This document shows, one piece after another, positions 1 to 64,000 of a DNA stretch of 64,000 nucleotides. A model generated the notes under the pieces. The model had not been told where the DNA came from. It searched no databases and saw only the letters and a list, made by a program, of their open reading frames with translations. Each line of letters starts with the position of its first letter. The first letter of the stretch is position 1. Position numbers and translations under genes: made by a program. The DNA comes from Balneolaceae bacterium (lineage in GTDB: Bacteria; Bacteroidota; Rhodothermia; Balneolales; Balneolaceae), in NCBI GenBank assembly GCA_034521495.1, contig JAXHMK010000019.1, positions 1-64,000 of the forward strand. Direction: 5' to 3'.

Positions 1-79
1 GGTCATTGTTTTGAGCATCAATAGTTGAAAACGGATAGAATCCGAGAAGAGCGATCAGGGTTATGGTTATTTTTTTCAT
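1..79 (-). CDS. 5' end of an exported protein (partial)
   Basis: An ATG at 79 on the minus strand opens a frame that runs off the window edge after about 26 codons. The visible residues begin MKKITITLIALLG and end in DAQNND: two lysines, a hydrophobic core and a likely signal-peptidase site after A-Q. This is a typical type I signal peptide. Nothing of the mature protein is visible, so no function can be given. Confidence 0.6.
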   Translation of the reverse strand, partial: MKKITITLIALLGFYPFSTIDAQNND

Positions 80-161
80 AGGTATAGATTTATTTCTAAT
101 TGAATTTCTTTAATCGGAAAATATCCGACGTGAGGCGTATGCCTTTGCCACTTTAAATGCA

Positions 162-596
162 CTACCTCGGGGCAGAAACTACGAGGTATCGATCAAAAAG
201 CCATAGTTGATCTTTATGCAGTTCAATATATGGGCCATTGTTACCTTGGTTTTCAATATATCTTTGAATCATTTCCTGGTTTCCGTACTGGCCAACCGTT
301 TTTGCATAAAATCCGCTTGTCCAAAAATTCCCTCCCCACAATCGCCCCTTGACCATCGGATGACGACGAAAAATCTCTTTCGCCCTGATACTTTTCACCG
401 ATCCCACGATCTTGGACACACTCATTTTTGGCACACTCTGAATCAAAAAATGAACATGATCCCCTTCGTAACCAATCTCCACAAAGTGTATTGCGTAGCG
501 CTCAGATAGTTCAATACAAATCTGTTTCAAACTCTCCCCAACTTCCTCACTAATCACCGATCTACGATACTTGATCGGAAATACCATATGATACAT
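162..596 (-). CDS. tnpA: IS200/IS605-family Y1 transposase (TnpA)
   Basis: This 144-residue protein is a single-domain HUH/Y1 transposase that cuts and rejoins single-stranded DNA through one tyrosine. The HUH motif is visible as HVHFLIQ (residues about 47-53), and the catalytic tyrosine probably lies in FYAKTVGQYGN (about 97-107). The start is fixed because an in-frame TAA lies four codons upstream of the ATG. The length suits the family. A hairpin overlaps the stop codon, as expected for an IS200-type end. No accessory tnpB is present and no matching left-end hairpin was found upstream. Confidence 0.9.
   Translation of the reverse strand: MYHMVFPIKYRRSVISEEVGESLKQICIELSERYAIHFVEIGYEGDHVHFLIQSVPKMSVSKIVGSVKSIRAKEIFRRHPMVKGRLWGGNFWTSGFYAKTVGQYGNQEMIQRYIENQGNNGPYIELHKDQLWLFDRYLVVSAPR
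163..188. repeat. Hairpin at the 3' end of the IS200-type transposase gene
   Basis: TACCTCG (163-169) and CGAGGTA (182-188) form a 7-bp stem with a 12-nt loop and overlap the tnpA stop codon. IS200/IS605 elements are recognised through subterminal hairpins rather than inverted terminal repeats, so this is probably the recognition hairpin of the element's 3' end. Confidence 0.5.
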
Positions 597-982
597 CAGA
601 AGAGTTTAATTATGAGGTTTATATATATGATTATCTTCCATACAGGAAAACTACACTCTTGCAAAGTGTATCGGAAACCTAAGGTTTTCAAACTTTACTC
701 TTTACTTAAAAAGGCAGTAAATGTCGATAAAACAAATTTTGAATACTTGCTGAAAATTGCTAAGGTTTACGCGAATGTAAACAACCAAGAAAAAACAGGC
801 TTTAAAAATGCCAATGATGTCAGTTTGAAGTACCGGATGATGTTAATGCTGGTAAAAGTCATACAGCAATACTTTGCTAAAGGTTTTTCTATTCTTTTAA
901 GAAATTTTAAACAACGGTATTTTTTTAGTAATCCACATGTTTTTTTTAAACTTGTATATTTGAACCCTTTATTCTGATTAAA
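597..982. other. Intergenic, AT-rich; no convincing gene
   Basis: A 129-codon open frame crosses this stretch on the plus strand. Its product is low-complexity and rich in K, N, F and Y, has no recognisable domain and begins inside the transposase start region, so I do not call it a gene. The stretch probably holds the rest of the IS200 left end and the promoter of the downstream DUF1080 gene. Confidence 0.5.
955..962 (+). promoter_or_regulatory. Possible Bacteroidota-type -7 box upstream of the DUF1080 gene
   Basis: TATATTTG lies 20 bases before the ATG at 983 and matches the TAnnTTTG consensus of Bacteroidota housekeeping promoters. A clear -33 TTTG partner is not seen, only a T-rich run. 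No Shine-Dalgarno sequence precedes the ATG, which is common in this group. Confidence 0.3.
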
Positions 983-1777
983 ATGAAACTTACCACAACT
1001 TTTTCCCGAAATATTATTTTCCTGTTTTCAGTTTTTATTATTTCCCAATTTTCAACATCCTGTACGAATGAAAAGCATATTGGTGTTGAGGCTGTACCAT
1101 CAAATAATGCTGAAATACTATTTGACGGAAGCCGAGAAATGCTTGATGAAAAATGGATCTACTGGGAAGGCCCACGATTTTCTTCTGAAATGCCCATTAA
1201 ATGGGAAATTGTTGAAGATCCAGTTGATGACGGAACAGTTGTAAGCAGCAATGACCCTACTGCAGAAGGTGGATTATACGGAACAGCCGATATTGTCACC
1301 AAAGAAAAATATCGTGATTTCCGGCTTCATGTTGAGTTTCTCATAAATGAAACAGGAGGCAATAGCGGCGTTTACTTGCAAAATCGTTACGAAATTCAGG
1401 TGTTAGACGGGGATACAACACAACACGGAATGGGTGCAGTAATCAACGAAACTCCCTCACCTTATCATGCATATGACGGGGTTGGAAAATGGAATGCTTA
1501 CGATATTAAATTCAGGGCAGCCCGGTTCGAAAATGAAGAACGCTCGGAAAAAGCCTTGGTTTCCATGTATTTTAATGGAGAAAAGGTGCATGTAAATGTT
1601 CCCATTAATCAGGTTTGGGGCGGTCCGAATTCAGGTCTTGATGGTGGAAATGATGGTGGCAAAGGTATAACTGACCGACCGGGAGGCATAAAACTTCAGG
1701 CGGAAGGCTACGATGTACATTACCGAAACATCTGGATAGAAGAACTTAATCTGGAAGAACCGGATACAGATTTCTGA
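983..1777 (+). CDS. DUF1080 (3-keto-disaccharide hydrolase-like) lipoprotein
   Basis: This 264-residue protein has an N-terminal hydrophobic stretch ending in a lipobox (FSTSC, Cys about residue 27), so it is probably a surface or periplasmic lipoprotein. The rest is a DUF1080 (PF06439) concanavalin-like beta-sandwich: YGTADIVTKEKYRDFRLHVE, then NSGVYLQNRYEIQVLD, then a C-terminal GGIKLQAEGYDVHYRNIWI. Family members are linked to hydrolysis or lyase cleavage of 3-keto-glycosides made by Gfo/Idh/MocA oxidoreductases. The gene stands alone, but a Gfo/Idh-containing operon lies a few kb downstream. Function is inferred from family only. Confidence 0.85.
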   Translation: MKLTTTFSRNIIFLFSVFIISQFSTSCTNEKHIGVEAVPSNNAEILFDGSREMLDEKWIYWEGPRFSSEMPIKWEIVEDPVDDGTVVSSNDPTAEGGLYGTADIVTKEKYRDFRLHVEFLINETGGNSGVYLQNRYEIQVLDGDTTQHGMGAVINETPSPYHAYDGVGKWNAYDIKFRAARFENEERSEKALVSMYFNGEKVHVNVPINQVWGGPNSGLDGGNDGGKGITDRPGGIKLQAEGYDVHYRNIWIEELNLEEPDTDF

Positions 1778-2318
1778 ACATAGGTTACTCTGATCCTTGC
1801 AAAAACCATTATTATGAAGCTAGGAGTCTGTCGGACTTCTCCTCTAAGTTTTTGTTGAATTGGTAATTTTTAAAATTTCCTCTAAGTCCAATAAAAACAA
1901 TGGGTGGATTTTCAAAGCTCGACAGGCTTCTAGACCGGAGGTAACAAGATCTGTTGAATACTCTAATCATTTAAAAATAAATCACTCCACTCTTTTGGCT
2001 CCCCCTCTCTAAAAATCATCGTAAATTGCAGATAAAACCGGTACTTTCAATGGCCTCTTTATTTGCTATCTGCAAATTGGGCCGAATCGAAGTCGAGAAA
2101 AAGTACAGGTTATTTGATTTAATTATAGAAGTGGAGTGGAAAGTTCGACTGGATGCAAATAACAACAAATACATTTGGTCGATTGAAGATCAGACAGACC
2201 CTTACTCAGGAATGAAGAGGTGTAGAGATCAAAAATAATACGGCACTGTTGTTGTATGATACGAGTAGCCCAATTACTCTCACATCCTCCTGCCCCCTGT
2301 TGCTTATCCAGTGTGTTT
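1778..2318. other. Degraded intergenic region
   Basis: There is no intact gene. A 70-codon plus-strand frame (2026-2238) has no recognisable domain. The 18-mer beginning CTAGGAGTCTG at 1820-1837 recurs exactly at 13432-13449, immediately outside the second IS630 copy, so part of this stretch is probably an old mobile-element end. Confidence 0.4.
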
Positions 2319-2735
2319 TTAAAGGAGTTGTACAAATCCACTAACATCCAAAGTGTACGAGCCTCTCGACTGAGTTTTTGCCGGAATGTCGTCACATTTT
2401 GGATCAACAAACCCATCAGGAAGATCCAAAAGATCGTCAATATGGTCGCCTGCTTGGTAAAATTGGTTGTGAATAAGAGCAGCGGCTTTTAGGTCAATTG
2501 TAGGAAGTGAATCAGGAAGCACAGGAACACGTTTTTTGCTATAAGATACTCTCATTTAGTCGCGTCATAATAGGACGACCACCAGCCACGTTATAACCAA
2601 AAGCAAACTCGTAAAAAACACCTTATCTATCATAAAATCATAAGCATTTGAATGAGTCTGCTTATCTGATAAAGGCACACGTATCTCTATCAATGCATCC
2701 AACATTTCTGGATATTCATAAGCTTATAAAACATT
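2125..2735 (-). pseudogene. Decayed unidentified coding sequence cut by an IS630 element
   Basis: Reading leftwards from the IS630 boundary, protein-like sequence appears in successive frames. An upstream segment begins AYEYPEMLDALIEIRVPLSD. A shifted segment reads FAFGYNVAGGRPIM. The 78-codon frame at 2319-2555 contains IDLKAAALIHNQFYQAGDHI. Another shift gives KNTLDKQQGAGGCE. The composition looks like real protein interrupted by several indels, with the N-terminus lost at the IS630 insertion (TA at 2740). I do not recognise the family. Confidence 0.4.
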
Positions 2736-2741
2736 ACGCTA

Positions 2742-3861
2742 GTGTAACTACCACTTAATTCGTTAAGTATTCTTCACCATAGGTCCAGTTGAACGGTTTG
2801 GCGCTGGTTTCGTTATACTCCCTAATGTAGCTCATCAACTGATCGACCAGATCTTTTTTGGAATGCCAAACTCCATCTTTGAGTATTTTCCGGCTCATAA
2901 TGCTAAACCAGATTTCAATCTGATTGAGCCACGAGGAGTAGGTGGGGGTAAAATGAAGGTGAAATTTTCTTTTTTTAGCCAGCCACTCCTTGACAGCCTT
3001 GTTTTTGTGGATTGACAAATTATCCAAAATAATATGGATCTGAACATTGCGGTATTTGCGGTCCAGGTGTTTGAGAAATTTCAGAAAATTTTCGGAGTTG
3101 TTGCGGTCGATCTGCCGTGCGGTGATTTCTCCTGTGTGCACGGCAAGAGCGGCCATCAGGTTTACGGTACCATTGCGTTTGTACGTAGTGGTAAGCCTGC
3201 GAGGGTTCCCTGTCCGTAAAGGCAGCTCCGGCTGGGTACGATCCAGGGCCTGAATCTGGGTTTTCTCATCTACCGATAGCACCAATGCGTGTTCAGGGGG
3301 ATTCAGATACAGACCAACAATATCAATCATCTTGGATTCAAATTCCGGATCCGGGCTTTTCCCGCACCAATAGTCGGTTTTGTGTGGCTTGAGGTCAGCC
3401 TCTCGCAGGATCTGTGAAACCCAGCTCTGGCTCATCTGGCACATTTCGGCAATCTGGTGTTGGCTGTAGCGCGGCGTTCGGCTTTCGGTGCGCTGGCAGG
3501 CCAGGTGGATCACCCGGTTGCGGTCTGCCTCCGTAAAGATCGATGGTGTGCCGGGGCGCTGGGCATCGACCAACCCTGCGAGTCCATCCCGTTCAAACCG
3601 CTTGCGCCATTTGGCAATGGAAGGTTCACTGATCCGATTCTTTTTGCTGGATTCTTTATAGGTCAATCCACCGAGCCAGTCTAAAATAATCTGAGCGCGC
3701 AGGCTCAGGCGCCGTTCTATCTTATGAGATCGTGCGTAGGTAATGAGTTGGCCTTTAACTTTATCTGAGACCGTGATTGTCGTACGTTTAGCCATCGGTT
3801 TTTCTTCTCAAGATACGGAATCAGTAAATATTTCACTTAACTTATTTAACAGTAGCTACAC
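2742..3861 (-). mobile_element. IS630-family insertion sequence, intact copy
   Basis: This 1,120-bp element is flanked by TA dinucleotides at 2740-2741 and 3862-3863, the target duplication expected of IS630/Tc1-mariner elements. Its ends are inverted: GTGTAACTACC on the left and, read inward from the right, GTGTAGCTACT. It carries one transposase gene. A second copy, near-identical but with one base inserted, lies at 12312-13432. The right-hand TA also borders an older truncated relative, so the elements are in tandem. Confidence 0.9.
2755..3795 (-). CDS. IS630-family transposase
   Basis: This 346-residue DDE transposase has an N-terminal helix-turn-helix region (about 25-75, containing LTYKESSKKNRISEPSIAKW), a second HTH (about 105-140, HQIAEMCQMSQSWVSQIL) and a C-terminal DDE domain. 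The three acidic residues lie in LSVDEKTQ, HIILDNLSIH and WLNQIEIWF. Length and motifs are those of an intact IS630 transposase. It occupies nearly the whole element, leaving only about 13 and 66 bp at the ends. Confidence 0.93.
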   Translation of the reverse strand: MAKRTTITVSDKVKGQLITYARSHKIERRLSLRAQIILDWLGGLTYKESSKKNRISEPSIAKWRKRFERDGLAGLVDAQRPGTPSIFTEADRNRVIHLACQRTESRTPRYSQHQIAEMCQMSQSWVSQILREADLKPHKTDYWCGKSPDPEFESKMIDIVGLYLNPPEHALVLSVDEKTQIQALDRTQPELPLRTGNPRRLTTTYKRNGTVNLMAALAVHTGEITARQIDRNNSENFLKFLKHLDRKYRNVQIHIILDNLSIHKNKAVKEWLAKKRKFHLHFTPTYSSWLNQIEIWFSIMSRKILKDGVWHSKKDLVDQLMSYIREYNETSAKPFNWTYGEEYLTN

Positions 3862-3863
3862 TA

Positions 3864-4108
3864 GTGTCACTACCACTTAATTCGTAATGTATTCTTTTCC
3901 ATAAGTCCAGTTGAACGGTTTTGCATTGTTCTGGTTATAGTCTTTGATGTAGCTCATCAGTTGATCAACGAGCTCTCGTTGAGAGTGCCACACCCCATCT
4001 TTGAGTATTTTACGGCTCATGATGCTAAACCAAATCTCGATCTGATTGAGCCATGACGAATAGGTTGGGGTAAAATGAACATGGATTTTTCGTTTTTTAG
4101 CCAGCCAT
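3864..4108 (-). mobile_element. Truncated, diverged IS630 remnant in tandem with the intact copy
   Basis: Starting directly at the TA that closes the intact IS630, the left end (GTGTCACTACCACTTAATTC) and the C-terminal transposase codons repeat with many substitutions. The similarity stops abruptly after TTAGCCAGCCA at about 4108. Only about 245 bp remain. The divergence from both full copies shows this is an older, different member of the family and not a recent duplicate. Confidence 0.85.
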
Positions 4109-4231
4109 CAAGTACGATCCCGTCCATACCAACCAATTAAGCATGATTTAGAATCGAACTCAGGTTGGTAGTAACACAAAACTACCGATAACTGTTGTTT
4201 TTAGAAATTCTTTTCTTGTTATTGAATCCAT
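4108..4231 (-). pseudogene. 5' remnant of an exported protein gene truncated by the IS630 remnant
   Basis: A minus-strand ATG at 4231, 17 nt after the phosphotriesterase-family stop, opens MDSITRKEFLKTTVIGSFV, then stops after 23 codons. The R-K-x-F-L-K pattern followed by a hydrophobic run resembles a Tat-like signal peptide, as in exported Gfo/Idh or sulfatase-type proteins. The rest of the gene was removed where the IS630 remnant begins. It was probably the last gene of the catabolic operon. Confidence 0.55.
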
Positions 4232-4247
4232 AATTTGTCAATCTTTG

Positions 4248-5201
4248 TTACGATTTAAATGAATAAAGGCGAGCAGGATTATCATAAAATATTTTATCGT
4301 AATACTCACCGAGTCCCATCTGTTCCAAATCATCCCTAAATGTAGTCAGCAGAAAATCAAGGCCTGGATCTCCGCCATATGATTTCCAGTAGGTGTGTTT
4401 GGCGGCATCCATTCCCATCGTGATCTGATCCGGAAATTCCGTCAATAACGCCTCCAACAGGGTATACGTCCAGTTCTCCTCGCCTTTTATGGCCCACCGG
4501 AAGGCACTATCGTACTCCACGCAAACTCCGCTTTGCAGAACCTCCCGGTTATACTCGATATCCTTATACCTGTCTACATGAGAGAGTACCACATGAGAGA
4601 GATCAGCTCCCAACTTGTCAAATAGATGAACCTGTTCGAGTGCCCTCTTGCCGTCATTGGTATGCGTTAGTATGGGAGCACCCGTACGTTTGTGAGCTTC
4701 AACCACGGCCCGGAAAATCTTTTCTTGGTGAGGAGTAATAGGCTCATCACCGGTGGCCAATTTGATCATCCCGGCTTTATGGCTGCTCCGTTCCACAATC
4801 GGTCCCCCGTAGTCGTGAATATCAATCCCCTTTGTGATATCATCTACAAACAGTTGAGTAAGCTGCTCTTCGGTGTAGTGATATCGCCAGTGGTTGGGCA
4901 AATAATATTTTTCAAGGTGAATACCGGTGGGTGCTATAATCTGTACACCTGAGCGCCGGGATACTTCGGCAAGTTTTTTGATATTCCGGCCTGCGTTTGC
5001 CGGCATGGTATCAACCATCGTTCGGCCACCAAGCTGGTAGAATCTCGTCAGCTCCTCCGTTACCTTCTCTACATCGTTCAGCAAAAGCAGTTCGTTTTCA
5101 AGCGTCGGATAACTTTCTTCAATGATGATATGCTCATGGGAGTACGTAAGCCCCATCTCATCGGGGGTGATATCTCCAAGTATGGTTCGTACAAAGCTCA
5201 T
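4248..5201 (-). CDS. Phosphotriesterase-family metal-dependent hydrolase
   Basis: This 317-residue amidohydrolase-superfamily protein carries the phosphotriesterase-family metal site: HxH at H22/H24, the bridging lysine K147 in GMIKLATGD, H180 in ILTHT, H208 in VVLSHVD and D265 in TMGMDAAKH. Family members include phosphotriesterases and many sugar or homoserine lactonases. A lactonase role would fit an operon that also encodes two NAD(P)-type dehydrogenases and an FAD oxidoreductase (inference). Its ATG overlaps the upstream stop as TAATG, so the two are translationally coupled. Cytoplasmic; no signal peptide. Confidence 0.85.
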   Translation of the reverse strand: MSFVRTILGDITPDEMGLTYSHEHIIIEESYPTLENELLLLNDVEKVTEELTRFYQLGGRTMVDTMPANAGRNIKKLAEVSRRSGVQIIAPTGIHLEKYYLPNHWRYHYTEEQLTQLFVDDITKGIDIHDYGGPIVERSSHKAGMIKLATGDEPITPHQEKIFRAVVEAHKRTGAPILTHTNDGKRALEQVHLFDKLGADLSHVVLSHVDRYKDIEYNREVLQSGVCVEYDSAFRWAIKGEENWTYTLLEALLTEFPDQITMGMDAAKHTYWKSYGGDPGLDFLLTTFRDDLEQMGLGEYYDKIFYDNPARLYSFKS

Positions 5202-6577
5202 TATTCCACCCGGTTATTTTTCCATCCATGTTTGCTGATATCAGCTTCCCGTCCGGGCATCTCCAGAATTGCACCCAGTTCTTTCAGGTGTTTTCTTAAT
5301 TTTTGAGCATCAATGCTGCCTGACCCCGTATCGGTATCCAAAGAAAGTGAACATGCTGTTCCGGCTGCCTGACCCATTCCCATCGTTTGTGCCATCGACC
5401 GGCATGAAGCATGGGCATCGTGGGTGGCGGAAAAGCAACGACCGGCTACCCATGAATTTTTACTTCCTCGTGGCACCAGTGTACGATACGGAACGCCATA
5501 CACCCCGCCATCCGGAATATACTCCCAGCGGGTCTCCTCCTCGCCTTCAGCTTCTTTCCGGTGGTCTTCGAGCGGGGCTCCACAGAGCAGCACAGTGTCA
5601 TCAGTCATTTTTCGTGCCATACAGTCCTCCCGCGTAAGCCGATATTCCCCGTATACCCGCCGCGTTTCACGCACACCAATATGATGAGAGAGACCAATAA
5701 TTTTGGCGTCTTCATAACCCGGTACTTCATCCCTAAAGAATTTTTCGTAGATAAAGGCCTGTTTACGCCCTTCAATTTCTGCATCAGTGAGTTCACCGAG
5801 CTGCAGGGGCATCATATCCGATACCTTGACTGCCACTGTGGAGATGCATCCGGTCTGCACCATCTCGTGGGCCGATCCCTTCTTGCGGGGCAATGGGTGT
5901 ATCCCCTGCACGACAGCTTCTTCCATTTTCTGTTTCATCATCTGTTTGCCACCGGCTTTCCTGAACTTTTCAAGATCCACATTTGCCATCCGGAAAGTGG
6001 TCGTCATACTCTGGGCAGGTTCCTTTTCGCCGGCAATTTCGTATGGGAAATCGGCCATGTGACAAAAATCGGCATCCCCGGAGCAATCGATGATCCGCCT
6101 GGCCCTGATTTTGTGAAACCCGCTTTTGTGCCAAACCACACAGATCGTTTCATCACCGGTTGATTTTTCCACATCTACCAACATGGTGTGCAGATGTACA
6201 TTCACCCCGGCCTGCAGCATCTGGTGATCCCATATCCACTTTAACCGTTCGGGATTATAGGTGACGCCGGTTCCGGCTCCGTAGGTATTGGGACGCAAGA
6301 AAACATCATCTGTCTCGTCAAGTAAATTTACAATTCGATCCGGAATTCCTGAAACGATTTTTTTCGGGGCATCACCTGGCGTAAAGAAACCGTAAAAGGT
6401 ATCCAGCATTTGTGTGGAAGTACCCCCGAGATAACCGTAACGCTCAATGAGCATTACATTGTGATTTCCATTTTCAACCGCAGCCAGGGCGGCCAGGCTT
6501 CCCGCAGAACCTCCGCCAATTACCAATATATCGACCTCCGCCATAACCGGGATGTTGCTGTAGTTTAATATGTCCAT
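5201..6577 (-). CDS. FAD-dependent oxidoreductase (FAD_oxidored family)
   Basis: This 458-residue protein begins with a Rossmann dinucleotide fold: DILVIGGGSAGSLAAL (about 16-31), then an acidic-tipped strand (MLIERYG). Further family-typical blocks are RRIIDCSGDADFCHMADFP, the central FRMANVD segment and the C-terminal CFSATHDAHASCRSMAQTMG, with GQAAGTA closing the FAD site. It fits PF12831, whose members often occur in polysaccharide- and sugar-acid-degrading clusters. The substrate is unknown. It lacks a signal peptide and overlaps the phosphotriesterase-family start by one base. Confidence 0.85.
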   Translation of the reverse strand: MDILNYSNIPVMAEVDILVIGGGSAGSLAALAAVENGNHNVMLIERYGYLGGTSTQMLDTFYGFFTPGDAPKKIVSGIPDRIVNLLDETDDVFLRPNTYGAGTGVTYNPERLKWIWDHQMLQAGVNVHLHTMLVDVEKSTGDETICVVWHKSGFHKIRARRIIDCSGDADFCHMADFPYEIAGEKEPAQSMTTTFRMANVDLEKFRKAGGKQMMKQKMEEAVVQGIHPLPRKKGSAHEMVQTGCISTVAVKVSDMMPLQLGELTDAEIEGRKQAFIYEKFFRDEVPGYEDAKIIGLSHHIGVRETRRVYGEYRLTREDCMARKMTDDTVLLCGAPLEDHRKEAEGEEETRWEYIPDGGVYGVPYRTLVPRGSKNSWVAGRCFSATHDAHASCRSMAQTMGMGQAAGTACSLSLDTDTGSGSIDAQKLRKHLKELGAILEMPGREADISKHGWKNNRVE

Positions 6578-6846
6578 CGGATGTTTTTGATTTGAAGTGA
6601 TACCGTTTATTAATTATGCGTCTACTAATGTTGTATCAGGTTTAAAACTACGGACAAGAAAGACTTCCGAAGTCTGTCCGAGTGTTTTTAAAAATTTACA
6701 TTTTGGATAGAAGTACAAAACTTCGATATCAAATGTAAAGACTTCGGAAGTCTTTGATACCTCGTTATTCTATGATTGACATAACACTTAGATACAGCCT
6801 AAAGAAAATGACTATCTCATTAGGGACTTATTTTTTACATATTAAT
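6578..6846. repeat. Intergenic gap with two related palindromes inside the operon
   Basis: The 269-bp gap between the SIS and FAD-oxidoreductase genes holds GACTTCCGAAGTC (6662-6674) and GACTTCGGAAGTC (6740-6752). Each is a near-perfect palindrome and the reverse complement of the other, so they can also pair with each other. This may be a transcription attenuator or an inserted REP-like unit that divides the operon into two transcripts. Confidence 0.6.
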
Positions 6847-7644
6847 TTATGTTTGATGACTTTGCTTAGATCCCACATTTTCATAAAGCTTAGCCAGGCG
6901 GTGGGCGTGTTCGTCGTAGGCACTTTCAAATAACTCTCGCGAACATTCCTCCCCAACAACGCTTCCGCCGGTCAGAACTTTTGGTGGCTGCCCCGCATCC
7001 GTTAAATGTTGAGCTACCTCCGCCTTAATACAATTGACAAGCAACGCCCCTCCCACAGTAGAACCCGGAGCAACAGGTGTCTCCAGGTTTGGAATTTTAA
7101 CCATCGCATCGCCTTTCGGAGCCCCCGTATCAAGCACAAGATCAGCAAAGTCGTGCAGCTTCTTCCCATCCTCACGCTTGCTGGCACTGACCGCCGCGCT
7201 TGATTTTGTGGTTAATGCCACTACTTTTATGCCCTGTTTTTGAAAGAGTTCAGCCATCTCCACGGAGACGACACTGGTACCGCTCGAGGAGATTACGATT
7301 GCGGAATCATGCACACTGAGATCAAAATTTCGCAAAATTCGGGCAGCCAGTCCTGATACATTTTCAAGAAACATCGCCTGGCGCTGACCATTAGCGCCCA
7401 CCACAAGATTATGGAATGAAAGTGACAGCTCAACGATAGGATTAAAACCGGGAAATGAACCGTACCGGGGCCACATCTCCTCTACCATAATACGGCTGTG
7501 TCCGGATCCGAATACGTGCACCATCCGACCCTTTAAAATAGTGTCTGAAAACCACCGTGCGGCTTTCTGAATCTCTTCTTTTTGTTTTTGAACCGTTTCA
7601 ACAATCTGTTTACTCTTTTCGATATATTGGCTAATCGGATCCAT
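6847..7644 (-). CDS. SIS-domain sugar isomerase-like protein (UPF0309-like)
   Basis: This 265-residue cytoplasmic protein has a SIS (sugar isomerase) fold. A helical N-terminus leads to VHVFGSGHSRIMVEEM (phosphosugar loop), then IVISSSGTSVVSVEMAE, the serine-rich loop that binds sugar phosphates. It is followed by VVALTT and the C-terminal GSTVGGALLVNCI. Length and the GSGHSR/SSSGTS pair suggest the UPF0309 group. With the adjacent ROK kinase it suggests phosphorylation followed by isomerisation, or lyase-type (MurQ-like) processing, of an amino sugar or ketose (inference). Confidence 0.85.
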   Translation of the reverse strand: MDPISQYIEKSKQIVETVQKQKEEIQKAARWFSDTILKGRMVHVFGSGHSRIMVEEMWPRYGSFPGFNPIVELSLSFHNLVVGANGQRQAMFLENVSGLAARILRNFDLSVHDSAIVISSSGTSVVSVEMAELFQKQGIKVVALTTKSSAAVSASKREDGKKLHDFADLVLDTGAPKGDAMVKIPNLETPVAPGSTVGGALLVNCIKAEVAQHLTDAGQPPKVLTGGSVVGEECSRELFESAYDEHAHRLAKLYENVGSKQSHQT

Positions 7645-7673
7645 TTATACGTTTTATGATTAAAAAAATGTGA

Positions 7674-8594
7674 TTATACTTTGTAAATAGAAAAAGCTGC
7701 TGCACCGATGGCACCGGCAAAAGGTCCTAACGTTGCTTTTTTAACAGGGGTTTTTCGTCCGCCTGGTTTCCATTCATACAGGTCCAGAAATTGCCTCAAT
7801 GGATCGAAAAGATACTCTCCCGCCCGGGTAACTCCACCTCCCAAGACAACCAGGTCCGGGGAAAACGCATTAATCAGTGATGATATGCCCACCGACAGAT
7901 CGCGTACCGATTTCAGCCACAGGTAGCTGGCTAAATAATCTCCCTCTTTATAAGCATCGACCAGTTGCCGAGTAGACTCGAATCGCCCCAGTGACCTTTT
8001 ATAAATGGTGGCATTCCCAATGGCATCTTCCAGGCTGCCCGGAATACCGGTAATATCGGGCGACCCTTGCGAATCAACTGTGATATGCCCCAAATGTCCG
8101 GCTCGCTGAAAATTTCCCTGATACAACTTGCCATTGATCATAACGCCTCCGCCCACCCCGGTTCCGAGGGTCAGCATAACGACATTTTCAGCCCCTGCTG
8201 CTGAACCAAATTTGGCTTCCGCCATGAGGGCTGAATGGGCATCGTTGAGCACTTTTACAGATACTTGTTGTTCGCTGAAGAGCTGAGACCAACTGAAGTT
8301 TTCGAGTCCCTGCAACCGCCCCGGCATATAGACAATACTATTATTTTGGGAGTCGGGAATCCCCGGTGCCGCCAGTCCAATAGACGTAACTTTCTGTTCA
8401 CTTTCTTCCATAAATGATCGAACCGTCTCAAGAATGGCTTTTTTCCATATCCTTCCCGGCTCATGATTTGGATCTGTTTGATCGTGAGTTTCCCGCTCCT
8501 CTTTTTGCACAATGAGTCCATCTTCATCCACCAGTACCCCTTTGATGTTGGTCGCACCCAGATCTATCCCTATGGCATATCTTTTATCGGACAT
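7674..8594 (-). CDS. ROK-family sugar kinase
   Basis: This 306-residue ASKHA-fold kinase has the phosphate-1 motif YAIGIDLGATNIKG at the N-terminus, the phosphate-2/ROK region LTLGTGVGGGVMING and GHLGH with the conserved histidine, and the adenosine motif VVLGGGVTRAG near the C-terminus. ROK kinases phosphorylate glucose, N-acetylmannosamine, N-acetylglucosamine and related sugars. The usual zinc-binding CxCGxxGCxE segment is replaced by a Cys-free QGSPDITGIPGSLED, so this is a zinc-less member. It is separated from the SIS gene by about 29 bp and clearly co-transcribed. Confidence 0.88.
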   Translation of the reverse strand: MSDKRYAIGIDLGATNIKGVLVDEDGLIVQKEERETHDQTDPNHEPGRIWKKAILETVRSFMEESEQKVTSIGLAAPGIPDSQNNSIVYMPGRLQGLENFSWSQLFSEQQVSVKVLNDAHSALMAEAKFGSAAGAENVVMLTLGTGVGGGVMINGKLYQGNFQRAGHLGHITVDSQGSPDITGIPGSLEDAIGNATIYKRSLGRFESTRQLVDAYKEGDYLASYLWLKSVRDLSVGISSLINAFSPDLVVLGGGVTRAGEYLFDPLRQFLDLYEWKPGGRKTPVKKATLGPFAGAIGAAAFSIYKV

Positions 8595-8598
8595 ACAT

Positions 8599-9387
8599 TT
8601 ATCCTTTGAACTGGCCTTCGCTTATACTCCATCCCCCGTCAACAGCCAGTACCTGGCCTGTCGTGAATCGGGATTGGTCAGACATAAAATAGCATGTGGC
8701 ACCATCAAGGTCTGTCGCCCGGGCGATGCGTCCGCCATCCAGCGGCTGTTTGGTTTTGATGAACTCCATAATCTGATCATCCTGCGCAGCCCGCTCTGCC
8801 ATCGGGGTATGTACCAGACCGGGGGCAATTACATTTACCCGGATATTATCCCCGGAATAATACGATGCAATGGATCGGCTGTACCCAATGATAGCTGCTT
8901 TCGCTGCTGCGTAGGCATGAGTCACAAAATATTCCGGGGAAGGTGAAAAGCCCAAAACCGATCCCATGTTGAGAATCGTACCACCGGTTCCCTGCTTCCG
9001 AAAAGCCCGTACGGCCGCCCGGTTGGAGAGCATCAGGGATGTGAGATTGAGTTCAAATGTTTTATTCCAACCCTCCAATGTCATTTCATGCAAGGGACCG
9101 TCTCCCATCCTCCGGCCGCTCCCGCCAGCCACGTGATACAAACCGTCCAAACTGCCGAAATTTTTGATACACTTTTCAATTGCTTCTTGGCCGGTTTCCT
9201 GCCGGGTGGCATCTCCTGCAAGTACGATTGTATCTTCGGGCAGTTCTTCACGGGCATTCTTACACGATTCTTCATCCAATCCCACTACCACAATTTTGGC
9301 CCCATTGTTTGTAAATGCCTTAGCAGCGGAGAGCCCCATTCCGCTGGTACCTCCAATGATTACAATATTTTTAGAATCTAAGAGCAT
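8599..9387 (-). CDS. Short-chain dehydrogenase/reductase (SDR)
   Basis: This 262-residue classical SDR has the nucleotide motif IIGGTSGMGLSAAKAF at the N-terminus, the structural AGGSG segment where NAG is usual, catalytic Ser in LNMGSVLG, and YAAAK as the YxxxK pair. The C-terminus ends GQVLAVDGGWSISEG, a typical FabG-like ending. It is a probable NAD(P)-dependent sugar or sugar-alcohol dehydrogenase. Only 4 bp separate it from the ROK kinase and 13 bp from the Gfo/Idh gene, so all three belong to one transcript. Confidence 0.9.
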   Translation of the reverse strand: MLLDSKNIVIIGGTSGMGLSAAKAFTNNGAKIVVVGLDEESCKNAREELPEDTIVLAGDATRQETGQEAIEKCIKNFGSLDGLYHVAGGSGRRMGDGPLHEMTLEGWNKTFELNLTSLMLSNRAAVRAFRKQGTGGTILNMGSVLGFSPSPEYFVTHAYAAAKAAIIGYSRSIASYYSGDNIRVNVIAPGLVHTPMAERAAQDDQIMEFIKTKQPLDGGRIARATDLDGATCYFMSDQSRFTTGQVLAVDGGWSISEGQFKG

Positions 9388-9400
9388 GTTATTAGGGTGA

Positions 9401-10615
9401 TCAGTTTCTTCTTTTTTCTGTTTGTTTCACGTCTTGCTGGGATATCTCTCCGGTTGATTTATCTTTCAGAATAACCTTTTTCCGTCCGTCTGGCAGTTTT
9501 TCTTCCTTGATCAGGTAAAACTGCTCGTTATAATCGGTCAGAGCCGATTCCTCTTCCTCATTTTCCCGGCCGCGCCAAATATCAAGCTCCACCGATTCCC
9601 ACTGCCGGGTTTCTGCCGAGCGGTAACAGGCATCCATGATTGCGTTGACCACATATCCGTCGTAAAAGGTTTCCTGGGGTGATTCCCCGTTCTCCATTGC
9701 ATTAAACATGTCGGTGAACATATCATTGTAACCCAGGCTGTGCACTTCATCACCGACCGGGAACAGCCATCCGCTGTCGCTTTCTGCCTTTTCGGCTACA
9801 TACCCTTCCTGCCCGCCCGACAGATACATTTCGAAACCGGTTCGCAGAAAGTGATCGAGCCGCAGTGAACCTTCCGTACCGGACACTTCATCACGCAGAT
9901 CCATTCCGCCCCGGAACGACCAGCTCACCTCAAACTGACCGATGGCGCCGTTGGCATACCGCACCCATCCGAGAGCATTATCTTCCGCCTCTATCGGTTT
10001 TACCTGGGTTTCGGCCCAGCACATCACCTCTACCGGGCGAATATCCTTCCCGATAAAGCTCCGGGCAATCTCTATGCAGTGGCAGCCGATATCGATGATG
10101 GCCCCGCCACCCGATTTTTCCGGCTCCCAAAACCAATCACTGTGAGGACCCGGGTGTGCTTCCCGCGAGCGAGCCCATAATATTTTCCCCAACGAACCAT
10201 CACGGGCTGATTTTAATGCTTTCAGGGTTTTCGGGGTATACACCAGATCTTCGAGATATCCGTGAAATACGTCCGCTTTTTCAACGGCTTCCAAGATCTC
10301 CTTCGCTTCCTTGCCATTCAGAGCAAGAGGTTTGGTACAGAGGACAGCTTTGCCGGCTTCTGCCGCTTTTATAGCCGCTTCTTTATGCAGGAAGTTGGGA
10401 AGAGCGATGAGGACAACATCTGCTTCCGGATCCTCGATCGCCTCGTTCAATTCCGTAGTCCATTTTGAGATATTCCACTCATCCCCAAATTCTTTTGCCC
10501 GTTCTTCAGTCCGGGAGTAGACATTCACAATTTTATCTTTACTTCGGTGACCAAGAATTGACTGTGCATAAAATGTTCCAATCAAACCTGTACCTAACAA
10601 GGAAATCTTTTTCAT
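9401..10615 (-). CDS. Gfo/Idh/MocA-family oxidoreductase
   Basis: This 404-residue cytoplasmic NAD(P)-dependent sugar dehydrogenase has an N-terminal Rossmann fold ([15 protein letters not shown]), the LCTKPLAL motif (family EKP position, here with Thr before Lys), and a C-terminal alpha/beta domain with [18 protein letters not shown]. Family members oxidise inositol, glucose, 1,5-anhydrosugars or the 3-OH of glycosides. It is the first gene of the catabolic operon, facing the AraC-type regulator. A roughly 40-residue charged C-terminal tail extends beyond the usual family end. Confidence 0.9.
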
Positions 10616-10817
10616 AATCAGACCTATTCACTATTAATCCGTTAACCCGGTATTAAAATCAGCAGCATATACTTTTTTTCTATTAATAGTAGAGTAATTA
10701 GTTGATAAGTACATATCAATGGACTTTTTTTGGAAAATTGTGGATTATTTTATTATTAGGGTTTTGATTTTTATATAAATAGTAGTTACGATAAACATCA
10801 GGTAAAAAAGTATATAT
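10616..10817. promoter_or_regulatory. Divergent promoter region between the catabolic operon and its AraC-type regulator
   Basis: This is 202 bp of AT-rich DNA between two divergent genes, the usual place for AraC-family operators. AATAGTAG occurs as a direct repeat at 10685-10692 and 10778-10785, a spacing compatible with two half-sites. The assignment as operators is inference; no footprint-level motif is known for this regulator. Confidence 0.35.
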
Positions 10818-11739
10818 ATGATAACATCATCAGATACCGATACGAATCTTACCTCTAAACAAAGAAAAAGCGAGGGATTTGCAGGTCAAAAAATGATTGT
10901 TTTACCTCAAAAAATAATTAGCAATCTCCTTCAACATCCTCTGCTTAAAACATTATTTGCTACCCATATCGGTTATTTCCCAAAGGCCAAATTTCACTAT
11001 CGAGAACGGAATCAGGGAATCGATGAATTTGTCTTAATCTACTGCATAGAAGGCGAGGGCTGGTACGAAGTTGAGGAAGAACAATTTGAGGTTCGACCTA
11101 ATGATTTTTTCATTCTACCTGCCGGATTTCCCCATCGGTACAGTGCTGATAATGAGGCCCCCTGGGAGTATTTATTGGATACATTTTGCCGGAACTCAGG
11201 CCTCTGCATTTATCAACTCATTCAAAAATAATCGCTCTGCAATTCATGAACAGGTTTCTCCTGTTCATGAGCGAATAACTTTATTTGAGGATATTTACGA
11301 CACCCTTGAGCGGGGATATAGCACGGATAACATGGGATATGCCGGTACATGCTTGTGGCATCTGTTAGGGTCCTTTTGCTACCCATCAGCCTGTAAAAGC
11401 AAAAAATCGGAAACTGAAAATGACCCTATTGAACATTCAATTCAACTGATGAAAAAGAATGTAGATCAACATCTAAAATTGGAAGAGTTAGCTAAACACG
11501 CTTCCTTTTCGGTTTCGCACTATTCAAATCTATTCAAAAAGAAAACAGGATTTGCTCCGATTGAATATTTTATTCACCTGAAAATTCAAAAAGCCTGTCA
11601 GTATTTAGATCTGACATCTCTGAACATCTACGAAATTGCGGAAACGTTAGGATATACCGATCCACATTATTTTTCCAGGTTGTTTCAAAAAGTCATGGGG
11701 GTTTCTCCGACAGCATTCAGAAATGAAAAAAAGGGATAA
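10818..11739 (+). pseudogene. AraC-family transcriptional regulator broken by a one-base insertion
   Basis: Two overlapping frames (10818-11231 and 11071-11739) together encode one AraC regulator of about 300 residues. The first carries the N-terminal cupin sensor ending FEVRPNDFFILPAGFPHRYS and PWEY. The expected continuation YWIHFAGTQASAF and the C-terminal HTH_18 pair (LEELAKHASFSVSHYSNLF; IYEIAETLGYTDPHYFSRLF) lie in the next frame. The shift is near 11178, where TATTTATTGG replaces TATTATTGG. Either the gene is a recent pseudogene or one base was miscalled. It is divergent from, and probably once regulated, the sugar operon. Confidence 0.85.
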
Positions 11740-12311
11740 TCAGATTGAAACAGCTTACAAAAAAAGGTAGCACAATGTTCGCGATCAATTCAACTTCCTT
11801 TAGTCATAAAAGAAAGTATACTGATTATTTTTTCGAAATGAGTAATCAGTAGATCACAAAAAAGCTACCGATCCTGACTTCCGCACTTTTTTGATGTGAA
11901 AAATATTAACATTGTTTTTTAATGACTTACGGGTATAAAAAAATGTTTGGGTGTCCCGATCTTTTTTTGGCGGTATTTGGGGGCATGTTTGTAAGTAAGA
12001 AACCCACTAAACCACCCTGCACTGAAAGTGCAGGTGTTTGCCTTTCGACTGAAAGTCCTACTCCAAGAGGGCTTAGTCATGACGTCTACTATTACTACAC
12101 AAGGGATGGGCGAAAGTATTAAGTGATTTTGAAAGTTTTTTGGGACCCACCCTAAATCCCTGACATTTCCCAATAGATCTTCAAACTACGAGGACGACTA
12201 TATCGGATGATCCAGCCAATCTGTTGCTCCGTATTACTTTTGGACCGCTCCCGAGGCTTCGGGATAATCAAAAGCTTCCGGCTGTGATTGTACCATAGGG
12301 ATCCCTCCCTA
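11740..12311. other. Intergenic region with a short protein-like remnant
   Basis: There is no intact gene. On the minus strand, from the IS630 insertion TA at about 12310 down to about 12162, an uninterrupted 49-codon frame reads LLIIPKPRERSKSNTEQQIG and ends SLKIYWEMSGI before a stop. It looks like the tail of a gene whose start was lost at the IS630 insertion; the family is not recognised. GACCCACCCTAAATCCCT at 12143-12160 matches the edge of the palindromic element at 36216. Confidence 0.4.
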
Positions 12312-13432
12312 GTGTAACTACCACTTAATTCGTTAAGTATTCTTCACCATAGGTCCAGTTGAACGGTTTGGCGCCGGTTTCGTTATACTCCCTAATGTAG
12401 CTCATCAACTGATCGACCAGATCTTTTTTGGAATGCCAAACTCCATCTTTGAGTATTTTCCGGCTCATAATGCTAAACCAGATTTCAATCTGATTGAGCC
12501 ACGAGGAGTAGGTGGGGGTAAAATGAAGGTGAAATTTTCTTTTTTTAGCCAGCCACTCCTTGACAGCCTTGTTTTTGTGGATTGACAAATTATCCAAAAT
12601 AATATGGATCTGAACATTGCGGTATTTGCGGTCCAGGTGTTTGAGAAATTTCAGAAAATTTTCGGAGTTGTTGCGGTCGATCTGCCGTGCGGTGATTTCT
12701 CCTGTGTGCACGGCAAGAGCGGCCATCAGGTTTACGGTACCATTGCGTTTGTACGTAGTGGTAAGCCTGCGAGGGTTCCCTGTCCGTAAAGGCAGCTCCG
12801 GCTGGGTACGATCCAGGGCCTGAATCTGGGTTTTCTCATCTACCGATAGCACCAATGCGTGTTCAGGGGGATTCAGATACAGACCAACAATATCAATCAT
12901 CTTGGATTCAAATTCCGGATCCGGGCTTTTCCCGCACCAATAGTCGGTTTTGTGTGGCTTGAGGTCAGCCTCTCGCAGGATCTGTGAAACCCAGCTCTGG
13001 CTCATCTGGCACATTTCGGCAATCTGGTGTTGGCTGTAGCGCGGCGTTCGGCTTTCGGTGCGCTGGCAGGCAAGATGGATCACCCGGTTGCGGTCTGCCT
13101 CCGTAAAGATCGATGGTGTGCCGGGGCGCTGGGCATCGACCAACCCTGCGAGTCCATCCCGTTCAAACCGCTTGCGCCATTTGGCAATGGAAGGTTCACT
13201 GATCCGATTCTTTTTGCTGGATTCTTTATAGGTCAATCCACCGAGCCAGTCTAAAATAATCTGAGCGCGCAGGCTCAGGCGCCGTTCTATCTTATGAGAT
13301 CGTGCGTAGGTAATGAGTTGGCCTTTAACCTGTATCTGAGACCGTGATTGTCGTACGTTTAGCCATCGGTTTTTCTTCTCAAGATACGGAATCAGTACAT
13401 ATTTTACTTAACTTATTTAACGGTAGCTACAC
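12312..13432 (-). mobile_element. IS630-family insertion sequence, second copy
   Basis: This 1,121-bp copy is almost identical to the element at 2742-3861, with TA at 12310-12311 and 13433-13434 and the same GTGTAACTACC / GTGTAGCTACC inverted ends. It differs mainly by a net one-base insertion near the transposase start. The near-identity points to recent transposition within the genome. Copy-to-copy recombination could delete the intervening 8.5 kb, because both copies lie in the same orientation. Confidence 0.92.
12325..13366 (-). pseudogene. IS630 transposase with 5' frameshift
   Basis: The same transposase as the copy at 2755-3795 begins at the equivalent ATG near 13366. A one-base insertion around codon 16 (AACCTGTATC instead of AACTTTATC) breaks the frame. 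The remaining open frame (12325-13236, 303 residues) starts at the internal Met of MTYKESSKKNR and keeps the complete DDE domain, but loses the first 43 residues. It also has a Ser-to-Gly change near the C-terminus (NETGAKP). Activity from the internal start is doubtful. Confidence 0.85.
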
Positions 13433-13542
13433 TAGGAGTCTGTCGGACTACGTGTTTTTAAGATGAGTACATTTTATTTTGCGAGGATTTTTTTCAGGGT
13501 AAAACAATATTTGTATACTTCAAATTTTCATTTTCATTTTGG

Positions 13543-13599
13543 ATCACATCTGTCCGAACATTTTGAATACCAGCTATAAAATGTTCGGACAGATGTGAT
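13543..13599. repeat. Perfect 22-bp inverted repeat (long hairpin)
   Basis: The arms at 13543-13564 and 13578-13599 are exact reverse complements, with a 13-nt loop. The outer half reads ATCACATCTGTCC and the inner half GAACATTTT. A partial copy of the inner arm (TGTTCGGACAG) recurs at about 14493, exactly where the neighbouring sulfatase gene has lost its 5' half. There is no T-run directly after the stem, so this is more likely a mobile-element or REP-type hairpin than a simple terminator. Confidence 0.85.
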
Positions 13600-13695
13600 T
13601 TCACTTATAAAAAAGAAGACAAGCAGTACAGTTATGAATTTTGTAAATGACTTCATCATAGTGTTAGAGATTATAAAATGTTGTGTTTTTAGTTA

Positions 13696-14457
13696 TTACC
13701 GGCTTCTTCCGTTCCTGTCAAACTCTGCAAGTTTTTGCTTTAACCGATCAACAATATCCGGGCGCTCATTCCAAAGATTATTGGTTTCTTCCAAATCATC
13801 CTCCAAATTGTAAAGCTGGCCATCCGGTCCTCCGGCTTCCGGTTCCACAGAAACAGGATCCGTGAAACCACCAGAGCCAAGTGCTTCAATGAGTTTCCAC
13901 TGGCCGTCCTGAATCGTTCGCACTCCACGGCTTGATATACTGACTACCGGGGGCCGGATCGCTTCATCTTCAGACTGTTCCCCTGCAAGGATTGGATACA
14001 GACTGAAACTATCTTCACCGGCATTCTCCGGTAGTTCCGTGTTTAGGATATCAGCAAATGTAGCCATGACATCGGTAAACGAGATCGTCTGATCTGTTGA
14101 GGTCCCCGCTTCTGTCACACCCGGCCATCGAACGATAAAAGGCACCCGGTGACCTGCTTCATGTACATCCCCTTTCATGCCACGCAACCCTCCCTGGGAA
14201 TCGTGTCCGAAATGTTCTTTGTCTTTGTCATACCAGACGGGACCGTTATCACTGGCAAAAATCACCATGGTCTCATCTGCCATATTTTCCCGTTCGAGAG
14301 TTGAAAGGATATCACCGACTTTGGAATCCACCATCGCCATAAAATCGCCGTACATCCCGGCACCGCTGATTCCTTCAAAGTCTTCGGTAGGCAGCCAGGG
14401 AGTATGAGGAGCCGGAAACGCAACATACAGGAAGAGAGGCTGATTTGAATCGATCAC
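13696..14457 (-). pseudogene. Sulfatase, N-terminally truncated
   Basis: This frame encodes the last 253 residues of an arylsulfatase: PLFLYVAFPAPHTPW, the metal-site segment VIFASDNGPVWYD, GGLRGMKGDVHEAGHRVPFI and the C-terminal sub-domain ending in DRLKQKLAEF. The N-terminal half with the formylglycine motif C-x-P-x-R is missing. The frame enters from non-coding sequence near 14458, next to TGTTCGGACAG, a piece of the hairpin found at 13543. It cannot be catalytic as it stands. Confidence 0.9.
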
Positions 14458-14515
14458 AAACTAACAAAAATCACGCCATGAGTCTTTTTTTTGTTCGGAC
14501 AGTACTGATTTTGAA

Positions 14516-15913
14516 TCAAGAAACAATGTGCATCCGATTTGGATCCCACTTCACAATGGTTCCATCATAGTAACTCTGATTTGCCGCAAATGTGGGGCCG
14601 GCTGCCCGTAACCCGAAGGTTGCATCTTGTAAAACCGGTGTGCCATTACGAATCGAGTTGAAGAAGTTGACAAAGTGGTCATATCGCATTCCTTCTGTAA
14701 TCGTCCGGATCTCGATAGACAAATTCATTCGGCTCTTGAATTTTCGGTTTTTGTGGGTACATTTTGTTGTACTCGGCGATGAACTGCTCACGAACATCCT
14801 CAGGAAACGTGTTAATGGACATTCCAGGAGCTTCGGGTAACGGGTTGCGTCTCAGAACAAGAGACGACCAGCTGATCGTAATATCACCTTCAGATCCCAC
14901 GATCCGGAAGAGAAACTGTCCTCCGTCACCACTGATAAAGTTGGTGCGAAGTGCTAAATTGAATGGCGGATGGTTTTCTGTTTCCGGATAGTCATAAAGG
15001 CCGAGGTGGATATCCGGCACATCCCGCCCATCCTTCCAGTAGCGTAAACCGCCCGTAGAAATTGCACGAGTTGGACCATCTGATCCTGCGATAAAGTGGA
15101 GCATAGAGAGCATGTGAACATAAAGATCACCCGCCTGACCTGTTCCGTAATCGCGATAGTTTCTCCAGCGGAAGAACCGTTTGGGATCCCAGGGCAGATC
15201 CGTTATACCTCGTTGATAGGTTTCCCAATCGACCGTTTCCGGTGAGGCATCTGGAGGTATCGAATATTGCCAGGCTCCCATGCGCACTGTGCCGGTCAAT
15301 GATCGCTTCCACAAAGTTGATTTTTCCAATTTTTCCTTCCTGAATTAGTACTTTTGCTTTGGCACTCAGCAGTGAACTGGTGTATTGACTCCCCACCCTG
15401 AAACACCATTCCGGTCTCTTGTTCTGCTTGGATAACACGATGTCCCTCATCCACTTTTTGGACCATCGGCTTCTCACAGTAGACATGTTTTCCCGCTCTC
15501 ATTGCGTCCACATTAATCTTTCTCGTGCCAGTGATCGGTTGTCTGCATTAATAACCACATCCACATCAGTACGGTCCAAGATCTCCCGGTAACCTGCAGT
15601 GGTCTGAATATCATTTCCCCAAAGCTCTTTGGCACGGCGTCGCCTTCCTTCGTAAAGATCGCAAGCCGCCACAAGCTCCACTCCACTCACTTGAAGAGCG
15701 GTTCGCGCATCTCCCAATTCCCATTCCCCCGGTTCCAATCAGGCCGAGACGGATATGGTCATTGGCCGAATATTCTTCTGTCCAAGGTCAACGAACTTGA
15801 GGGGCTCTGACTTATTGCCCGCCTTGATTATCATGGGAACCATGTCGATTCCGGCTGCAGTTGCTCCCACTTTCTTTAAAAACGAGCGTCTTGATTGATC
15901 ATCTCTTTTTCAT
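14516..15913 (-). pseudogene. Tat-exported Gfo/Idh/MocA oxidoreductase broken by several indels
   Basis: One ancestral gene of about 430 codons is spread over at least four frames. From its start: a Tat signal SRRSFLKKVGATAAG (about 15890-15850), [34 protein letters not shown] (to about 15510), [49 protein letters not shown] through the C-terminal domain, and finally RNGTPVLQDATFGLRAAGP to 14516. An extra G near 15733 and further indels near 15510, 15310 and 14700 break it. It is non-functional and co-oriented with the truncated sulfatase. Confidence 0.88.
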
Positions 15914-16013
15914 GCTTATTAATTTTGTGTTTTTGTTGCAGGAACAACAGACTTTGCGTTTGGTTACCAGCCCTGATTTTTTTTGCTAATTCTGTATCGT
16001 TCAGATCATGCAT
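15876..16013 (-). pseudogene. Possible ECF sigma-factor N-terminal remnant
   Basis: A 45-codon frame starts MHDLNDTELAKKIRAGNQT, which resembles the opening of ECF sigma factors (short acidic lead, then ELxxxIRAGNxxAF). It then diverges into QSLLFLQQKHKINKH and runs into the leader of the broken Gfo/Idh gene, where it stops. I read it as a sigma-factor start fused by deletion to downstream sequence. The match covers under 20 residues, so the call is weak. Confidence 0.3.
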
Positions 16014-16864
16014 TATTGATTTTCCCAGCGGTAGACTTTGAGCTATTGTCACTAACGTATTTTAAGTAATACGCTTTTCTTTTAAATAGCAAATGGAATT
16101 TTAGAGTGGATAAAACTTATCAGATCTACGCTCTTACTTAACTAATAACATATATTTACAGCCATTGTTATAAATTGTAAATAATTAATAGATCTGCTAT
16201 CCATTTTTTAATTCCTAATTTAAAATCGTTCCTGAACCCATTTTTTGCATAATTATTTTTACTTATAGTAATACTCTTACCTGGTGTTTGCATGAAGACT
16301 CATCTACACTGTTCAGCAAACTGAAATTCATTGTATAACTGCTCAAATTTTTAGCTGTTGGGTTGATGGGATTTTTTCAACCATATCAAAAAAATCCCGG
16401 ATAATATCACTACCCGGGAGATAGGTGTCTGTCAAACATGGGTTACGATGTGACAGTTTGTAACTACTATTTGAAGGAATGGAAATGATAACCATCGCTT
16501 CTACAATGATTACACACAGAATGCATAAAAGTATTAGATATTCGATCACTTTTTCTCTTTCTAAAGTTTTTGGATGATATAGTCATCTTACCTGCATCAA
16601 AACTGCCAACGTATAAAGTGGGGAAAACTACCATCAATAGAATCACCTTGTCCCTACAACGATTCGAAAGATTAAACTAATTATATCAAGGTATATTTTG
16701 GTTTAATTACAAGTACAGAAGGGCAAGACAATATCTAATGTGTGTATTAATCATCCCATAATAATGGTTCAATTTTTTGAAAATCAAAAAAGCAGTTGTA
16801 ACGGAAATTGAAATTTCCGGAACTATTTAACGAAGTAAAGAAGGTAAAAAACGGAGTGAATCCC
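16014..16864. other. Intergenic, AT-rich; no gene recognised
   Basis: About 850 bp with no supported coding frame. A 68-codon minus-strand frame (16343-16549) has a hydrophobic start but no recognisable family and poor context. ACGGAGTGA just before the ATG at 16865 is a plausible ribosome-binding site for the OmpA-family gene that follows. Confidence 0.4.
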
Positions 16865-18374
16865 ATGGTACAGAAAGTAATACTGTTTATAACAGTTCTG
16901 AGTTTTGTATTCCCGGGACTTACGCATGTAATTGCCCAGGAAGACGTTGAAGGAAGTGAAGATCATCCGATGATTACGCGGTATGAGGGCTCGCACATAA
17001 CCGACTACCAACAGTTTGCTTATGACCGGCAGGAGTTGGTTACAGGAATAGAGGATGAAGATATTTGAAAGAACTACTCATTTGAAGGTGAACGGTTGAC
17101 CACGCATCCATTACTACAGCTCCTAGAAGGACGGTCAGCCTTTGAAGTTCATCGAAACTATACATTGGCGCTTCAGAATGCCGGTTTCGAAATTGCCTAT
17201 GAATGCATCGACAATGATAACGAATGTAAGAAAATAGGTAGAGATATTCCGCTTGCCGGGTTTTTTACGAACCGTTATAGTAGTCATCATCACTACTCGT
17301 TAGCCAGGCTTACTAATTCGTCGGGCGATATCTATGCAGCGGTGTTTACAGCACGGAGGCATGGTAACCGTACCTTGCTCATCGTCTTGGAGGAACAGCC
17401 GATGGAGACCGGCAAGGTCCAGGTTGATATAGATGCCGAAGCGATGGCAAGAGATATTGATGAAAAAGAGATGGAAGACACCCCGGAAGATGTGGAAGGT
17501 AGCGAAGATCATCCGATGATTTCGCGGTATGAGGGTTCCTACATAACCGATTATGAACAATTTTCATATGACCGGCAGCAGTTGGTTACAGGAATGGAGA
17601 ATGAGGATTTTGAAAGAACCTCATTTGAAGGTGAGGTTACCCGCATCCATTACACAGCTCCTGAAGGACGGTCAGCCCTTGAGGTTCATCAAAACTATAC
17701 ATTAGCGCTTCAGGATGCCGGTTTTGAAATGGTCTATGAATGCATTGGAGATGATTCTATATGCCAAGAAATCATTGAAACAAATGCCTTTAACAGGGGG
17801 AGTGATCTTAACTACTCGCTTGCAAGACTTACCGGTTCGGCGGGGGATATCTATGCAGCGGTTCACACCGCACGGAGGCATGATGAAACCCGCAGCGTGC
17901 TACTAATTGTGGAGGAAAAGTCGATGGAATCTGGCAAAGTGCAGGTTGATATAGATGCCGAAGCGATGGCAAGAGATATTGATGATGCAGGCCGTGTGAT
18001 GCTTTACGGAATTCATTTTGATACAGGGAGAAGCAAACATCAAACCGGAATCCGAATCCACGCTTGCAGAAATTGCAGAACTGATGAATAATCAACCTGA
18101 TCTAAATCTTGGAGTTGTTGGCCATACGGATACGGTAGGTGGTTTGGAATTCAATATGAATCTTTCGGAACGCCGGGCTTCGGCAGTTGTGGAATATCTG
18201 ACATCTGAACATAATATTTCAGAAACCAGGCTGACTTCTCATGGCGTAGGTTTTCTTGCCCCAGAAGCTACCAATGAAACGGAAGAGGGACGTGCTCTAA
18301 CGCAGGTAGAGCGATCAGTTGCCGAATACGTCGAAGTGCCCACGAGGTATCAACTTATAATCCAATTTTTTTAA
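16865..18374 (+). pseudogene. OmpA-family protein with tandemly duplicated N-terminal domain, frameshifted
   Basis: A signal peptide (MVQKVILFITVLSFVFPG) leads into DVEGSEDHPMITRYEGSHI. The same module starts again at about 17490 (DVEGSEDHPMISRYEGSYI), each copy ending KVQVDIDAEAMARDI. This N-terminal module (DUF4892-like) is normally single, followed by an OmpA/MotB peptidoglycan-binding domain, seen here as YGIHFDTG, VVGHTDTVGGLEFNMNLSERR and VEYLTSEHNI. Frameshifts lie near 17062 (extra T creating a stop in module 1), near 18030 at the module 2/OmpA junction, and near 18305. It is an outer-membrane-tethering protein that duplicated and then decayed. Confidence 0.88.
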
Positions 18375-19632
18375 AATCTATGCACTTATTGTGAAGTGTC
18401 CCCTTGAGGGGCAATGGATGATCAATCTCCCCTCAGGGAGTAGGCTTTGCCGGGAGGGTGTAAACTTCAGAACAAGACTTTGTATCAAACGATCGTCATC
18501 CCCAGTATTTGCTTCCCCTTCGAAGGGAAGCTTGAACCACTTATGATTAAAATTTTGTTTTTAGATAGAGGTATTGGAAAGGTTTTTCAGAGGGTTTGCA
18601 TAATCACAGAGCTATTTTTCCCGAACACTCGGGATGTTAACTCCTCATTGCCCCAAAAGAGATCTCAAGAGGCGTTCAAACAGACGTTATTTTGAGCCTT
18701 TCGTCAAGCTCAAGATAAACGCAGCGGAGCAGCCTGTCCCGAACCATCCTATCGTATGGACACAAGATTGGAATAGAAAAGGAGATCCTTCCTCATCCCG
18801 CCTTGTTTTCTTGCTAAAATGCTTTCTGGCCTGAGCCACTAATTTTGCCCAAAAGCCTATTTTACGAAGTTTTCTTGATCAAAGTAGCCTTGGCGTAGTG
18901 GATAACGTAGTTGAGTGAAGCAACACCATTTCAGAGATGACAGAAAATTTACCTGTAGATCCAACTTTTAATTACAAGTTAGGGCTCTCGTCCTTCGGCC
19001 TTGATGGGTGGAGGAATTGTATGGGTTGCAAAAGAGCACGGGAGAAATCGCTCTGCGCGCTCACCCTGTGAGCATTCGCAGAGTGTACACGTGCGTGCAA
19101 ACCATACCCGGAAGCCATCACAGCCGGGAGGTTTTGCTTACTTTTGGCGGTTCAAAAGTAAGAGGGAAAAATGGTATGAGGCTTTTAAGATATATAAAAA
19201 CGTATTTTATCAATCTGTCATCGGTAGACCCTGACAGTGTTTTTGTGTCTGGTTCGAAGAATCTCCAATCAATTGTAAAAAACTTCGTCAAAGATGGTAT
19301 GTTAAGTTTTTAAGATGTGTCCACACGATAAGAACCATCGGGGAAGTCAACATTTGTCCGGAAACACAAATTCCTCTTTCTTAAAAATAAGCATAGTCAA
19401 TCGGGCAGTCACAAAAAAACGAAAGCATGAAATGATTGAAATGTTTACAATCGCATAAACAGGTTCATCTTGTAAATCATAAAGCACCATACGGAACTGT
19501 CATGAACCTTTTTAGCTTTTGTCATTTTTCCCAATAGCCGTCGGGCCAAGCGGATGTGTAACCTAAAAAATGCTTCAATTCATTAGAGCCAACAATAGCT
19601 TTCTGAATTCAACTGACAAACGGGTTCATTCA
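18375..19632. other. Long intergenic region with short palindromes; no gene
   Basis: About 1.26 kb without a supported gene. GTCCCCTTGAGGGGCAATGG (18395 onward) followed by CTCCCCTCAGGGAG, and CTTCCCCTTCGAAGGGAAG (about 18512), are hairpin-forming palindromes of the dispersed-repeat kind seen elsewhere in the window. The frames at 18447, 18634, 19001 and 19008 have no recognisable product and look like repeat-derived noise. Confidence 0.45.
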
Positions 19633-20229
19633 CTAATTTTCGAGGAGTGCTACTACTTCGCTATGACCGTTATTCCTGGCAAAATCTGCGGCTGATTCAC
19701 CATCAGAATCCAGTAAGCTGACATCAGCATTGTAATCGAGCAGAACTTCAATGACTTCAACATTTCCCTCGGCTGCTGCATACATCAGCGGCGTCCATCC
19801 TTCAACAGAATCTTTGATATTGGGATCGGCTCCGTTTTCAAGCAGAAGCTCAACCGTTTCGGGAAATGGGCCGCTTGCAGCAAACATCAGCGGAGTGCGT
19901 CCCTCACTGTTTTGATTTTGAACCACTGCTCCCTGCTCAATCAGAAATTCAACAATTTCGGAATGGCCGTTGAATGAAGCAAACATCAAAGCCGTCCGCT
20001 CGAGCTGATCTCCTTCCTCAATATTCACACCCGAATCAACAATTTGACGAACCTGGTCCAGATCACCCTGCAAAGAAGCGTTTCGCAAGTCTTCAGCAGT
20101 GTAGGTTGTTCTGTTTTGAGGTTCTGTTTGAGAGGTAGTGCTTTGCGACTGTTCAGAACGATCATTTGATGAGCAGCCAGCCAGTAGAACTAATAACGTA
20201 AACGTGTATAGAAGTATATTTTTCATCAT
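19633..20229 (-). CDS. Ankyrin-repeat lipoprotein
   Basis: This 198-residue lipoprotein has a signal peptide ending in the lipobox LLAGC (Cys about 19), then a Ser/Gln/Thr-rich linker. About four ankyrin repeats follow: DLRNASLQGDLDQVRQIVDS, QLERTALMFASFNGHSEIVE, RTPLMFAASGPFPETVELLL, GWTPLMYAAAEGNVEVIEVL, and a capping DGESAADFARNNGHSEV. Ankyrin arrays bind proteins, so this is probably an envelope scaffold or inhibitor. It is about 65 bp downstream of the PARG-type gene on the same strand and may share its transcript. Confidence 0.88.
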   Translation of the reverse strand: MMKNILLYTFTLLVLLAGCSSNDRSEQSQSTTSQTEPQNRTTYTAEDLRNASLQGDLDQVRQIVDSGVNIEEGDQLERTALMFASFNGHSEIVEFLIEQGAVVQNQNSEGRTPLMFAASGPFPETVELLLENGADPNIKDSVEGWTPLMYAAAEGNVEVIEVLLDYNADVSLLDSDGESAADFARNNGHSEVVALLEN

Positions 20230-20293
20230 GGGTTAAAAATACATCATTCATGAATCTTTCAAAGCATTGAAAGAGGATTTTTCAAACACTACC

Positions 20294-21136
20294 CTATTTC
20301 CCGAACATTTCATGGAACGGCCGGATCGTACTTTTGTCTTCGGAAGAATCCAGAACCGAAAACAACACCTTTTGAAAACAGTTGTGAAATGCACCGGTTT
20401 GGCCGATATGATTCCGAAAGATTTTCGCCACGGTTTCAGGATCATTTTGAAATACGCCACACCCCCACGCTCCGAGAACAAGAGCATCGCATCCGTGATG
20501 AGCGGCAAGAGCCAGTATTTTTGAACTACGCTCCCGCAGAACGTATTCTATTTTCGAAATGTTTTCAGGCTCATTTTGCTCTACCGCCCCGGCATTTGGC
20601 GCCGGACTGGTGATAAAATGAACCGTATAAAATTCTTCCAGCAGCGCGCCGTCATCGGTTCGAAAGACAGGACAGCCGGGCGACCAGATCATCCGGTCGG
20701 AATACAACGTACTCCGGTGCGACCGGTGATATTCATAAAACGATGGACAATACTTCAAACTGAAATATAACCCGGAACTCCGGGCCAGGCTCTCTTCCTG
20801 TGCCTGAGCTCCTTTCAGAAATCCGCCTCCCGGATTGCGGGCCGAAGCAAAGTTGAGCACGCCGATATTTTCAAACTTCTCTTCCTGAGCGAGGCGTCGA
20901 CTGCCCTGCAGTGTGGTTTCATTGCGGACTTCAAATCGTGTTTCGGTCCTTCCCGAAATCGGATTTTTCAGTACTGTCTGGAACATCGCCTCCAGCTGTT
21001 CCGGGGTATAACACTCCGTGTGCTCCAGGCAGAACTGTAACTGTTCGGAAATATCAACTGTCTGTCCCTTCGGCGATCTGTATTTTTCCCGTTCCAGAAT
21101 TTGCAGGGTACGACGCGCAATCTCTTTTTTATTCAT
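20294..21136 (-). CDS. PARG-type poly(ADP-ribose) glycohydrolase (TIGR02452 family)
   Basis: This 280-residue cytoplasmic macrodomain-fold protein carries the PARG signature GGGFLKGAQAQEE (103-115), in which the paired glutamates hydrolyse ADP-ribose linkages. It is preceded by VLNFASARNPG and followed by LARSSGLYFSL. The C-terminal LVLGAWGCGVFQNDP is the other conserved phosphate-binding loop. Length matches the bacterial family. It should remove ADP-ribose from protein or nucleic acid. No ADP-ribosyltransferase is encoded nearby, so its substrate is either made elsewhere or introduced by phage or competitor toxins (inference). Confidence 0.92.
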   Translation of the reverse strand: MNKKEIARRTLQILEREKYRSPKGQTVDISEQLQFCLEHTECYTPEQLEAMFQTVLKNPISGRTETRFEVRNETTLQGSRRLAQEEKFENIGVLNFASARNPGGGFLKGAQAQEESLARSSGLYFSLKYCPSFYEYHRSHRSTLYSDRMIWSPGCPVFRTDDGALLEEFYTVHFITSPAPNAGAVEQNEPENISKIEYVLRERSSKILALAAHHGCDALVLGAWGCGVFQNDPETVAKIFRNHIGQTGAFHNCFQKVLFSVLDSSEDKSTIRPFHEMFGK

Positions 21137-21205
21137 ATCACTGTTCAGATTTTATCTATTCCACTGCCGGTAAAGTTGAATAATAATGAATGGTAATATC
21201 CTTGA

Positions 21206-22819
21206 CTATTCCTCAAACCCGCTTCCCCACCAATTATTGCCGGGTGAGTAATCCGGCGATAAATAATCCAGACGCTGCTCTTCCAGCCGGGGCAATAGTT
21301 CATTTTCAACCGATTCCAGGTGACGCGCTTCCGCTTCCGGGTCATATAGTGGATCTGCCATTGGAAAGGTTGCATTGGTCATTTCAAGGTAATTTGACAG
21401 CTCGTTTCCAAGTCGCTCGGCAATGTCAGGGTGATTTGCATAAACATCCTCCTGTTCATAAACATCTGAATTCAGATCATATAAAACCTCTGTACTATCT
21501 GCGTGGTAACGAATCAGTTTCCAGCGACCGTCCCGAACAACAGATGAGGGCCTGCCTCCCTGGTTTCCATAATGTGGATAATGCCAAAAGAGCAACCGAT
21601 CATCAATTTCTCCGCCATCCAGAAGCGGTTTAAGACTTACACCGTCAACGTGCTCATTGGGACGCAGATCGGCACCCACTAAATCCAGGATAGTTGGATA
21701 AAAATCAGTACCGGTTACAGGTGTATCATTTTCATCCCCCTGAAGATTCAACCACGGCACATTAATGAAGTATGGAACTTTGAGACCGCCTTCATACTGT
21801 GTCCCCTTTCCACCTCTCAGCGGTTTATTGGAGGTCGCATAATCATCGCCGGCGGCAACTCCACCATGGTCGGATGTAAAAATGACAATCGTTTCATCAT
21901 CAACTCCCGCCTCCTCAAGTGTTTTCAAGACCTGTCCAACTGCATCGTCCATATGCTGAACCAATCCGGCATAAACAGGGTTATCCTGCACCGTTCGAAT
22001 CGGCAGAAAATATCCCATCTCAAATCCGTTTTCCGCAATGCCCAGGCGCTCCGCTTTATCTCTATATTTCTGCCAATAGGCCTCCGTTGTTTGAATGGGA
22101 GCATGAACTGCATAAAACGAGAGAAATGCTAAAAACGGCCTTTTAGAGTTCTTTCTGATAAAATCGGAAGTTTCCTTTGCCAGTTTTTCGGAATAGCTCA
22201 TCCCGATTTCATCCGGGTAATCCTCCATTTTGGGATTGTTGAAGGGGGAAAAATAACCGCCAGTGTAGGGCCCGCCTGCCTCAAAACCTCCCTCATTATA
22301 ATCAAATCCATGATTTTCGGGATACGACCCTTCACTGCCCAAATGCCATTTTCCGGCATAAAATGTGGTGTATCCTTCGGTTTTAAGTGCTTCAGGAAGA
22401 ACAGTATAAGTATGAGGTAATGATCGCTGATAATCAGGAGGTAGGAGTTTGGTATGTCTTCCACTTTCTCTCCACTCTTCACCCACAGGAGCACCAATCC
22501 AATCTGTAATTCCGTGTCGCGTGGTATTTTTACCGGACATAATGCTGGCCCGGGCCGGACTGCAAACCCTGGCTGAGGCATATCCCTGTGTAAAAATCAT
22601 ACTTTGGGAAGCCAGTGAATCGAGATGGGGCGTTTCGTAATAATCACTGCCAAAAGCACTCATATCGTGGGCACCGTAATCGTCTGCGATGATGAATAAT
22701 ACGTTTGGTTTTTGGGGAGGAGTATTGAGGCTTTCTTCTGTACACGACATTACAATAATTCCGAATGTCAAAACAAAAAACAAAGGGGCCTTTTTTAAAA
22801 ACGTATCACGCATAAACAT
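21206..22819 (-). CDS. Sulfatase lipoprotein (formylglycine-dependent)
   Basis: An S1-type sulfatase. An ATG at 22897 is possible, but residues from there are not signal-like; the start at 22819 gives a lipoprotein signal ending VMSC. Formylglycine motif VCSPARASIMSGK (Cys about 86 from the chosen start), metal-site NVLFIIADDYG and IVIFTSDHGG, and GGKGTQYEGGLKVPYFI are all present, so it looks active. Length (about 537 residues) is normal. It probably desulfates a host or algal polysaccharide at the cell surface or in the periplasm. The GH20 hexosaminidase lies upstream in the same direction. Confidence 0.93.
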   Translation of the reverse strand: MFMRDTFLKKAPLFFVLTFGIIVMSCTEESLNTPPQKPNVLFIIADDYGAHDMSAFGSDYYETPHLDSLASQSMIFTQGYASARVCSPARASIMSGKNTTRHGITDWIGAPVGEEWRESGRHTKLLPPDYQRSLPHTYTVLPEALKTEGYTTFYAGKWHLGSEGSYPENHGFDYNEGGFEAGGPYTGGYFSPFNNPKMEDYPDEIGMSYSEKLAKETSDFIRKNSKRPFLAFLSFYAVHAPIQTTEAYWQKYRDKAERLGIAENGFEMGYFLPIRTVQDNPVYAGLVQHMDDAVGQVLKTLEEAGVDDETIVIFTSDHGGVAAGDDYATSNKPLRGGKGTQYEGGLKVPYFINVPWLNLQGDENDTPVTGTDFYPTILDLVGADLRPNEHVDGVSLKPLLDGGEIDDRLLFWHYPHYGNQGGRPSSVVRDGRWKLIRYHADSTEVLYDLNSDVYEQEDVYANHPDIAERLGNELSNYLEMTNATFPMADPLYDPEAEARHLESVENELLPRLEEQRLDYLSPDYSPGNNWWGSGFEE

Positions 22820-22965
22820 TTTTCTCGTTTTCGAATTAATCTGATTCTTTTGAGGTGTAGGGATGGGGTTCGAAGCAGAGCCATCCAAGGATTTCACATA
22901 TGTATTCAGGGAAAAAAGTAATCACTTCAAATTCTGAAAAGTTTTCAATTCGTTTTTTTAATATC

Positions 22966-23324
22966 TATTACCGTCCGCTTTAGCTGACGGAGAATAAAGG
23001 AACATTAGAAGTCAGTGGCTTTAGCCACATTTGATTTGTAAAACGATCTTTTTTACGAGGTAAACTTAATCCCTTTATACTGCTCCAGCCATTTTTTTCT
23101 AAAAACTCATCGACCTCCTCTTTGAAGGATACCTTCCTGAGATGCTCTTGCGGGGAGTAGATATATGTTCGTCCTATTTGAGGAGTTTTTTTACCCCTTC
23201 TTTTAGTCCGAATCTAATAATGCCTCTTCCAGTTTACATTAATTTTTGAATGACATGAGTCATGTGGCTAAAGCCACACCTGTTTAAGAATCTCCCTGTC
23301 CGTCAGCTAAAGCAGACGGTAATA
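22966..23324. repeat. 359-bp element bounded by 26-bp terminal inverted repeats with nested inner hairpins
   Basis: The outer arms at 22966-22991 and 23299-23324 match as reverse complements in 25 of 26 positions (TATTACCGTC on the outside). The inner arms at about 23015-23029 and 23263-23277 share GTGGCTTTAGCCACA in inverted orientation. The core holds a minus-strand protein-like frame reading RTYIYSPQEHLRKVSFKEEV and FLEKNGW, with no family recognised. The architecture suggests a MITE, or a BIME-like pair of REP sequences around a decayed core. Confidence 0.8.
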
Positions 23325-23507
23325 AATACTTATTTCTCTTACCTGCGATTTTCTTGTAACCTCGCAACATCTCTTCCTGAAATATAGCGAGGAGACCTTC
23401 AGTTCCTCAAACCGCTAAACACAAGTACGGGTCAAACCCTTGGAAGGTTAAAGCACCTTCAGCAGTTTATTTTCAGGGTCCATTTCAACATGCTTCAAAG
23501 CAGGATT

Positions 23508-24617
23508 TTACTCTACGTCTAATTGATTAATCTCATCATACATCGTTTTAAATGTATTCCATTGGGTGCTGTCACCGCGCTCCTCATCCAGTCGTTCTTC
23601 GTAATATGCATCCATAAAATCACCCGCTCCCGACCAAATTGTCTGCATAACACCGTAATATCGATCTTTCATTTCATCTGTGGATTGATCTCTAAATCTC
23701 AGCATATCCTCCACCTGCTTCACAGCTACATCGGGAGTTCTCCAGGGGCATGATATCACCCGAAATCCCTTCATCGCAAAATAAGCTGCTGTGGGATAAG
23801 CGGTTTCATAGTGCCAGTCGTTAATCACCACATCTTTTGGAATCAGATCAACAGCACGATATGTATTATTCATACTCGCTTCCCACATACCAATACCCGT
23901 TGTTTTTCCATCGATAAGCCGGTCGCCCCAGATCCAAAGTTCTACTCCCTGGTCTGCAAGATGATTTCTGATTTTGGTCACCTCACCGGCGTACAACTCC
24001 GCTTTATCTCTGCCGTGGCAACGCGGACACTGCTCATGCCCAATGTAAAAAACCTCGTCCATGCCTGCGTGAAAGGCATCTGCTTCAAACACCTCCACAA
24101 TCTCATCCACAATATCAAAAACCACATCGTGGACGTCGGGATGCAGCGGGCAGTAGCTTTTGCAGTACAATCCATCCTCATTCGGCCATTCGTACTCCTC
24201 CGGCATTTCGATGTCGGGTGTTTCGTCGAACTCCGGGTATTCCTCAAGCAGGTTTTCGAGATCTCCAGCCCAGGATTGATGACCCAACAAATTCACCTGT
24301 GGAATGAGCCGGATTCCATTTCTATTACCGGCAGCAACCAGTTTTTTTACATCCCGTTTAGAGAGAGCTATCGAATCTTGAAGCTCCGGACGGCTTTCAT
24401 ACTGATAGTTATAATCGACCCGTAATACCAATGTATTTACATTTCTGGGAGCCAATTCCTCGTCCATAAATTTTACAAACCGATCTACTTCATCAACTTG
24501 CGGAGCCGCAATGGCAAATCCGCGAACCGTCAGGAGGCTGTCCAGGGGTTGTTGGGCAAACAGATTGGTTGAAATTAACAGAAGTAACGGTATGAACAGG
24601 GAAACAAGTTTTTTCAT
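23508..24617 (-). CDS. Exported glycoside hydrolase family 20-type beta-N-acetylhexosaminidase
   Basis: This 369-residue protein has a type I signal peptide (cleavage after LFAQ). It folds as a GH20-like TIM barrel: early strands TLVLRVDYNYQY and GIRLIPQVNLLGHQ, and the catalytic Asp-Glu pair in AFHAGMDEVFYIG (D187, E188), as in substrate-assisted GH20 enzymes. Later strands show LWIWGDRL and TIWSGAGDFMDAYY. A CPRCHGRD segment follows the active-site strand. It lacks the usual N-terminal GH20b domain, so it is a compact member. It probably releases terminal HexNAc, working beside the downstream sulfatase. Confidence 0.82.
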   Translation of the reverse strand: MKKLVSLFIPLLLLISTNLFAQQPLDSLLTVRGFAIAAPQVDEVDRFVKFMDEELAPRNVNTLVLRVDYNYQYESRPELQDSIALSKRDVKKLVAAGNRNGIRLIPQVNLLGHQSWAGDLENLLEEYPEFDETPDIEMPEEYEWPNEDGLYCKSYCPLHPDVHDVVFDIVDEIVEVFEADAFHAGMDEVFYIGHEQCPRCHGRDKAELYAGEVTKIRNHLADQGVELWIWGDRLIDGKTTGIGMWEASMNNTYRAVDLIPKDVVINDWHYETAYPTAAYFAMKGFRVISCPWRTPDVAVKQVEDMLRFRDQSTDEMKDRYYGVMQTIWSGAGDFMDAYYEERLDEERGDSTQWNTFKTMYDEINQLDVE

Positions 24618-24790
24618 CGATCAATAATTTTTGTTATAAATACGTAGATGAAAAATAACAGCCTGTTTCAATTATTCCAGTTTGATTCACTTTCAGTCAT
24701 TTTTTGGAACTGGTTCCAATATATCGGATATTCATAGCCCTGAAATTTTGGCGCTGCTTCGCTTTGTATCAAATCTTTTTCTCATTTCCT

Positions 24791-24840
24791 TGTTCCGAAG
24801 GTCTCCTTCGGAACATTGCCCTTGGAAGCTCTGCTTCTGG
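24791..24840 (+). repeat. GTTCCGAAGG dispersed repeat, copy A
   Basis: TGTTCCGAAGGTCTCCTTCG begins the unit, which continues to GAAGCTCTGCTTCTGG. It holds two hairpins: TTCCGAAGG/CCTTCGGAA and GAAGC/GCTTC. Similar units lie at 24892, 30530, 30967 and 31238. Confidence 0.75.
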
Positions 24841-24891
24841 TAAAATATCCATAGTGTTTAATTCCTTTTTATCTATTGGTGTGATAGTTGA

Positions 24892-24941
24892 GTAGAAGCG
24901 GAGTTTCGGGTTGGCGTTCCGAAGGAGGACCTTCGGAACGA
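24892..24941 (-). repeat. GTTCCGAAGG dispersed repeat, copy B (inverted)
   Basis: This is the same unit as copy A on the opposite strand: GTAGAAGCGGAGTTTCGGG, then GCGTTCCGAAGGAGGACC. With copy A it forms an inverted pair 51 bp apart. Confidence 0.75.
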
Positions 24942-25026
24942 GTGAAGTGAACGAAGAGCAACAATAATAGAACAGATAGGAATGAGGCAGTTGAAATGTA
25001 CTTATCCTTCATGATAGAATCGGATC

Positions 25027-26592
25027 TTAAGCAATCGAATCTTTAGAAAACTCCCCATCCACCAGCCGCCAGATGCCTCTTGGATTCTCATCTTTCAGTT
25101 CATCCGGCAGGGTAATATTGGGAAAATCCTGGTAACAGACCGGGCGGGCAAATCGCCGGATTGCGGTAGTTCCGACGGATGTACTTCGGCTGTCGGTTGT
25201 GGCGGGAAACGGTCCGCCGTGAATCATGGCATGGCAGACACGGACACCTGTTGGGTAGCCGTTAAAAATAATTCGTCCCACTTTTTGCTCGAGGATTTCA
25301 ATCAGTTCTGAATATTCGGCCAGATCTTCCTCTGTTCCATGAATAGTGGCCGTTAAGTGTCCCCGCAACCGCTGGGCTGCCTGGATCAACTCCTCTTTTC
25401 CTGAAGATGAAACCAGCACTGTGGACGGGCCAAATACTTCTTCCTCTACCTCCTGGTTCTTAAAATAAACGGATGCTGATGCCCGAAGTAATGCAGACGA
25501 TCCCCTGTATCCATTTTCATCGTCATCGCCTTTTGCCAGAACTTCTATCCCTTCAATTTTGGAGAGTTTTTCAAGGCCGGATTGATAATTTTTCTGAATT
25601 CCTTCATTCAACATCACTCCTGCCGACACACGTTTCATCCGTTCTGTAAGTTCAGATTGAAAGGAATCAGCATCTTCGGTTTCCTGGTGAAACACGAGTC
25701 CGGGATTGGTACAAAACTGCCCAACTCCCAGCGAAACCGATCCGGTGAGTTCTTCAGCAAGAGATTCTTTTCGTTCTTTCAATGCACCGGGCAGAATAAA
25801 AACGGGATTTGTACTCCCCATTTCGGCATAGACGGGAATGGGTTCGGGGCGTTTATTGGCTTCCTCAAACAGAGCCGTTCCGCCTCCGTATGATCCGGTA
25901 AATCCAACAGCCTTAATTTTCGGATGACGCACAATGGCCAGTCCGGCCTCATGAGAAGTCCCGTGAACCATCGAAAAAACACCATCCGGCATTCCGGTTT
26001 TCTCAGCGGCCTTTAAAATAGCTTCAGCCACCAACTCACACGTTCCCGGGTGCGAGGGATGAGCTTTCACCACAATCGGGCATCCGGCAGCCAGCGCCGA
26101 CGCTGTATCTCCGCCGGCAACTGAAAAGGCAAGCGGAAAATTGCTGGCACCAAATACACCAACAGGTCCGAGTGCTTTTCGCATGCTGCGAACGTCAGGT
26201 TCACCGGTATCAATTCGGGCATCCACCCATGAACCATCGCGAACCACATCAGCAAAAAGTTTGAGTTGATTCACGGTTCTGCCGCGCTCTCCGGTTAATC
26301 GCCCTTCCGAAAGGCCCGATTCTTTCATACACCGGTCGATCAGCTCATCACCCAGCGCCATGATCTCATCTCCAATGGCATCCAGGAAATCCGCTCTTTC
26401 TCCTGCACTCTTTTTGCTGTATTTGGGAAATGCATCTGCGGCCTTCTCCGCTGCATGATTCACTTCTCCCTCTGTAGCCTCATGAAAAGCCGGGTCTAAT
26501 GAATCTTTTGTTGCGGGATTTACCGCCTGGAATGTGTCTTTGTTATCTGCTGATTTTTCGTTTCCAATAAAATTTTGTCCTGTAAGAGCCAT
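25027..26592 (-). CDS. Alpha-ketoglutaric semialdehyde dehydrogenase (NADP-type aldehyde dehydrogenase)
   Basis: This 521-residue ALDH superfamily enzyme is of the KGSADH group. Catalytic Glu257 sits in VYAEMGSTNP and nucleophile Cys294 in GVGQFCTNPG; VGVFGASNFPLAFS and VGFTGSYGGG are cofactor-binding blocks. Members oxidise 2,5-dioxopentanoate to alpha-ketoglutarate, the last step of oxidative pentose or sugar-diacid pathways. The stop of the adjacent FAH-family dehydratase lies one base from its ATG, so the two enzymes are coupled: the dehydratase would produce exactly the semialdehyde this enzyme consumes. Confidence 0.9.
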   Translation of the reverse strand: MALTGQNFIGNEKSADNKDTFQAVNPATKDSLDPAFHEATEGEVNHAAEKAADAFPKYSKKSAGERADFLDAIGDEIMALGDELIDRCMKESGLSEGRLTGERGRTVNQLKLFADVVRDGSWVDARIDTGEPDVRSMRKALGPVGVFGASNFPLAFSVAGGDTASALAAGCPIVVKAHPSHPGTCELVAEAILKAAEKTGMPDGVFSMVHGTSHEAGLAIVRHPKIKAVGFTGSYGGGTALFEEANKRPEPIPVYAEMGSTNPVFILPGALKERKESLAEELTGSVSLGVGQFCTNPGLVFHQETEDADSFQSELTERMKRVSAGVMLNEGIQKNYQSGLEKLSKIEGIEVLAKGDDDENGYRGSSALLRASASVYFKNQEVEEEVFGPSTVLVSSSGKEELIQAAQRLRGHLTATIHGTEEDLAEYSELIEILEQKVGRIIFNGYPTGVRVCHAMIHGGPFPATTDSRSTSVGTTAIRRFARPVCYQDFPNITLPDELKDENPRGIWRLVDGEFSKDSIA

Positions 26593-26593
26593 A

Positions 26594-27433
26594 TTACGAT
26601 GCGACTTTGTTAATTAAGATTCCAATGGGTTGAATGGTAATTTGAATTTCGTCACCTGCCTGGAGTGTAAAATCTTTTCCGGGCACAATTCCGGTTCCGG
26701 TCATTAATAAACTTCCAAATGGAAATGAGCACTCCCGGTACAGATATCCTACCAATTCTTCAAATTCCCGTTTTATCTGGTCGATTCCAATTTCATCCGA
26801 AAATATATCTTCTCCATTCCGAATAATTTCTATTTCAACTTTTGTACTCTCCGGCAACGGTTCATCCGTCACATAAATACAGGGGCCAACAGCGGCTGAA
26901 CCATCGTAAGATTTGGCCTGCGGCAGGTATAGCGGATTTTCTCCCTCGATACTTCGCGAACTCATATCATTGCCAATGGTGTATCCCACAATCTTCTGGT
27001 TTGATGTAATTACCAGTGTGAGTTCCGGTTCGGGGACATCCCAGGTGGAATCTTTTCGAATTCGAACTTCTTCTCCTGAACCCACACATCGGTGACGATT
27101 TGATTTAAAAAACAACTCGGGCCGATCAGCCACATACACCCGCGCATAAAAATCTCCGCCACCGGCCTCTTTCGATTCCTCCTGCCGGCCCAGCTTGCTG
27201 TTGTAGTAGGTTACCCCGCTGGCCCAGATCTCTTGATTCTGAATGGGTGGTTGCAATTCGTTCTCAATGAAACTCTTTGCATCTTCGATCGGATTTCGGG
27301 ATCGAATTACCTTTTCTGCTTTCGCAAGCAGATCATCATCATTGACAAATGAATCCCAATCTTCATTCTCAAGAAGATAAAATGAATCATTTTTGTTGAT
27401 AAGAATACCGCTATCGGTCTTGTAAATTTTCAT
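26594..27433 (-). CDS. FAH-family 2-keto-3-deoxy-aldonate dehydratase (2-dehydro-3-deoxy-D-arabinonate dehydratase-like)
   Basis: This 279-residue protein belongs to the fumarylacetoacetate hydrolase superfamily. Family blocks are IWASGVTYYNSKLGRQEES, FYARVYVADRPELFFKSN, WDVPEPELTLVI (metal-binding Glu pair), YTIGNDMSSRSIEGENPLYL and the C-terminal LMTGTGIVPGKDFTLQAGD. The pattern YTIGND-SSR-IEGENPLYLPQAK is that of KdaD-type dehydratases, which convert 2-keto-3-deoxy-pentonate to alpha-ketoglutarate semialdehyde. The next gene is the matching semialdehyde dehydrogenase. Specificity for arabinonate, xylonate or another acid cannot be read from sequence. Confidence 0.85.
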   Translation of the reverse strand: MKIYKTDSGILINKNDSFYLLENEDWDSFVNDDDLLAKAEKVIRSRNPIEDAKSFIENELQPPIQNQEIWASGVTYYNSKLGRQEESKEAGGGDFYARVYVADRPELFFKSNRHRCVGSGEEVRIRKDSTWDVPEPELTLVITSNQKIVGYTIGNDMSSRSIEGENPLYLPQAKSYDGSAAVGPCIYVTDEPLPESTKVEIEIIRNGEDIFSDEIGIDQIKREFEELVGYLYRECSFPFGSLLMTGTGIVPGKDFTLQAGDEIQITIQPIGILINKVAS

Positions 27434-27628
27434 CGGCTTTTATCTATTTCATCATTTAACTGTTTAACTCATAAGTGAGCTTTGAGGACTATATTCCGTC
27501 TTCGCTCCACTCAAAATGACGTCTGTTTGAGAGCCCCATTGGGATTCCTTCGGGCAATGAGGCTGTATACCGAATGAAGACGAAAACTATTGCTCAGATT
27601 CATAAACACCCATAAATAACTCCCATTT

Positions 27629-28780
27629 CTACTCAATTTCAATATCAAAAAATATTTGGGGATGTTCATCCGGAGCGGTCACTGCATTGAGGACTTCAAA
27701 AGGTAATTCGATGGAATCCACCCGATCCAGAGTTTTAATATTCAGGACTTTCACAGACATTGGTTCAATCGTCAGTACATCCGGCTGCTGATGCAATGTG
27801 TATTCACTCTGGTTTCGCAGGATATATTTAGAACTGGAGTGATTGGTAATCTTCACATTCAGGACAGATGTATCACCCAAATAACCAATTTCAGAAAGTT
27901 CAAGGGATTCCTCGATAAGCGGAACGAGAAACGGTTCGTGACCAATCAAAAAATCATTCGACCAAACAACGGTATTTCCATTCATCAGGCTCTCTTTCAG
28001 AGCTTCTTTCGTTCTCTCTTCAGAAAACACAAGTGTAACCGGACGATGTCCGCCGTGATGCACATCATACTCCCAATCGATCAACCCGTGAATATCAGAC
28101 GTTCCCAGGATTGTTAAATCGTAATCCAATGCAATCTGCAGAGCTTCTTCTGAATAGGTAAACTCGTTCACAACTTCAATGCCGTGAAGCATCCCTCCTT
28201 CAATTAGCTCATTATGAACATCAGAAAGCCTGGCAACCCCGTCTTTTCTCTGGCTTATCCAATTCGGATGATTCCAAAAAATGAATGCATCCTGATTTTT
28301 TGCAGCCCGAAAAGCATCCATAAAATCATCCGTAAGAAGTTCATTGGCATCTTCTACAAAAATGGCATTGGAATGGCCGGGCGGCATATCTCGTGTAATT
28401 TCAGAACCGTTAATGACAATCAAATCGCTATTGGCGGGCCGTGATTCTTCTGCAACCTGGTAGGACCGGTTTCGATCGGGATGAGGGATATCATCCTCAT
28501 GTGGCTGATATTCCAGGTGATCGGTTATGGCAATCACGTCGATATCATCTCGTAAGGCCTCTTCAGTTCGAATATTGGGCCACACACTTCCGTCTGAAAA
28601 TACGGTATGCATGTGGAGATCAGCACTGAGAGTGTGATAACCCGGTATATCCGGAAATACGATTTTTCTGTAGTCGTGAGTATGTTCATGTGAATGCTGA
28701 GCCAATGCCGGCATGGCAAATATAACCATACACAGTGTTGCTAAAAGGCTTTTTTTGATCCGGTTTTGTTTTGATTTCAT
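27629..28780 (-). CDS. Exported PHP-domain phosphoesterase (Sb-PDE-like)
   Basis: I start this at 28780 (MKSKQNRIKKSLL), which gives a clean signal peptide cleaved after ALAQ. The His-rich stretch HSHEHTHDYRK follows. The PHP active site is visible as ADLHMHTVFSDGS, IAITDHLEYQPHEDD, INGSEITRDMPPGHSNAIFV, FIFWNHPNW and LGTSDIHGLIDWEYD, supplying the His/Asp/Glu ligands of a polynuclear metal site. The C-terminal third is beta-rich. Close relatives are annotated as Sb-PDE family phosphodiesterases. It probably hydrolyses phosphodiesters in the periplasm, consistent with the nearby alkaline phosphatase. Confidence 0.82.
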   Translation of the reverse strand: MKSKQNRIKKSLLATLCMVIFAMPALAQHSHEHTHDYRKIVFPDIPGYHTLSADLHMHTVFSDGSVWPNIRTEEALRDDIDVIAITDHLEYQPHEDDIPHPDRNRSYQVAEESRPANSDLIVINGSEITRDMPPGHSNAIFVEDANELLTDDFMDAFRAAKNQDAFIFWNHPNWISQRKDGVARLSDVHNELIEGGMLHGIEVVNEFTYSEEALQIALDYDLTILGTSDIHGLIDWEYDVHHGGHRPVTLVFSEERTKEALKESLMNGNTVVWSNDFLIGHEPFLVPLIEESLELSEIGYLGDTSVLNVKITNHSSSKYILRNQSEYTLHQQPDVLTIEPMSVKVLNIKTLDRVDSIELPFEVLNAVTAPDEHPQIFFDIEIE

Positions 28781-29042
28781 TTTTTTGATGTTTTGATTTT
28801 TGGCAGGTTTTATGTTCAAACTATGATATAACAATATTTCAGGGTTTTTTCTTAAAGCTTTCTTTACGAGTCCGTTAATTTTTTATTGATGGTTGATTAT
28901 TCAGCCACTTTACTCGTTCCAAAGGTCGTACATGTTTAGCGGTTTAAGTCAAACAACCTGACAGAGCACCGTGCTTTTCGGTTCCTGTCAGGTACTGTGT
29001 TAAAAATCAATATATTTTTATAGTTTTTGAGTTCAAAGAACA

Positions 29043-30164
29043 TCATGATGCTTTTGCATGTGATGTATCTACTGTAGCCTCTCCGTCAGCTGATGGAGGG
29101 GCTATCTTTGTTTGATGTTGGTTGCGTTGGTTTTGAATGACATCCGGATCAAATGTTTGTTGTTTATTCCACAATACATACATGTAGGTCAGTAGTTTTT
29201 TCTGAACAGCTACGTGGGCCTTCATCTTCACATTGTGGACCGAGAGCAGTCGCTGGTATAATTCATATACCGGACCCCGCTCACACCGCACAATGGTCGA
29301 GGCAGGCATATACATCGTCTTGCGGATATATTTGGAGCCTTTTTTGGAAATTTTCGGTTGTCCGGTCCATTTGCCGGATTGTTTGACCACCACATCATAA
29401 CCGCTAAAGGAAATTAACTGAGAAATGCTGTGGAACTCAGCGAATCCGTTGGTCTCAGCCAGGATGCAGGCAATCGTCAGCATGCCGATCCCGGGAATAC
29501 TTTTCAGACAAGCGACCGAGGTCTTCAGATCGTTGCGAGACTTCAGGTGTTTTTTGATAAGACGGGTCAGCTTGTCAATTTGCTCACTGAGTGTCTGAAT
29601 ACACTCCTGTAGAGCTCCGTCAACATAACGGGCTGGCTGCCCGCTGTGGGAAAGGGCGTGAAGTTGGTTACGCAACTGTGTGCGCTGCTCCAACAATTCC
29701 GAACGCGTACGGGTCATGGACCGCAATTCCCGCCAAAACGGATCGATTCCCTTCCACGCAGACAGCTTGCGTTCGGCTCCCATCAGCGAGAGTCCCTCAG
29801 CATCAATTTTATCGGTTTTACTGCGATATCCCTGAGATTCGATAAACTTTTTTGATTGACTGGGCAGGACCACGGCCAGATGAATCTCCGGGTGATGCTG
29901 GCCAATATGCAGGGCCAGTGGTTCATAATACACGCCGGTGGCTTCCATCGTCACACGAACCGGGGCTGGTTGTTTGTTGGTGTGTCTCCTCAACCAACGC
30001 ATACAGGCTTTAAAACCAGAGAGTTTGTTTGCAAAAGTTTTGCGGGCAAGTAGATGGTAGGTTTGTTCGTAAAGATTGTAGCGTTGCAGACACGCACTGA
30101 ACTCATCTTTGGACATATCGGTACCAAGGCTGTAAATCATGGGTATTATGAAGTTTTGGTTCAC
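29043..30164 (-). CDS. IS110-family transposase (bridge-RNA-guided DEDD recombinase)
   Basis: This 373-residue protein has an N-terminal RuvC-like DEDD domain: Asp16 in YSLGTDMSKD, Glu in VTMEATGVYYE, and the Asp pair in RSKTDKIDAEGL. A central coiled coil covers about 155-215 (LEQRTQLRNQLHAL). The C-terminal Transposase_20 domain shows LKSIPGIGMLTIACILAE, ISFSGYD and MYMPASTIVR, which carries the catalytic serine. All catalytic landmarks are intact, so the element may be active. Its C-terminal 40 residues are Gln/Asn-rich and poorly conserved. Confidence 0.93.
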   Translation of the reverse strand: MNQNFIIPMIYSLGTDMSKDEFSACLQRYNLYEQTYHLLARKTFANKLSGFKACMRWLRRHTNKQPAPVRVTMEATGVYYEPLALHIGQHHPEIHLAVVLPSQSKKFIESQGYRSKTDKIDAEGLSLMGAERKLSAWKGIDPFWRELRSMTRTRSELLEQRTQLRNQLHALSHSGQPARYVDGALQECIQTLSEQIDKLTRLIKKHLKSRNDLKTSVACLKSIPGIGMLTIACILAETNGFAEFHSISQLISFSGYDVVVKQSGKWTGQPKISKKGSKYIRKTMYMPASTIVRCERGPVYELYQRLLSVHNVKMKAHVAVQKKLLTYMYVLWNKQQTFDPDVIQNQRNQHQTKIAPPSADGEATVDTSHAKAS

Positions 30165-30306
30165 ATTTAAACGCTAAACAGGATCCTGACGCACCCAGCA
30201 TGTCTCATAAATTGGTGATATTGCTACGAGCCGACTCGAAAGCAATTACAATAGGTACTGTTGGAGGTCAACGACAGAAAAATGGGCCCGGATATACCTG
30301 ACAGAG
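30165..30306 (-). ncRNA. Candidate IS110 bridge RNA region
   Basis: The non-coding left end upstream of the IS110 transposase would be transcribed with it. It contains a strong stem-loop at 30220-30246: outer stem ATTGCT/AGCAAT, internal loop, inner stem CGAG/CTCG around a 4-nt loop. In IS110-group elements this position encodes the bridge RNA, whose two loops pair with target and donor DNA. Size (about 140 nt) is slightly below known examples. The RNA's ends and guide loops are not established here. Confidence 0.45.
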
Positions 30307-30529
30307 TACATCCAGCACAAGCGGTGCTCGAACTGGTGTTTAGAGTTGGGAAGGAAGTACCAGACCCATTCCTTGTTCAGCAATGTTCATAAAAACGTTT
30401 CAAATGGTTACATTTCCAAATCATATGGGAGATGTAACATATGAGAGTTGTGGGATAAGGTATTCCCCTCGAAAACCGATCCACGCGACTCTGGCAGGAG
30501 CTATCGCACTCTGCCAGGACGCTAAACAG

Positions 30530-30576
30530 ATACCAAAGGTCTCCTTAGGAATGCCACAACTGAAGCTCTGCTTCTA
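30530..30576 (+). repeat. GTTCCGAAGG dispersed repeat, copy C
   Basis: A diverged copy: TACCAAAGGTCTCCTTAGG, then AATGCCACAACTGAAGCTC and TGCTTCTAC. Same order of blocks as copy A. Confidence 0.6.
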
Positions 30577-30966
30577 CATTTTAATGCGTAAACTCCTTTA
30601 AAATTCTTCCCAGATTCCCTTCGAATTGGTTTTTACTGCTCTTATCATTTCATTGTCAACTACTTCGAATCGGACAGAAGCCCCCTTCTGAACAGAACTC
30701 GGTAAGCCTCCACACAGTGGTTTGGGGCAACAGCCTTGAAAGCGTTTGTAACACAGCCCCTCGGGGTCGTGAGTCATTATCAAAAAATGTTTATCAGCTC
30801 GGGGCATCTGATTTTATGGTTCTACAACCCACGGCTGCAAACAGTTCGCATTGCTTCTGTTCTTACCGTGGGCTATTTACTTTTCACCCCTTTGGGGTGC
30901 GATTGTCCAAAGACAATTACTCGTTCCGTAGGTCTGCTGCGAAACAACCGGTCGACGCTCACAAAC

Positions 30967-31014
30967 TCGTTCCAAAGAACTCCTTCGGAACGCCAAACCC
31001 GAAGCTCCGCTACG
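30967..31014 (+). repeat. GTTCCGAAGG dispersed repeat, copy D
   Basis: TCGTTCCAAAGAACTCCTTC, then GGAACGCCAAACCCGAAGC and TCCGCTACGAC. It is the best match to inverted copy B. Confidence 0.7.
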
Positions 31015-31237
31015 ACATTCTTGAACGTATAACTTTTCAAAAATTCATTCCCACTACCCCTCGACTCCAACTTCAGCCTTTCCAATAATCTCGCCTCGGG
31101 GATTCATTATGCTTATTTATTCTACCCCGGGTTTCAATCGCTTTACTCTTTTCACCCGGGGCTATTGATTTTTAACTCCTTCGGAGTTGACTTTATAATC
31201 AATCTCTTATCATTGTTAACTGCTTACTGTTTTCTAC

Positions 31238-31280
31238 TCGTGCCAATGATCTCCTTTGGGAATGTGCCGATCGAAGCTCC
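31238..31280 (+). repeat. GTTCCGAAGG dispersed repeat, copy E
   Basis: TCGTGCCAATGATCTCCTTT, then GGGAATGTGCCGATCGAAGC. It is the most diverged of the five copies but keeps the block order. Confidence 0.5.
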
Positions 31281-31315
31281 AAAGTTCATTGTCTACCGTC
31301 TACCGTCTACTAAAA

Positions 31316-32647
31316 CTATCCTATTATCAAATACAATAAAAACAACGTACTCGCTGCAGTCACTCCCAAAACCATAGTCCCCAAACTGAACAACCGATAT
31401 CCCATTTTAGTGTCCATTCCAGATAACTGAGTTACCACCCAGAAAAAGCTGTCGTTGGCATGGGCAAAAACGGATGATCCTGCTCCAATCGCTATCACCA
31501 CCATCGCTTTTTCAAGTTCGGTTTCAAAACCGAGAGTTCCCATCATCGGCATAATGATAGACGCTGCTGTAATAAGGGCCACGGTAGATGAACCCTGTGC
31601 CGTTTTAATAGCTGCGGCAATTAAAAATGGCAGCCAGATACTTAAATTAATATCTGCAAGTGCCGATCCAAGAATTGCTGCAATTCCCGAATTCTGGAGA
31701 ACTTTCCCAAAAATTCCGCCCGCACCGGTAATCAAAATAATAGATGCGGCATTTTTCAGGGCATCTCCCACCCAACCCTCGGTTGAGATCATATTCCACT
31801 CAAATTTTTTCGGCAATAAAAAGGAGAGAAACATTCCAATCAACAGGGCGATCATCGGCTCACCCAAAAACAACAGAATATTTACGAACAAATTACCCGG
31901 TGCAATCTCATACATGTTGATAATGGATTGCACTACAATCAAAAGAATCGGTACAAACACCGGAAGTGATGATTTAAATGCGGTCGGGGCTTTTTGCATT
32001 CGCTGTTTCATATCCTCGTCATCAACTTCGGGAATGGGATCGATGTAGGTTCTCGATACATATTTATTGGCAAAAATTAGTCCGGCAAATAACGCAATCG
32101 CACTAATGGGAACTCCTAACAGCATCACCAGGCCAATATCTGCGTCTAAGATTCCAGCCGCTGCAATCGGTCCGGGTGTTGGGGGAACAAGTGTATGGGA
32201 TGCAGTCAATCCCAGAGCAAGAGCAACCGCCGATGCTGACAATGTAATCTTTGCTTTTTTCGAGAGGCTTTTGTTTAACGGTGAGAGAAGTATGAACCCG
32301 CTGTCGGCAAAAACGGGAATGGAGACAAACCACCCGATGATTCCCATTGCGGAAGGAACTCGCTTTCGGCCTGTCATCTGCAACACTTTCTCAGCAATTT
32401 TATAAGCGCCGCCTGAGTGCTCCAGAAATGCGCCAATAATCACACCAAAAACGATCAGCAATCCAATTCCGCCAAGTGTATTTCCAAATCCTTCATTGAC
32501 AGAAGTGATGATTTCATCGAAGGGCATTCCCACACAAACTCCGTAAAACAGTGCCACCAAAAACAGCACAATGAAGGGATGCATTTTATATCGTGCTGTC
32601 AGTAAAATGATCAACGCGATACTGAGAATCAGGTAGACAACGGCCAT
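31316..32647 (-). CDS. GntP-family gluconate/acid-sugar permease
   Basis: This 443-residue polytopic membrane protein has about 12 hydrophobic segments and GntP-family signatures: MHPFIVLFLVALFYGVCVGM near the N-terminus, FGNTLGGIGLLIVFGVIIGA, IPVFADSGFILLSPL, ASHTLVPPTPGPIAAAGIL and KTAQGSSTVALITAASI. GntP permeases import gluconate, fructuronate, 2-keto-3-deoxy acids and similar aldonates by proton symport. In this neighbourhood it is the likely importer for the acid sugar consumed by the dehydratase/KGSADH pair (inference). Confidence 0.92.
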   Translation of the reverse strand: MAVVYLILSIALIILLTARYKMHPFIVLFLVALFYGVCVGMPFDEIITSVNEGFGNTLGGIGLLIVFGVIIGAFLEHSGGAYKIAEKVLQMTGRKRVPSAMGIIGWFVSIPVFADSGFILLSPLNKSLSKKAKITLSASAVALALGLTASHTLVPPTPGPIAAAGILDADIGLVMLLGVPISAIALFAGLIFANKYVSRTYIDPIPEVDDEDMKQRMQKAPTAFKSSLPVFVPILLIVVQSIINMYEIAPGNLFVNILLFLGEPMIALLIGMFLSFLLPKKFEWNMISTEGWVGDALKNAASIILITGAGGIFGKVLQNSGIAAILGSALADINLSIWLPFLIAAAIKTAQGSSTVALITAASIIMPMMGTLGFETELEKAMVVIAIGAGSSVFAHANDSFFWVVTQLSGMDTKMGYRLFSLGTMVLGVTAASTLFLLYLIIG

Positions 32648-33086
32648 AGTTTAAGCAGATATAGTGTGCATTTTTCTAAGAACAACACTCTTAATACTGA
32701 ATTTTTTTGAATTTAGAAACCGGTTCCGGATGAAAAGTTACCCCGAAATTTTAAGTTTAAGTATGCTAAAATATTAAATAACAGTAGTTTAATACATTTA
32801 ACAAGTGGAAATGGTGATTTTAGGAAAATAACCGACCTTGAATAGTTGGCGGGAAAAAGGACAACGAGAGAACCGTGAGAAGAATCCTTTCATACCGGTG
32901 AGAAGCGAAATTTAAGAGCTGGAAGCGTGATGGACCATTGAAAGGATTCCACGGTGAACTCGTGTCCGCCGCCAAGTATTCACAGTCTTGATTTTTTCGT
33001 TCTTTTGTATCAAGACAAAAGGACATACAACATGAAATATGTTTACACTTACAAAAATGGGGTAAGTCCTCGTTCCGGATTTCGTG
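32648..33086. other. Intergenic; nothing recognised
   Basis: About 440 bp between two minus-strand genes. A 68-codon minus-strand frame (32820-33026) has no recognisable family. The promoter of the GntP gene should lie near 32650-32800, which is AT-rich. Confidence 0.35.
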
Positions 33087-34439
33087 TCATTTGTTTAAAT
33101 ACTCAACACAATTCATCAAAGATCTGACCGTATGATAATTTCCCTTCCAGATGTGTGCTTTCGGATCGGTTCTGTTACCAGGTTCTTTGTCCAGTCCGCT
33201 GTTGTACCACCCGCCGTGTTCAGAGTCGATCAGGTTTTTCTGAATGTACTCCCACTGTTTTGCAAATTTATTGAAGTAATTCTGCGGATCACCCGGGTAT
33301 AGATTCGCCATAATCAACAGAGTATTCAATCCCTCTGCCTGTGCCCACCAGTTTTTGGTGTCTTCAATGATGGTAAGATCATCATCTCCCCGGAAATAAT
33401 AACCAATATCATAGAATCCGCCTGCTTCATCATCCCAACCGGTATTGAGTGTATGATCCGTTAATTTTTTTGCGATTTGATGGGTGGTTTCATCCTCTTC
33501 CATTCCCAAAATATGAGCCGCCTCCAGCAACAGATAGGCTGTTTCAATATCATGCCCGGGAGTTACATGATCTGTGTTTAGATTTTCCAGTATCACAGAA
33601 CGGCTTGAATCCTGATAGGATCGATGGGTCCAATCAGATTCAAAATAGAGATTCAGATACCCCTTTTCGGTCACCATTGTATCTCTGACGATGTAAAACA
33701 TCTCTTCCAAACGCTCTCTCACCAGATCATCCGGCCAAACGGAGTAGAGTTCGGTAAGAGCTTCTAATATATGGATCCCGCTGTTGTAATCTTTCGGGGT
33801 TCCGGTTGTATCGGGAATTCCCTCTCTGCTCAGCGGTTGGAAATATCCTCCGTGAACCGGATCGTGAGAATGCTTTTCAAGCCAGTTGAATGTTTTTTTA
33901 GCAAGATTCAAAGCGGATCTGTCTTCAGAGAATTCATAAAAAGCTGAAAGACCATAGAGGGCAAAAGCATTGCCATAAAGTGTTTTGCTGATCTCATCTC
34001 CGTTGTTTTGAATTACTTCCCCCCGGCGATTTACAAGTTGATAAAATCCCCCGTACTCATCATCCCACATATGCTCCTTCAAAAAATCAAACCCGTGTGA
34101 AGCATATTCTCTGAAAGCCTGATCATCGGGAAAGTTGCCGCTCAGTTTTGAGAGCGTCCACAGGTGCCGGGATTGTGTTACAATCATCTTCTGCTGTGAA
34201 CCCATTTGCTTCCAATCATATGAAAACCTGCTTAGGTAACCACCATGCTCTTTATCAATAGCACGCGGATACCAAACATCAATCAGATCTTCTAACTCAT
34301 TTTGAATATCCCCCGCAATTTCTGACCGAACCTCTTCACGATCAATAACAGAGTTTTTGACTGTTTGATCAGAAGAACAGGTGATGAGAAAGGCCTGAAT
34401 TGCAATCCAAAATAAACTATAAAGTGCGGCCTTTCTCAT
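33087..34439 (-). CDS. N-acylglucosamine 2-epimerase (AGE)-family lipoprotein
   Basis: This 450-residue protein has an (alpha/alpha)6-barrel of the AGE/cellobiose 2-epimerase family. Family blocks are WYPRAIDKEHGGYLSRFS, QSRHLWTLSKL, EYGGFYQLVN, YGNAFALYGLSAFYEFS, PVHGGYFQPL, HILEALTELY, DHVTPGHDIETAYLLLEAA, WAQAEGLNTL and DSEHGGWYNS, with the catalytic-type His residues present. A hydrophobic start ending FLITC indicates an exported lipoprotein, unusual for a family normally cytoplasmic. It may epimerise released disaccharides or HexNAc outside the cell. It lies about 20 bp downstream of the alkaline phosphatase. Confidence 0.88.
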   Translation of the reverse strand: MRKAALYSLFWIAIQAFLITCSSDQTVKNSVIDREEVRSEIAGDIQNELEDLIDVWYPRAIDKEHGGYLSRFSYDWKQMGSQQKMIVTQSRHLWTLSKLSGNFPDDQAFREYASHGFDFLKEHMWDDEYGGFYQLVNRRGEVIQNNGDEISKTLYGNAFALYGLSAFYEFSEDRSALNLAKKTFNWLEKHSHDPVHGGYFQPLSREGIPDTTGTPKDYNSGIHILEALTELYSVWPDDLVRERLEEMFYIVRDTMVTEKGYLNLYFESDWTHRSYQDSSRSVILENLNTDHVTPGHDIETAYLLLEAAHILGMEEDETTHQIAKKLTDHTLNTGWDDEAGGFYDIGYYFRGDDDLTIIEDTKNWWAQAEGLNTLLIMANLYPGDPQNYFNKFAKQWEYIQKNLIDSEHGGWYNSGLDKEPGNRTDPKAHIWKGNYHTVRSLMNCVEYLNK

Positions 34440-34459
34440 TTTATCAATTGGTTGAGGGA

Positions 34460-35584
34460 TTAATCCTGAATCTCTTTACCCCAGATTGAGAACAGTTTTC
34501 GGGCAATTTCTGTATTGTCATACGCTCCCCTGAAGATTTCAGCAGACGGACCATAGCTAAAGAGTGGTACATGTTCGGCAGTATGTCCACCTGTAGAATA
34601 GTGATACCTTAATTCCCCCTCTTCGGCACTTGGCATCGTCAAGCCCCCTGTTTCGTGATCTGCAGTCACAATCACGAGGGTATTTCCATCTTGCTCAGCA
34701 AAATCTAATGCATGGCCAACTACCGTATCAAAATCCATCAGCTCTTCAATCATCAACTCGGCTTCATTGTCATGGCCCATCCAATCGATCTGTGAACCTT
34801 CGATCATCAGGAAAAAACCTTCTTCATTTTGTGAAAGCTGTTCAATGGCTGCATTCACCAACTGGCTGGCCTGGTCTCCCCTTTCTGCTGCCTGTGCCAT
34901 GGCACCACTTTCAAGAAAAGCAACGACACGATTTTGTCCGGCTATATGTGAAATCTCTTCCTCAGCATCTATGTACAGGTACCCCTTTTCTTCCATTTCT
35001 GAAATCAAATTGCGATCGTCCGGTCGTGTACCTCCGGCACTTTCTGGCAAAAAGTATTCCCATCCAGCACCCAGGAGCATATCAATACCAGAATCCACAA
35101 ATTTCTCAGCTATGATATATTCTTCTCCACGATCATCATGATGAATGGCATATGCCGCAGGAGTGGCATGTGTAATCTGGGACGTTGCCATCAGTGCCGT
35201 TGCTTTACCAAGTTCATTGGCATAGTGTGCAATACTTTGAACTGCTGTAGTTCCGTCCGGCAGAACACCCAACATACCGTTTATGGTTTTATACCCGGCT
35301 GCAAAAGCCGTTGCACTGGAGGCTGAGTCCGTCACTTTACTGTCATGTGAATGAGTATAAACGGTTCCGCTGTAGGGCATGGAGGTCATATTTAAATTTC
35401 CATGTGCATATTTTGCAGCCGTGATTTGGGGATACCCCATCCCATCTCCGAGCAGGAATATGATATTTTTTGGAGTGGATTCCTGAGCGGATTGATTTTG
35501 ACTTTGCGAAGTTTGACAGGAAACAGATGACAGGATGAATATTAATGAAAAAAAACTGAGCAGTAGATTTCTAATGGTATGCAT
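34460..35584 (-). CDS. Alkaline phosphatase lipoprotein
   Basis: This 374-residue PhoA-type phosphatase starts with a lipoprotein signal (SSVSC, Cys23). The metal-binding Asp47 is in LLGDGMGYPQ. The nucleophile Ser87 is in VTDSASSATAFAAG. EGSQIDWMGHDNE and IVTADHETGGLT supply the remaining zinc and magnesium ligands. It lacks large insertions and is shorter than E. coli PhoA. It should release phosphate from phosphomonoesters in the periplasm, and pairs naturally with the exported PHP phosphodiesterase of the same region. The AGE-family gene follows on the same strand. Confidence 0.93.
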   Translation of the reverse strand: MHTIRNLLLSFFSLIFILSSVSCQTSQSQNQSAQESTPKNIIFLLGDGMGYPQITAAKYAHGNLNMTSMPYSGTVYTHSHDSKVTDSASSATAFAAGYKTINGMLGVLPDGTTAVQSIAHYANELGKATALMATSQITHATPAAYAIHHDDRGEEYIIAEKFVDSGIDMLLGAGWEYFLPESAGGTRPDDRNLISEMEEKGYLYIDAEEEISHIAGQNRVVAFLESGAMAQAAERGDQASQLVNAAIEQLSQNEEGFFLMIEGSQIDWMGHDNEAELMIEELMDFDTVVGHALDFAEQDGNTLVIVTADHETGGLTMPSAEEGELRYHYSTGGHTAEHVPLFSYGPSAEIFRGAYDNTEIARKLFSIWGKEIQD

Positions 35585-35695
35585 TCCTTTTGCGTTCTAC
35601 GATTTATGTTGATTTGATGATTGTTTAATGTAACATTTACGATGTGACATTGTGGTAAAATTTTAAAGCTTAATCAATTCTTAACTCCTAAAAAA

Positions 35696-36217
35696 TTGAA
35701 AAAACTTTCAACCCGGCAAATTTTAAAAAACAACCAACAGCGAACAGCTCCTCTGCGTGACCGGTTTCTGCTCTGGCTTCACGATATCAGAAGTCTTCAT
35801 AACGTTGGAGCCGCTTTTCGAAATGCAGATGCATTCGGAATTCAGGAACTCTGGCTTTCAGGGTTTACCCCGACTCCGCCCCGCCCGGAAATCACAAAAA
35901 CTGCCATTGGAGCTGAAGAACATGTAAAGTGGAAAAAAATTGAGAATGAAATTGAACAGATTCATCAACTCAAAAAAGAAGGATATAAAATTCTGGCACT
36001 GGAGCAAACCACCAACAGTATTCCTATTCATGACTATAAAATTTCCGGTGATCCTGTTTGTTTGATTCTGGGGAATGAAGTCACCGGTGTGGACGAACAA
36101 CTACTCCCCGAAATTGATGCTGCCGTGGAAATACCCCAATTCGGGATGAAGCATTCGCTGAATGTATCCGTGGCCTCCGGTATTGCGTTATATGCGTTTT
36201 ATGAGAAGTATTTGTGA
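35696..36217 (+). CDS. TrmH/SpoU-family RNA methyltransferase
   Basis: This 173-residue SPOUT-fold 2'-O-methyltransferase starts with TTG. The three SpoU motifs are visible: LHDIRSLHNVGAAFRNADAF (motif 1), ILGNEVTGV (motif 2) and IPQFGMKHSLNVSVASGIAL (motif 3), which form the knotted SAM site. It lacks the N-terminal L30e-like substrate-binding domain of longer TrmH/RlmB proteins, so it is the short catalytic form that probably modifies a tRNA or rRNA ribose. It is followed by a repeat-filled gap and metG. Confidence 0.92.
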   Translation: MKKLSTRQILKNNQQRTAPLRDRFLLWLHDIRSLHNVGAAFRNADAFGIQELWLSGFTPTPPRPEITKTAIGAEEHVKWKKIENEIEQIHQLKKEGYKILALEQTTNSIPIHDYKISGDPVCLILGNEVTGVDEQLLPEIDAAVEIPQFGMKHSLNVSVASGIALYAFYEKYL

Positions 36218-36360
36218 CCCACCACAAATCCCTCCCTATCAAGCAAAAGAGCGTAACAAGGAGGAACTTTAATTTAAGATTTTATAATCTGATAATGCAT
36301 GAAGCCCTCCCTCCTTGTGGCGTGCATTTCGCCATAGGGAGGGAGCCGGAGGGTGGGTCT
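36216..36360. repeat. 145-bp element with inverted ends GACCCACC...GGGTGGGTC
   Basis: GACCCACCACAAATCCCTCC at 36216 and its inverted partner (AGGGAGGG ... GGGTGGGTC, ending at about 36360) bound a short element. It begins inside the stop of the methyltransferase gene. Inside, CCCTCCCTCC and GGGAGGGAG form a second stem. The same left edge is seen at 12143-12160, so the element is dispersed. It resembles a MITE or REP doublet and may serve as the terminator for the upstream gene. Confidence 0.65.
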
Positions 36361-36476
36361 GAAACGCCGAATGCATGAACCTTAAACAATCCACTGCAAC
36401 TTGTCTGTTGAATTGGTAATTTTGATGCCACAACCATAACTTCAGCCGCTCGATTAAACTGATCAAAAAATAATTT

Positions 36477-38507
36477 ATGTCTAAACGAATTTTAGTTACG
36501 TCAGCTCTGCCCTATGCGAATGGCCCGATTCATCTTGGACATCTCGCAGGTGCGTATCTTCCCGCGGATCTTTACACCCGTTACAAGCGCCTGAAAGGAA
36601 AAGATATTATCCATATTTGTGGCTCGGATGAAAATGGAGTTCCCATCACCATCGCAGCTGAAAAAGAGGGCGTGGATCCACAGGAAATTGTGGATCGATA
36701 TCATACCATGAATAAAGATGTTTTCAGAAAATTCGGTATCGATTTCGATTATTACGGACGTACCAGTTCGGAAACGCACAAGAAAACATCGCAGGATTTC
36801 TTTCTGAACCTGCATGAACAAGATATTTTCACGAAAAAGAAGCAGAAGCAGTTTTATGATGAAGACGCAGATATGTTTCTGCCCGACCGATATGTTAAAG
36901 GAACATGCCCGGTTTGTAACCACCCCGAGGCATTTGGAGATCAGTGTGAAAAATGCGGTTCATCGCTCTCCCCAACCGATTTAATTGATCCGGTCAGTGC
37001 TATTACCGGAAACAAGCCGATTATAAAAGAAACCGAACATTGGTTCATACCACTTGGCAATTACCAGGATTGGCTGGAGGAGTGGATAGGCTCGCGTAAA
37101 AACTGGAAACCTAATGTTGTGGGTCAATGTAAAAGCTGGCTGGATACCGGCCTGGGAGACCGCGCCGTAACCCGTGATCTGTCCTGGGGCGTTCCGGTTC
37201 CGCTGCCCGATGGCGAGAGAAAAGTTCTCTATGTTTGGTTTGATGCGCCCATCGGTTATATATCAGCTACTAAAGAGTGGGCCGAGATTCAGGGAGATCC
37301 CGATCTTTGGAAAACGTACTGGCAGGATGAGGATACAACACTCATCCATTTTATTGGAAAAGACAATATCGTTTTTCATTGCATTATGTTCCCGGCCATG
37401 CTCAAACAACACGGAGATTTTGTACTCCCGGAAAATGTACCGGCCAATGAATTTTTAAATCTTGAGGGACAAAAACTCTCGACCTCCAAAGGATGGGCAG
37501 TATGGCTGCATGAATACCTGGAAGATTTTGAGGGTGATCTGTTACGGTATGTTCTCGGAACCACCCTGCCGGAAACCAAAGATTCCGATTTTTCCTGGAA
37601 AGATTTTCAAAATCGTGTAAACAGTGAACTGGCGGATATTCTCGGGAATTTTGTTTTTCGCACGCACAGTTTCACTCACCGGTTTTTTGATGGAGCGATT
37701 CCCGAGCTGTCCAATCCAACAGACCTGGATATTGAGACGTTGAAAGAAATTTCAAACCAAAAGAATAAGATCGAAGAATCTTATGAATCATTCCGCTTCC
37801 GCGAGGCGATTTATGAAACCATGCAGTTAGCGCGAATTGGAAATCGTTATTTCACGGAAACAGAACCCTGGAAAACCCGCAAAGAAAATCCGGAGGCATG
37901 TGGAAATACTCTGTATGTATGCCTGCAGATCAGTGCGGCCCTTTCTGTTCTGTTTGAGCCGATTCTGCCAAACAAGATGCATCTTCTTAAGGAACAACTG
38001 GGAGTTCCAGAAACAATTGAGTGGGACCGGGTGGATGATCATATTCTTCCATCAGGACAGCTTATTCAAGAGGGTGATATTCTTTTTGAAAAAATTGAGG
38101 ATGAAGAAGTTGAAGAACAGATCAACAAACTCAAAGAACGAGCTTCCAAAAATGAACCACCAGAAAAAGATTATCCTCCTTTAAAAGATGAAATTGATTT
38201 CGGTAATTTTGCCTCACTTGATTTACGGGCCGGTAAAATTATCGAAGCTCAAAAGGTAGAAAAATCGAATAAACTGATTCGAATTACAGTAGATATGGGA
38301 TTTGAAGAGCGAACAATACTCTCTGGTATCGCAGAATTTTTTGATGCAGAGGAGATTGTTGGCCAATCTGTTTGTGTAGTTGCCAACCTTGCCCCAAAGA
38401 AAATGATGGGAATTGAAAGTAACGGTATGATATTAATGGGTGAAGACAGCGAAGGGACGCTACACTTCGTTGAAACTGAAGCCGAACCCGGAAGTCCTGT
38501 CACCTAA
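36477..38507 (+). CDS. metG: Methionyl-tRNA synthetase
   Basis: This 676-residue class I synthetase has the HIGH-like PYANGPIHLGHLAGAYLP at the N-terminus, a zinc knuckle with CPVCNHPEAFGDQCEKCG, and the KMSKS-equivalent KLSTSKGWAVW (about 332-342). The anticodon-binding helical domain follows. The C-terminal 110 residues form a tRNA-binding OB-fold dimerisation domain (IDFGNFASLDLRAGKIIEAQ), as in dimeric bacterial MetG. It charges tRNA-Met. The stop overlaps the start of the next gene as TAATG. Confidence 0.97.
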   Translation: MSKRILVTSALPYANGPIHLGHLAGAYLPADLYTRYKRLKGKDIIHICGSDENGVPITIAAEKEGVDPQEIVDRYHTMNKDVFRKFGIDFDYYGRTSSETHKKTSQDFFLNLHEQDIFTKKKQKQFYDEDADMFLPDRYVKGTCPVCNHPEAFGDQCEKCGSSLSPTDLIDPVSAITGNKPIIKETEHWFIPLGNYQDWLEEWIGSRKNWKPNVVGQCKSWLDTGLGDRAVTRDLSWGVPVPLPDGERKVLYVWFDAPIGYISATKEWAEIQGDPDLWKTYWQDEDTTLIHFIGKDNIVFHCIMFPAMLKQHGDFVLPENVPANEFLNLEGQKLSTSKGWAVWLHEYLEDFEGDLLRYVLGTTLPETKDSDFSWKDFQNRVNSELADILGNFVFRTHSFTHRFFDGAIPELSNPTDLDIETLKEISNQKNKIEESYESFRFREAIYETMQLARIGNRYFTETEPWKTRKENPEACGNTLYVCLQISAALSVLFEPILPNKMHLLKEQLGVPETIEWDRVDDHILPSGQLIQEGDILFEKIEDEEVEEQINKLKERASKNEPPEKDYPPLKDEIDFGNFASLDLRAGKIIEAQKVEKSNKLIRITVDMGFEERTILSGIAEFFDAEEIVGQSVCVVANLAPKKMMGIESNGMILMGEDSEGTLHFVETEAEPGSPVT

Positions 38508-40498
38508 TGATCTCAACAAAATTACCTGGTACCCGAACGTCGATTGGATGTACCCTTTCAGACGACTCAACAAGTTTTGCCTTTTATTGTCCGCGTGCTC
38601 AATCGGTCAGATGCATTATTTTTGACCATTCTGATGATGAAAAGGGTAAAGAATATCAAATGCAAAAAAGTAAAACCGGCATTTGGATGCTTACCATCGA
38701 ACAAAATCTCGAAGGTAAGTGGTATGGCTACAAAGCTGACTTTAAGAAATCTGATCAACCTAAAACACCCTACACGAATGAACTCTTTGCCGATCCTTAC
38801 AGCAAGCATGTGACGGTTCGGAATACCTATCAGCAGGATGCAAAAACTTATATTTTTGATGGGGATTTTAACTGGGAAGATACCGGGCACTGTTTCCCGG
38901 ATGATATCAGAGACCTGATTATTTACGAAACTCATATAAAAGATCTTACAGCCCACCCAAGCAGTGGGGCTAAAGGTATGGGATCATTCAAAAAATTGAT
39001 CGATCCAAACCAAACCGGGGGAATTCAACACCTGAAAAAGTTAGGTGTGAACTGTGTGGAGTTTCTGCCTCTCCAAAAATTTGCCCCTGTAGAACCCCCT
39101 TATGGCACAAAGACCAAAGAGGGATTTCACAATAGCTGGAATCCCTATGAGGCCAACTACTGGGGATATATGACCTCCTTCTTTTTTGCACCGGAATCAA
39201 CTTTTGCATCGGACTGGAGTAACCGGCATTCCGGGCGTACAACAGCAGCAGTCACTGAATTTAAAGAAGCAATAAAATCACTCCACTCCGAAGGAATTAC
39301 CGTGTTGATGGATGTGGTATACAATCATACCTCCCTTTTTGATAAAAATCCGCATACACATTTGGTACCAGATGTTTACCTGCGCAAAGACCATAATGGA
39401 AATTTGATGAACCGAAGCGGAACGGGAAATGAATTTAAATCAGAAGAACCGGCTGCACGACAACTGATCATCGACTCACTTTTGTACTGGATGGAAGAGT
39501 ATAAAATTGACGGTTTCCGGTTTGACCTGGCTGCACTCCTTGACAATAAAACCTGGGATGTTATCAAAAAAGCCGTTCACGAAAAATACCCGAACGCAGT
39601 ATTGATTGCTGAACCCTGGGGAGGACATTACTCGCCACATAAATTTTCGGATTACGGCTGGGCATCGTGGAATGATAGAATCAGAAACAGTTTTAAAGGC
39701 TCAGATCCGCAGCACGACCGTGGATTTATTTTTTCTGACTGGCAGCACGAAACCAAACGTGAACGATTGGAAAACATCCTTCAGGGAACTTTGAACCACG
39801 ATGAGGGTGGCCTTTATCAAACCTCTGCTCACAGTGTAAATTACCTGGAAAGCCACGACGGATATACGCTTGGTGATTTCATCAGGATTGGGCTGAACCC
39901 CGAAATTCACGATCAAACTATTGAAAATCTTGAAGACCATACAAAGCTCAACGAACAGCAACTGACGATTTCAAAGCTGGCGGCTTTAAGCCTTTTTGTA
40001 ACTCAAGGCATCACCATGATTCATGCCGGGCAGGAGTTTGCACGTTCAAAAGTGATTGCAAGAACTCCGGTGAAAGATCCTGATGAAGGGAAAATAGATC
40101 ACAACAGCTACCAAAAAGATAATGAGACAAACTGGCTGAATTTTAATCATCTAAAACTCAATCGTGAGCTCTTTGATTATTATCGTGGATTGATTGACAT
40201 CAGGAAAAAATCACCGGCACTGCGAAAGTGCCAGGCGGAAGAAATTGATTTCGATTATTATGGAAATCCACTTCTGTTGAGTTTTTATATCAGTGGAAAT
40301 TCCACCGGTGATATGTATGATTATTATGTTTTATTAAATGGCAATTCATACCCAATCGAAAATCAAGAATTACCCCCGGGAGTGTGGGAAATTCTGGCAG
40401 ATCATGAAATTGCATCCTCCCATATTTTGAACGTTGTGAGTGAAAGTGTGAAGATACCTTCTCAAAGCGGTATATTGCTTCGAAAGTTGCGTCATTAG
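38507..40498 (+). CDS. GH13 debranching enzyme (isoamylase/pullulanase type)
   Basis: This 663-residue alpha-amylase-family protein has an N-terminal CBM48-like domain (about 20-125) followed by the catalytic barrel. The four conserved regions are DVVYNHTS (I), GFRFDLAAL with the nucleophile Asp (II), LIAEPWGG with the acid/base Glu (III; AEPW is typical of debranching enzymes) and NYLESHDGYTLGD (IV). It probably hydrolyses alpha-1,6 branches of glycogen or maltodextrin inside the cell, since no signal peptide is present. It overlaps metG by one base and is probably co-transcribed with it. Confidence 0.92.
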   Translation: MISTKLPGTRTSIGCTLSDDSTSFAFYCPRAQSVRCIIFDHSDDEKGKEYQMQKSKTGIWMLTIEQNLEGKWYGYKADFKKSDQPKTPYTNELFADPYSKHVTVRNTYQQDAKTYIFDGDFNWEDTGHCFPDDIRDLIIYETHIKDLTAHPSSGAKGMGSFKKLIDPNQTGGIQHLKKLGVNCVEFLPLQKFAPVEPPYGTKTKEGFHNSWNPYEANYWGYMTSFFFAPESTFASDWSNRHSGRTTAAVTEFKEAIKSLHSEGITVLMDVVYNHTSLFDKNPHTHLVPDVYLRKDHNGNLMNRSGTGNEFKSEEPAARQLIIDSLLYWMEEYKIDGFRFDLAALLDNKTWDVIKKAVHEKYPNAVLIAEPWGGHYSPHKFSDYGWASWNDRIRNSFKGSDPQHDRGFIFSDWQHETKRERLENILQGTLNHDEGGLYQTSAHSVNYLESHDGYTLGDFIRIGLNPEIHDQTIENLEDHTKLNEQQLTISKLAALSLFVTQGITMIHAGQEFARSKVIARTPVKDPDEGKIDHNSYQKDNETNWLNFNHLKLNRELFDYYRGLIDIRKKSPALRKCQAEEIDFDYYGNPLLLSFYISGNSTGDMYDYYVLLNGNSYPIENQELPPGVWEILADHEIASSHILNVVSESVKIPSQSGILLRKLRH

Positions 40499-40886
40499 AT
40501 TTGTACGGACAGCGCCGAAGGCATCCCGTGCGGGGCTTGTCCGGCACCACCATACTTTAAATAAATTTTAAAATGAATACTCGGCTTGAAATCTCGAAAC
40601 CAAATTTCCAAATCAGCAGTAGATAGATGGTTTGAGGAAACGGGCAAACTGCCCGTTATACCTATGTACGCCGGACAGCTTGTCCGGCACTCACAATTTT
40701 AAAATCAGTATGGAAATAAGATGTTTATTTGCTGAATTTTATTTTGAATCGAATCTTAATGAGTGTAGTTGAACCAAAACGGAAGTAACGGGCAGGCTGC
40801 CCGTTGTACATTGAATACCAAAATTGGATTTTTAGAGGTTCCAAAATATTTTAAGGGACAATAACTAACTTAAAACTTTTTTCGAC
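40499..40886. repeat. Intergenic REP-like hairpins
   Basis: Four hairpin blocks fill this 388-bp gap: a larger imperfect one at about 40505-40545 (GGACAGCGCC ... CTTGTCCGGC), CGGGCAAACTGCCCG at 40641-40655, GCCGGACAGCTTGTCCGGC at 40670-40688 and CGGGCAGGCTGCCCG at 40789-40803. The last two form the same two-hairpin unit, about 130 bp long, that recurs after gcvH (45213-45334). There is no gene here. Confidence 0.8.
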
Positions 40887-42233
40887 TTGGCAACATCTTC
40901 CACTACAACCCGAGGCACCTGGAACTCAAAACTTGGCTTTATTCTTGCCGCCGCCGGGTCCGCTGTTGGGCTTGGTAATATATGGGCATTTCCCACCAAA
41001 GTAGCCACCGAGGGTGGTGCAGCTTACCTGCTCATCTACCTGTTATGTACATTTGCAATTGGGTTTCCCGTAATGGCTGCTGAGATTACCATCGGCCGAA
41101 GAGCAGGGAAAAACCCTGTGGGAGCATTTAAAGCTATAAGTACAAATAAATTCTTTCCTCTTGTTGGCATCTGGGGTGTTATTTGCGGTGTAATGATTCT
41201 CTCCTTCTATACAGTTATTGCCGGCTGGGCATTTGGTTTCGCCTTTGAAGAAATATTCTACTTCTTTGGATGGGCCGGGGCAGCAGATTGGCTCACTGAC
41301 ACCGGAAATGGATTCAAGAATGCATTGATTGCCTCTGTATTTATGTTTGGTACTATTAAAATTATAACCGGTGGAGTAAGCGACGGAATTGAACGTGCTA
41401 CCAAAGCAATGATGCCCCTGCTGATTGGTATAATGGTTGTTATGATAATTTATGTTCTGTGGCAGCCCGGAAGCAACGCGGGAATCGAAGCGTATCTTCT
41501 GCCGGATTTCAGCAGAATTGATGCAGAGTTAATCTTTTCTGCCATGGGGCAGGCTTTTTTCTCACTTTCATTGGGTATGGGAGCCTTAATTACGTATGGT
41601 TCATACCTTAGCAAGCGCGAAAATATACCTCAGGCCGCTGCATTTGTAACTTTAGCCGATGTGGGCATCGCCTTTCTTGCCGGGCTCTTAATTGTACCGG
41701 CCATGTTTCTTGCACAAAGTCAGGGAATAAGCATTGATGCGGGTGGCTCTCTCGCATCAAGTACAGATCTTGTATTTCAGATCTTACCCGCACTGTTTCA
41801 TACCATTGGCGGCGGCGTTGGGATGCTTCTCGGGGTTACATTCTTTCTGTTACTTAGTATAGCAGCCCTCACATCTACCATATCTCTTTTAGAGGTTCCC
41901 GTTTCCTATGTGATAGACGAATTTGAGGTTAAACGAAAAAAAGCAGCCTGGTCAGTTGGATTAGGTATATTGGCCGTTTCAATAACGGTAGCCTACTTTC
42001 CTGTACTTATTGGATGGTTTGATTATCTGTTCAGCAGCATTGGGTTACCATTGGGTGGTTTCTTAATTTGTATTTTTGTTGGCTACTTTTGGACAACCGA
42101 CAAAGCCCTTACCGAGATGGAAAGTGGTTATGCGGGAGTTCACGAAAGCCTGTTTTCAAAAGCATGGCCCATATTTATTAAATTTATTTGCCCTGCAGCT
42201 ATTCTGTACAATCTTATTTCCAATTTCGTGTAA
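40887..42233 (+). CDS. SNF-family sodium-dependent transporter (first of two)
   Basis: This 448-residue LeuT-fold transporter has the neurotransmitter:sodium symporter signature LGFILAAAGSAVGLGNIWAFP in TM1 (unwound sodium/substrate site) and about 11 hydrophobic segments. TTG start at 40887. Bacterial members take up amino acids or related zwitterions with Na+. The 11-TM length fits the shorter bacterial subgroup. It is followed by efp after about 64 bp. A second, distinct SNF protein is encoded at 60760. Confidence 0.92.
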   Translation: MATSSTTTRGTWNSKLGFILAAAGSAVGLGNIWAFPTKVATEGGAAYLLIYLLCTFAIGFPVMAAEITIGRRAGKNPVGAFKAISTNKFFPLVGIWGVICGVMILSFYTVIAGWAFGFAFEEIFYFFGWAGAADWLTDTGNGFKNALIASVFMFGTIKIITGGVSDGIERATKAMMPLLIGIMVVMIIYVLWQPGSNAGIEAYLLPDFSRIDAELIFSAMGQAFFSLSLGMGALITYGSYLSKRENIPQAAAFVTLADVGIAFLAGLLIVPAMFLAQSQGISIDAGGSLASSTDLVFQILPALFHTIGGGVGMLLGVTFFLLLSIAALTSTISLLEVPVSYVIDEFEVKRKKAAWSVGLGILAVSITVAYFPVLIGWFDYLFSSIGLPLGGFLICIFVGYFWTTDKALTEMESGYAGVHESLFSKAWPIFIKFICPAAILYNLISNFV

Positions 42234-42297
42234 TCTTTTTGTTATCAAAGTAAGCAGGTAGTATTTTTCTACCGTTAAAAAGAACGAATAAAAATTT

Positions 42298-42873
42298 ATG
42301 TCTAAAGTATCTACTTCAGATTTTCGCACAGGAATGAATATTCTTATAGATAGCGAAATCTATTCGATTGTTGATTTCCAGCATGTAAAACCGGGAAAAG
42401 GCGGAGCTTTTGTCCGCACGAAGCTAAAAGGAGTTGTCAATGAAAAAAATATTGAAAAAACATTCCGTTCTGGTGAAAGTGTAGAAGAAATTCGCGTAGA
42501 ACGACAACCTTACCAGTTTTTGTATGCTGATGGTGACCTCTATTTCTTTATGCACCAGGAAACATACGAACAAATTCCTCTCGAACGCTCTCGGGTTGAA
42601 AAATCTGAATTTGTTTCCGATGGTATGATATGCACACTGGTGGTCGATGTAGACAATGAGAATATTCTGTATGCACAACCCCCGGATCATATCGACTCGG
42701 AAGTGGTTGAAACCGACCCCGGCCTAAAGGGCGATACTGCTCAGGGAGGAAATAAACCCGCGACCATAGCGGGAGGAGCCGTTGTTCAGGTTCCACTCTT
42801 TATAAATGAAGGAGATGTTATTCGTGTAGATACCCGTACAAGCGAGTATGTTGAACGAGTAAAATCTGATTAA
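42298..42873 (+). CDS. efp: Elongation factor P
   Basis: This 191-residue three-domain protein relieves ribosome stalling at proline runs. The domain I tip loop reads HVKPGKGGAFVR with Lys34 at the position that is post-translationally modified, so modification would be of the lysine type rather than the arginine-rhamnose type. The C-terminus ends GDVIRVDTRTSEYVERV, the standard EF-P signature. It heads the efp-accB-accC-gcvH run, an arrangement conserved in many bacteria. Confidence 0.97.
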   Translation: MSKVSTSDFRTGMNILIDSEIYSIVDFQHVKPGKGGAFVRTKLKGVVNEKNIEKTFRSGESVEEIRVERQPYQFLYADGDLYFFMHQETYEQIPLERSRVEKSEFVSDGMICTLVVDVDNENILYAQPPDHIDSEVVETDPGLKGDTAQGGNKPATIAGGAVVQVPLFINEGDVIRVDTRTSEYVERVKSD

Positions 42874-42966
42874 TTTCGATTTACGTATTCGCTTTAATCA
42901 ACTTGTAAATTAAAAAGCCGGTTGCGCCTACATCAACAAAAATAAATGAAAATTTAACATAGAGTA

Positions 42967-43452
42967 ATGGATTTAAAACTTGTTAAAAAACTACTGGATC
43001 TGATCTCTGAAAGTGAAGTCGATGAAGTCTCCATTGAAGAAGGAGAATTTAAAATAAAGGTCAAGAAAACCTCCGAAGCTTCTCAGCCAGCCATGCACTA
43101 TCAAATACCACAACAGCCGCAAGCACCCCAGCAACCGGCTCAGACACAACAACCGGCACCGGCTGAATCAGCAGAAAAAAACACTGAAGAATCTAAACCG
43201 GAGCAACCGGATGGAGAAGTAGTAAAATCTCCAATTGTTGGTACATTTTATGAAGCTGCATCGCCTGACTCTGATCCGTTTGCAAAAGTTGGAGATCATA
43301 TTGCAGCCGGAGAAACTCTCTGCATTGTGGAAGCGATGAAAATTATGAATGAAATTGAAGCAGAATTTTCAGGTACTGTACAGAAAATTCTGGTTGAAAA
43401 TGGCTCTCCTGTAGAATTTGATCAGCCATTATTTATCATTAAAAAAGATTAA
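42967..43452 (+). CDS. accB: Biotin carboxyl carrier protein of acetyl-CoA carboxylase
   Basis: This 161-residue protein has an N-terminal segment [19 protein letters not shown], a Pro/Gln/Ala-rich flexible linker (about 40-80), and a C-terminal biotinyl domain with the biotinylation site [13 protein letters not shown] and the preceding [18 protein letters not shown] thumb region typical of AccB. It carries carboxybiotin between AccC and the carboxyltransferase. It is followed after 8 bp by accC. Confidence 0.97.
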
Positions 43453-43460
43453 ACCTCTGT

Positions 43461-44816
43461 ATGTTTAACAAGATACTGATTGCGAACCGGGGTGAGATTG
43501 CTCTCAGAGTCATTCGTACTTGTAAGGAGATGGGAATTAAATCGGTTGCGGTTTACTCCACAGCTGATGAACACAGCTTGCATGTAAAGTTTGCTGATGA
43601 AGCTGTATGCATAGGTCCTCCTGCCAGTAAAGAAAGTTATCTGAAAATACCCTCCATTCTTGCTGCAGCCGAAATTACCAATGCCGAAGCGATCCATCCG
43701 GGTTATGGTTTTCTCTCGGAAAATGCTGAATTCAGCCGGATTTGCAGCGAACATGATATTAAGTTTATCGGCCCCTCTCCAGAGATGATAAGCACGATGG
43801 GCGATAAAGCCACTGCTAAAGCCACAATGATAAAAAATAATGTACCGGTTGTTCCCGGTTCCGAAGGTATTGTGGAAACCCTGGAGAAAGCAGAAAAATA
43901 TGCCGAAGAGATCGGATTCCCCCTAATTGTGAAGGCAACAGCAGGCGGCGGCGGACGCGGAATGCGGGTTGTGAATAACCCCGACAATTTCAAAAATGCT
44001 TTTAATACCTGCCGAAATGAGGCTGAAGCTGCTTTTGGAAATCCGGAAGTTTACATAGAGAAATTTATTCAGGATCCACGCCACATTGAGATTCAGATTT
44101 TGGGAGATCAGCATGGAAATGTTGTTCATCTCGGTGAACGTGAATGTTCGCTCCAAAGGCGACATCAAAAAATAATGGAGGAAGCCCCCTCCCCTGTTAT
44201 GACCCCGGAAGTACGCGAGAAGATGGGCAATGCAGCTGTAAATGCAGGCAAAGCCATCAATTATGAAGGCGCCGGAACGGTTGAGTTTATAGCCGACAAA
44301 GATCTCAATTTCTATTTCATGGAGATGAACACCCGAATACAGGTGGAGCATCCCATTACAGAAGAGATTACATTTACGGATTTGGTGCAGCAACAGATTC
44401 TTGCAGCAGCCGGTGAGAAATTGAGTTCAAAACCATTTAAATTTCGCGGACATGCCATTGAGTGCAGAATCAATGCGGAAGATCCGGAGCATAATTTTCG
44501 CCCCACTGCCGGTACTATTACCTCCTTTAACATCCCCGGGGGACGCAGCGTCAGGGTTGATACACATGCTTATGCAGGTTACAAAGTGCCGCCTCATTAC
44601 GACTCTATGATTGCCAAATTGATTGTGAGTGCTGCAAACCGTAAAGAAGCAATAAGCAGAATGAAACGTGCCCTGGAAGAGTTTGTTATTGAAGGAATAA
44701 AAACGACTATTCCTTATCATTTGCAGCTGATGGATGATCCAAACTTTATCAGCGGTGATTTTAACACACAATATCTCGAAAAATCTTTTACATTTAATCC
44801 AGAAAAATCAAACTAA
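43461..44816 (+). CDS. accC: Biotin carboxylase subunit of acetyl-CoA carboxylase
   Basis: This 451-residue ATP-grasp enzyme starts [20 protein letters not shown] and shows the glycine-rich ATP lid [33 protein letters not shown], the catalytic [16 protein letters not shown] with the conserved Arg-x-Gln-Val-Glu, and the C-terminal [13 protein letters not shown]. It carboxylates the biotin on AccB using bicarbonate and ATP, the first step in fatty-acid synthesis. Length is standard. It overlaps nothing and precedes gcvH by 5 bp. Confidence 0.97.
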
Positions 44817-44821
44817 TAACT

Positions 44822-45202
44822 ATGAAATTTCCTGAAGATCTGAAATACACCAAAGAGCACGAATGGGTGCGAGATAACGGTGACGGTACAGCAACCATCG
44901 GAATTACAGATTTTGCCCAGGGCGAATTGGGTGATATTGTTTTTGTGGAGCTGGAACCGGAGGGATCTGAGTTTGATCAGGATGAAGTTCTTGGTACTGT
45001 GGAAGCTGTTAAAACTGTTTCAGAACTCTTTAGCCCTGTTTCAGGAGAAATCACAGAGATCAATGAGGCACTGGAAGATGAACCGGAATTGGTGAATGCA
45101 GATCCATACGGAAAAGGCTGGATGGTAAAAATGAAGGTAAGTGATTCTTCTGAATTGGACTCCCTCCTGTCTGTGGATGAGTACAAAGAAATTGTTGAAT
45201 AG
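44822..45202 (+). CDS. gcvH: Glycine cleavage system H protein
   Basis: This 126-residue lipoyl-domain protein contains the lipoylation lysine in LGTVEAVKTVSELFSPVSGE and the start KYTKEHEWVRDNGDGTATIG typical of GcvH. It shuttles the methylamine group in glycine cleavage. Being 5 bp after accC, it is probably co-transcribed with the carboxylase genes rather than with gcvP or gcvT, neither of which is in the window. Confidence 0.97.
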   Translation: MKFPEDLKYTKEHEWVRDNGDGTATIGITDFAQGELGDIVFVELEPEGSEFDQDEVLGTVEAVKTVSELFSPVSGEITEINEALEDEPELVNADPYGKGWMVKMKVSDSSELDSLLSVDEYKEIVE

Positions 45203-45212
45203 TAAGTAGTAC

Positions 45213-45334
45213 GCCGGACAGCCTGTCCGGCTCACCAATCCGTAAAACTGCCTGAATATTGCAGAAGGTTTTCTCAGCCAAAGTATAGGAGATTATACTG
45301 AAACAGGGTTTTGAGATTTCGGGCAAGCTGCCCG
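45213..45334. repeat. REP-like two-hairpin unit between gcvH and guaA
   Basis: GCCGGACAGCCTGTCCGGC (45213-45231) and CGGGCAAGCTGCCCG (45320-45334) are separated by 88 bp. The same pair in the same order, 134 bp end to end, lies at 40670-40803. It sits directly after the gcvH stop, where it could also act as a terminator. Confidence 0.8.
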
Positions 45335-45416
45335 ATTTACATAAGATTGGAAGTCCAAATCTTTTTATATTCTCCCTTCATTAAATTCCCAAGAGCTTTT
45401 TCATAACGAAACCAAC

Positions 45417-46967
45417 ATGCATACATATCATGATGAGTGGATACTCATACTTGATTTTGGATCTCAATACACTCAGTTAATTGCCCGGCGGATTCGCGAA
45501 CTGAATGTATACTGCGAAATCCATCCTTTTAACACCCCGCCTGAAGACTTTAGTCAGAATCCACCAAAAGGAATTATTCTCTCCGGAGGACCAAAAAGCG
45601 TTTACGATGAAGAGGCACCTATACTTAACCTTGATTATTTTAATTTTAACATACCTGTTTTAGGCATTTGCTATGGTTTGCAGTCCCTCGCCCACAGGTT
45701 GGTTCCGGGAAGTGTCGAAAAAGCCGAGAAGCGTGAGTTTGGGCGAGCAAAACTAATTGTAGATGATGACTCCGGACTTCTTAAAAATGTGCAAAATAAC
45801 TCTGTTGTTTGGATGAGCCATGGTGATCACATTCATCAATTACCGGAACAGTATAAAGTGATCGCTCATACCTCTAATGCACCCGTTGCTGCAGTTCGGC
45901 ATAAGGAAAAACAGATCTACGGCGTCCAGTTTCATCCCGAAGTTGCACACACGGAAAAAGGAAAAGAGATTCTTCAAAACTTTGTAATTAACATTTCTGA
46001 GTGTGAAGGCGATTGGACTGCATCCTCTTTTATCGAAACGGAGATTAAAAGCATCCGGGAACAGGTGGGTAACAGTAAAGTTATTTGCGGCCTTTCCGGT
46101 GGTGTGGATTCAACCGTAGTTGCCACACTTGTTCATAAAGCAATTGGCGATCAGCTACTCTGTATTTTTGTGGATAACGGCCTTCTCAGAAAGAATGAAT
46201 TTAATGAGGTATTGGATACCTATAAGGAACACCTTCATTTACCTGTAAAAGGAATTGATGCATCCGATAAATTTTTGAAAAATCTTGAAGGTGTTGCAGA
46301 TCCCGAACAGAAAAGAGTTATAATCGGGAATACATTTATTGAAGTATTTGATGAAGCTATAGCTCACGAAGAAGAATATAAATTTCTGGCCCAGGGCACA
46401 CTTTACCCGGATGTAATTGAAAGCGTCTCTTTCAAAGGTCCTTCGGCTACAATCAAATCACACCATAATGTGGGTGGTTTGCCTGAAAAGATGAATCTCG
46501 ATCTCATAGAACCGGTTCGGGAACTTTTTAAAGATGAAGTTCGGGGCGTTGGACGTGAGCTCGGAATTCCGGAATCTTTTATCGGCCGGCATCCATTTCC
46601 GGGGCCTGGACTTGGAATTCGGGTTTTGGGAGAACTATCAAAACAGAAACTCGATCTTCTCAGAGAAGCCGATTCAATCTTTATCCACTCACTCAGAGAA
46701 TATGGATTGTATGATAATGTCTGGCAGGCGTTAGCAGTACTCTTACCTGTTCAATCCGTTGGTGTGATGGGCGATGAACGCACCTACGAATATACTATTG
46801 CACTGCGAGCCGTTACCAGCGTAGATGGCATGACGGCCGACTGGGCCCGGTTACCATACGAATTCCTGTCTGAAGTAAGCAATCGAATTATAAACGAAGT
46901 ACGGGGAGTCAATCGTGTGGTCTATGATGTAAGCTCTAAACCACCGGCCACTATTGAGTGGGAATAA
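45417..46967 (+). CDS. guaA: GMP synthase (glutamine-hydrolysing)
   Basis: This 516-residue two-domain enzyme converts XMP to GMP. The N-terminal class I amidotransferase has the nucleophile Cys in [12 protein letters not shown] and the His-x-Glu of [13 protein letters not shown]. The ATP pyrophosphatase domain begins with the PP-loop [18 protein letters not shown]. The C-terminal dimerisation domain ends [14 protein letters not shown], the near-invariant GuaA terminus. Length is standard. Confidence 0.98.
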
Positions 46968-46995
46968 GAGGAACAAAGCTGTTTAAAATAGATAT

Positions 46996-48732
46996 ATGAA
47001 CATGCATAATGGACACCATCTATTTATGAAAGCATTTCTGACATTAATTCTTTTAGTAACTTGTCTTCATTCTCAGGTATCTGCGCAATCATTTTCAGAA
47101 GCAATGGAGATGTACAGGGATGAAAATTATCAGCAGGCAGCTGAACTTTTTCTGAACTCTGATGATGATCGTTCTCTACTTTTTGCCGGCAAAAGTTTCC
47201 TTGCCCTTACTGAGTATTCAACCGCCATAAACCATTTGCAGACAGCATCTCAAAGTTCTCAGCAGAATATTCGTCAGGAAGCACTCTACTCACTTGCTAT
47301 GGCTCAATTCATCCTTAAAAATTACGATGTAAGCCTTGAGCATCTTTATGAATTAGCTTCCAGCAATAACCAAACAGGCTTGAGATCGGATGCTCAACGC
47401 TTCTATAATCAGATTTTAAACTACCTGAGCGTCCAGGATCGCTATGAAATATTGTACAAGTTACAATCGCCGGGTATACAGTTCGATCTTGTACGAAGTT
47501 CAAAACCCTTTCTGAATGCAGATGCTTTTAGAATAATGGTCAGCGAACTGGTTAAAACAACGGGAGATGCCTTCAGCCGGCAAGAAATTGAACGAGAACT
47601 TCTGGCTGATTTGAGATCTCAAACCGGGCAAATTGAATACCCTGCCGCTCCTGAAGGGATGGTATATAATATCGGGGTAATTCTTCCTCTGTTTGGTGAA
47701 GAGGATCCTGATTTCACCATTCCAAGAAATCTATACTATGGCATGGTGCTGGCTGCCGATGATTTCAACGAACGAAACAGGAATCAGAAGGTAAATCTCA
47801 TTTTCAAAAACTCTGCAGAGAATGCGGATACAACCGCAGCCGTTTTTTCAGAATTGGCATTGACAAAAAAGATAGATGCTGTTATTGGCCCGCTGTTTTC
47901 GGAACCGGCCTCGAGAATGGCTCGCCTGTCTGAAGAGTATCAAATACCGATGCTGGCACCACTTGCCAACTCCGACAGCCTGAACCTGGATTACAATTAC
48001 ACATACCAGATGAATCCCACATTTGAGATGCATGGCAAGAGAATGGCTCAGTTTGCCGTACAGGAATTACGGCTGGATACACTGGCTATTATTACAGAAG
48101 AGAACTCGTTAGGCCGAAATTCTGCACTCGCTTTTCGACACGAAGCAGAACGACTGGGGGCAAACATCTCTTACTACATTGAGGAAGATTTTGCATCCAC
48201 CGGTTACGATTTTGGAGAGATCACGGATGTGTTTACGTCGGATGCAGCATTGATCGATTCGCTGAATATCCGCCCATCTGATGCTATCTTCGCTCCTTTT
48301 ACCGGTGAGGCATCCACCACCATGATGAACTTGTTGATGAATAACCTGGAGGCAATGGACAGTGATCTGATTGTTCTGGGAACAGAACAATGGGAGTTTG
48401 CTCCGTTGACTGATTACCAAAGACAATTCTTTGATATCTATTACACACAGTCATTTGTTCAGAATCCTGATACTTCATCCATGCGTTTCTTTACAGACGA
48501 TTACGAAACGAGATTTGGAACTGAACCAGATCGCTTCTCTCGTATAGGCTACGATACAGCCAATTACCTTTTCCGAAGTCTCGAAACAGCCGGAAATCCT
48601 GATTATCTCGGACGAGCCATTCGAAATGGGTCGATTTTCAACGGATTGGCATTTCAAATTTTCTTTGATGGCCGAAGGATAAATCAGCATATATTTATCC
48701 GGTCTCTGTCTGAGGAAAATTCAAGATTATGA
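46996..48732 (+). CDS. Exported TPR plus periplasmic-binding-fold protein (LpoA/ABC substrate-binding-like)
   Basis: This 578-residue exported protein has a signal peptide that may truly begin at the internal Met of MKAFLTLILLVTC (47026), with the cleavage site after QVSAQ. Residues about 30-200 form TPR-like helices (NYQQAAELFLNSDD, SLLFAGKSFLALTEY). From about 220 a type I periplasmic-binding fold follows: IGVILPLFGEEDP, GMVLAADDFNERN, DAVIGPLFSEPASRMARLSE and DTLAIITEENSLGRNSALAF. This combination resembles LpoA-type penicillin-binding-protein activators. It ends 4 bp from the stop of convergent mltG, another peptidoglycan gene. Confidence 0.82.
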   Translation: MNMHNGHHLFMKAFLTLILLVTCLHSQVSAQSFSEAMEMYRDENYQQAAELFLNSDDDRSLLFAGKSFLALTEYSTAINHLQTASQSSQQNIRQEALYSLAMAQFILKNYDVSLEHLYELASSNNQTGLRSDAQRFYNQILNYLSVQDRYEILYKLQSPGIQFDLVRSSKPFLNADAFRIMVSELVKTTGDAFSRQEIERELLADLRSQTGQIEYPAAPEGMVYNIGVILPLFGEEDPDFTIPRNLYYGMVLAADDFNERNRNQKVNLIFKNSAENADTTAAVFSELALTKKIDAVIGPLFSEPASRMARLSEEYQIPMLAPLANSDSLNLDYNYTYQMNPTFEMHGKRMAQFAVQELRLDTLAIITEENSLGRNSALAFRHEAERLGANISYYIEEDFASTGYDFGEITDVFTSDAALIDSLNIRPSDAIFAPFTGEASTTMMNLLMNNLEAMDSDLIVLGTEQWEFAPLTDYQRQFFDIYYTQSFVQNPDTSSMRFFTDDYETRFGTEPDRFSRIGYDTANYLFRSLETAGNPDYLGRAIRNGSIFNGLAFQIFFDGRRINQHIFIRSLSEENSRL

Positions 48733-48735
48733 ACA

Positions 48736-49797
48736 TTAGGAATCTGAGGAAGATTCTTGTTCCCTTTCTCTTTGAATTCTGTACTGCTCCCGAAGCCACT
48801 GTCTCCACTCCTCACTGGCTTGTTGATGCTCGCTATATGTTTCCGAAAAGCGGTGCGTTCCCTCCGGTGTGGCAACCATGTATAAATAGTCATGCTCTTC
48901 GGGAAAAAGAACTGCACGAATAGAGTTCAAATCGGGATTTGTGATCGGTCCGGGCGGTAATCCTCTAATACGATATGTATTGTAGGGATGATCATATTCG
49001 TAATCCCTGTATAATAACCTCCGCCGCTCTCCAAGTGCATATAACACTGTGGGATCAGCCTGAAGCCGCATATTTCTCTCCAGCCGGTTTAAATACAAAC
49101 CACTGATCGTTGGCTTTTCTTCATTCAAACGAGCTTCCCATTCCACAATTGATGCCAGGGTAATTATTTCATTGAGGCTTAATGGGTTTTGTTCGATCTC
49201 ATTCTCATACTGATCAATCACTAATCTTTTAAATTCAGAATAAATTCGGCGAACAACACTTTTTGGGGGTGAAGTCCAATACATTTCATACGTTTCAGGA
49301 AGCATTCTGGCCATTAGCTGTTCGCCTGTTAAACCGAACTCGAGGGCAATCTCTGAACTGTCTTGAAAAATTTGACGAAAAGAGAGACTGTCTGCTCTTA
49401 ATTGGGTTGACAGATTTTTAGACAATCGGTCTGCATCAATACCGGGCACTATTGTAACCGGTCCCGGATCCTGGATACCTCTTCCAAGTTTCGACAGAAA
49501 CTCTGAGTATGAATCTTCATTTGATAACAGATACCGCCCGGCTTGGTAATTTCTCCAGCCCAATGTATTTGCAGCCCAGACCAACTCATCTTGATTAAAA
49601 TCAATTTCAAGTGTTTTAAGGCTTTCAACAAGTCCATCTACACGAGATGACTCCTCCAAATATATCTCGAAGGTACCCGGCGTTGTTGTGATGCTTTTAG
49701 TAAATAATCTTGTATTCCTGGAAAGCAGTGTGCTAAAAAGAATACCCACAAACAGCAGTAATAGTGTGGTTATCTCTTTCTTTGAAAAATGGTTCAT
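48736..49797 (-). CDS. mltG: Endolytic murein transglycosylase MltG
   Basis: An ATG at 49833 exists, but starting at 49797 (MNHFSKKEITTLLLLFVG) gives a normal single N-terminal membrane anchor. The YceG domain follows, with a LysM-like subdomain, LLPETYEMYWTSPP near the domain hinge, the catalytic Glu region ITLASIVEWEAR, LYLNRLERNMRLQADPTVLY and GLPPGPITNPDLNSIRAVL. It cleaves nascent glycan strands to set their length. The last 20 residues are charged and Glu/Arg-rich. It is convergent with the LpoA-like gene. Confidence 0.95.
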   Translation of the reverse strand: MNHFSKKEITTLLLLFVGILFSTLLSRNTRLFTKSITTTPGTFEIYLEESSRVDGLVESLKTLEIDFNQDELVWAANTLGWRNYQAGRYLLSNEDSYSEFLSKLGRGIQDPGPVTIVPGIDADRLSKNLSTQLRADSLSFRQIFQDSSEIALEFGLTGEQLMARMLPETYEMYWTSPPKSVVRRIYSEFKRLVIDQYENEIEQNPLSLNEIITLASIVEWEARLNEEKPTISGLYLNRLERNMRLQADPTVLYALGERRRLLYRDYEYDHPYNTYRIRGLPPGPITNPDLNSIRAVLFPEEHDYLYMVATPEGTHRFSETYSEHQQASEEWRQWLREQYRIQREREQESSSDS

Positions 49798-50247
49798 GGA
49801 ATAAAACTTTTTACACAAATGAAACGTGCACAATATAACATTTACTATAAATCTTTAGCACCCCATCAAGTAAGAAAATTGTAAGCATACAGTAAGAGGA
49901 GTTACCCCATTTTCTATTGCAAAACGATCTGCGATATATTCTCATCTCAGTGTTCTGCTCCGGGATGGTAGTCAGGACTGCTCTGTTACATGTATTTAGC
50001 CAATATACGGCGGAGCAGAGCAACGCCTGCATTCTGTTTCACAGCAGAGCGGTGAATCAAGGGAAAAATGCTTTACTCTTCGCATGCCCTACGTAGCTTT
50101 AGCGAAGTTGGGCCTTGTGCACAACCAAATTTCCTGGTGCATAATCCCAGTTAAAAAAATGGGTTATCGAAACAATTCTGAGAAACCGACGTATATTTTC
50201 AAGACACAATTTTTGGCAACCGAAAGGTGCCAAATGCCCTAAAAAAC
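49798..50247. other. Intergenic region with foldable sequence; no gene
   Basis: About 450 bp between the divergently placed mltG 5' end and the Omp85-like 3' end. TCTGCTCCG (about 49959) can pair with CGGAGCAGA (about 50016), and TGCTCTG with CAGAGCA inside the same region. There is no recognisable RNA family and no coding frame. The mltG promoter must lie in its left part. Confidence 0.4.
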
Positions 50248-50284
50248 AGTCTCAGGCTTTGACCGGTCTGAGGCTCTTTTTTTT
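50248..50284. terminator. Bidirectional Rho-independent terminator
   Basis: A roughly 10-bp stem with some wobble pairs (AGTCTCAGGC/GTCTGAGGCT) and a GC-containing loop is followed by eight T on the plus strand and by six T on the minus strand. On the minus strand it lies 70 bp past the Omp85-like stop codon and so ends the envelope operon. Confidence 0.8.
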
Positions 50285-50353
50285 GCTCGCAATTGTGTTG
50301 ATCTCTCCTAACGTGAATTTTTTACCCGGTCATTGGATTGCAGGCAATACAGA

Positions 50354-51745
50354 CTAAAAGGTAGGATTAAACCGAATCCACAATGTAGGCGATTTGTCGA
50401 ATGTTTTGAGCGGCCAGGCCATCTCAAGACGGAATGCCCCTGAACCAATTCCAAATCCGGCATCATGTTGCATATCAGAAACAGAGAATGAATCAAATCC
50501 GGTAAAAGGTGTATTTGAGTTCAGTAGTTCGGGTGATTGCTGCGTCCAGCCTGAATCGAGAAATAACAGGAGGTGCAGGTTATAATCTTCTATCCATTCT
50601 CCGGAATACCCTGATGGTCTTCCAAACTGAACTTCCAGATTACTCAAAATCATCTGGTTCCCCTGGAAAATCTTATAGGGCGATCCCCTGAGTGTACCAA
50701 TACCCCCCAGGTAAAAATCCTTAAAATCGGGAGCATTTCCTGTGATCCCACCGGCCTGAACTCTCCACCGGAAAATTGAACCGGGCTCAAAATTGTAATA
50801 CAATCTGAATTCCGATAAATATTTATTGAATCGGTAATTTTCGTCACTTGCATGATTATCAGCCAGTTCCGCTTTAACAGATGCTGCCATCGTAAATTTG
50901 TTGGCAATTAAAATATTTCGCGGATTTATAGAGAGGGATAAACCATAGATATCCAGATCTAACTGATCGGCATTTGCATCAACAGGGCGATTTATTCGGT
51001 ATGTACTGGATTTGCCGAATAACGAAAATTTGGTGTTTCGCTCAAGGCTTGAAAATGTATCGCGGTTATAAGAAAAACCCGCTTCCAGCCAACGTTGTGT
51101 TCGGAAAATTCCATAAAACCCAAAACCCTCCATGTTGTAGTAATCAGGATAATCATACCCTGCAAAAAAAGATGTCAGGGATGATTCAACAAGTCCAACT
51201 CGTTTATAGTCTTCTGTGTATGTAGCATCATGGAATTCGCCCCCAATCAACACTCTCCTGTTTTCGCCAATCACTTTCTCAAGGCCAATAGCATATTCCC
51301 ATTCTTTGGAAGCCGTTCCCCACCCAATAAGTCCATGAGGTTGAATTTGCGGAATATCAAGAAATGAGCCGTAACGGTGCCATTGCATTCGTTCTTTTCG
51401 ATAGCCAATAAACAAACCATTTACCCGATTGAAATGAATTGTAGGAAGATTGGGATACAAGCTGTAAAGATCACTGCTGTAATAGGGCCCCGCTTCAATA
51501 CTGCCTCCAAGATCTACACCGGTTCTTGATAATTGCTGTACTGCTGAGTCAACCTCATCTCTATCTTTCTGTTGCCCCTTCTGTTCACTGGTGGTATCCT
51601 TCCGCCCAAAAAGTTCATCGAGAGATTTATTAAAGATAGGATCCCTCTCAAAAGGATTATCCTGATTTTGGCTTTGAGCAAACAAGCCCGTTTGAGCAAC
51701 CAAAAAAACGATAAGTATTACCAGATATCTACTCATTCCATTCAA
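50354..51745 (-). CDS. Omp85/BamA-type outer-membrane beta-barrel without POTRA domains
   Basis: This 463-residue outer-membrane protein has a signal peptide (cleavage after GLFAQ) and then a low-complexity linker rich in D, Q and R (about 25-75). From there the sequence alternates as amphipathic beta strands. The C-terminal third shows LGGIGTLRGSPYKIFQGNQM then SNLEVQFG, the Omp85 pattern of an LRG loop followed by a G-N-x5-N-L-E strand. The last residues PTLWIRFNPTF end with Phe, the beta-signal. No POTRA domain is visible. It may be a TamA/patatin-type barrel. It is the last gene of the SpoIIE operon. Confidence 0.75.
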   Translation of the reverse strand: MNGMSRYLVILIVFLVAQTGLFAQSQNQDNPFERDPIFNKSLDELFGRKDTTSEQKGQQKDRDEVDSAVQQLSRTGVDLGGSIEAGPYYSSDLYSLYPNLPTIHFNRVNGLFIGYRKERMQWHRYGSFLDIPQIQPHGLIGWGTASKEWEYAIGLEKVIGENRRVLIGGEFHDATYTEDYKRVGLVESSLTSFFAGYDYPDYYNMEGFGFYGIFRTQRWLEAGFSYNRDTFSSLERNTKFSLFGKSSTYRINRPVDANADQLDLDIYGLSLSINPRNILIANKFTMAASVKAELADNHASDENYRFNKYLSEFRLYYNFEPGSIFRWRVQAGGITGNAPDFKDFYLGGIGTLRGSPYKIFQGNQMILSNLEVQFGRPSGYSGEWIEDYNLHLLLFLDSGWTQQSPELLNSNTPFTGFDSFSVSDMQHDAGFGIGSGAFRLEMAWPLKTFDKSPTLWIRFNPTF

Positions 51746-51799
51746 TTTTTATTCCCTACGATAAGAAAATGATTGTGTTACATTCAGATCCATTAAAAA

Positions 51800-53890
51800 T
51801 TAATTCTGCATCTTTAAAACCATGATCGTGATATCATCATGAGGTTCTCTGCCGCCAGACCAGGTGTTTATCAATTGTGTGAGTTGATTTACGATATCGT
51901 TTGCGCTCATTCCATCAGAATTACAAAGAAGATTTTCTATCTTATTCAAACCAAGCATTTCCCGTTTGGGGTCAAACAACTCCGTCAGGCCGTCACTCAT
52001 CATCAACAGGATATCCCCGGTATCCATAGTAAACTTCTCATTTTCGTATGGGTACTTTACAGTTCCTCCCAGAGGTAATCCTTTGAGTGTAATTCTATCC
52101 ACACAGTTTGTATTTCTCTTAAAATGTAATGCAGGCGGCATACCCGCTGTTGCAATCTCAATCTCATTTCCTTTGCACCGGGCCAACATCAGCCCCATAT
52201 ACATCATTTTCATATTCATATTACGCAAGCCTGAAGATATTCTCCCTAACATGGTTAGATTATTCATCTCATGGACGAGTGTATGAAAATAGCTCTTTGC
52301 AGCCGCCACCATAATTCCGGCTTTCATTCCGTGTCCCGTTGCATCGCCTAATGCAAGCACTAATGTACCGTCCGGGGCTACGCTATAATCGTAGTAATCG
52401 CCTCCTACTTCTGTTGCTGTCTCCATAAACACGGCCAAATCATATCCGGGCAGAGATGGCATTTTTTTCGGTAACATGGAAAGTTGCAGAGCCCGTGCTT
52501 CTTCAAGTTCAGTCGTTTTGCGTTTGTTTTCTGCCTCCAGCAGTCGTTTCTCAATTTCCCGCTCCTTATTAATGCGCTCCTGTTCTAATGAACGCTTCGA
52601 CAGATGTCTCACTTCAATTAGTTTCTGTTCGAGCCTTCTTTGCGTAATTGCAAAATCGCGAGACAAAAATACCGACATCGACATAACCAGGACTCCCGAA
52701 CCAACCATATTTCCAAGTTGTACGCTTCCTGATAGAATCTCAAAATTTACCATCACATTGTAGATAAGAGAAAAAACATAAACTAAAACGCCAACTCCCA
52801 ACAACCATACACCACCCCGATTTCTATAGAACATTACGATAACGGTTCGGAGTATCTCTGCTACAAAAACTAAAATGGCTAACTCTCTGAGCCAAACCGT
52901 TTGCATGGGATAATACCATATCAACAAACTCACTATTATACCCGCCGCCACCAGGAAATTGGAATAGAATGGTGTAATCTTCTTGTCGATACTGTGTGTA
53001 AAACGGGTTGCAAAGGTGAGTACCAGCACTTCTATAACAAATATAAATTTAATGAATTGAAGTGTGCCTGTTGTGTTTTCAAGTAGTTCTACTTTGTAGA
53101 TCAGGTAGGATAGAATGGCTAAAAAACCGACAAAAATCGAAAAATAGAGATTCCTCTTTTCCGACGGATAAAACACAAAAAGCAGAAAGTGGATAACCCC
53201 AAAAGCCAGCAAGGCGCCAATGTAAAATAGATTTCTGCCCGTCCATTGAGATATGAATGAAAATGTCTCCTCCTGGTGATGTTCCCAATCTCCCAACAGA
53301 AACCGAAACCCGTTATAGCCCATCATCAACTCCGTTTCAGAATAATTTGGATTGATAAAGCGGACAGCTAAGGTTTGAAATTCCTGGTCAGAAAATACTA
53401 TGGCAAGAGGATTGTTGCTGTTGTACGAAGCAACTGATTCCGGATCGGTCGAAAATTCTCCCAGTTCTTTTACTTTCTCACCATTCAGATAGATTTCTGA
53501 TGCACCAAGATGGCGTTCAACAATCAGTGCAACCGGTTTTCCCCTTAAACTTTCATCAACCCGAAACTGTTTTCGGAACCATCCGATTCCCGACCAATCC
53601 ATAAATGACAGATCGGCCTGAGACAAGTTCGTACTTAAATAATCCCACCCCGAGTCATCATAATTGGGATCGGCCCATGCCAGGCTGTCTCCCACTCTGA
53701 ATTTCCACAGATCCTGAATGTAGATAATTTTGTTCTCATTCTGCATCATATCCGCAGAAATCTCTTCGATTTCCGCTTCGGGAAATTGGAAAATATCTTC
53801 ATCCTGGGCAGATAAAGAATCACCCCAGAGGAGAATGATGCCCCAAAAAACAATATTAAATATACCCAGTTTATACACCTTTGAATTCAC
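51800..53890 (-). CDS. 7TM-DISM receptor with SpoIIE/PP2C phosphatase output (RsbU-like)
   Basis: This 696-residue membrane receptor has a signal peptide (1-28), a periplasmic jelly-roll/galactose-binding-like sensor (about 55-195; WADPNYDDSGWDYLSTNL, YLNGEKVKELG), seven hydrophobic segments (about 210-415), a coiled coil (about 418-470) and a cytosolic SpoIIE/PP2C domain with EVGGDYYD (494-501), GDATGHGMKAG (515-525) and the terminal PHDDITIMVLK. All metal-binding aspartates are present. It should dephosphorylate an anti-anti-sigma-type partner in response to an envelope or ligand cue; none is adjacent. Its ATG overlaps the DUF4097 stop by four bases, so the two are coupled. Confidence 0.9.
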   Translation of the reverse strand: MNSKVYKLGIFNIVFWGIILLWGDSLSAQDEDIFQFPEAEIEEISADMMQNENKIIYIQDLWKFRVGDSLAWADPNYDDSGWDYLSTNLSQADLSFMDWSGIGWFRKQFRVDESLRGKPVALIVERHLGASEIYLNGEKVKELGEFSTDPESVASYNSNNPLAIVFSDQEFQTLAVRFINPNYSETELMMGYNGFRFLLGDWEHHQEETFSFISQWTGRNLFYIGALLAFGVIHFLLFVFYPSEKRNLYFSIFVGFLAILSYLIYKVELLENTTGTLQFIKFIFVIEVLVLTFATRFTHSIDKKITPFYSNFLVAAGIIVSLLIWYYPMQTVWLRELAILVFVAEILRTVIVMFYRNRGGVWLLGVGVLVYVFSLIYNVMVNFEILSGSVQLGNMVGSGVLVMSMSVFLSRDFAITQRRLEQKLIEVRHLSKRSLEQERINKEREIEKRLLEAENKRKTTELEEARALQLSMLPKKMPSLPGYDLAVFMETATEVGGDYYDYSVAPDGTLVLALGDATGHGMKAGIMVAAAKSYFHTLVHEMNNLTMLGRISSGLRNMNMKMMYMGLMLARCKGNEIEIATAGMPPALHFKRNTNCVDRITLKGLPLGGTVKYPYENEKFTMDTGDILLMMSDGLTELFDPKREMLGLNKIENLLCNSDGMSANDIVNQLTQLINTWSGGREPHDDITIMVLKMQN

Positions 53891-54891
53891 TTTTGAGATT
53901 CAGATACTTGAATTCTTCCCGACATTGTTGACACGCGAACCGGTAAACCACCCTCTCTAATGACGACATTGAGGTCTCGTTGGTTTTGATCACTTTCGGT
54001 GATACTTGATTCTCTCAATCCTCTTAAATCATAACTCATTGCACTACCTTCAATGTCAAAACCACTCGTTTCCGGCAGAAACAGTTCAATATCTCCGCTA
54101 ATTGTTTCTAAATAAATTCCTTTTGATACATCCGTAAAATCAGCATAAATATTCCCGCTTGTTGTTGCGGAAACCAGCGTACCTCTCATCTTTGATGCAT
54201 GAATATCTCCCGAAACCGAACGGACTCGTGCCTCACCGGAGTTCGAAACAATGTTCACACTCCCGTTCACGGTCTTAGCGTACACATTGCCTTTTACGTT
54301 TGCCAAATCAATATTTCCCGTGGTGGAAACAACCCGAATCTCTCCCTTTGTATGACTTATACTAATATCTCCTGTCTGATTCTGTATAAAGTGATCTCCT
54401 TCCACATCATCAAGAAAAATATTTCCATTAAAAGCACGCAGATTTGTAGTTACGTTTTTCGGGGTTTGTACTAAAAAATGAAATTTAATATCGCTGTCTC
54501 TTGGAACTTGACCCGATTTTTTATCCTCCACAGATGCAATTATACGATCACCCTGCTGCTGTAGAATTATCCGGAAATTATCGAGACTTCTTCGCCCCGA
54601 CCACAGCGAAAAACTTCTCTCCAGAAACAGATCAACTTTAACGCCGTTAATATCCGGGTTTTGAAAAACTTCAATATTCCCGGTGGTTGTATGAACCGTT
54701 ACTTTTGGGATTCCGCGTACCCTGAAAAATTCGGATTTATAGGGCTTTTCCTGTAAATCACCGAAAGAAGTGGTTTCTGTAAAGTTCTCGCTATAGTTAT
54801 GGTAAGCAACCTGTTGAGCAGATGAGCTATCAGGAATAACTGAGAACAAGATCAGAGCAATATGGAGAAAGATTGATTTCAAAAACGTCAT
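53887..54891 (-). CDS. Exported DUF4097 beta-helix repeat protein
   Basis: An upstream ATG (54960) exists, but the ATG at 54891 gives a standard signal peptide (MTFLKSIFLHIALILFSV, cleaved after SSAQ). The mature protein is a run of roughly 20-residue beta-strand units: VTVHTTTGNIEVFQNPD, LRAFNGNIFLDDVEGDHF, NQTGDISISHTKGEIRVVST, TGNIDLANVKGNVYAKTVNG and SGDIHASKMRGTLVSATTSG. That is the DUF4097/adhesin-like right-handed beta solenoid. Such proteins accompany membrane stress and sigma/anti-sigma systems. It overlaps the 7TM-SpoIIE gene by 4 bp and could be its sensor partner (inference). Confidence 0.85.
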   Translation of the reverse strand: MTFLKSIFLHIALILFSVIPDSSSAQQVAYHNYSENFTETTSFGDLQEKPYKSEFFRVRGIPKVTVHTTTGNIEVFQNPDINGVKVDLFLERSFSLWSGRRSLDNFRIILQQQGDRIIASVEDKKSGQVPRDSDIKFHFLVQTPKNVTTNLRAFNGNIFLDDVEGDHFIQNQTGDISISHTKGEIRVVSTTGNIDLANVKGNVYAKTVNGSVNIVSNSGEARVRSVSGDIHASKMRGTLVSATTSGNIYADFTDVSKGIYLETISGDIELFLPETSGFDIEGSAMSYDLRGLRESSITESDQNQRDLNVVIREGGLPVRVSTMSGRIQVSESQK

Positions 54892-55001
54892 ATGCAGCAA
54901 ATGGTAGTGATGTATCATCCAAAAAATATCGACATCAGCATAACGGAACAGTTCCGCCATCTATCTTCATTACGCCATCTTTCCATAGTGTGTTGCAGAC
55001 T

Positions 55002-55562
55002 CTAATAAGATTTTGTTTTAAAAACTCCAATCAAAAAAAGGATATGATCATTTAACTGTTTTTCAATGAGTTCCGCTCCTTTTCGGATATCATCCCGCGA
55101 TACATTTGCCGCAAATCGTTTATCCTTCAGCTTTTTTGTAACGGATTTTACTTTCATATCTGAGAATCCATTTGGCCTCATCAATGCAACAGCATTCATA
55201 AATCCCGAAAGTTCATCACAGGCAAAAAGGTATCGTTCTATCTCCGTTTCCGGCTGTTTTCCGGTTCGCCCGGGCGCATGTGCTTCGATAGCTGATAATA
55301 TTTCTGACGGATATTTAAAGGGAGGTAAAATTTCATTTAAAGCTTTTTGAGGATGTTCATCCGGATATTTTTCCCAATCCAGATCGTGTAATAAACCTGC
55401 TGTCCACCAATTTTCTTTTTCCTGATCCGGTAATCCCAGTTTATCTGCATAACCTTCCATAGCATCCGCTACCATATGGGAATGGAGAATTAAACTATCG
55501 GATTCTATATACGTTTCCAGCAATTCTTCAGATTGCTCTCGTGTTCTATCTATTGTATTCAT
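55002..55562 (-). CDS. HD-domain hydrolase
   Basis: This 186-residue cytoplasmic protein has an HD fold. H27 lies in LILHSHMVADAM, the His-Asp pair H59/D60 in WTAGLLHDLDWEKYP, and a further His in AIEAHAPGRTG. A later D lies in LFACDELSGFMNA, as in many HDIG phosphohydrolases. The substrate, probably a nucleotide, is not predictable. It overlaps the TM2 gene by one base and precedes DUF4097 by about 110 bp from the chosen start. Confidence 0.85.
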   Translation of the reverse strand: MNTIDRTREQSEELLETYIESDSLILHSHMVADAMEGYADKLGLPDQEKENWWTAGLLHDLDWEKYPDEHPQKALNEILPPFKYPSEILSAIEAHAPGRTGKQPETEIERYLFACDELSGFMNAVALMRPNGFSDMKVKSVTKKLKDKRFAANVSRDDIRKGAELIEKQLNDHILFLIGVFKTKSY

Positions 55563-55909
55563 CAGTCAAACTCTCTCAACAGATCTTTTGCAACTTTCCG
55601 GTTATACTCAAATGCAAAATTCTTGTAATTAATCATATCAACAATTGTACCGATAAAACAAAGCCCTACAGTTAGTAAGTAGAGAATTCCCATTCCTATA
55701 TGTCCTACAAAAAACCGATGGATTCCGGCAACACCCGGAACCAGGCCCAATACGGCTAATGCCATAAATAATATCGGATCTTTCCGCCGGGATCGATAAA
55801 TATTTGAGAACATTTTTGCCTTCTCATCCGGCATGTCCTCAATAATATGGCCGATATATTCAGACTCATCTCCTTCAAGTTCAGGCAAGTATTCAAATAT
55901 CTTTTTCAT
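55562..55909 (-). CDS. TM2-domain membrane protein
   Basis: This 115-residue protein has a charged N-terminus (about 1-45) followed by the TM2 domain: two hydrophobic helices joined by a short turn, with the signature GVAGIHRFFVGHIGMGILYL and a conserved Asp in TIVDMINY. TM2 proteins are small integral membrane proteins of unknown function. It overlaps the DUF2752 gene by 17 bp and the HD gene by 1 bp, a tightly packed operon. Confidence 0.9.
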   Translation of the reverse strand: MKKIFEYLPELEGDESEYIGHIIEDMPDEKAKMFSNIYRSRRKDPILFMALAVLGLVPGVAGIHRFFVGHIGMGILYLLTVGLCFIGTIVDMINYKNFAFEYNRKVAKDLLREFD

Positions 55910-56219
55910 AGTTCTTTTCTTTTTTAAGGTTATTATTACGCTGAAATATAGAACCTATTCTCGCAATGATTACTAAGATTGAAATGATACCCAAAGGATG
56001 GGTCTGCACGGATGCTGTCAGATTTCCGCGCGCTGCAAATGCTACAGATTTGCCTAATCCACAACCGGGACAGAATTCGAATCCCAGGCGATCAATCAGG
56101 CAAAAAGATGGTGCCTGGCTGAACGGATCCAAAAGTGCCATCAGTAGAAGACCTGAAAGCAGGGCTATCCACTCAAAATGCAAAAAAAAGTAATATCTGA
56201 ATGGTTCTCTGTCAGACAT
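55893..56219 (-). CDS. DUF2752 membrane protein
   Basis: This 108-residue protein has two or three hydrophobic segments and the DUF2752 hallmark CLIDRLGFEFCPGCGLGKSV, where a CPGCGLG turn lies between the first helix and the HPLGIISILVIIARIG helix. The cysteines could bind a metal or form a disulfide. Function is unknown for the family. It is the first gene of the six-gene minus-strand operon; its start faces the TonB receptor gene, with about 47 bp between them. Confidence 0.88.
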   Translation of the reverse strand: MSDREPFRYYFFLHFEWIALLSGLLLMALLDPFSQAPSFCLIDRLGFEFCPGCGLGKSVAFAARGNLTASVQTHPLGIISILVIIARIGSIFQRNNNLKKEKNYEKDI

Positions 56220-56266
56220 AATTATATCTTATAGTAATCCATATTTAATAAAATAACACAGATTTA

Positions 56267-58303
56267 ATGCACTCAACAATACGAAAAGAGCTTCAAAAAG
56301 TTTATTTAATTTTGTTCCTGCTGGTTTTGGTTACAGTTCCCTATACTCATGCCCAGGTTATTTCTGATGATACACTTTCCGTAGAACTCGATGAAATTCA
56401 AGTTAAAGCAACGCACTCTTCTATTACCGTAGGAGAAGCACCGATGTCTTTAACCTATATGTTGCGAAACTCCGCTGATTTGGCATCAAAACCATCAGCT
56501 ACAATGGATGAACTGACCTATACCATGCCGGGTATTTTTATAAGTAATCGGGAAAATTATGCATTGGGCGAACGCCTTACCATCCGGGGATTAGGGTGGA
56601 GAACACAGTTTGGAGTGAGAGGCACACAGGTTATTCTTGATAACATGCCCCTTACTGTTGCTGATGGTCAAACCATTATGAACATGATAGATCCTGCTGC
56701 TGTGAAACGAATTGAACTTTTACGAGGCCCGGCAGGTACCTTTTGGGGAAACTCCAGTGGAGGTGTACTGTTTCTTTCAACTGAACCTCAACCTGATGCA
56801 CCTGCACTAAAATATCGAGGATATGGCGGATCATTCAGTACTGTTAAACAAGAACTGGAATTAAACTCAACCATTGGTAAAACCCGCCTCTACGGATATG
56901 GAACCTATTTTGAGACAAATGGATATCGAAACCACAGTGCTGCAAGATTATACCGCGGAAGCCTTGGTTTGGAACGGCCTGTTTCCGACAATGGAAATTT
57001 TAGCGTCAGAGTGGCGTACACAGGAATGCCTAAAGCGCAACATCCGGGTTCATTAACCAAAGAAGATTCGCAAGATACACCCCAGAACGCAACTCCAAGT
57101 TTTGTAGAAAACCAGGCGGGAAAAACTATAGATCAGGCGATGATCGGTTCATCTTACATTCATCAATTTAGTTCGGGAATACTGGATATTTCTGCACATG
57201 GTACATACAGAGATGTCCAAAATCCTTTGACATTTGGAGTGATAAACCTTGAACGATATGCAGGCGGAGTTCGCTCAACCTACCAGTTCAATGAGCTTTC
57301 CTTTGATCTGCAAGTTGGCGGAGAGTTAAAAATCCAGGATGATGACCGACTCGAAACCAATAATGTTAATGGCGAACCTGGTAATGACATTAGCCTGGAG
57401 CAAGAAGAGCGGGTAACCAACCAGGCAATTTTTTCAAGAATTTCTGTGCCGGTTACCGAACGATTTTCAGTCAGTGCCGGAGCCAGGGCAGACTGGTTGA
57501 ATTATGAAACTCCGAACTCTTTGAATAATGAAGCTGAAGGCTCACGTTCTTTTTTCTCAGTTAACCCGAGTTTTGGGCTGATGTATGATCTGAATACCTC
57601 CTCTGTCTTTGCAAACTTCAGTACCTCTTTTGAATCGCCAACCACTACAGAACTGGTAAACAGGCCTTCGGGAGGAGCCGGATTTAACCAATCAATAGAA
57701 CCTGAAAAAACGATTAGCCTCGAAACCGGAATTCGTGGAAGAAACAATAGCCTAAGCTACGATTTTGCAGTTTACGGAATGAAAGTTGAAGATATCTTGG
57801 TCCCAATTGAGCTTGAAGACGGGCCGGTTTATTTTCAAAATGAAGGACAAACCAATCACTATGGTGTAGAACTTGGCCTGGCTTACAATACCGGAACAAA
57901 TATCGATTTTCGCTTGATGCTCAATTATCTCCAAGCCAAATTCAATGGTGGAAATTATGATGGAAATGATCTTCCCGGAGTTGCCCCTTTCAGAGCTGGT
58001 GCTTCAGTGAATTTCACTCCCGGAAACCACCAGTTCAGTCTCGACAGCGAGTGGATTAGCAGTTACTATGCAGATAGTGAAAACTCTGCCAAAAACAGCT
58101 CCTATGGTCTCCTTCATTTTCGCTGGACAGTTCAGGTTCCGCAACTATTTGAGGAAGGAACTTTTCGACCATTCGTAGCTGTAAATAATATTCTTGATAC
58201 CCGTTACAATTCGTCAGTTTTTGTAAATGCTTTTGGAAATCGATACTTCGAACCGGGTAGCAGCCGAAATTTCAGAGCAGGAATTCAAGTAAGTTTATTT
58301 TAG
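56267..58303 (+). CDS. TonB-dependent outer-membrane receptor
   Basis: This 678-residue receptor has a signal peptide (cleavage after THAQ), a short extension with a TonB-box-like DEIQVKATHS, the plug domain (NYALGERLTIRGLGWRTQFG, VILDNMPLTVADG, RIELLRGPAGTFWGNSSGG) and a 22-strand-type barrel with the C-terminal strand NFRAGIQVSLF ending in Phe. It lacks the SusC-type CarboxypepD_reg N-terminal domain, so it is more like a siderophore, vitamin or metal-chelate receptor. There is no SusD partner next to it. It is divergent from the DUF2752 operon. Confidence 0.93.
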   Translation: MHSTIRKELQKVYLILFLLVLVTVPYTHAQVISDDTLSVELDEIQVKATHSSITVGEAPMSLTYMLRNSADLASKPSATMDELTYTMPGIFISNRENYALGERLTIRGLGWRTQFGVRGTQVILDNMPLTVADGQTIMNMIDPAAVKRIELLRGPAGTFWGNSSGGVLFLSTEPQPDAPALKYRGYGGSFSTVKQELELNSTIGKTRLYGYGTYFETNGYRNHSAARLYRGSLGLERPVSDNGNFSVRVAYTGMPKAQHPGSLTKEDSQDTPQNATPSFVENQAGKTIDQAMIGSSYIHQFSSGILDISAHGTYRDVQNPLTFGVINLERYAGGVRSTYQFNELSFDLQVGGELKIQDDDRLETNNVNGEPGNDISLEQEERVTNQAIFSRISVPVTERFSVSAGARADWLNYETPNSLNNEAEGSRSFFSVNPSFGLMYDLNTSSVFANFSTSFESPTTTELVNRPSGGAGFNQSIEPEKTISLETGIRGRNNSLSYDFAVYGMKVEDILVPIELEDGPVYFQNEGQTNHYGVELGLAYNTGTNIDFRLMLNYLQAKFNGGNYDGNDLPGVAPFRAGASVNFTPGNHQFSLDSEWISSYYADSENSAKNSSYGLLHFRWTVQVPQLFEEGTFRPFVAVNNILDTRYNSSVFVNAFGNRYFEPGSSRNFRAGIQVSLF

Positions 58304-58578
58304 ACGTACTCACAGAAAAGAGTAAAATTATTACATCACTTTATTTACATATCGGTATTTCTGACTTAAAATATAGCTGTAATTTTAACTCTATTTACCA
58401 TTTTTAACACCTCATTTACAATATTTCAGCCTTTTTCCTATTGGTTTTTTTGAACTTACAGTGATTATTGCTTAAAAGGTTCGAACCAAGTATTTTAGCA
58501 AATGATGGTTTTGGTTTTGTTATACAAGATCAGGCTGTTATAACTATCAATGGGAACTTAGTTAGATGGGATTTATTT
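58304..58578. promoter_or_regulatory. Long 5' leader of the cold-shock gene
   Basis: The 275-bp gap before the cold-shock gene includes an in-frame stretch from 58468 that lacks cold-shock similarity, so I place the start at 58579 and read this as promoter plus untranslated leader. Long leaders are typical of cspA-type mRNAs and fold differently with temperature. No specific cold-box motif was identified. Confidence 0.35.
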
Positions 58579-58791
58579 ATGGAAAACCGTGAAGTAGGAA
58601 CTGTTAAATGGTTTCATAATGGTAAAGGGTATGGATTCATTACCCGCGAAGATGGTGACGATGTATTTGTACATTACTCAGAAATTCAAAGTGATGGATT
58701 TAAAAAACTGAGCGAAGGAGAAAAAGTTGAATTTACAATTGCTGATGGTGAGAAAGGCTTACAGGCAAAAGAAGTTATTCAGCTCCAATAA
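58579..58791 (+). CDS. Cold-shock domain protein
   Basis: With the start at 58579 the protein has 70 residues, the normal CspA size: [20 protein letters not shown] (RNP1-type KGYGFI), [10 protein letters not shown] (RNP2-type VFVHY), and [18 protein letters not shown]. It is a five-stranded OB-fold that binds single-stranded RNA and DNA and acts as an RNA chaperone. An upstream in-frame TTG (58468) would add 37 residues without similarity, so I reject it. Confidence 0.93.
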
Positions 58792-58834
58792 GTTTTTTAC
58801 ATTCACAGGCATTTTTTATTCTCTCCCGATTTAG

Positions 58835-59158
58835 ATGCAGTGGCTAAAACATATCACCGTAGATTTGATAGCCACTATCGTAATCGCGATTGTTGTCTTT
58901 TTTGATACAACAGTTGTATTGGAATATGTAGTTTATATATATACCGGTTTGATGGTATTGGCTCGCCTGTTTACGCTACTTAATCAAAACTTCAGGTCCA
59001 TTACCAAAAGAAAAACCAAAAGCGCACCAAACTGGATGTACCATATTCTCTATTTTCTAAATGTAGCTTTTCTTGCGTATGGAATACACTATATCACCGC
59101 TGCCGGCTGGGTTTTTATTTGGGGTGTAGCTTATTACGTTCACAGCCAATCAGGATAA
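58835..59158 (+). CDS. Small hypothetical membrane protein
   Basis: This 107-residue protein has three or four hydrophobic segments (about 8-25, 29-48, 68-85, 87-105) split by a basic loop RSITKRKTKSAPNW. No known domain is recognised. It follows the cold-shock gene by about 43 bp on the same strand and may share its transcript. The absence of frame defects and its membrane-protein composition support a real gene. Confidence 0.65.
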   Translation: MQWLKHITVDLIATIVIAIVVFFDTTVVLEYVVYIYTGLMVLARLFTLLNQNFRSITKRKTKSAPNWMYHILYFLNVAFLAYGIHYITAAGWVFIWGVAYYVHSQSG

Positions 59159-59343
59159 ATTCTCTTCCTTACCTTCGTTTTAGACAAACCTTAACAATTT
59201 TCTAACATTTTCAATTTTAGGGTACGAAACGAATCAAAATAAAGTTGTCTATTCATACAATCTGATGACCATTGTCGTAGAAAGTCATTAAAAAGCGAAT
59301 GTAAATACGATTGGAATTGTTCCGAATATGAAATAAGACAATT

Positions 59344-59922
59344 ATGAAAAAATTTACCCTATATATAACTGCATATCTTCTCATTGCAATTACAATATCC
59401 TGTAACTCTTTTGCGCAGAATCAGGAAGTGACCGAGGAAGATCACCAACATTTTTTGAACAATATTACATATACCGAAGCTATGAGCGACTCACAAAACA
59501 AAGAAAAAGTAGTTCGAACTGAAGAAGAATGGAAAAACCGACTTTCCTCAGAAGAGTTTAGAGTTCTACGAAAGAAAGGTACAGAGATACCTTTTATCAA
59601 CGAATACAATAGCAATGAAGAAACAGGAGTGTATCTCTGCAAAGCATGCGGACAACCACTTTTCCATTCTGATACCAAATATAAAAGCGGAACCGGCTGG
59701 CCGAGTTTCTACAAGCCAATCGATGAAGATGCTGTTGAAGAAAAAGAAGACAATAGCTTTTTCATGACCCGAACAGAAATTGTATGCAGCCGTTGTGATT
59801 CCCATATCGGCCATGTATTTGATGACGGGCCACAACCAACCGGACTCCGGTATTGCATGAATTCAGCCGCGCTTCATTTTGTGCCTAAAGATTCTGAGCA
59901 GACAACACAATCAAACGAATAA
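59344..59922 (+). CDS. msrB: Peptide-methionine (R)-S-oxide reductase, exported
   Basis: This 192-residue protein has an N-terminal signal sequence (cleavage near SFAQ, or a lipobox at ITISC). Its MsrB domain shows two zinc CxxC pairs (LCKACGQPL and VCSRCDSHIGHVF), the substrate loop SGTGWPSFYKPI and the catalytic Cys in GLRYCMNSAALHF. It reduces methionine-R-sulfoxide in damaged proteins. An exported MsrB repairs envelope proteins. The usual recycling-Cys position was not confirmed. No msrA is fused or adjacent. Confidence 0.94.
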   Translation: MKKFTLYITAYLLIAITISCNSFAQNQEVTEEDHQHFLNNITYTEAMSDSQNKEKVVRTEEEWKNRLSSEEFRVLRKKGTEIPFINEYNSNEETGVYLCKACGQPLFHSDTKYKSGTGWPSFYKPIDEDAVEEKEDNSFFMTRTEIVCSRCDSHIGHVFDDGPQPTGLRYCMNSAALHFVPKDSEQTTQSNE

Positions 59923-60093
59923 TGATTACTTGAACAAACAAAATGTTCGGTTGATGATTTAGTTGATTGAGTCTCAAATTTAATCTTTTCTTTATAAATC
60001 AGTATTTGGAATATTCCAGATGCTGATTTTTTTATTGTACTTGTCATCAGGATTCAATTCATTACTTGGGAATCGAATATTTATTGCAATAAT

Positions 60094-60645
60094 ATGGATA
60101 CACAAAGTTCAAGCAGAAAAGCACAAACACTTGTTGAGGCATCATTCAACCCAAAAATAAAAACTTATATAAATGCCACAGTTATTTTGATCTGCTGCAT
60201 TACTATTTTTGGAATTGTGTTAATCCCTTTTTGGCTGATCTTCGGGCGAATGTATCTGAACAGATATTTCGACAGTCTTTTTTGTGAACTCACCTCCCGG
60301 GCGCTAAAATTCAGAAAGGGAGTCCTTTTCCAGGTAGAACGAACCATTCCATTGGACAAGATCCAGGATCTAACTTTTCGGGAGGGACCTCTTCTCAGGT
60401 ATTTTGGATTAAGCATTTTAAAAATAGAAACAGCCGGACAAAGTAACCAGACAGGTACGGATATGTCTCTGATAGGAATTGTTGATGCGAGAGAGTTCAG
60501 AGAGAAAGTAATTGACCAAAGAGATAAAATTACCGACCTGGGATCATCATCCTCCCCTACTCAATCTTCATCAGGTGATAGCAAATCAAAGGAAACACTT
60601 CAATCTATTCTTGAAACCCTTCAGCGAATTGAGAAGAAGATTTAG
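60094..60645 (+). CDS. Bacterial PH-domain (YdbS/DUF304-like) membrane protein
   Basis: This 183-residue protein has one or two N-terminal hydrophobic segments (INATVILICCITIFGIVLIP and following) and then a bPH2 domain: LTSRALKFRKGVLFQVERTI, PLDKIQDLTFREGPL and ILKIETAG are the family strands. The C-terminus is a Ser-rich linker and a short coiled coil (KETLQSILETLQRIEKKI). Function is unknown; such proteins are often paired, but no second one is adjacent. It is convergent with the second SNF transporter. Confidence 0.85.
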   Translation: MDTQSSSRKAQTLVEASFNPKIKTYINATVILICCITIFGIVLIPFWLIFGRMYLNRYFDSLFCELTSRALKFRKGVLFQVERTIPLDKIQDLTFREGPLLRYFGLSILKIETAGQSNQTGTDMSLIGIVDAREFREKVIDQRDKITDLGSSSSPTQSSSGDSKSKETLQSILETLQRIEKKI

Positions 60646-60670
60646 CTGCTATCCAAAATTGTTTGGTGAT

Positions 60671-60750
60671 AAATCCGCGAAGTTTCACTTATGTAAAGAT
60701 GGAAATAGAAATAGTTTTTGATGTATTAAGACGAAAAACTTCGCGGATTT
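60671..60750. terminator. 15-bp perfect inverted repeat between convergent genes
   Basis: AAATCCGCGAAGTTT (60671-60685) and its exact complement AAACTTCGCGGATTT (60736-60750) are separated by 50 nt. They lie between the stops of two convergent genes (60645 and 60760). They could form a large stem-loop that ends transcription from both sides, or be the ends of a small inserted element. Confidence 0.6.
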
Positions 60751-60759
60751 CTTAAAGAC

Positions 60760-62268
60760 TCAATTCAAAATCGTTTTATCAGCAATTTTCCTATTGTAGA
60801 TCTTGAACAAGATCATCATCACTCCCCACTGCAGGAACACTGTTGCTACAGAAAATGAACTAAGTGGGTTGTACCAGGTATCGGGAGCAAAACTTGTGGC
60901 GCTTAAATAGATCCACCATACCAGAAGTGTTATCACTTCAACCGGTATTACATATTTGATGATAATTGACCACCAGTATCCAAGTTTAATCCGGCTCTCA
61001 TCTGTATTAACCAAAGTATCTCTGAATTTATCAGCTCCAAATCGAATTACAGCAAATGAGATGAATCCGCCGGATACCATCAGCCCAATCCCCCACACAA
61101 AATCCTGGTTGGCGAGAAAATCAACAGAAATAGCAGATGGCATTCCAAATAAAAATCCCACAATACAAACACCAATAGTTGCATTTTTGCGTGCAACTCC
61201 CATATCAACAAATACCTTTGTAGCCAATTCTATCATAGAGATGAGTGAACTGAAAGCTGCAAAGGTAAGCCCGAGGAAAAAGAGAATTGCAAAAATTCGA
61301 CCCCCCGTCATCTCATTAAAAAGTTGTGGCATCCACATAAATGTAAGCCCCGTTGATGCCGGACCGGATGTGCGCATCACCTCTAAAATCTCTCCGTCAG
61401 TCATGGATGAGCCCAAAGTTCCAAAAACAGTTGAAAAGATAATGACAGCCGCCATCAATGAAACCAGGTTATTTCCAATACCGGTTTGAAAAGCGCTGAT
61501 TGTGATGTCATCGCTGGAGCGCATATAAGCCCCATATGTTAAGATTAATCCCCATGCAGCTCCCGTATCCCAGGCATTTTGAGTGAGCGCTTCGAGCCAT
61601 AATCCGGGCTCTTTCAAAGTAGACCAATCTGGTGTGAAAAGATAAGCGACTCCTGCACCACTACCGGTAAGTGAGAGTGCCTTTATCAACGAAATTACAA
61701 GAACTAAAAGTAGCGAGGGGATCAAAATCAGGTTAATCCGTTCGATACTTTTAACTCCTTTTAGTATCACAAGTGCCCCGAGAAAGATCATTAACGCATG
61801 AAAAATAGAGGGTAACGTAGAACTTTGGAAACCGGCCCATACCATCTCGGCATGATCCAAACTTTCGGGAAGTACAGAAAAAACGGACTCAATCAGATAA
61901 TATGCACACCAACCGGCCACTACACTGTAGTAAAACATGATAGCCGTAGCCACAAATCCTATAAAACTCCCCATCCAGGCGGAATTTTTTCCAACCATTT
62001 TTATGTATGAGCCGACCACACCTTTCCGGCCATTCCGGCCAATTCCATATTCAGCAATAATGAGCGGAATAGACCAGATAAACAGAAAAGTAACCCACGC
62101 AATCAGAAAAGCACCAGCACCTGTTTCCCCTCCATTTTGTGCTGCGATTCGGGGAAAGCGCCAGATATTTCCCGTACCTACGGCAATCCCCAAAACACTT
62201 AGAATAAGTCCCCACTTTGTGCTAAACCGCTCTTTGGGCCGTTTACTGCCTTTTAAATGTGAATCCAT
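60760..62268 (-). CDS. SNF-family sodium-dependent transporter (second of two)
   Basis: The start at 62268 (MDSHLKGSKRPKERF) gives a cytosolic basic lead before TM1, WGLILSVLGIAVGTGNIWRF, the SNF signature. About 12 hydrophobic segments follow, including WAYLIL-type QNAWDTGAAWGLILTYGAY, whose Asp-containing NAWDTGAA loop is typical of TM6. About 502 residues long, it is of the 12-TM type, distinct from the 11-TM paralogue at 40887. It is probably a Na+-coupled amino-acid importer. It is divergent from the GT117 gene. Confidence 0.93.
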   Translation of the reverse strand: MDSHLKGSKRPKERFSTKWGLILSVLGIAVGTGNIWRFPRIAAQNGGETGAGAFLIAWVTFLFIWSIPLIIAEYGIGRNGRKGVVGSYIKMVGKNSAWMGSFIGFVATAIMFYYSVVAGWCAYYLIESVFSVLPESLDHAEMVWAGFQSSTLPSIFHALMIFLGALVILKGVKSIERINLILIPSLLLVLVISLIKALSLTGSGAGVAYLFTPDWSTLKEPGLWLEALTQNAWDTGAAWGLILTYGAYMRSSDDITISAFQTGIGNNLVSLMAAVIIFSTVFGTLGSSMTDGEILEVMRTSGPASTGLTFMWMPQLFNEMTGGRIFAILFFLGLTFAAFSSLISMIELATKVFVDMGVARKNATIGVCIVGFLFGMPSAISVDFLANQDFVWGIGLMVSGGFISFAVIRFGADKFRDTLVNTDESRIKLGYWWSIIIKYVIPVEVITLLVWWIYLSATSFAPDTWYNPLSSFSVATVFLQWGVMMILFKIYNRKIADKTILN

Positions 62269-62541
62269 TTTTTGGAATTGATGATCTTTTCGGACACAAT
62301 TCAGTTGATAACCATCTTTCCAGTCATTTGCAAGCACTTCATATCTTGTTTATACAATTCAGTCATAATATTTGAACTACAAAATTTTTCAATTGTGCTT
62401 TCAAAGTCTGATTCGGTATCTTTGCCCATTCAATGAATATGTTGAACTATAATCCATGATAACAGAAATATCATGGAGACCGTCTCGTTATGAACTGTTC
62501 AAAAGTGCAGATCAAACATTAGATAACTTTAAATCGATTTT

Positions 62542-64000
62542 ATGGATTTATCGTCAATTTTCGCTAACCACCGGAAGCGAAACTTTTTCTTTGCTACAAT
62601 TAGCTTCATATATGCTTTTGTAATCTACACGATGACAGTTGCTCCTACCACCTCTTTTTGGGATGCAGCTGAATATATTGCTATATCTCATACACTGCAG
62701 ATTGCCCATCCACCTGGATCACCGTTTTTTGCCCTTATTGGCAGGGTAGTATCTATGTTTATACCTACAGAATATGTGGCTTTGAGCATCAATATGATTA
62801 GTGTTACTGTCTCGTCATTTACAATCATGTTATTATATCTGATTATTGTGAGACTGATTGAAGAGTGGCGCGGACCTGCTGACGAGATGGATTTTATGGA
62901 TAAGATTGGTTTGTATGCCGGCGGACTCTTCGGGGCGTTCACTTTTACAGTTACACACACACAGTGGTTTAATGCGGTTGAGGCAGAAATGTACGCGTCT
63001 TCTATGTTCCTGACGGCACTTGTTGTTTGGCTCTCCTTAAAATGGTCGGCGAATCACAAAAAACCTTATGCCGAGCGATGGTTAATCGTTATTGCCTACC
63101 TGTTTGGTATAGGCATTGGCGTTCACCTTCTTAATTTACTGGCAATCTTTTTCGTAGCCATGATTATCTACTTTAAGAAAGTAGAACTTTCCGCCTCCTC
63201 ATTTTTACTAATGGCTGGTATTGCCGTCCTCGGGTTCTTTTCTGTTTATCCTGTAACAGTTATTTGGCTGCCGGATATTGCCGGGCAGATCGGGTCCTAC
63301 ACATACGGCTTAATAGGCCCAATGACATTCGTTATTCTTGTCATTGCAGCATTAAGTTACGGAATATACTATACGCATAAGCACAACCACAGAATTGCCA
63401 ATATTATATTACTTGCATATGCAATGATAATGATCGGGTATTCAAGTTATGCATTAATTATGATTCGCTCTCAGGCAGAACCGCCAATCGATGAGAATGA
63501 CCCATCTACTGTTCAGGATTTTGTGAGCTATCTCAGCCGGGATCAATATGGAAAATCTCCCCTTCTGATGGGAAATACATACGATAATTCCATCGGAGCA
63601 ATTGATCGTGAAGAGGAGGTTCTTTTCCCGCGACGCCACTCTGCACAACCCCGGCATATGCAGTATTATTCACAATTCGATTCCGATCTATCCTATTTCC
63701 TGAACTACCAGGTCAATCACATGTATCTGCGTTATTTTAACTGGAATTTTATTGGCCGCGATGCAGATGTACAGGATGCAGGGTGGTATGCCGGATTTTC
63801 AGAGACCCGCCACTCTAATAATCCTGCCCATTCGGGATATTTTTACTTGCCGCTGCTCATTGGTTTGTTCGGGTTTCTCTACCATTTCAAGAATGACTGG
63901 AAAAGGGGTCTCTCTATTTTAGCATTGTTTTTACTAACAGGCCTTGCCATCATTTTCTATCTCAATCAAACACCGTTTGAACCGCGCGAGCGGGACTATG
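62542..64000 (+). CDS. DUF2723/GT117-type membrane glycosyltransferase (3' end outside window)
   Basis: An open frame from ATG 62542 runs 486 codons to the window edge with no stop. It begins with a cytosolic lead (MDLSSIFANHRKRN) and DUF2723 signatures: TMTVAPTTSFWDAAEYIAIS with the catalytic-type Asp, LQIAHPPGSPFFALIGR, FTVTHTQWFNAVEAEMYAS, and an array of hydrophobic helices. The family (GT117, related to protein O-mannosyltransferases) transfers lipid-linked sugar to secreted proteins and is typical of Bacteroidota-type bacteria. Full-length members are about 1,000 residues, so about half is visible. Confidence 0.9.
   Translation, partial: MDLSSIFANHRKRNFFFATISFIYAFVIYTMTVAPTTSFWDAAEYIAISHTLQIAHPPGSPFFALIGRVVSMFIPTEYVALSINMISVTVSSFTIMLLYLIIVRLIEEWRGPADEMDFMDKIGLYAGGLFGAFTFTVTHTQWFNAVEAEMYASSMFLTALVVWLSLKWSANHKKPYAERWLIVIAYLFGIGIGVHLLNLLAIFFVAMIIYFKKVELSASSFLLMAGIAVLGFFSVYPVTVIWLPDIAGQIGSYTYGLIGPMTFVILVIAALSYGIYYTHKHNHRIANIILLAYAMIMIGYSSYALIMIRSQAEPPIDENDPSTVQDFVSYLSRDQYGKSPLLMGNTYDNSIGAIDREEEVLFPRRHSAQPRHMQYYSQFDSDLSYFLNYQVNHMYLRYFNWNFIGRDADVQDAGWYAGFSETRHSNNPAHSGYFYLPLLIGLFGFLYHFKNDWKRGLSILALFLLTGLAIIFYLNQTPFEPRERDY

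Follow-up and report, generated by a model that had tools for sequence, protein, structure and literature searches.

The window, by which we mean the whole analysed stretch of 64,000 nucleotides, carries six minus-strand open reading frames that encode, in this order, DUF2752, TM2, HD, DUF4097, SpoIIE and barrel proteins. The original prediction had read this row as an envelope operon, and the six genes, their order, their single direction and the overlaps of 17 bp (DUF2752/TM2), 1 bp (TM2/HD) and 4 bp (DUF4097/SpoIIE) are all borne out by the open reading frames of the window. The HD and DUF4097 genes are separated by 41 bp and the SpoIIE and barrel genes by 54 bp; the former gap would widen to about 110 bp if DUF4097 translation starts at an internal ATG near 54891, which, judging from homologs, is probably its true start. 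Matches above the Pfam cut-offs were obtained for DUF2752, TM2, HD, DUF4097, SpoIIE and 7TMR-DISM_7TM, and an Rfam scan of the window returned no match. The features are listed below, the cassette being defined in the following section.

55893–56219, minus strand: DUF2752 membrane protein with a CPGCGLG motif, neighbour (Pfam DUF2752, 2.1e-11)
55562–55909, minus strand: TM2-domain protein, neighbour (Pfam TM2, 3.6e-11)
55002–55562, minus strand: HD-domain protein, strongly conserved neighbour (Pfam HD, 2.3e-8)
53887–54960, minus strand: DUF4097 (Toastrack) beta-solenoid protein, probably exported, cassette gene 1 (Pfam PF13349)
51800–53890, minus strand: 7TM receptor phosphatase (7TM-SpoIIE), cassette gene 2 (Pfam SpoIIE and 7TMR-DISM_7TM)
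50354–51745, minus strand: predicted POTRA-less Omp85-like barrel, neighbour and not a cassette member (Omp85 match in orthologs)
50248–50275, plus strand: hairpin with a T-run, tail to about 50284 (conserved in L059 and L060)

The row goes beyond a chance arrangement, because its order recurs in most loci of the same genus. Within that genus, however, gene order is kept all the way from guaA to MsrB, so that order by itself proves little. The HD protein retains about 70% identity across the family. The DUF2752 motif reads CPGCGLG in the window and CPGEGLG in some other genera (L080 and L050 were compared). Elsewhere in the window, two nearly identical transposase-like open reading frames lie at 2755–3795 and 12325–13236.

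The barrel of the window scores 21.4 bits against Omp85, below the cut-off of 24, and the profile matches 6 of 12 orthologs (best E 1.2e-6); an LGGIGTLRG-type motif is conserved. No POTRA match was reported for the barrel, and a PDB sequence-profile search with it gave no usable match. We describe it as a putative POTRA-less Omp85-like protein, an assignment that is weak in the window protein itself. Omp85 barrels that lack POTRA domains are known as noNterm Omp85 proteins (PMC4104836). The window barrel resembles these in being Omp85-like without POTRA domains and differs from them in carrying a short segment, some 90 residues long, at its N-terminus and in adjoining a signalling cassette, on which it does not depend.

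The row had also been assigned a shared terminator at 50248. As worded, this does not hold: a stem with a T-run is called there on the plus strand only, and separate folding of the two strands yields -19.8 kcal/mol (z -3.5) for the plus strand and -12.6 kcal/mol (z 0) for the operon strand, where the fold is no better than that of shuffled sequence. In L059 and L060, too, this hairpin lies 3′ of the barrel gene; a bidirectional terminator is therefore possible, although on the operon strand of the window it would be weak. The interval 49833–50248 holds no listed plus-strand gene upstream of the plus-strand hairpin.

Loci with and without the receptor

We sampled 92 genomes of the family, 39 of which encode a full-length receptor ortholog. 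Where a DUF4097 ortholog is present, it lies directly upstream of the receptor at 33 of 33 testable loci and, as a fragment, in G047 (34/34); the pairing could not be judged in G054 and G048, where the contigs stop at DUF4097 and inside the receptor, respectively. The pairing of DUF4097 with SpoIIE thus extends beyond the genome of the window, to all 34 testable genomes that have the DUF4097 ortholog and to a second family. A DUF4097 profile search agrees with this picture: the high-scoring ortholog adjoins the receptor in every case where the contig extends far enough, and matches elsewhere are mostly lower-scoring paralogs. In G038, the ortholog next to the receptor does not outscore the paralogs, so that score alone cannot separate ortholog from paralog. 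Most family genomes also have a second DUF4097 paralog, which lies outside the cassette (L231, L232, L233); in the genome of the window, the profile search found no such paralog at E below 1e-30.

The barrel gene occurs without the receptor in 20 family genomes. At all 13 of the receptor-less barrel loci that we inspected, DUF4097 and 7TM-SpoIIE are both absent; HD and barrel are direct neighbours in 11 of them, and TM2 and DUF2752 are close by in most. In the other seven of the 20 genomes, the best DUF4097 match and the barrel lie on different contigs. In a tree built from 49 barrel proteins, the presence of both genes requires three changes, all of them forced by well-supported branches; DUF4097 and the receptor were thus lost (or gained) together on at least two separate occasions. 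If a single gain is assumed, the joint losses fall in G013 (inside genus g3) and in the group formed by g13, g17 and g18. Some branches of the tree are long (L102, L200), which weakens the exact placement of those rows.

Five genomes (G003, G034 and G039–G041) encode the receptor without DUF4097, and in G003 and G034 the barrel too is missing from the locus. The same state is seen in L202, from the same order, and in L121 and L126, which derive from MAGs named Balneolales and Balneolia; among the relatives inspected in Ignavibacteria, Poribacteria, Acidobacteria and Calditrichia, no DUF4097 of the cassette type adjoins the receptor. The receptor can therefore dispense with DUF4097, as it does in these five genomes and in the relatives inspected outside the order. 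The pair without the other four genes is found in a second family of the order (L201, which is G199, and L101), and in L102, outside the family, it occurs together with HD and barrel.

Joint absence, together with the observation that DUF4097 is never found without the receptor where this can be judged, defines a two-gene cassette lying between housekeeping envelope genes; only DUF4097 and the receptor clearly belong together among the six genes, a conclusion that is well supported. An alternative, that of the original prediction, treats the six genes as a single envelope pathway whose output or monitored client is the barrel. The short gaps and overlaps, the order conserved in the genus and the presence of the barrel in 37 of 39 receptor genomes are in keeping with a single pathway, but barrel and HD persist without DUF4097 and the receptor, mostly alongside TM2 and DUF2752, in L201 and L101 the pair stands without the other four, and guaA, a PBP gene and YceG hold similarly conserved places without an evident tie. 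Since the barrel is retained without the cassette, it is not a dedicated output, and we regard a single six-gene system as the least probable reading of the locus. It is also improbable that the pair stays together by inheritance alone, with gene order decaying slowly and no functional tie. Such decay would account for the likewise conserved guaA–MsrB neighbourhood of the genus, but not for the repeated, well-supported joint loss or gain of exactly these two genes, nor for the different neighbourhood in which the pair sits in another family (L201).

Architecture of the receptor and its DUF4097 partner

The SpoIIE domain of the receptor matches PF07228 with 115.6 bits (cut-off 25, E 3e-33) and its 7TM module matches PF07695 (7TMR-DISM_7TM) with 33.9 bits (cut-off 29, E 4e-8). 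An AF2 model with a pLDDT of 85 displays a signal peptide, a beta jelly roll and a bundle of membrane-spanning helices, followed by a single long helix and the PP2C domain. From model and profiles, the parts of the receptor are delimited as follows.

Residues 42–201: GH2-like jelly roll
Residues 202–390: 7TM module
Residues 390–471: signalling helix
Residues 480–696: PP2C/SpoIIE domain

The N-terminal part matches GH2 sugar-binding domains in a PDB profile search (6ed1, E 1.7e-8); a Pfam scan at E 0.1 found no 7TMR-DISMED match in the receptor, the GH2-type jelly roll standing in its place. In alignments of 17 and 23 sequences, D498, D516, D633, D685 and D686 are invariant. We take these acidic residues to be the metal ligands of the PPM family, and the alignments indicate that the catalytic site is intact, in agreement with the assignment of the receptor as a SpoIIE phosphatase. 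The linker, a single helix from 390 to 471 in the AF2 model, is strongly conserved, and a Foldseek search with the C-terminal part returned RsbU-RsbW (3ke6) as the best PDB match, with SiaA (6k4e) near the top and RssB also among the matches. In RsbU, a helical linker controls the PP2C dimer, and linker-driven dimerisation has been demonstrated experimentally (PMC12143880); by analogy, the long helix of the receptor may drive its PP2C domain in the same mode.

The DUF4097 domain scores 56.0 bits against PF13349 (cut-off 22.9). The AF2 model (pLDDT 76) is a solenoid whose structure matches 4qrk, 4opw and 3pet, the first two of which are given as Toastrack examples in PMC11237479; a PDB sequence-profile search gave no usable match. 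As homologs start with signal-like N-terminal segments, the protein is probably exported and periplasmic, which supports its earlier description as an exported protein. Toastrack has been argued to be intracellular in PSP-type fusions (PMC11237479), from which the window case, with its signal-like N-termini, differs. NCBIfam models for LiaG (E 1e-17) and LiaX (E 5.5e-6) match the protein, both below their cut-offs. The C-terminal domain of LiaX restrains LiaFSR (PMC11601895), and on the strength of this restraint and of the LiaX match below cut-off we propose that DUF4097 may gate the receptor.

DUF4097 had been cast as the periplasmic sensor partner of the receptor. The partnership stands, in the form of a conserved pair; the role of sensor does not follow, since the receptor possesses a periplasmic jelly roll of its own and lives without DUF4097 in five genomes; accessory or co-sensor is the more fitting term for DUF4097. 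The same two observations, together with the separate DUF4097 paralog in most family genomes, speak for a different arrangement, in which DUF4097 takes no part in sensing. It would instead protect the envelope or resemble an adhesin, co-transcription would tie its dose to the receptor, and the receptor would sense by means of its jelly roll alone. A free-standing protective protein would, however, often be left behind without the receptor, a state in which DUF4097 was never found at the loci examined, and we consider this arrangement rather unlikely. Evolutionary distances of DUF4097 follow those of the sensor, 7TM and linker parts of the receptor, which is compatible with gating, but they follow those of the barrel no less strongly and therefore single out no interaction between DUF4097 and the receptor.

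STAS proteins as candidate targets

It had been suggested that an anti-anti-sigma (STAS) target lies elsewhere in the genome, and candidates are indeed present: the genome of the window encodes stand-alone STAS genes as well as RsbW-like kinases. No STAS gene adjoins the receptor in the window or in Balneolales, nor at about 45 loci outside. At four distant loci (L112, L113, L204, which is L151, and L205), a STAS gene lies 25–39 bp downstream of a receptor homolog, and in L115 the homolog is followed by RsbW and then STAS. The STAS proteins of all four distant loci are most similar to the two GGPDA-type STAS proteins of the window's genome, one of which is encoded behind secDF-like genes and the other on C10. 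The L204 protein is identical to the secDF-linked STAS at 52 of 111 positions and has 23 residues in common with the C7 STAS. The secDF-linked gene (G000:C18:63079-63390; L091 6053-6400) lies 28 bp behind the secD-secF-like genes.

STAS genes downstream of some distant receptor homologs, and the position of their closest counterpart behind secDF, suggest that the receptor output is probably partner switching. Because genes related to the secDF-linked STAS occur in nearly all family genomes, this type is most likely the better target candidate than the one on C10. STAS and RsbW genes as such are found in nearly every family genome, with or without the cassette, and the STAS counts per genome, judged by eye, do not obviously track the receptor.

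We rejected the orphan RsbW–STAS–ECF sigma operon on C10 as a dedicated target, since its RsbW ortholog occurs in only about 16 of the 92 genomes, both with and without the receptor. At this site (G000:C10:769500-771500; L088 5479-7330), an RsbW-like kinase, a STAS protein, an ECF sigma factor and a 488-aa protein (possibly an anti-sigma factor) are encoded in a row, with a divergent STAS gene close by and no phosphatase nearby; here partner switching seems to be coupled to an ECF sigma factor.

Proposed signal path and related systems

We consider it reasonably probable that DUF4097 and 7TM-SpoIIE together form an input cassette for envelope signals that acts through the PP2C domain on a STAS protein. 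The receptor would reside in the inner membrane, where its GH2-like jelly roll, together with the periplasmic DUF4097 solenoid docking on or gating it, would sense the state of the envelope. The signal would pass through the 7TM bundle into the long helix and cause the PP2C domain to dimerise or re-orient; this domain would in turn dephosphorylate an anti-anti-sigma protein of the STAS class, with the secDF-linked type as the most likely substrate, and the dephosphorylated STAS protein would bind an RsbW-like kinase, so that the target of the kinase is freed.

The receptor shares with RsbU, RsbP and SiaA a SpoIIE-type PP2C domain with conserved acidic residues, a helical linker, an N-terminal sensor and, in some distant homologs, STAS neighbours; it differs from them in an input built from a seven-TM module and a GH2-like jelly roll, in the partner gene for a DUF4097 protein predicted to be exported, and in the lack of an adjoining STAS gene at the window locus. 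Like 7TMR-DISM receptors, it combines a 7TM module above the Pfam cut-off with a periplasmic N-terminal domain and a cytoplasmic output domain, whereas its extracytoplasmic part matches GH2 sugar-binding domains and not 7TMR-DISMED. With LiaX, LiaG and Toastrack of the lia and PSP systems, the locus has in common a DUF4097 solenoid genetically tied to a membrane stress sensor. Unlike in those systems, the partner is a phosphatase receptor and not a histidine kinase, and DUF4097 is apparently exported by a signal peptide; no PspC, PspA or LiaF-type match was obtained among the scanned proteins of the window locus.

Our literature search returned no paper linking SpoIIE with 7TMR-DISM, nor relevantly with Toastrack/DUF4097. 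More tentatively, the cassette could represent a previously undescribed envelope sensor, in which a periplasmic Toastrack co-receptor of a 7TM phosphatase feeds a lia/PSP-type stress input into partner switching and not into a histidine kinase. DUF4097 proteins are common and mostly unexplained, and a two-gene unit that is gained or lost as a pair offers a direct test of DUF4097 control over a sensor. If the proposal is true, one periplasmic solenoid serves both kinase-based and phosphatase-based stress systems, and the receptor group of the window gains a likely STAS target. Large SpoIIE proteins of about 500–1900 aa also form tandem arrays on Ignavibacteria-type contigs (L131, L135, L151, L204 and L205), some of them beside STAS genes.
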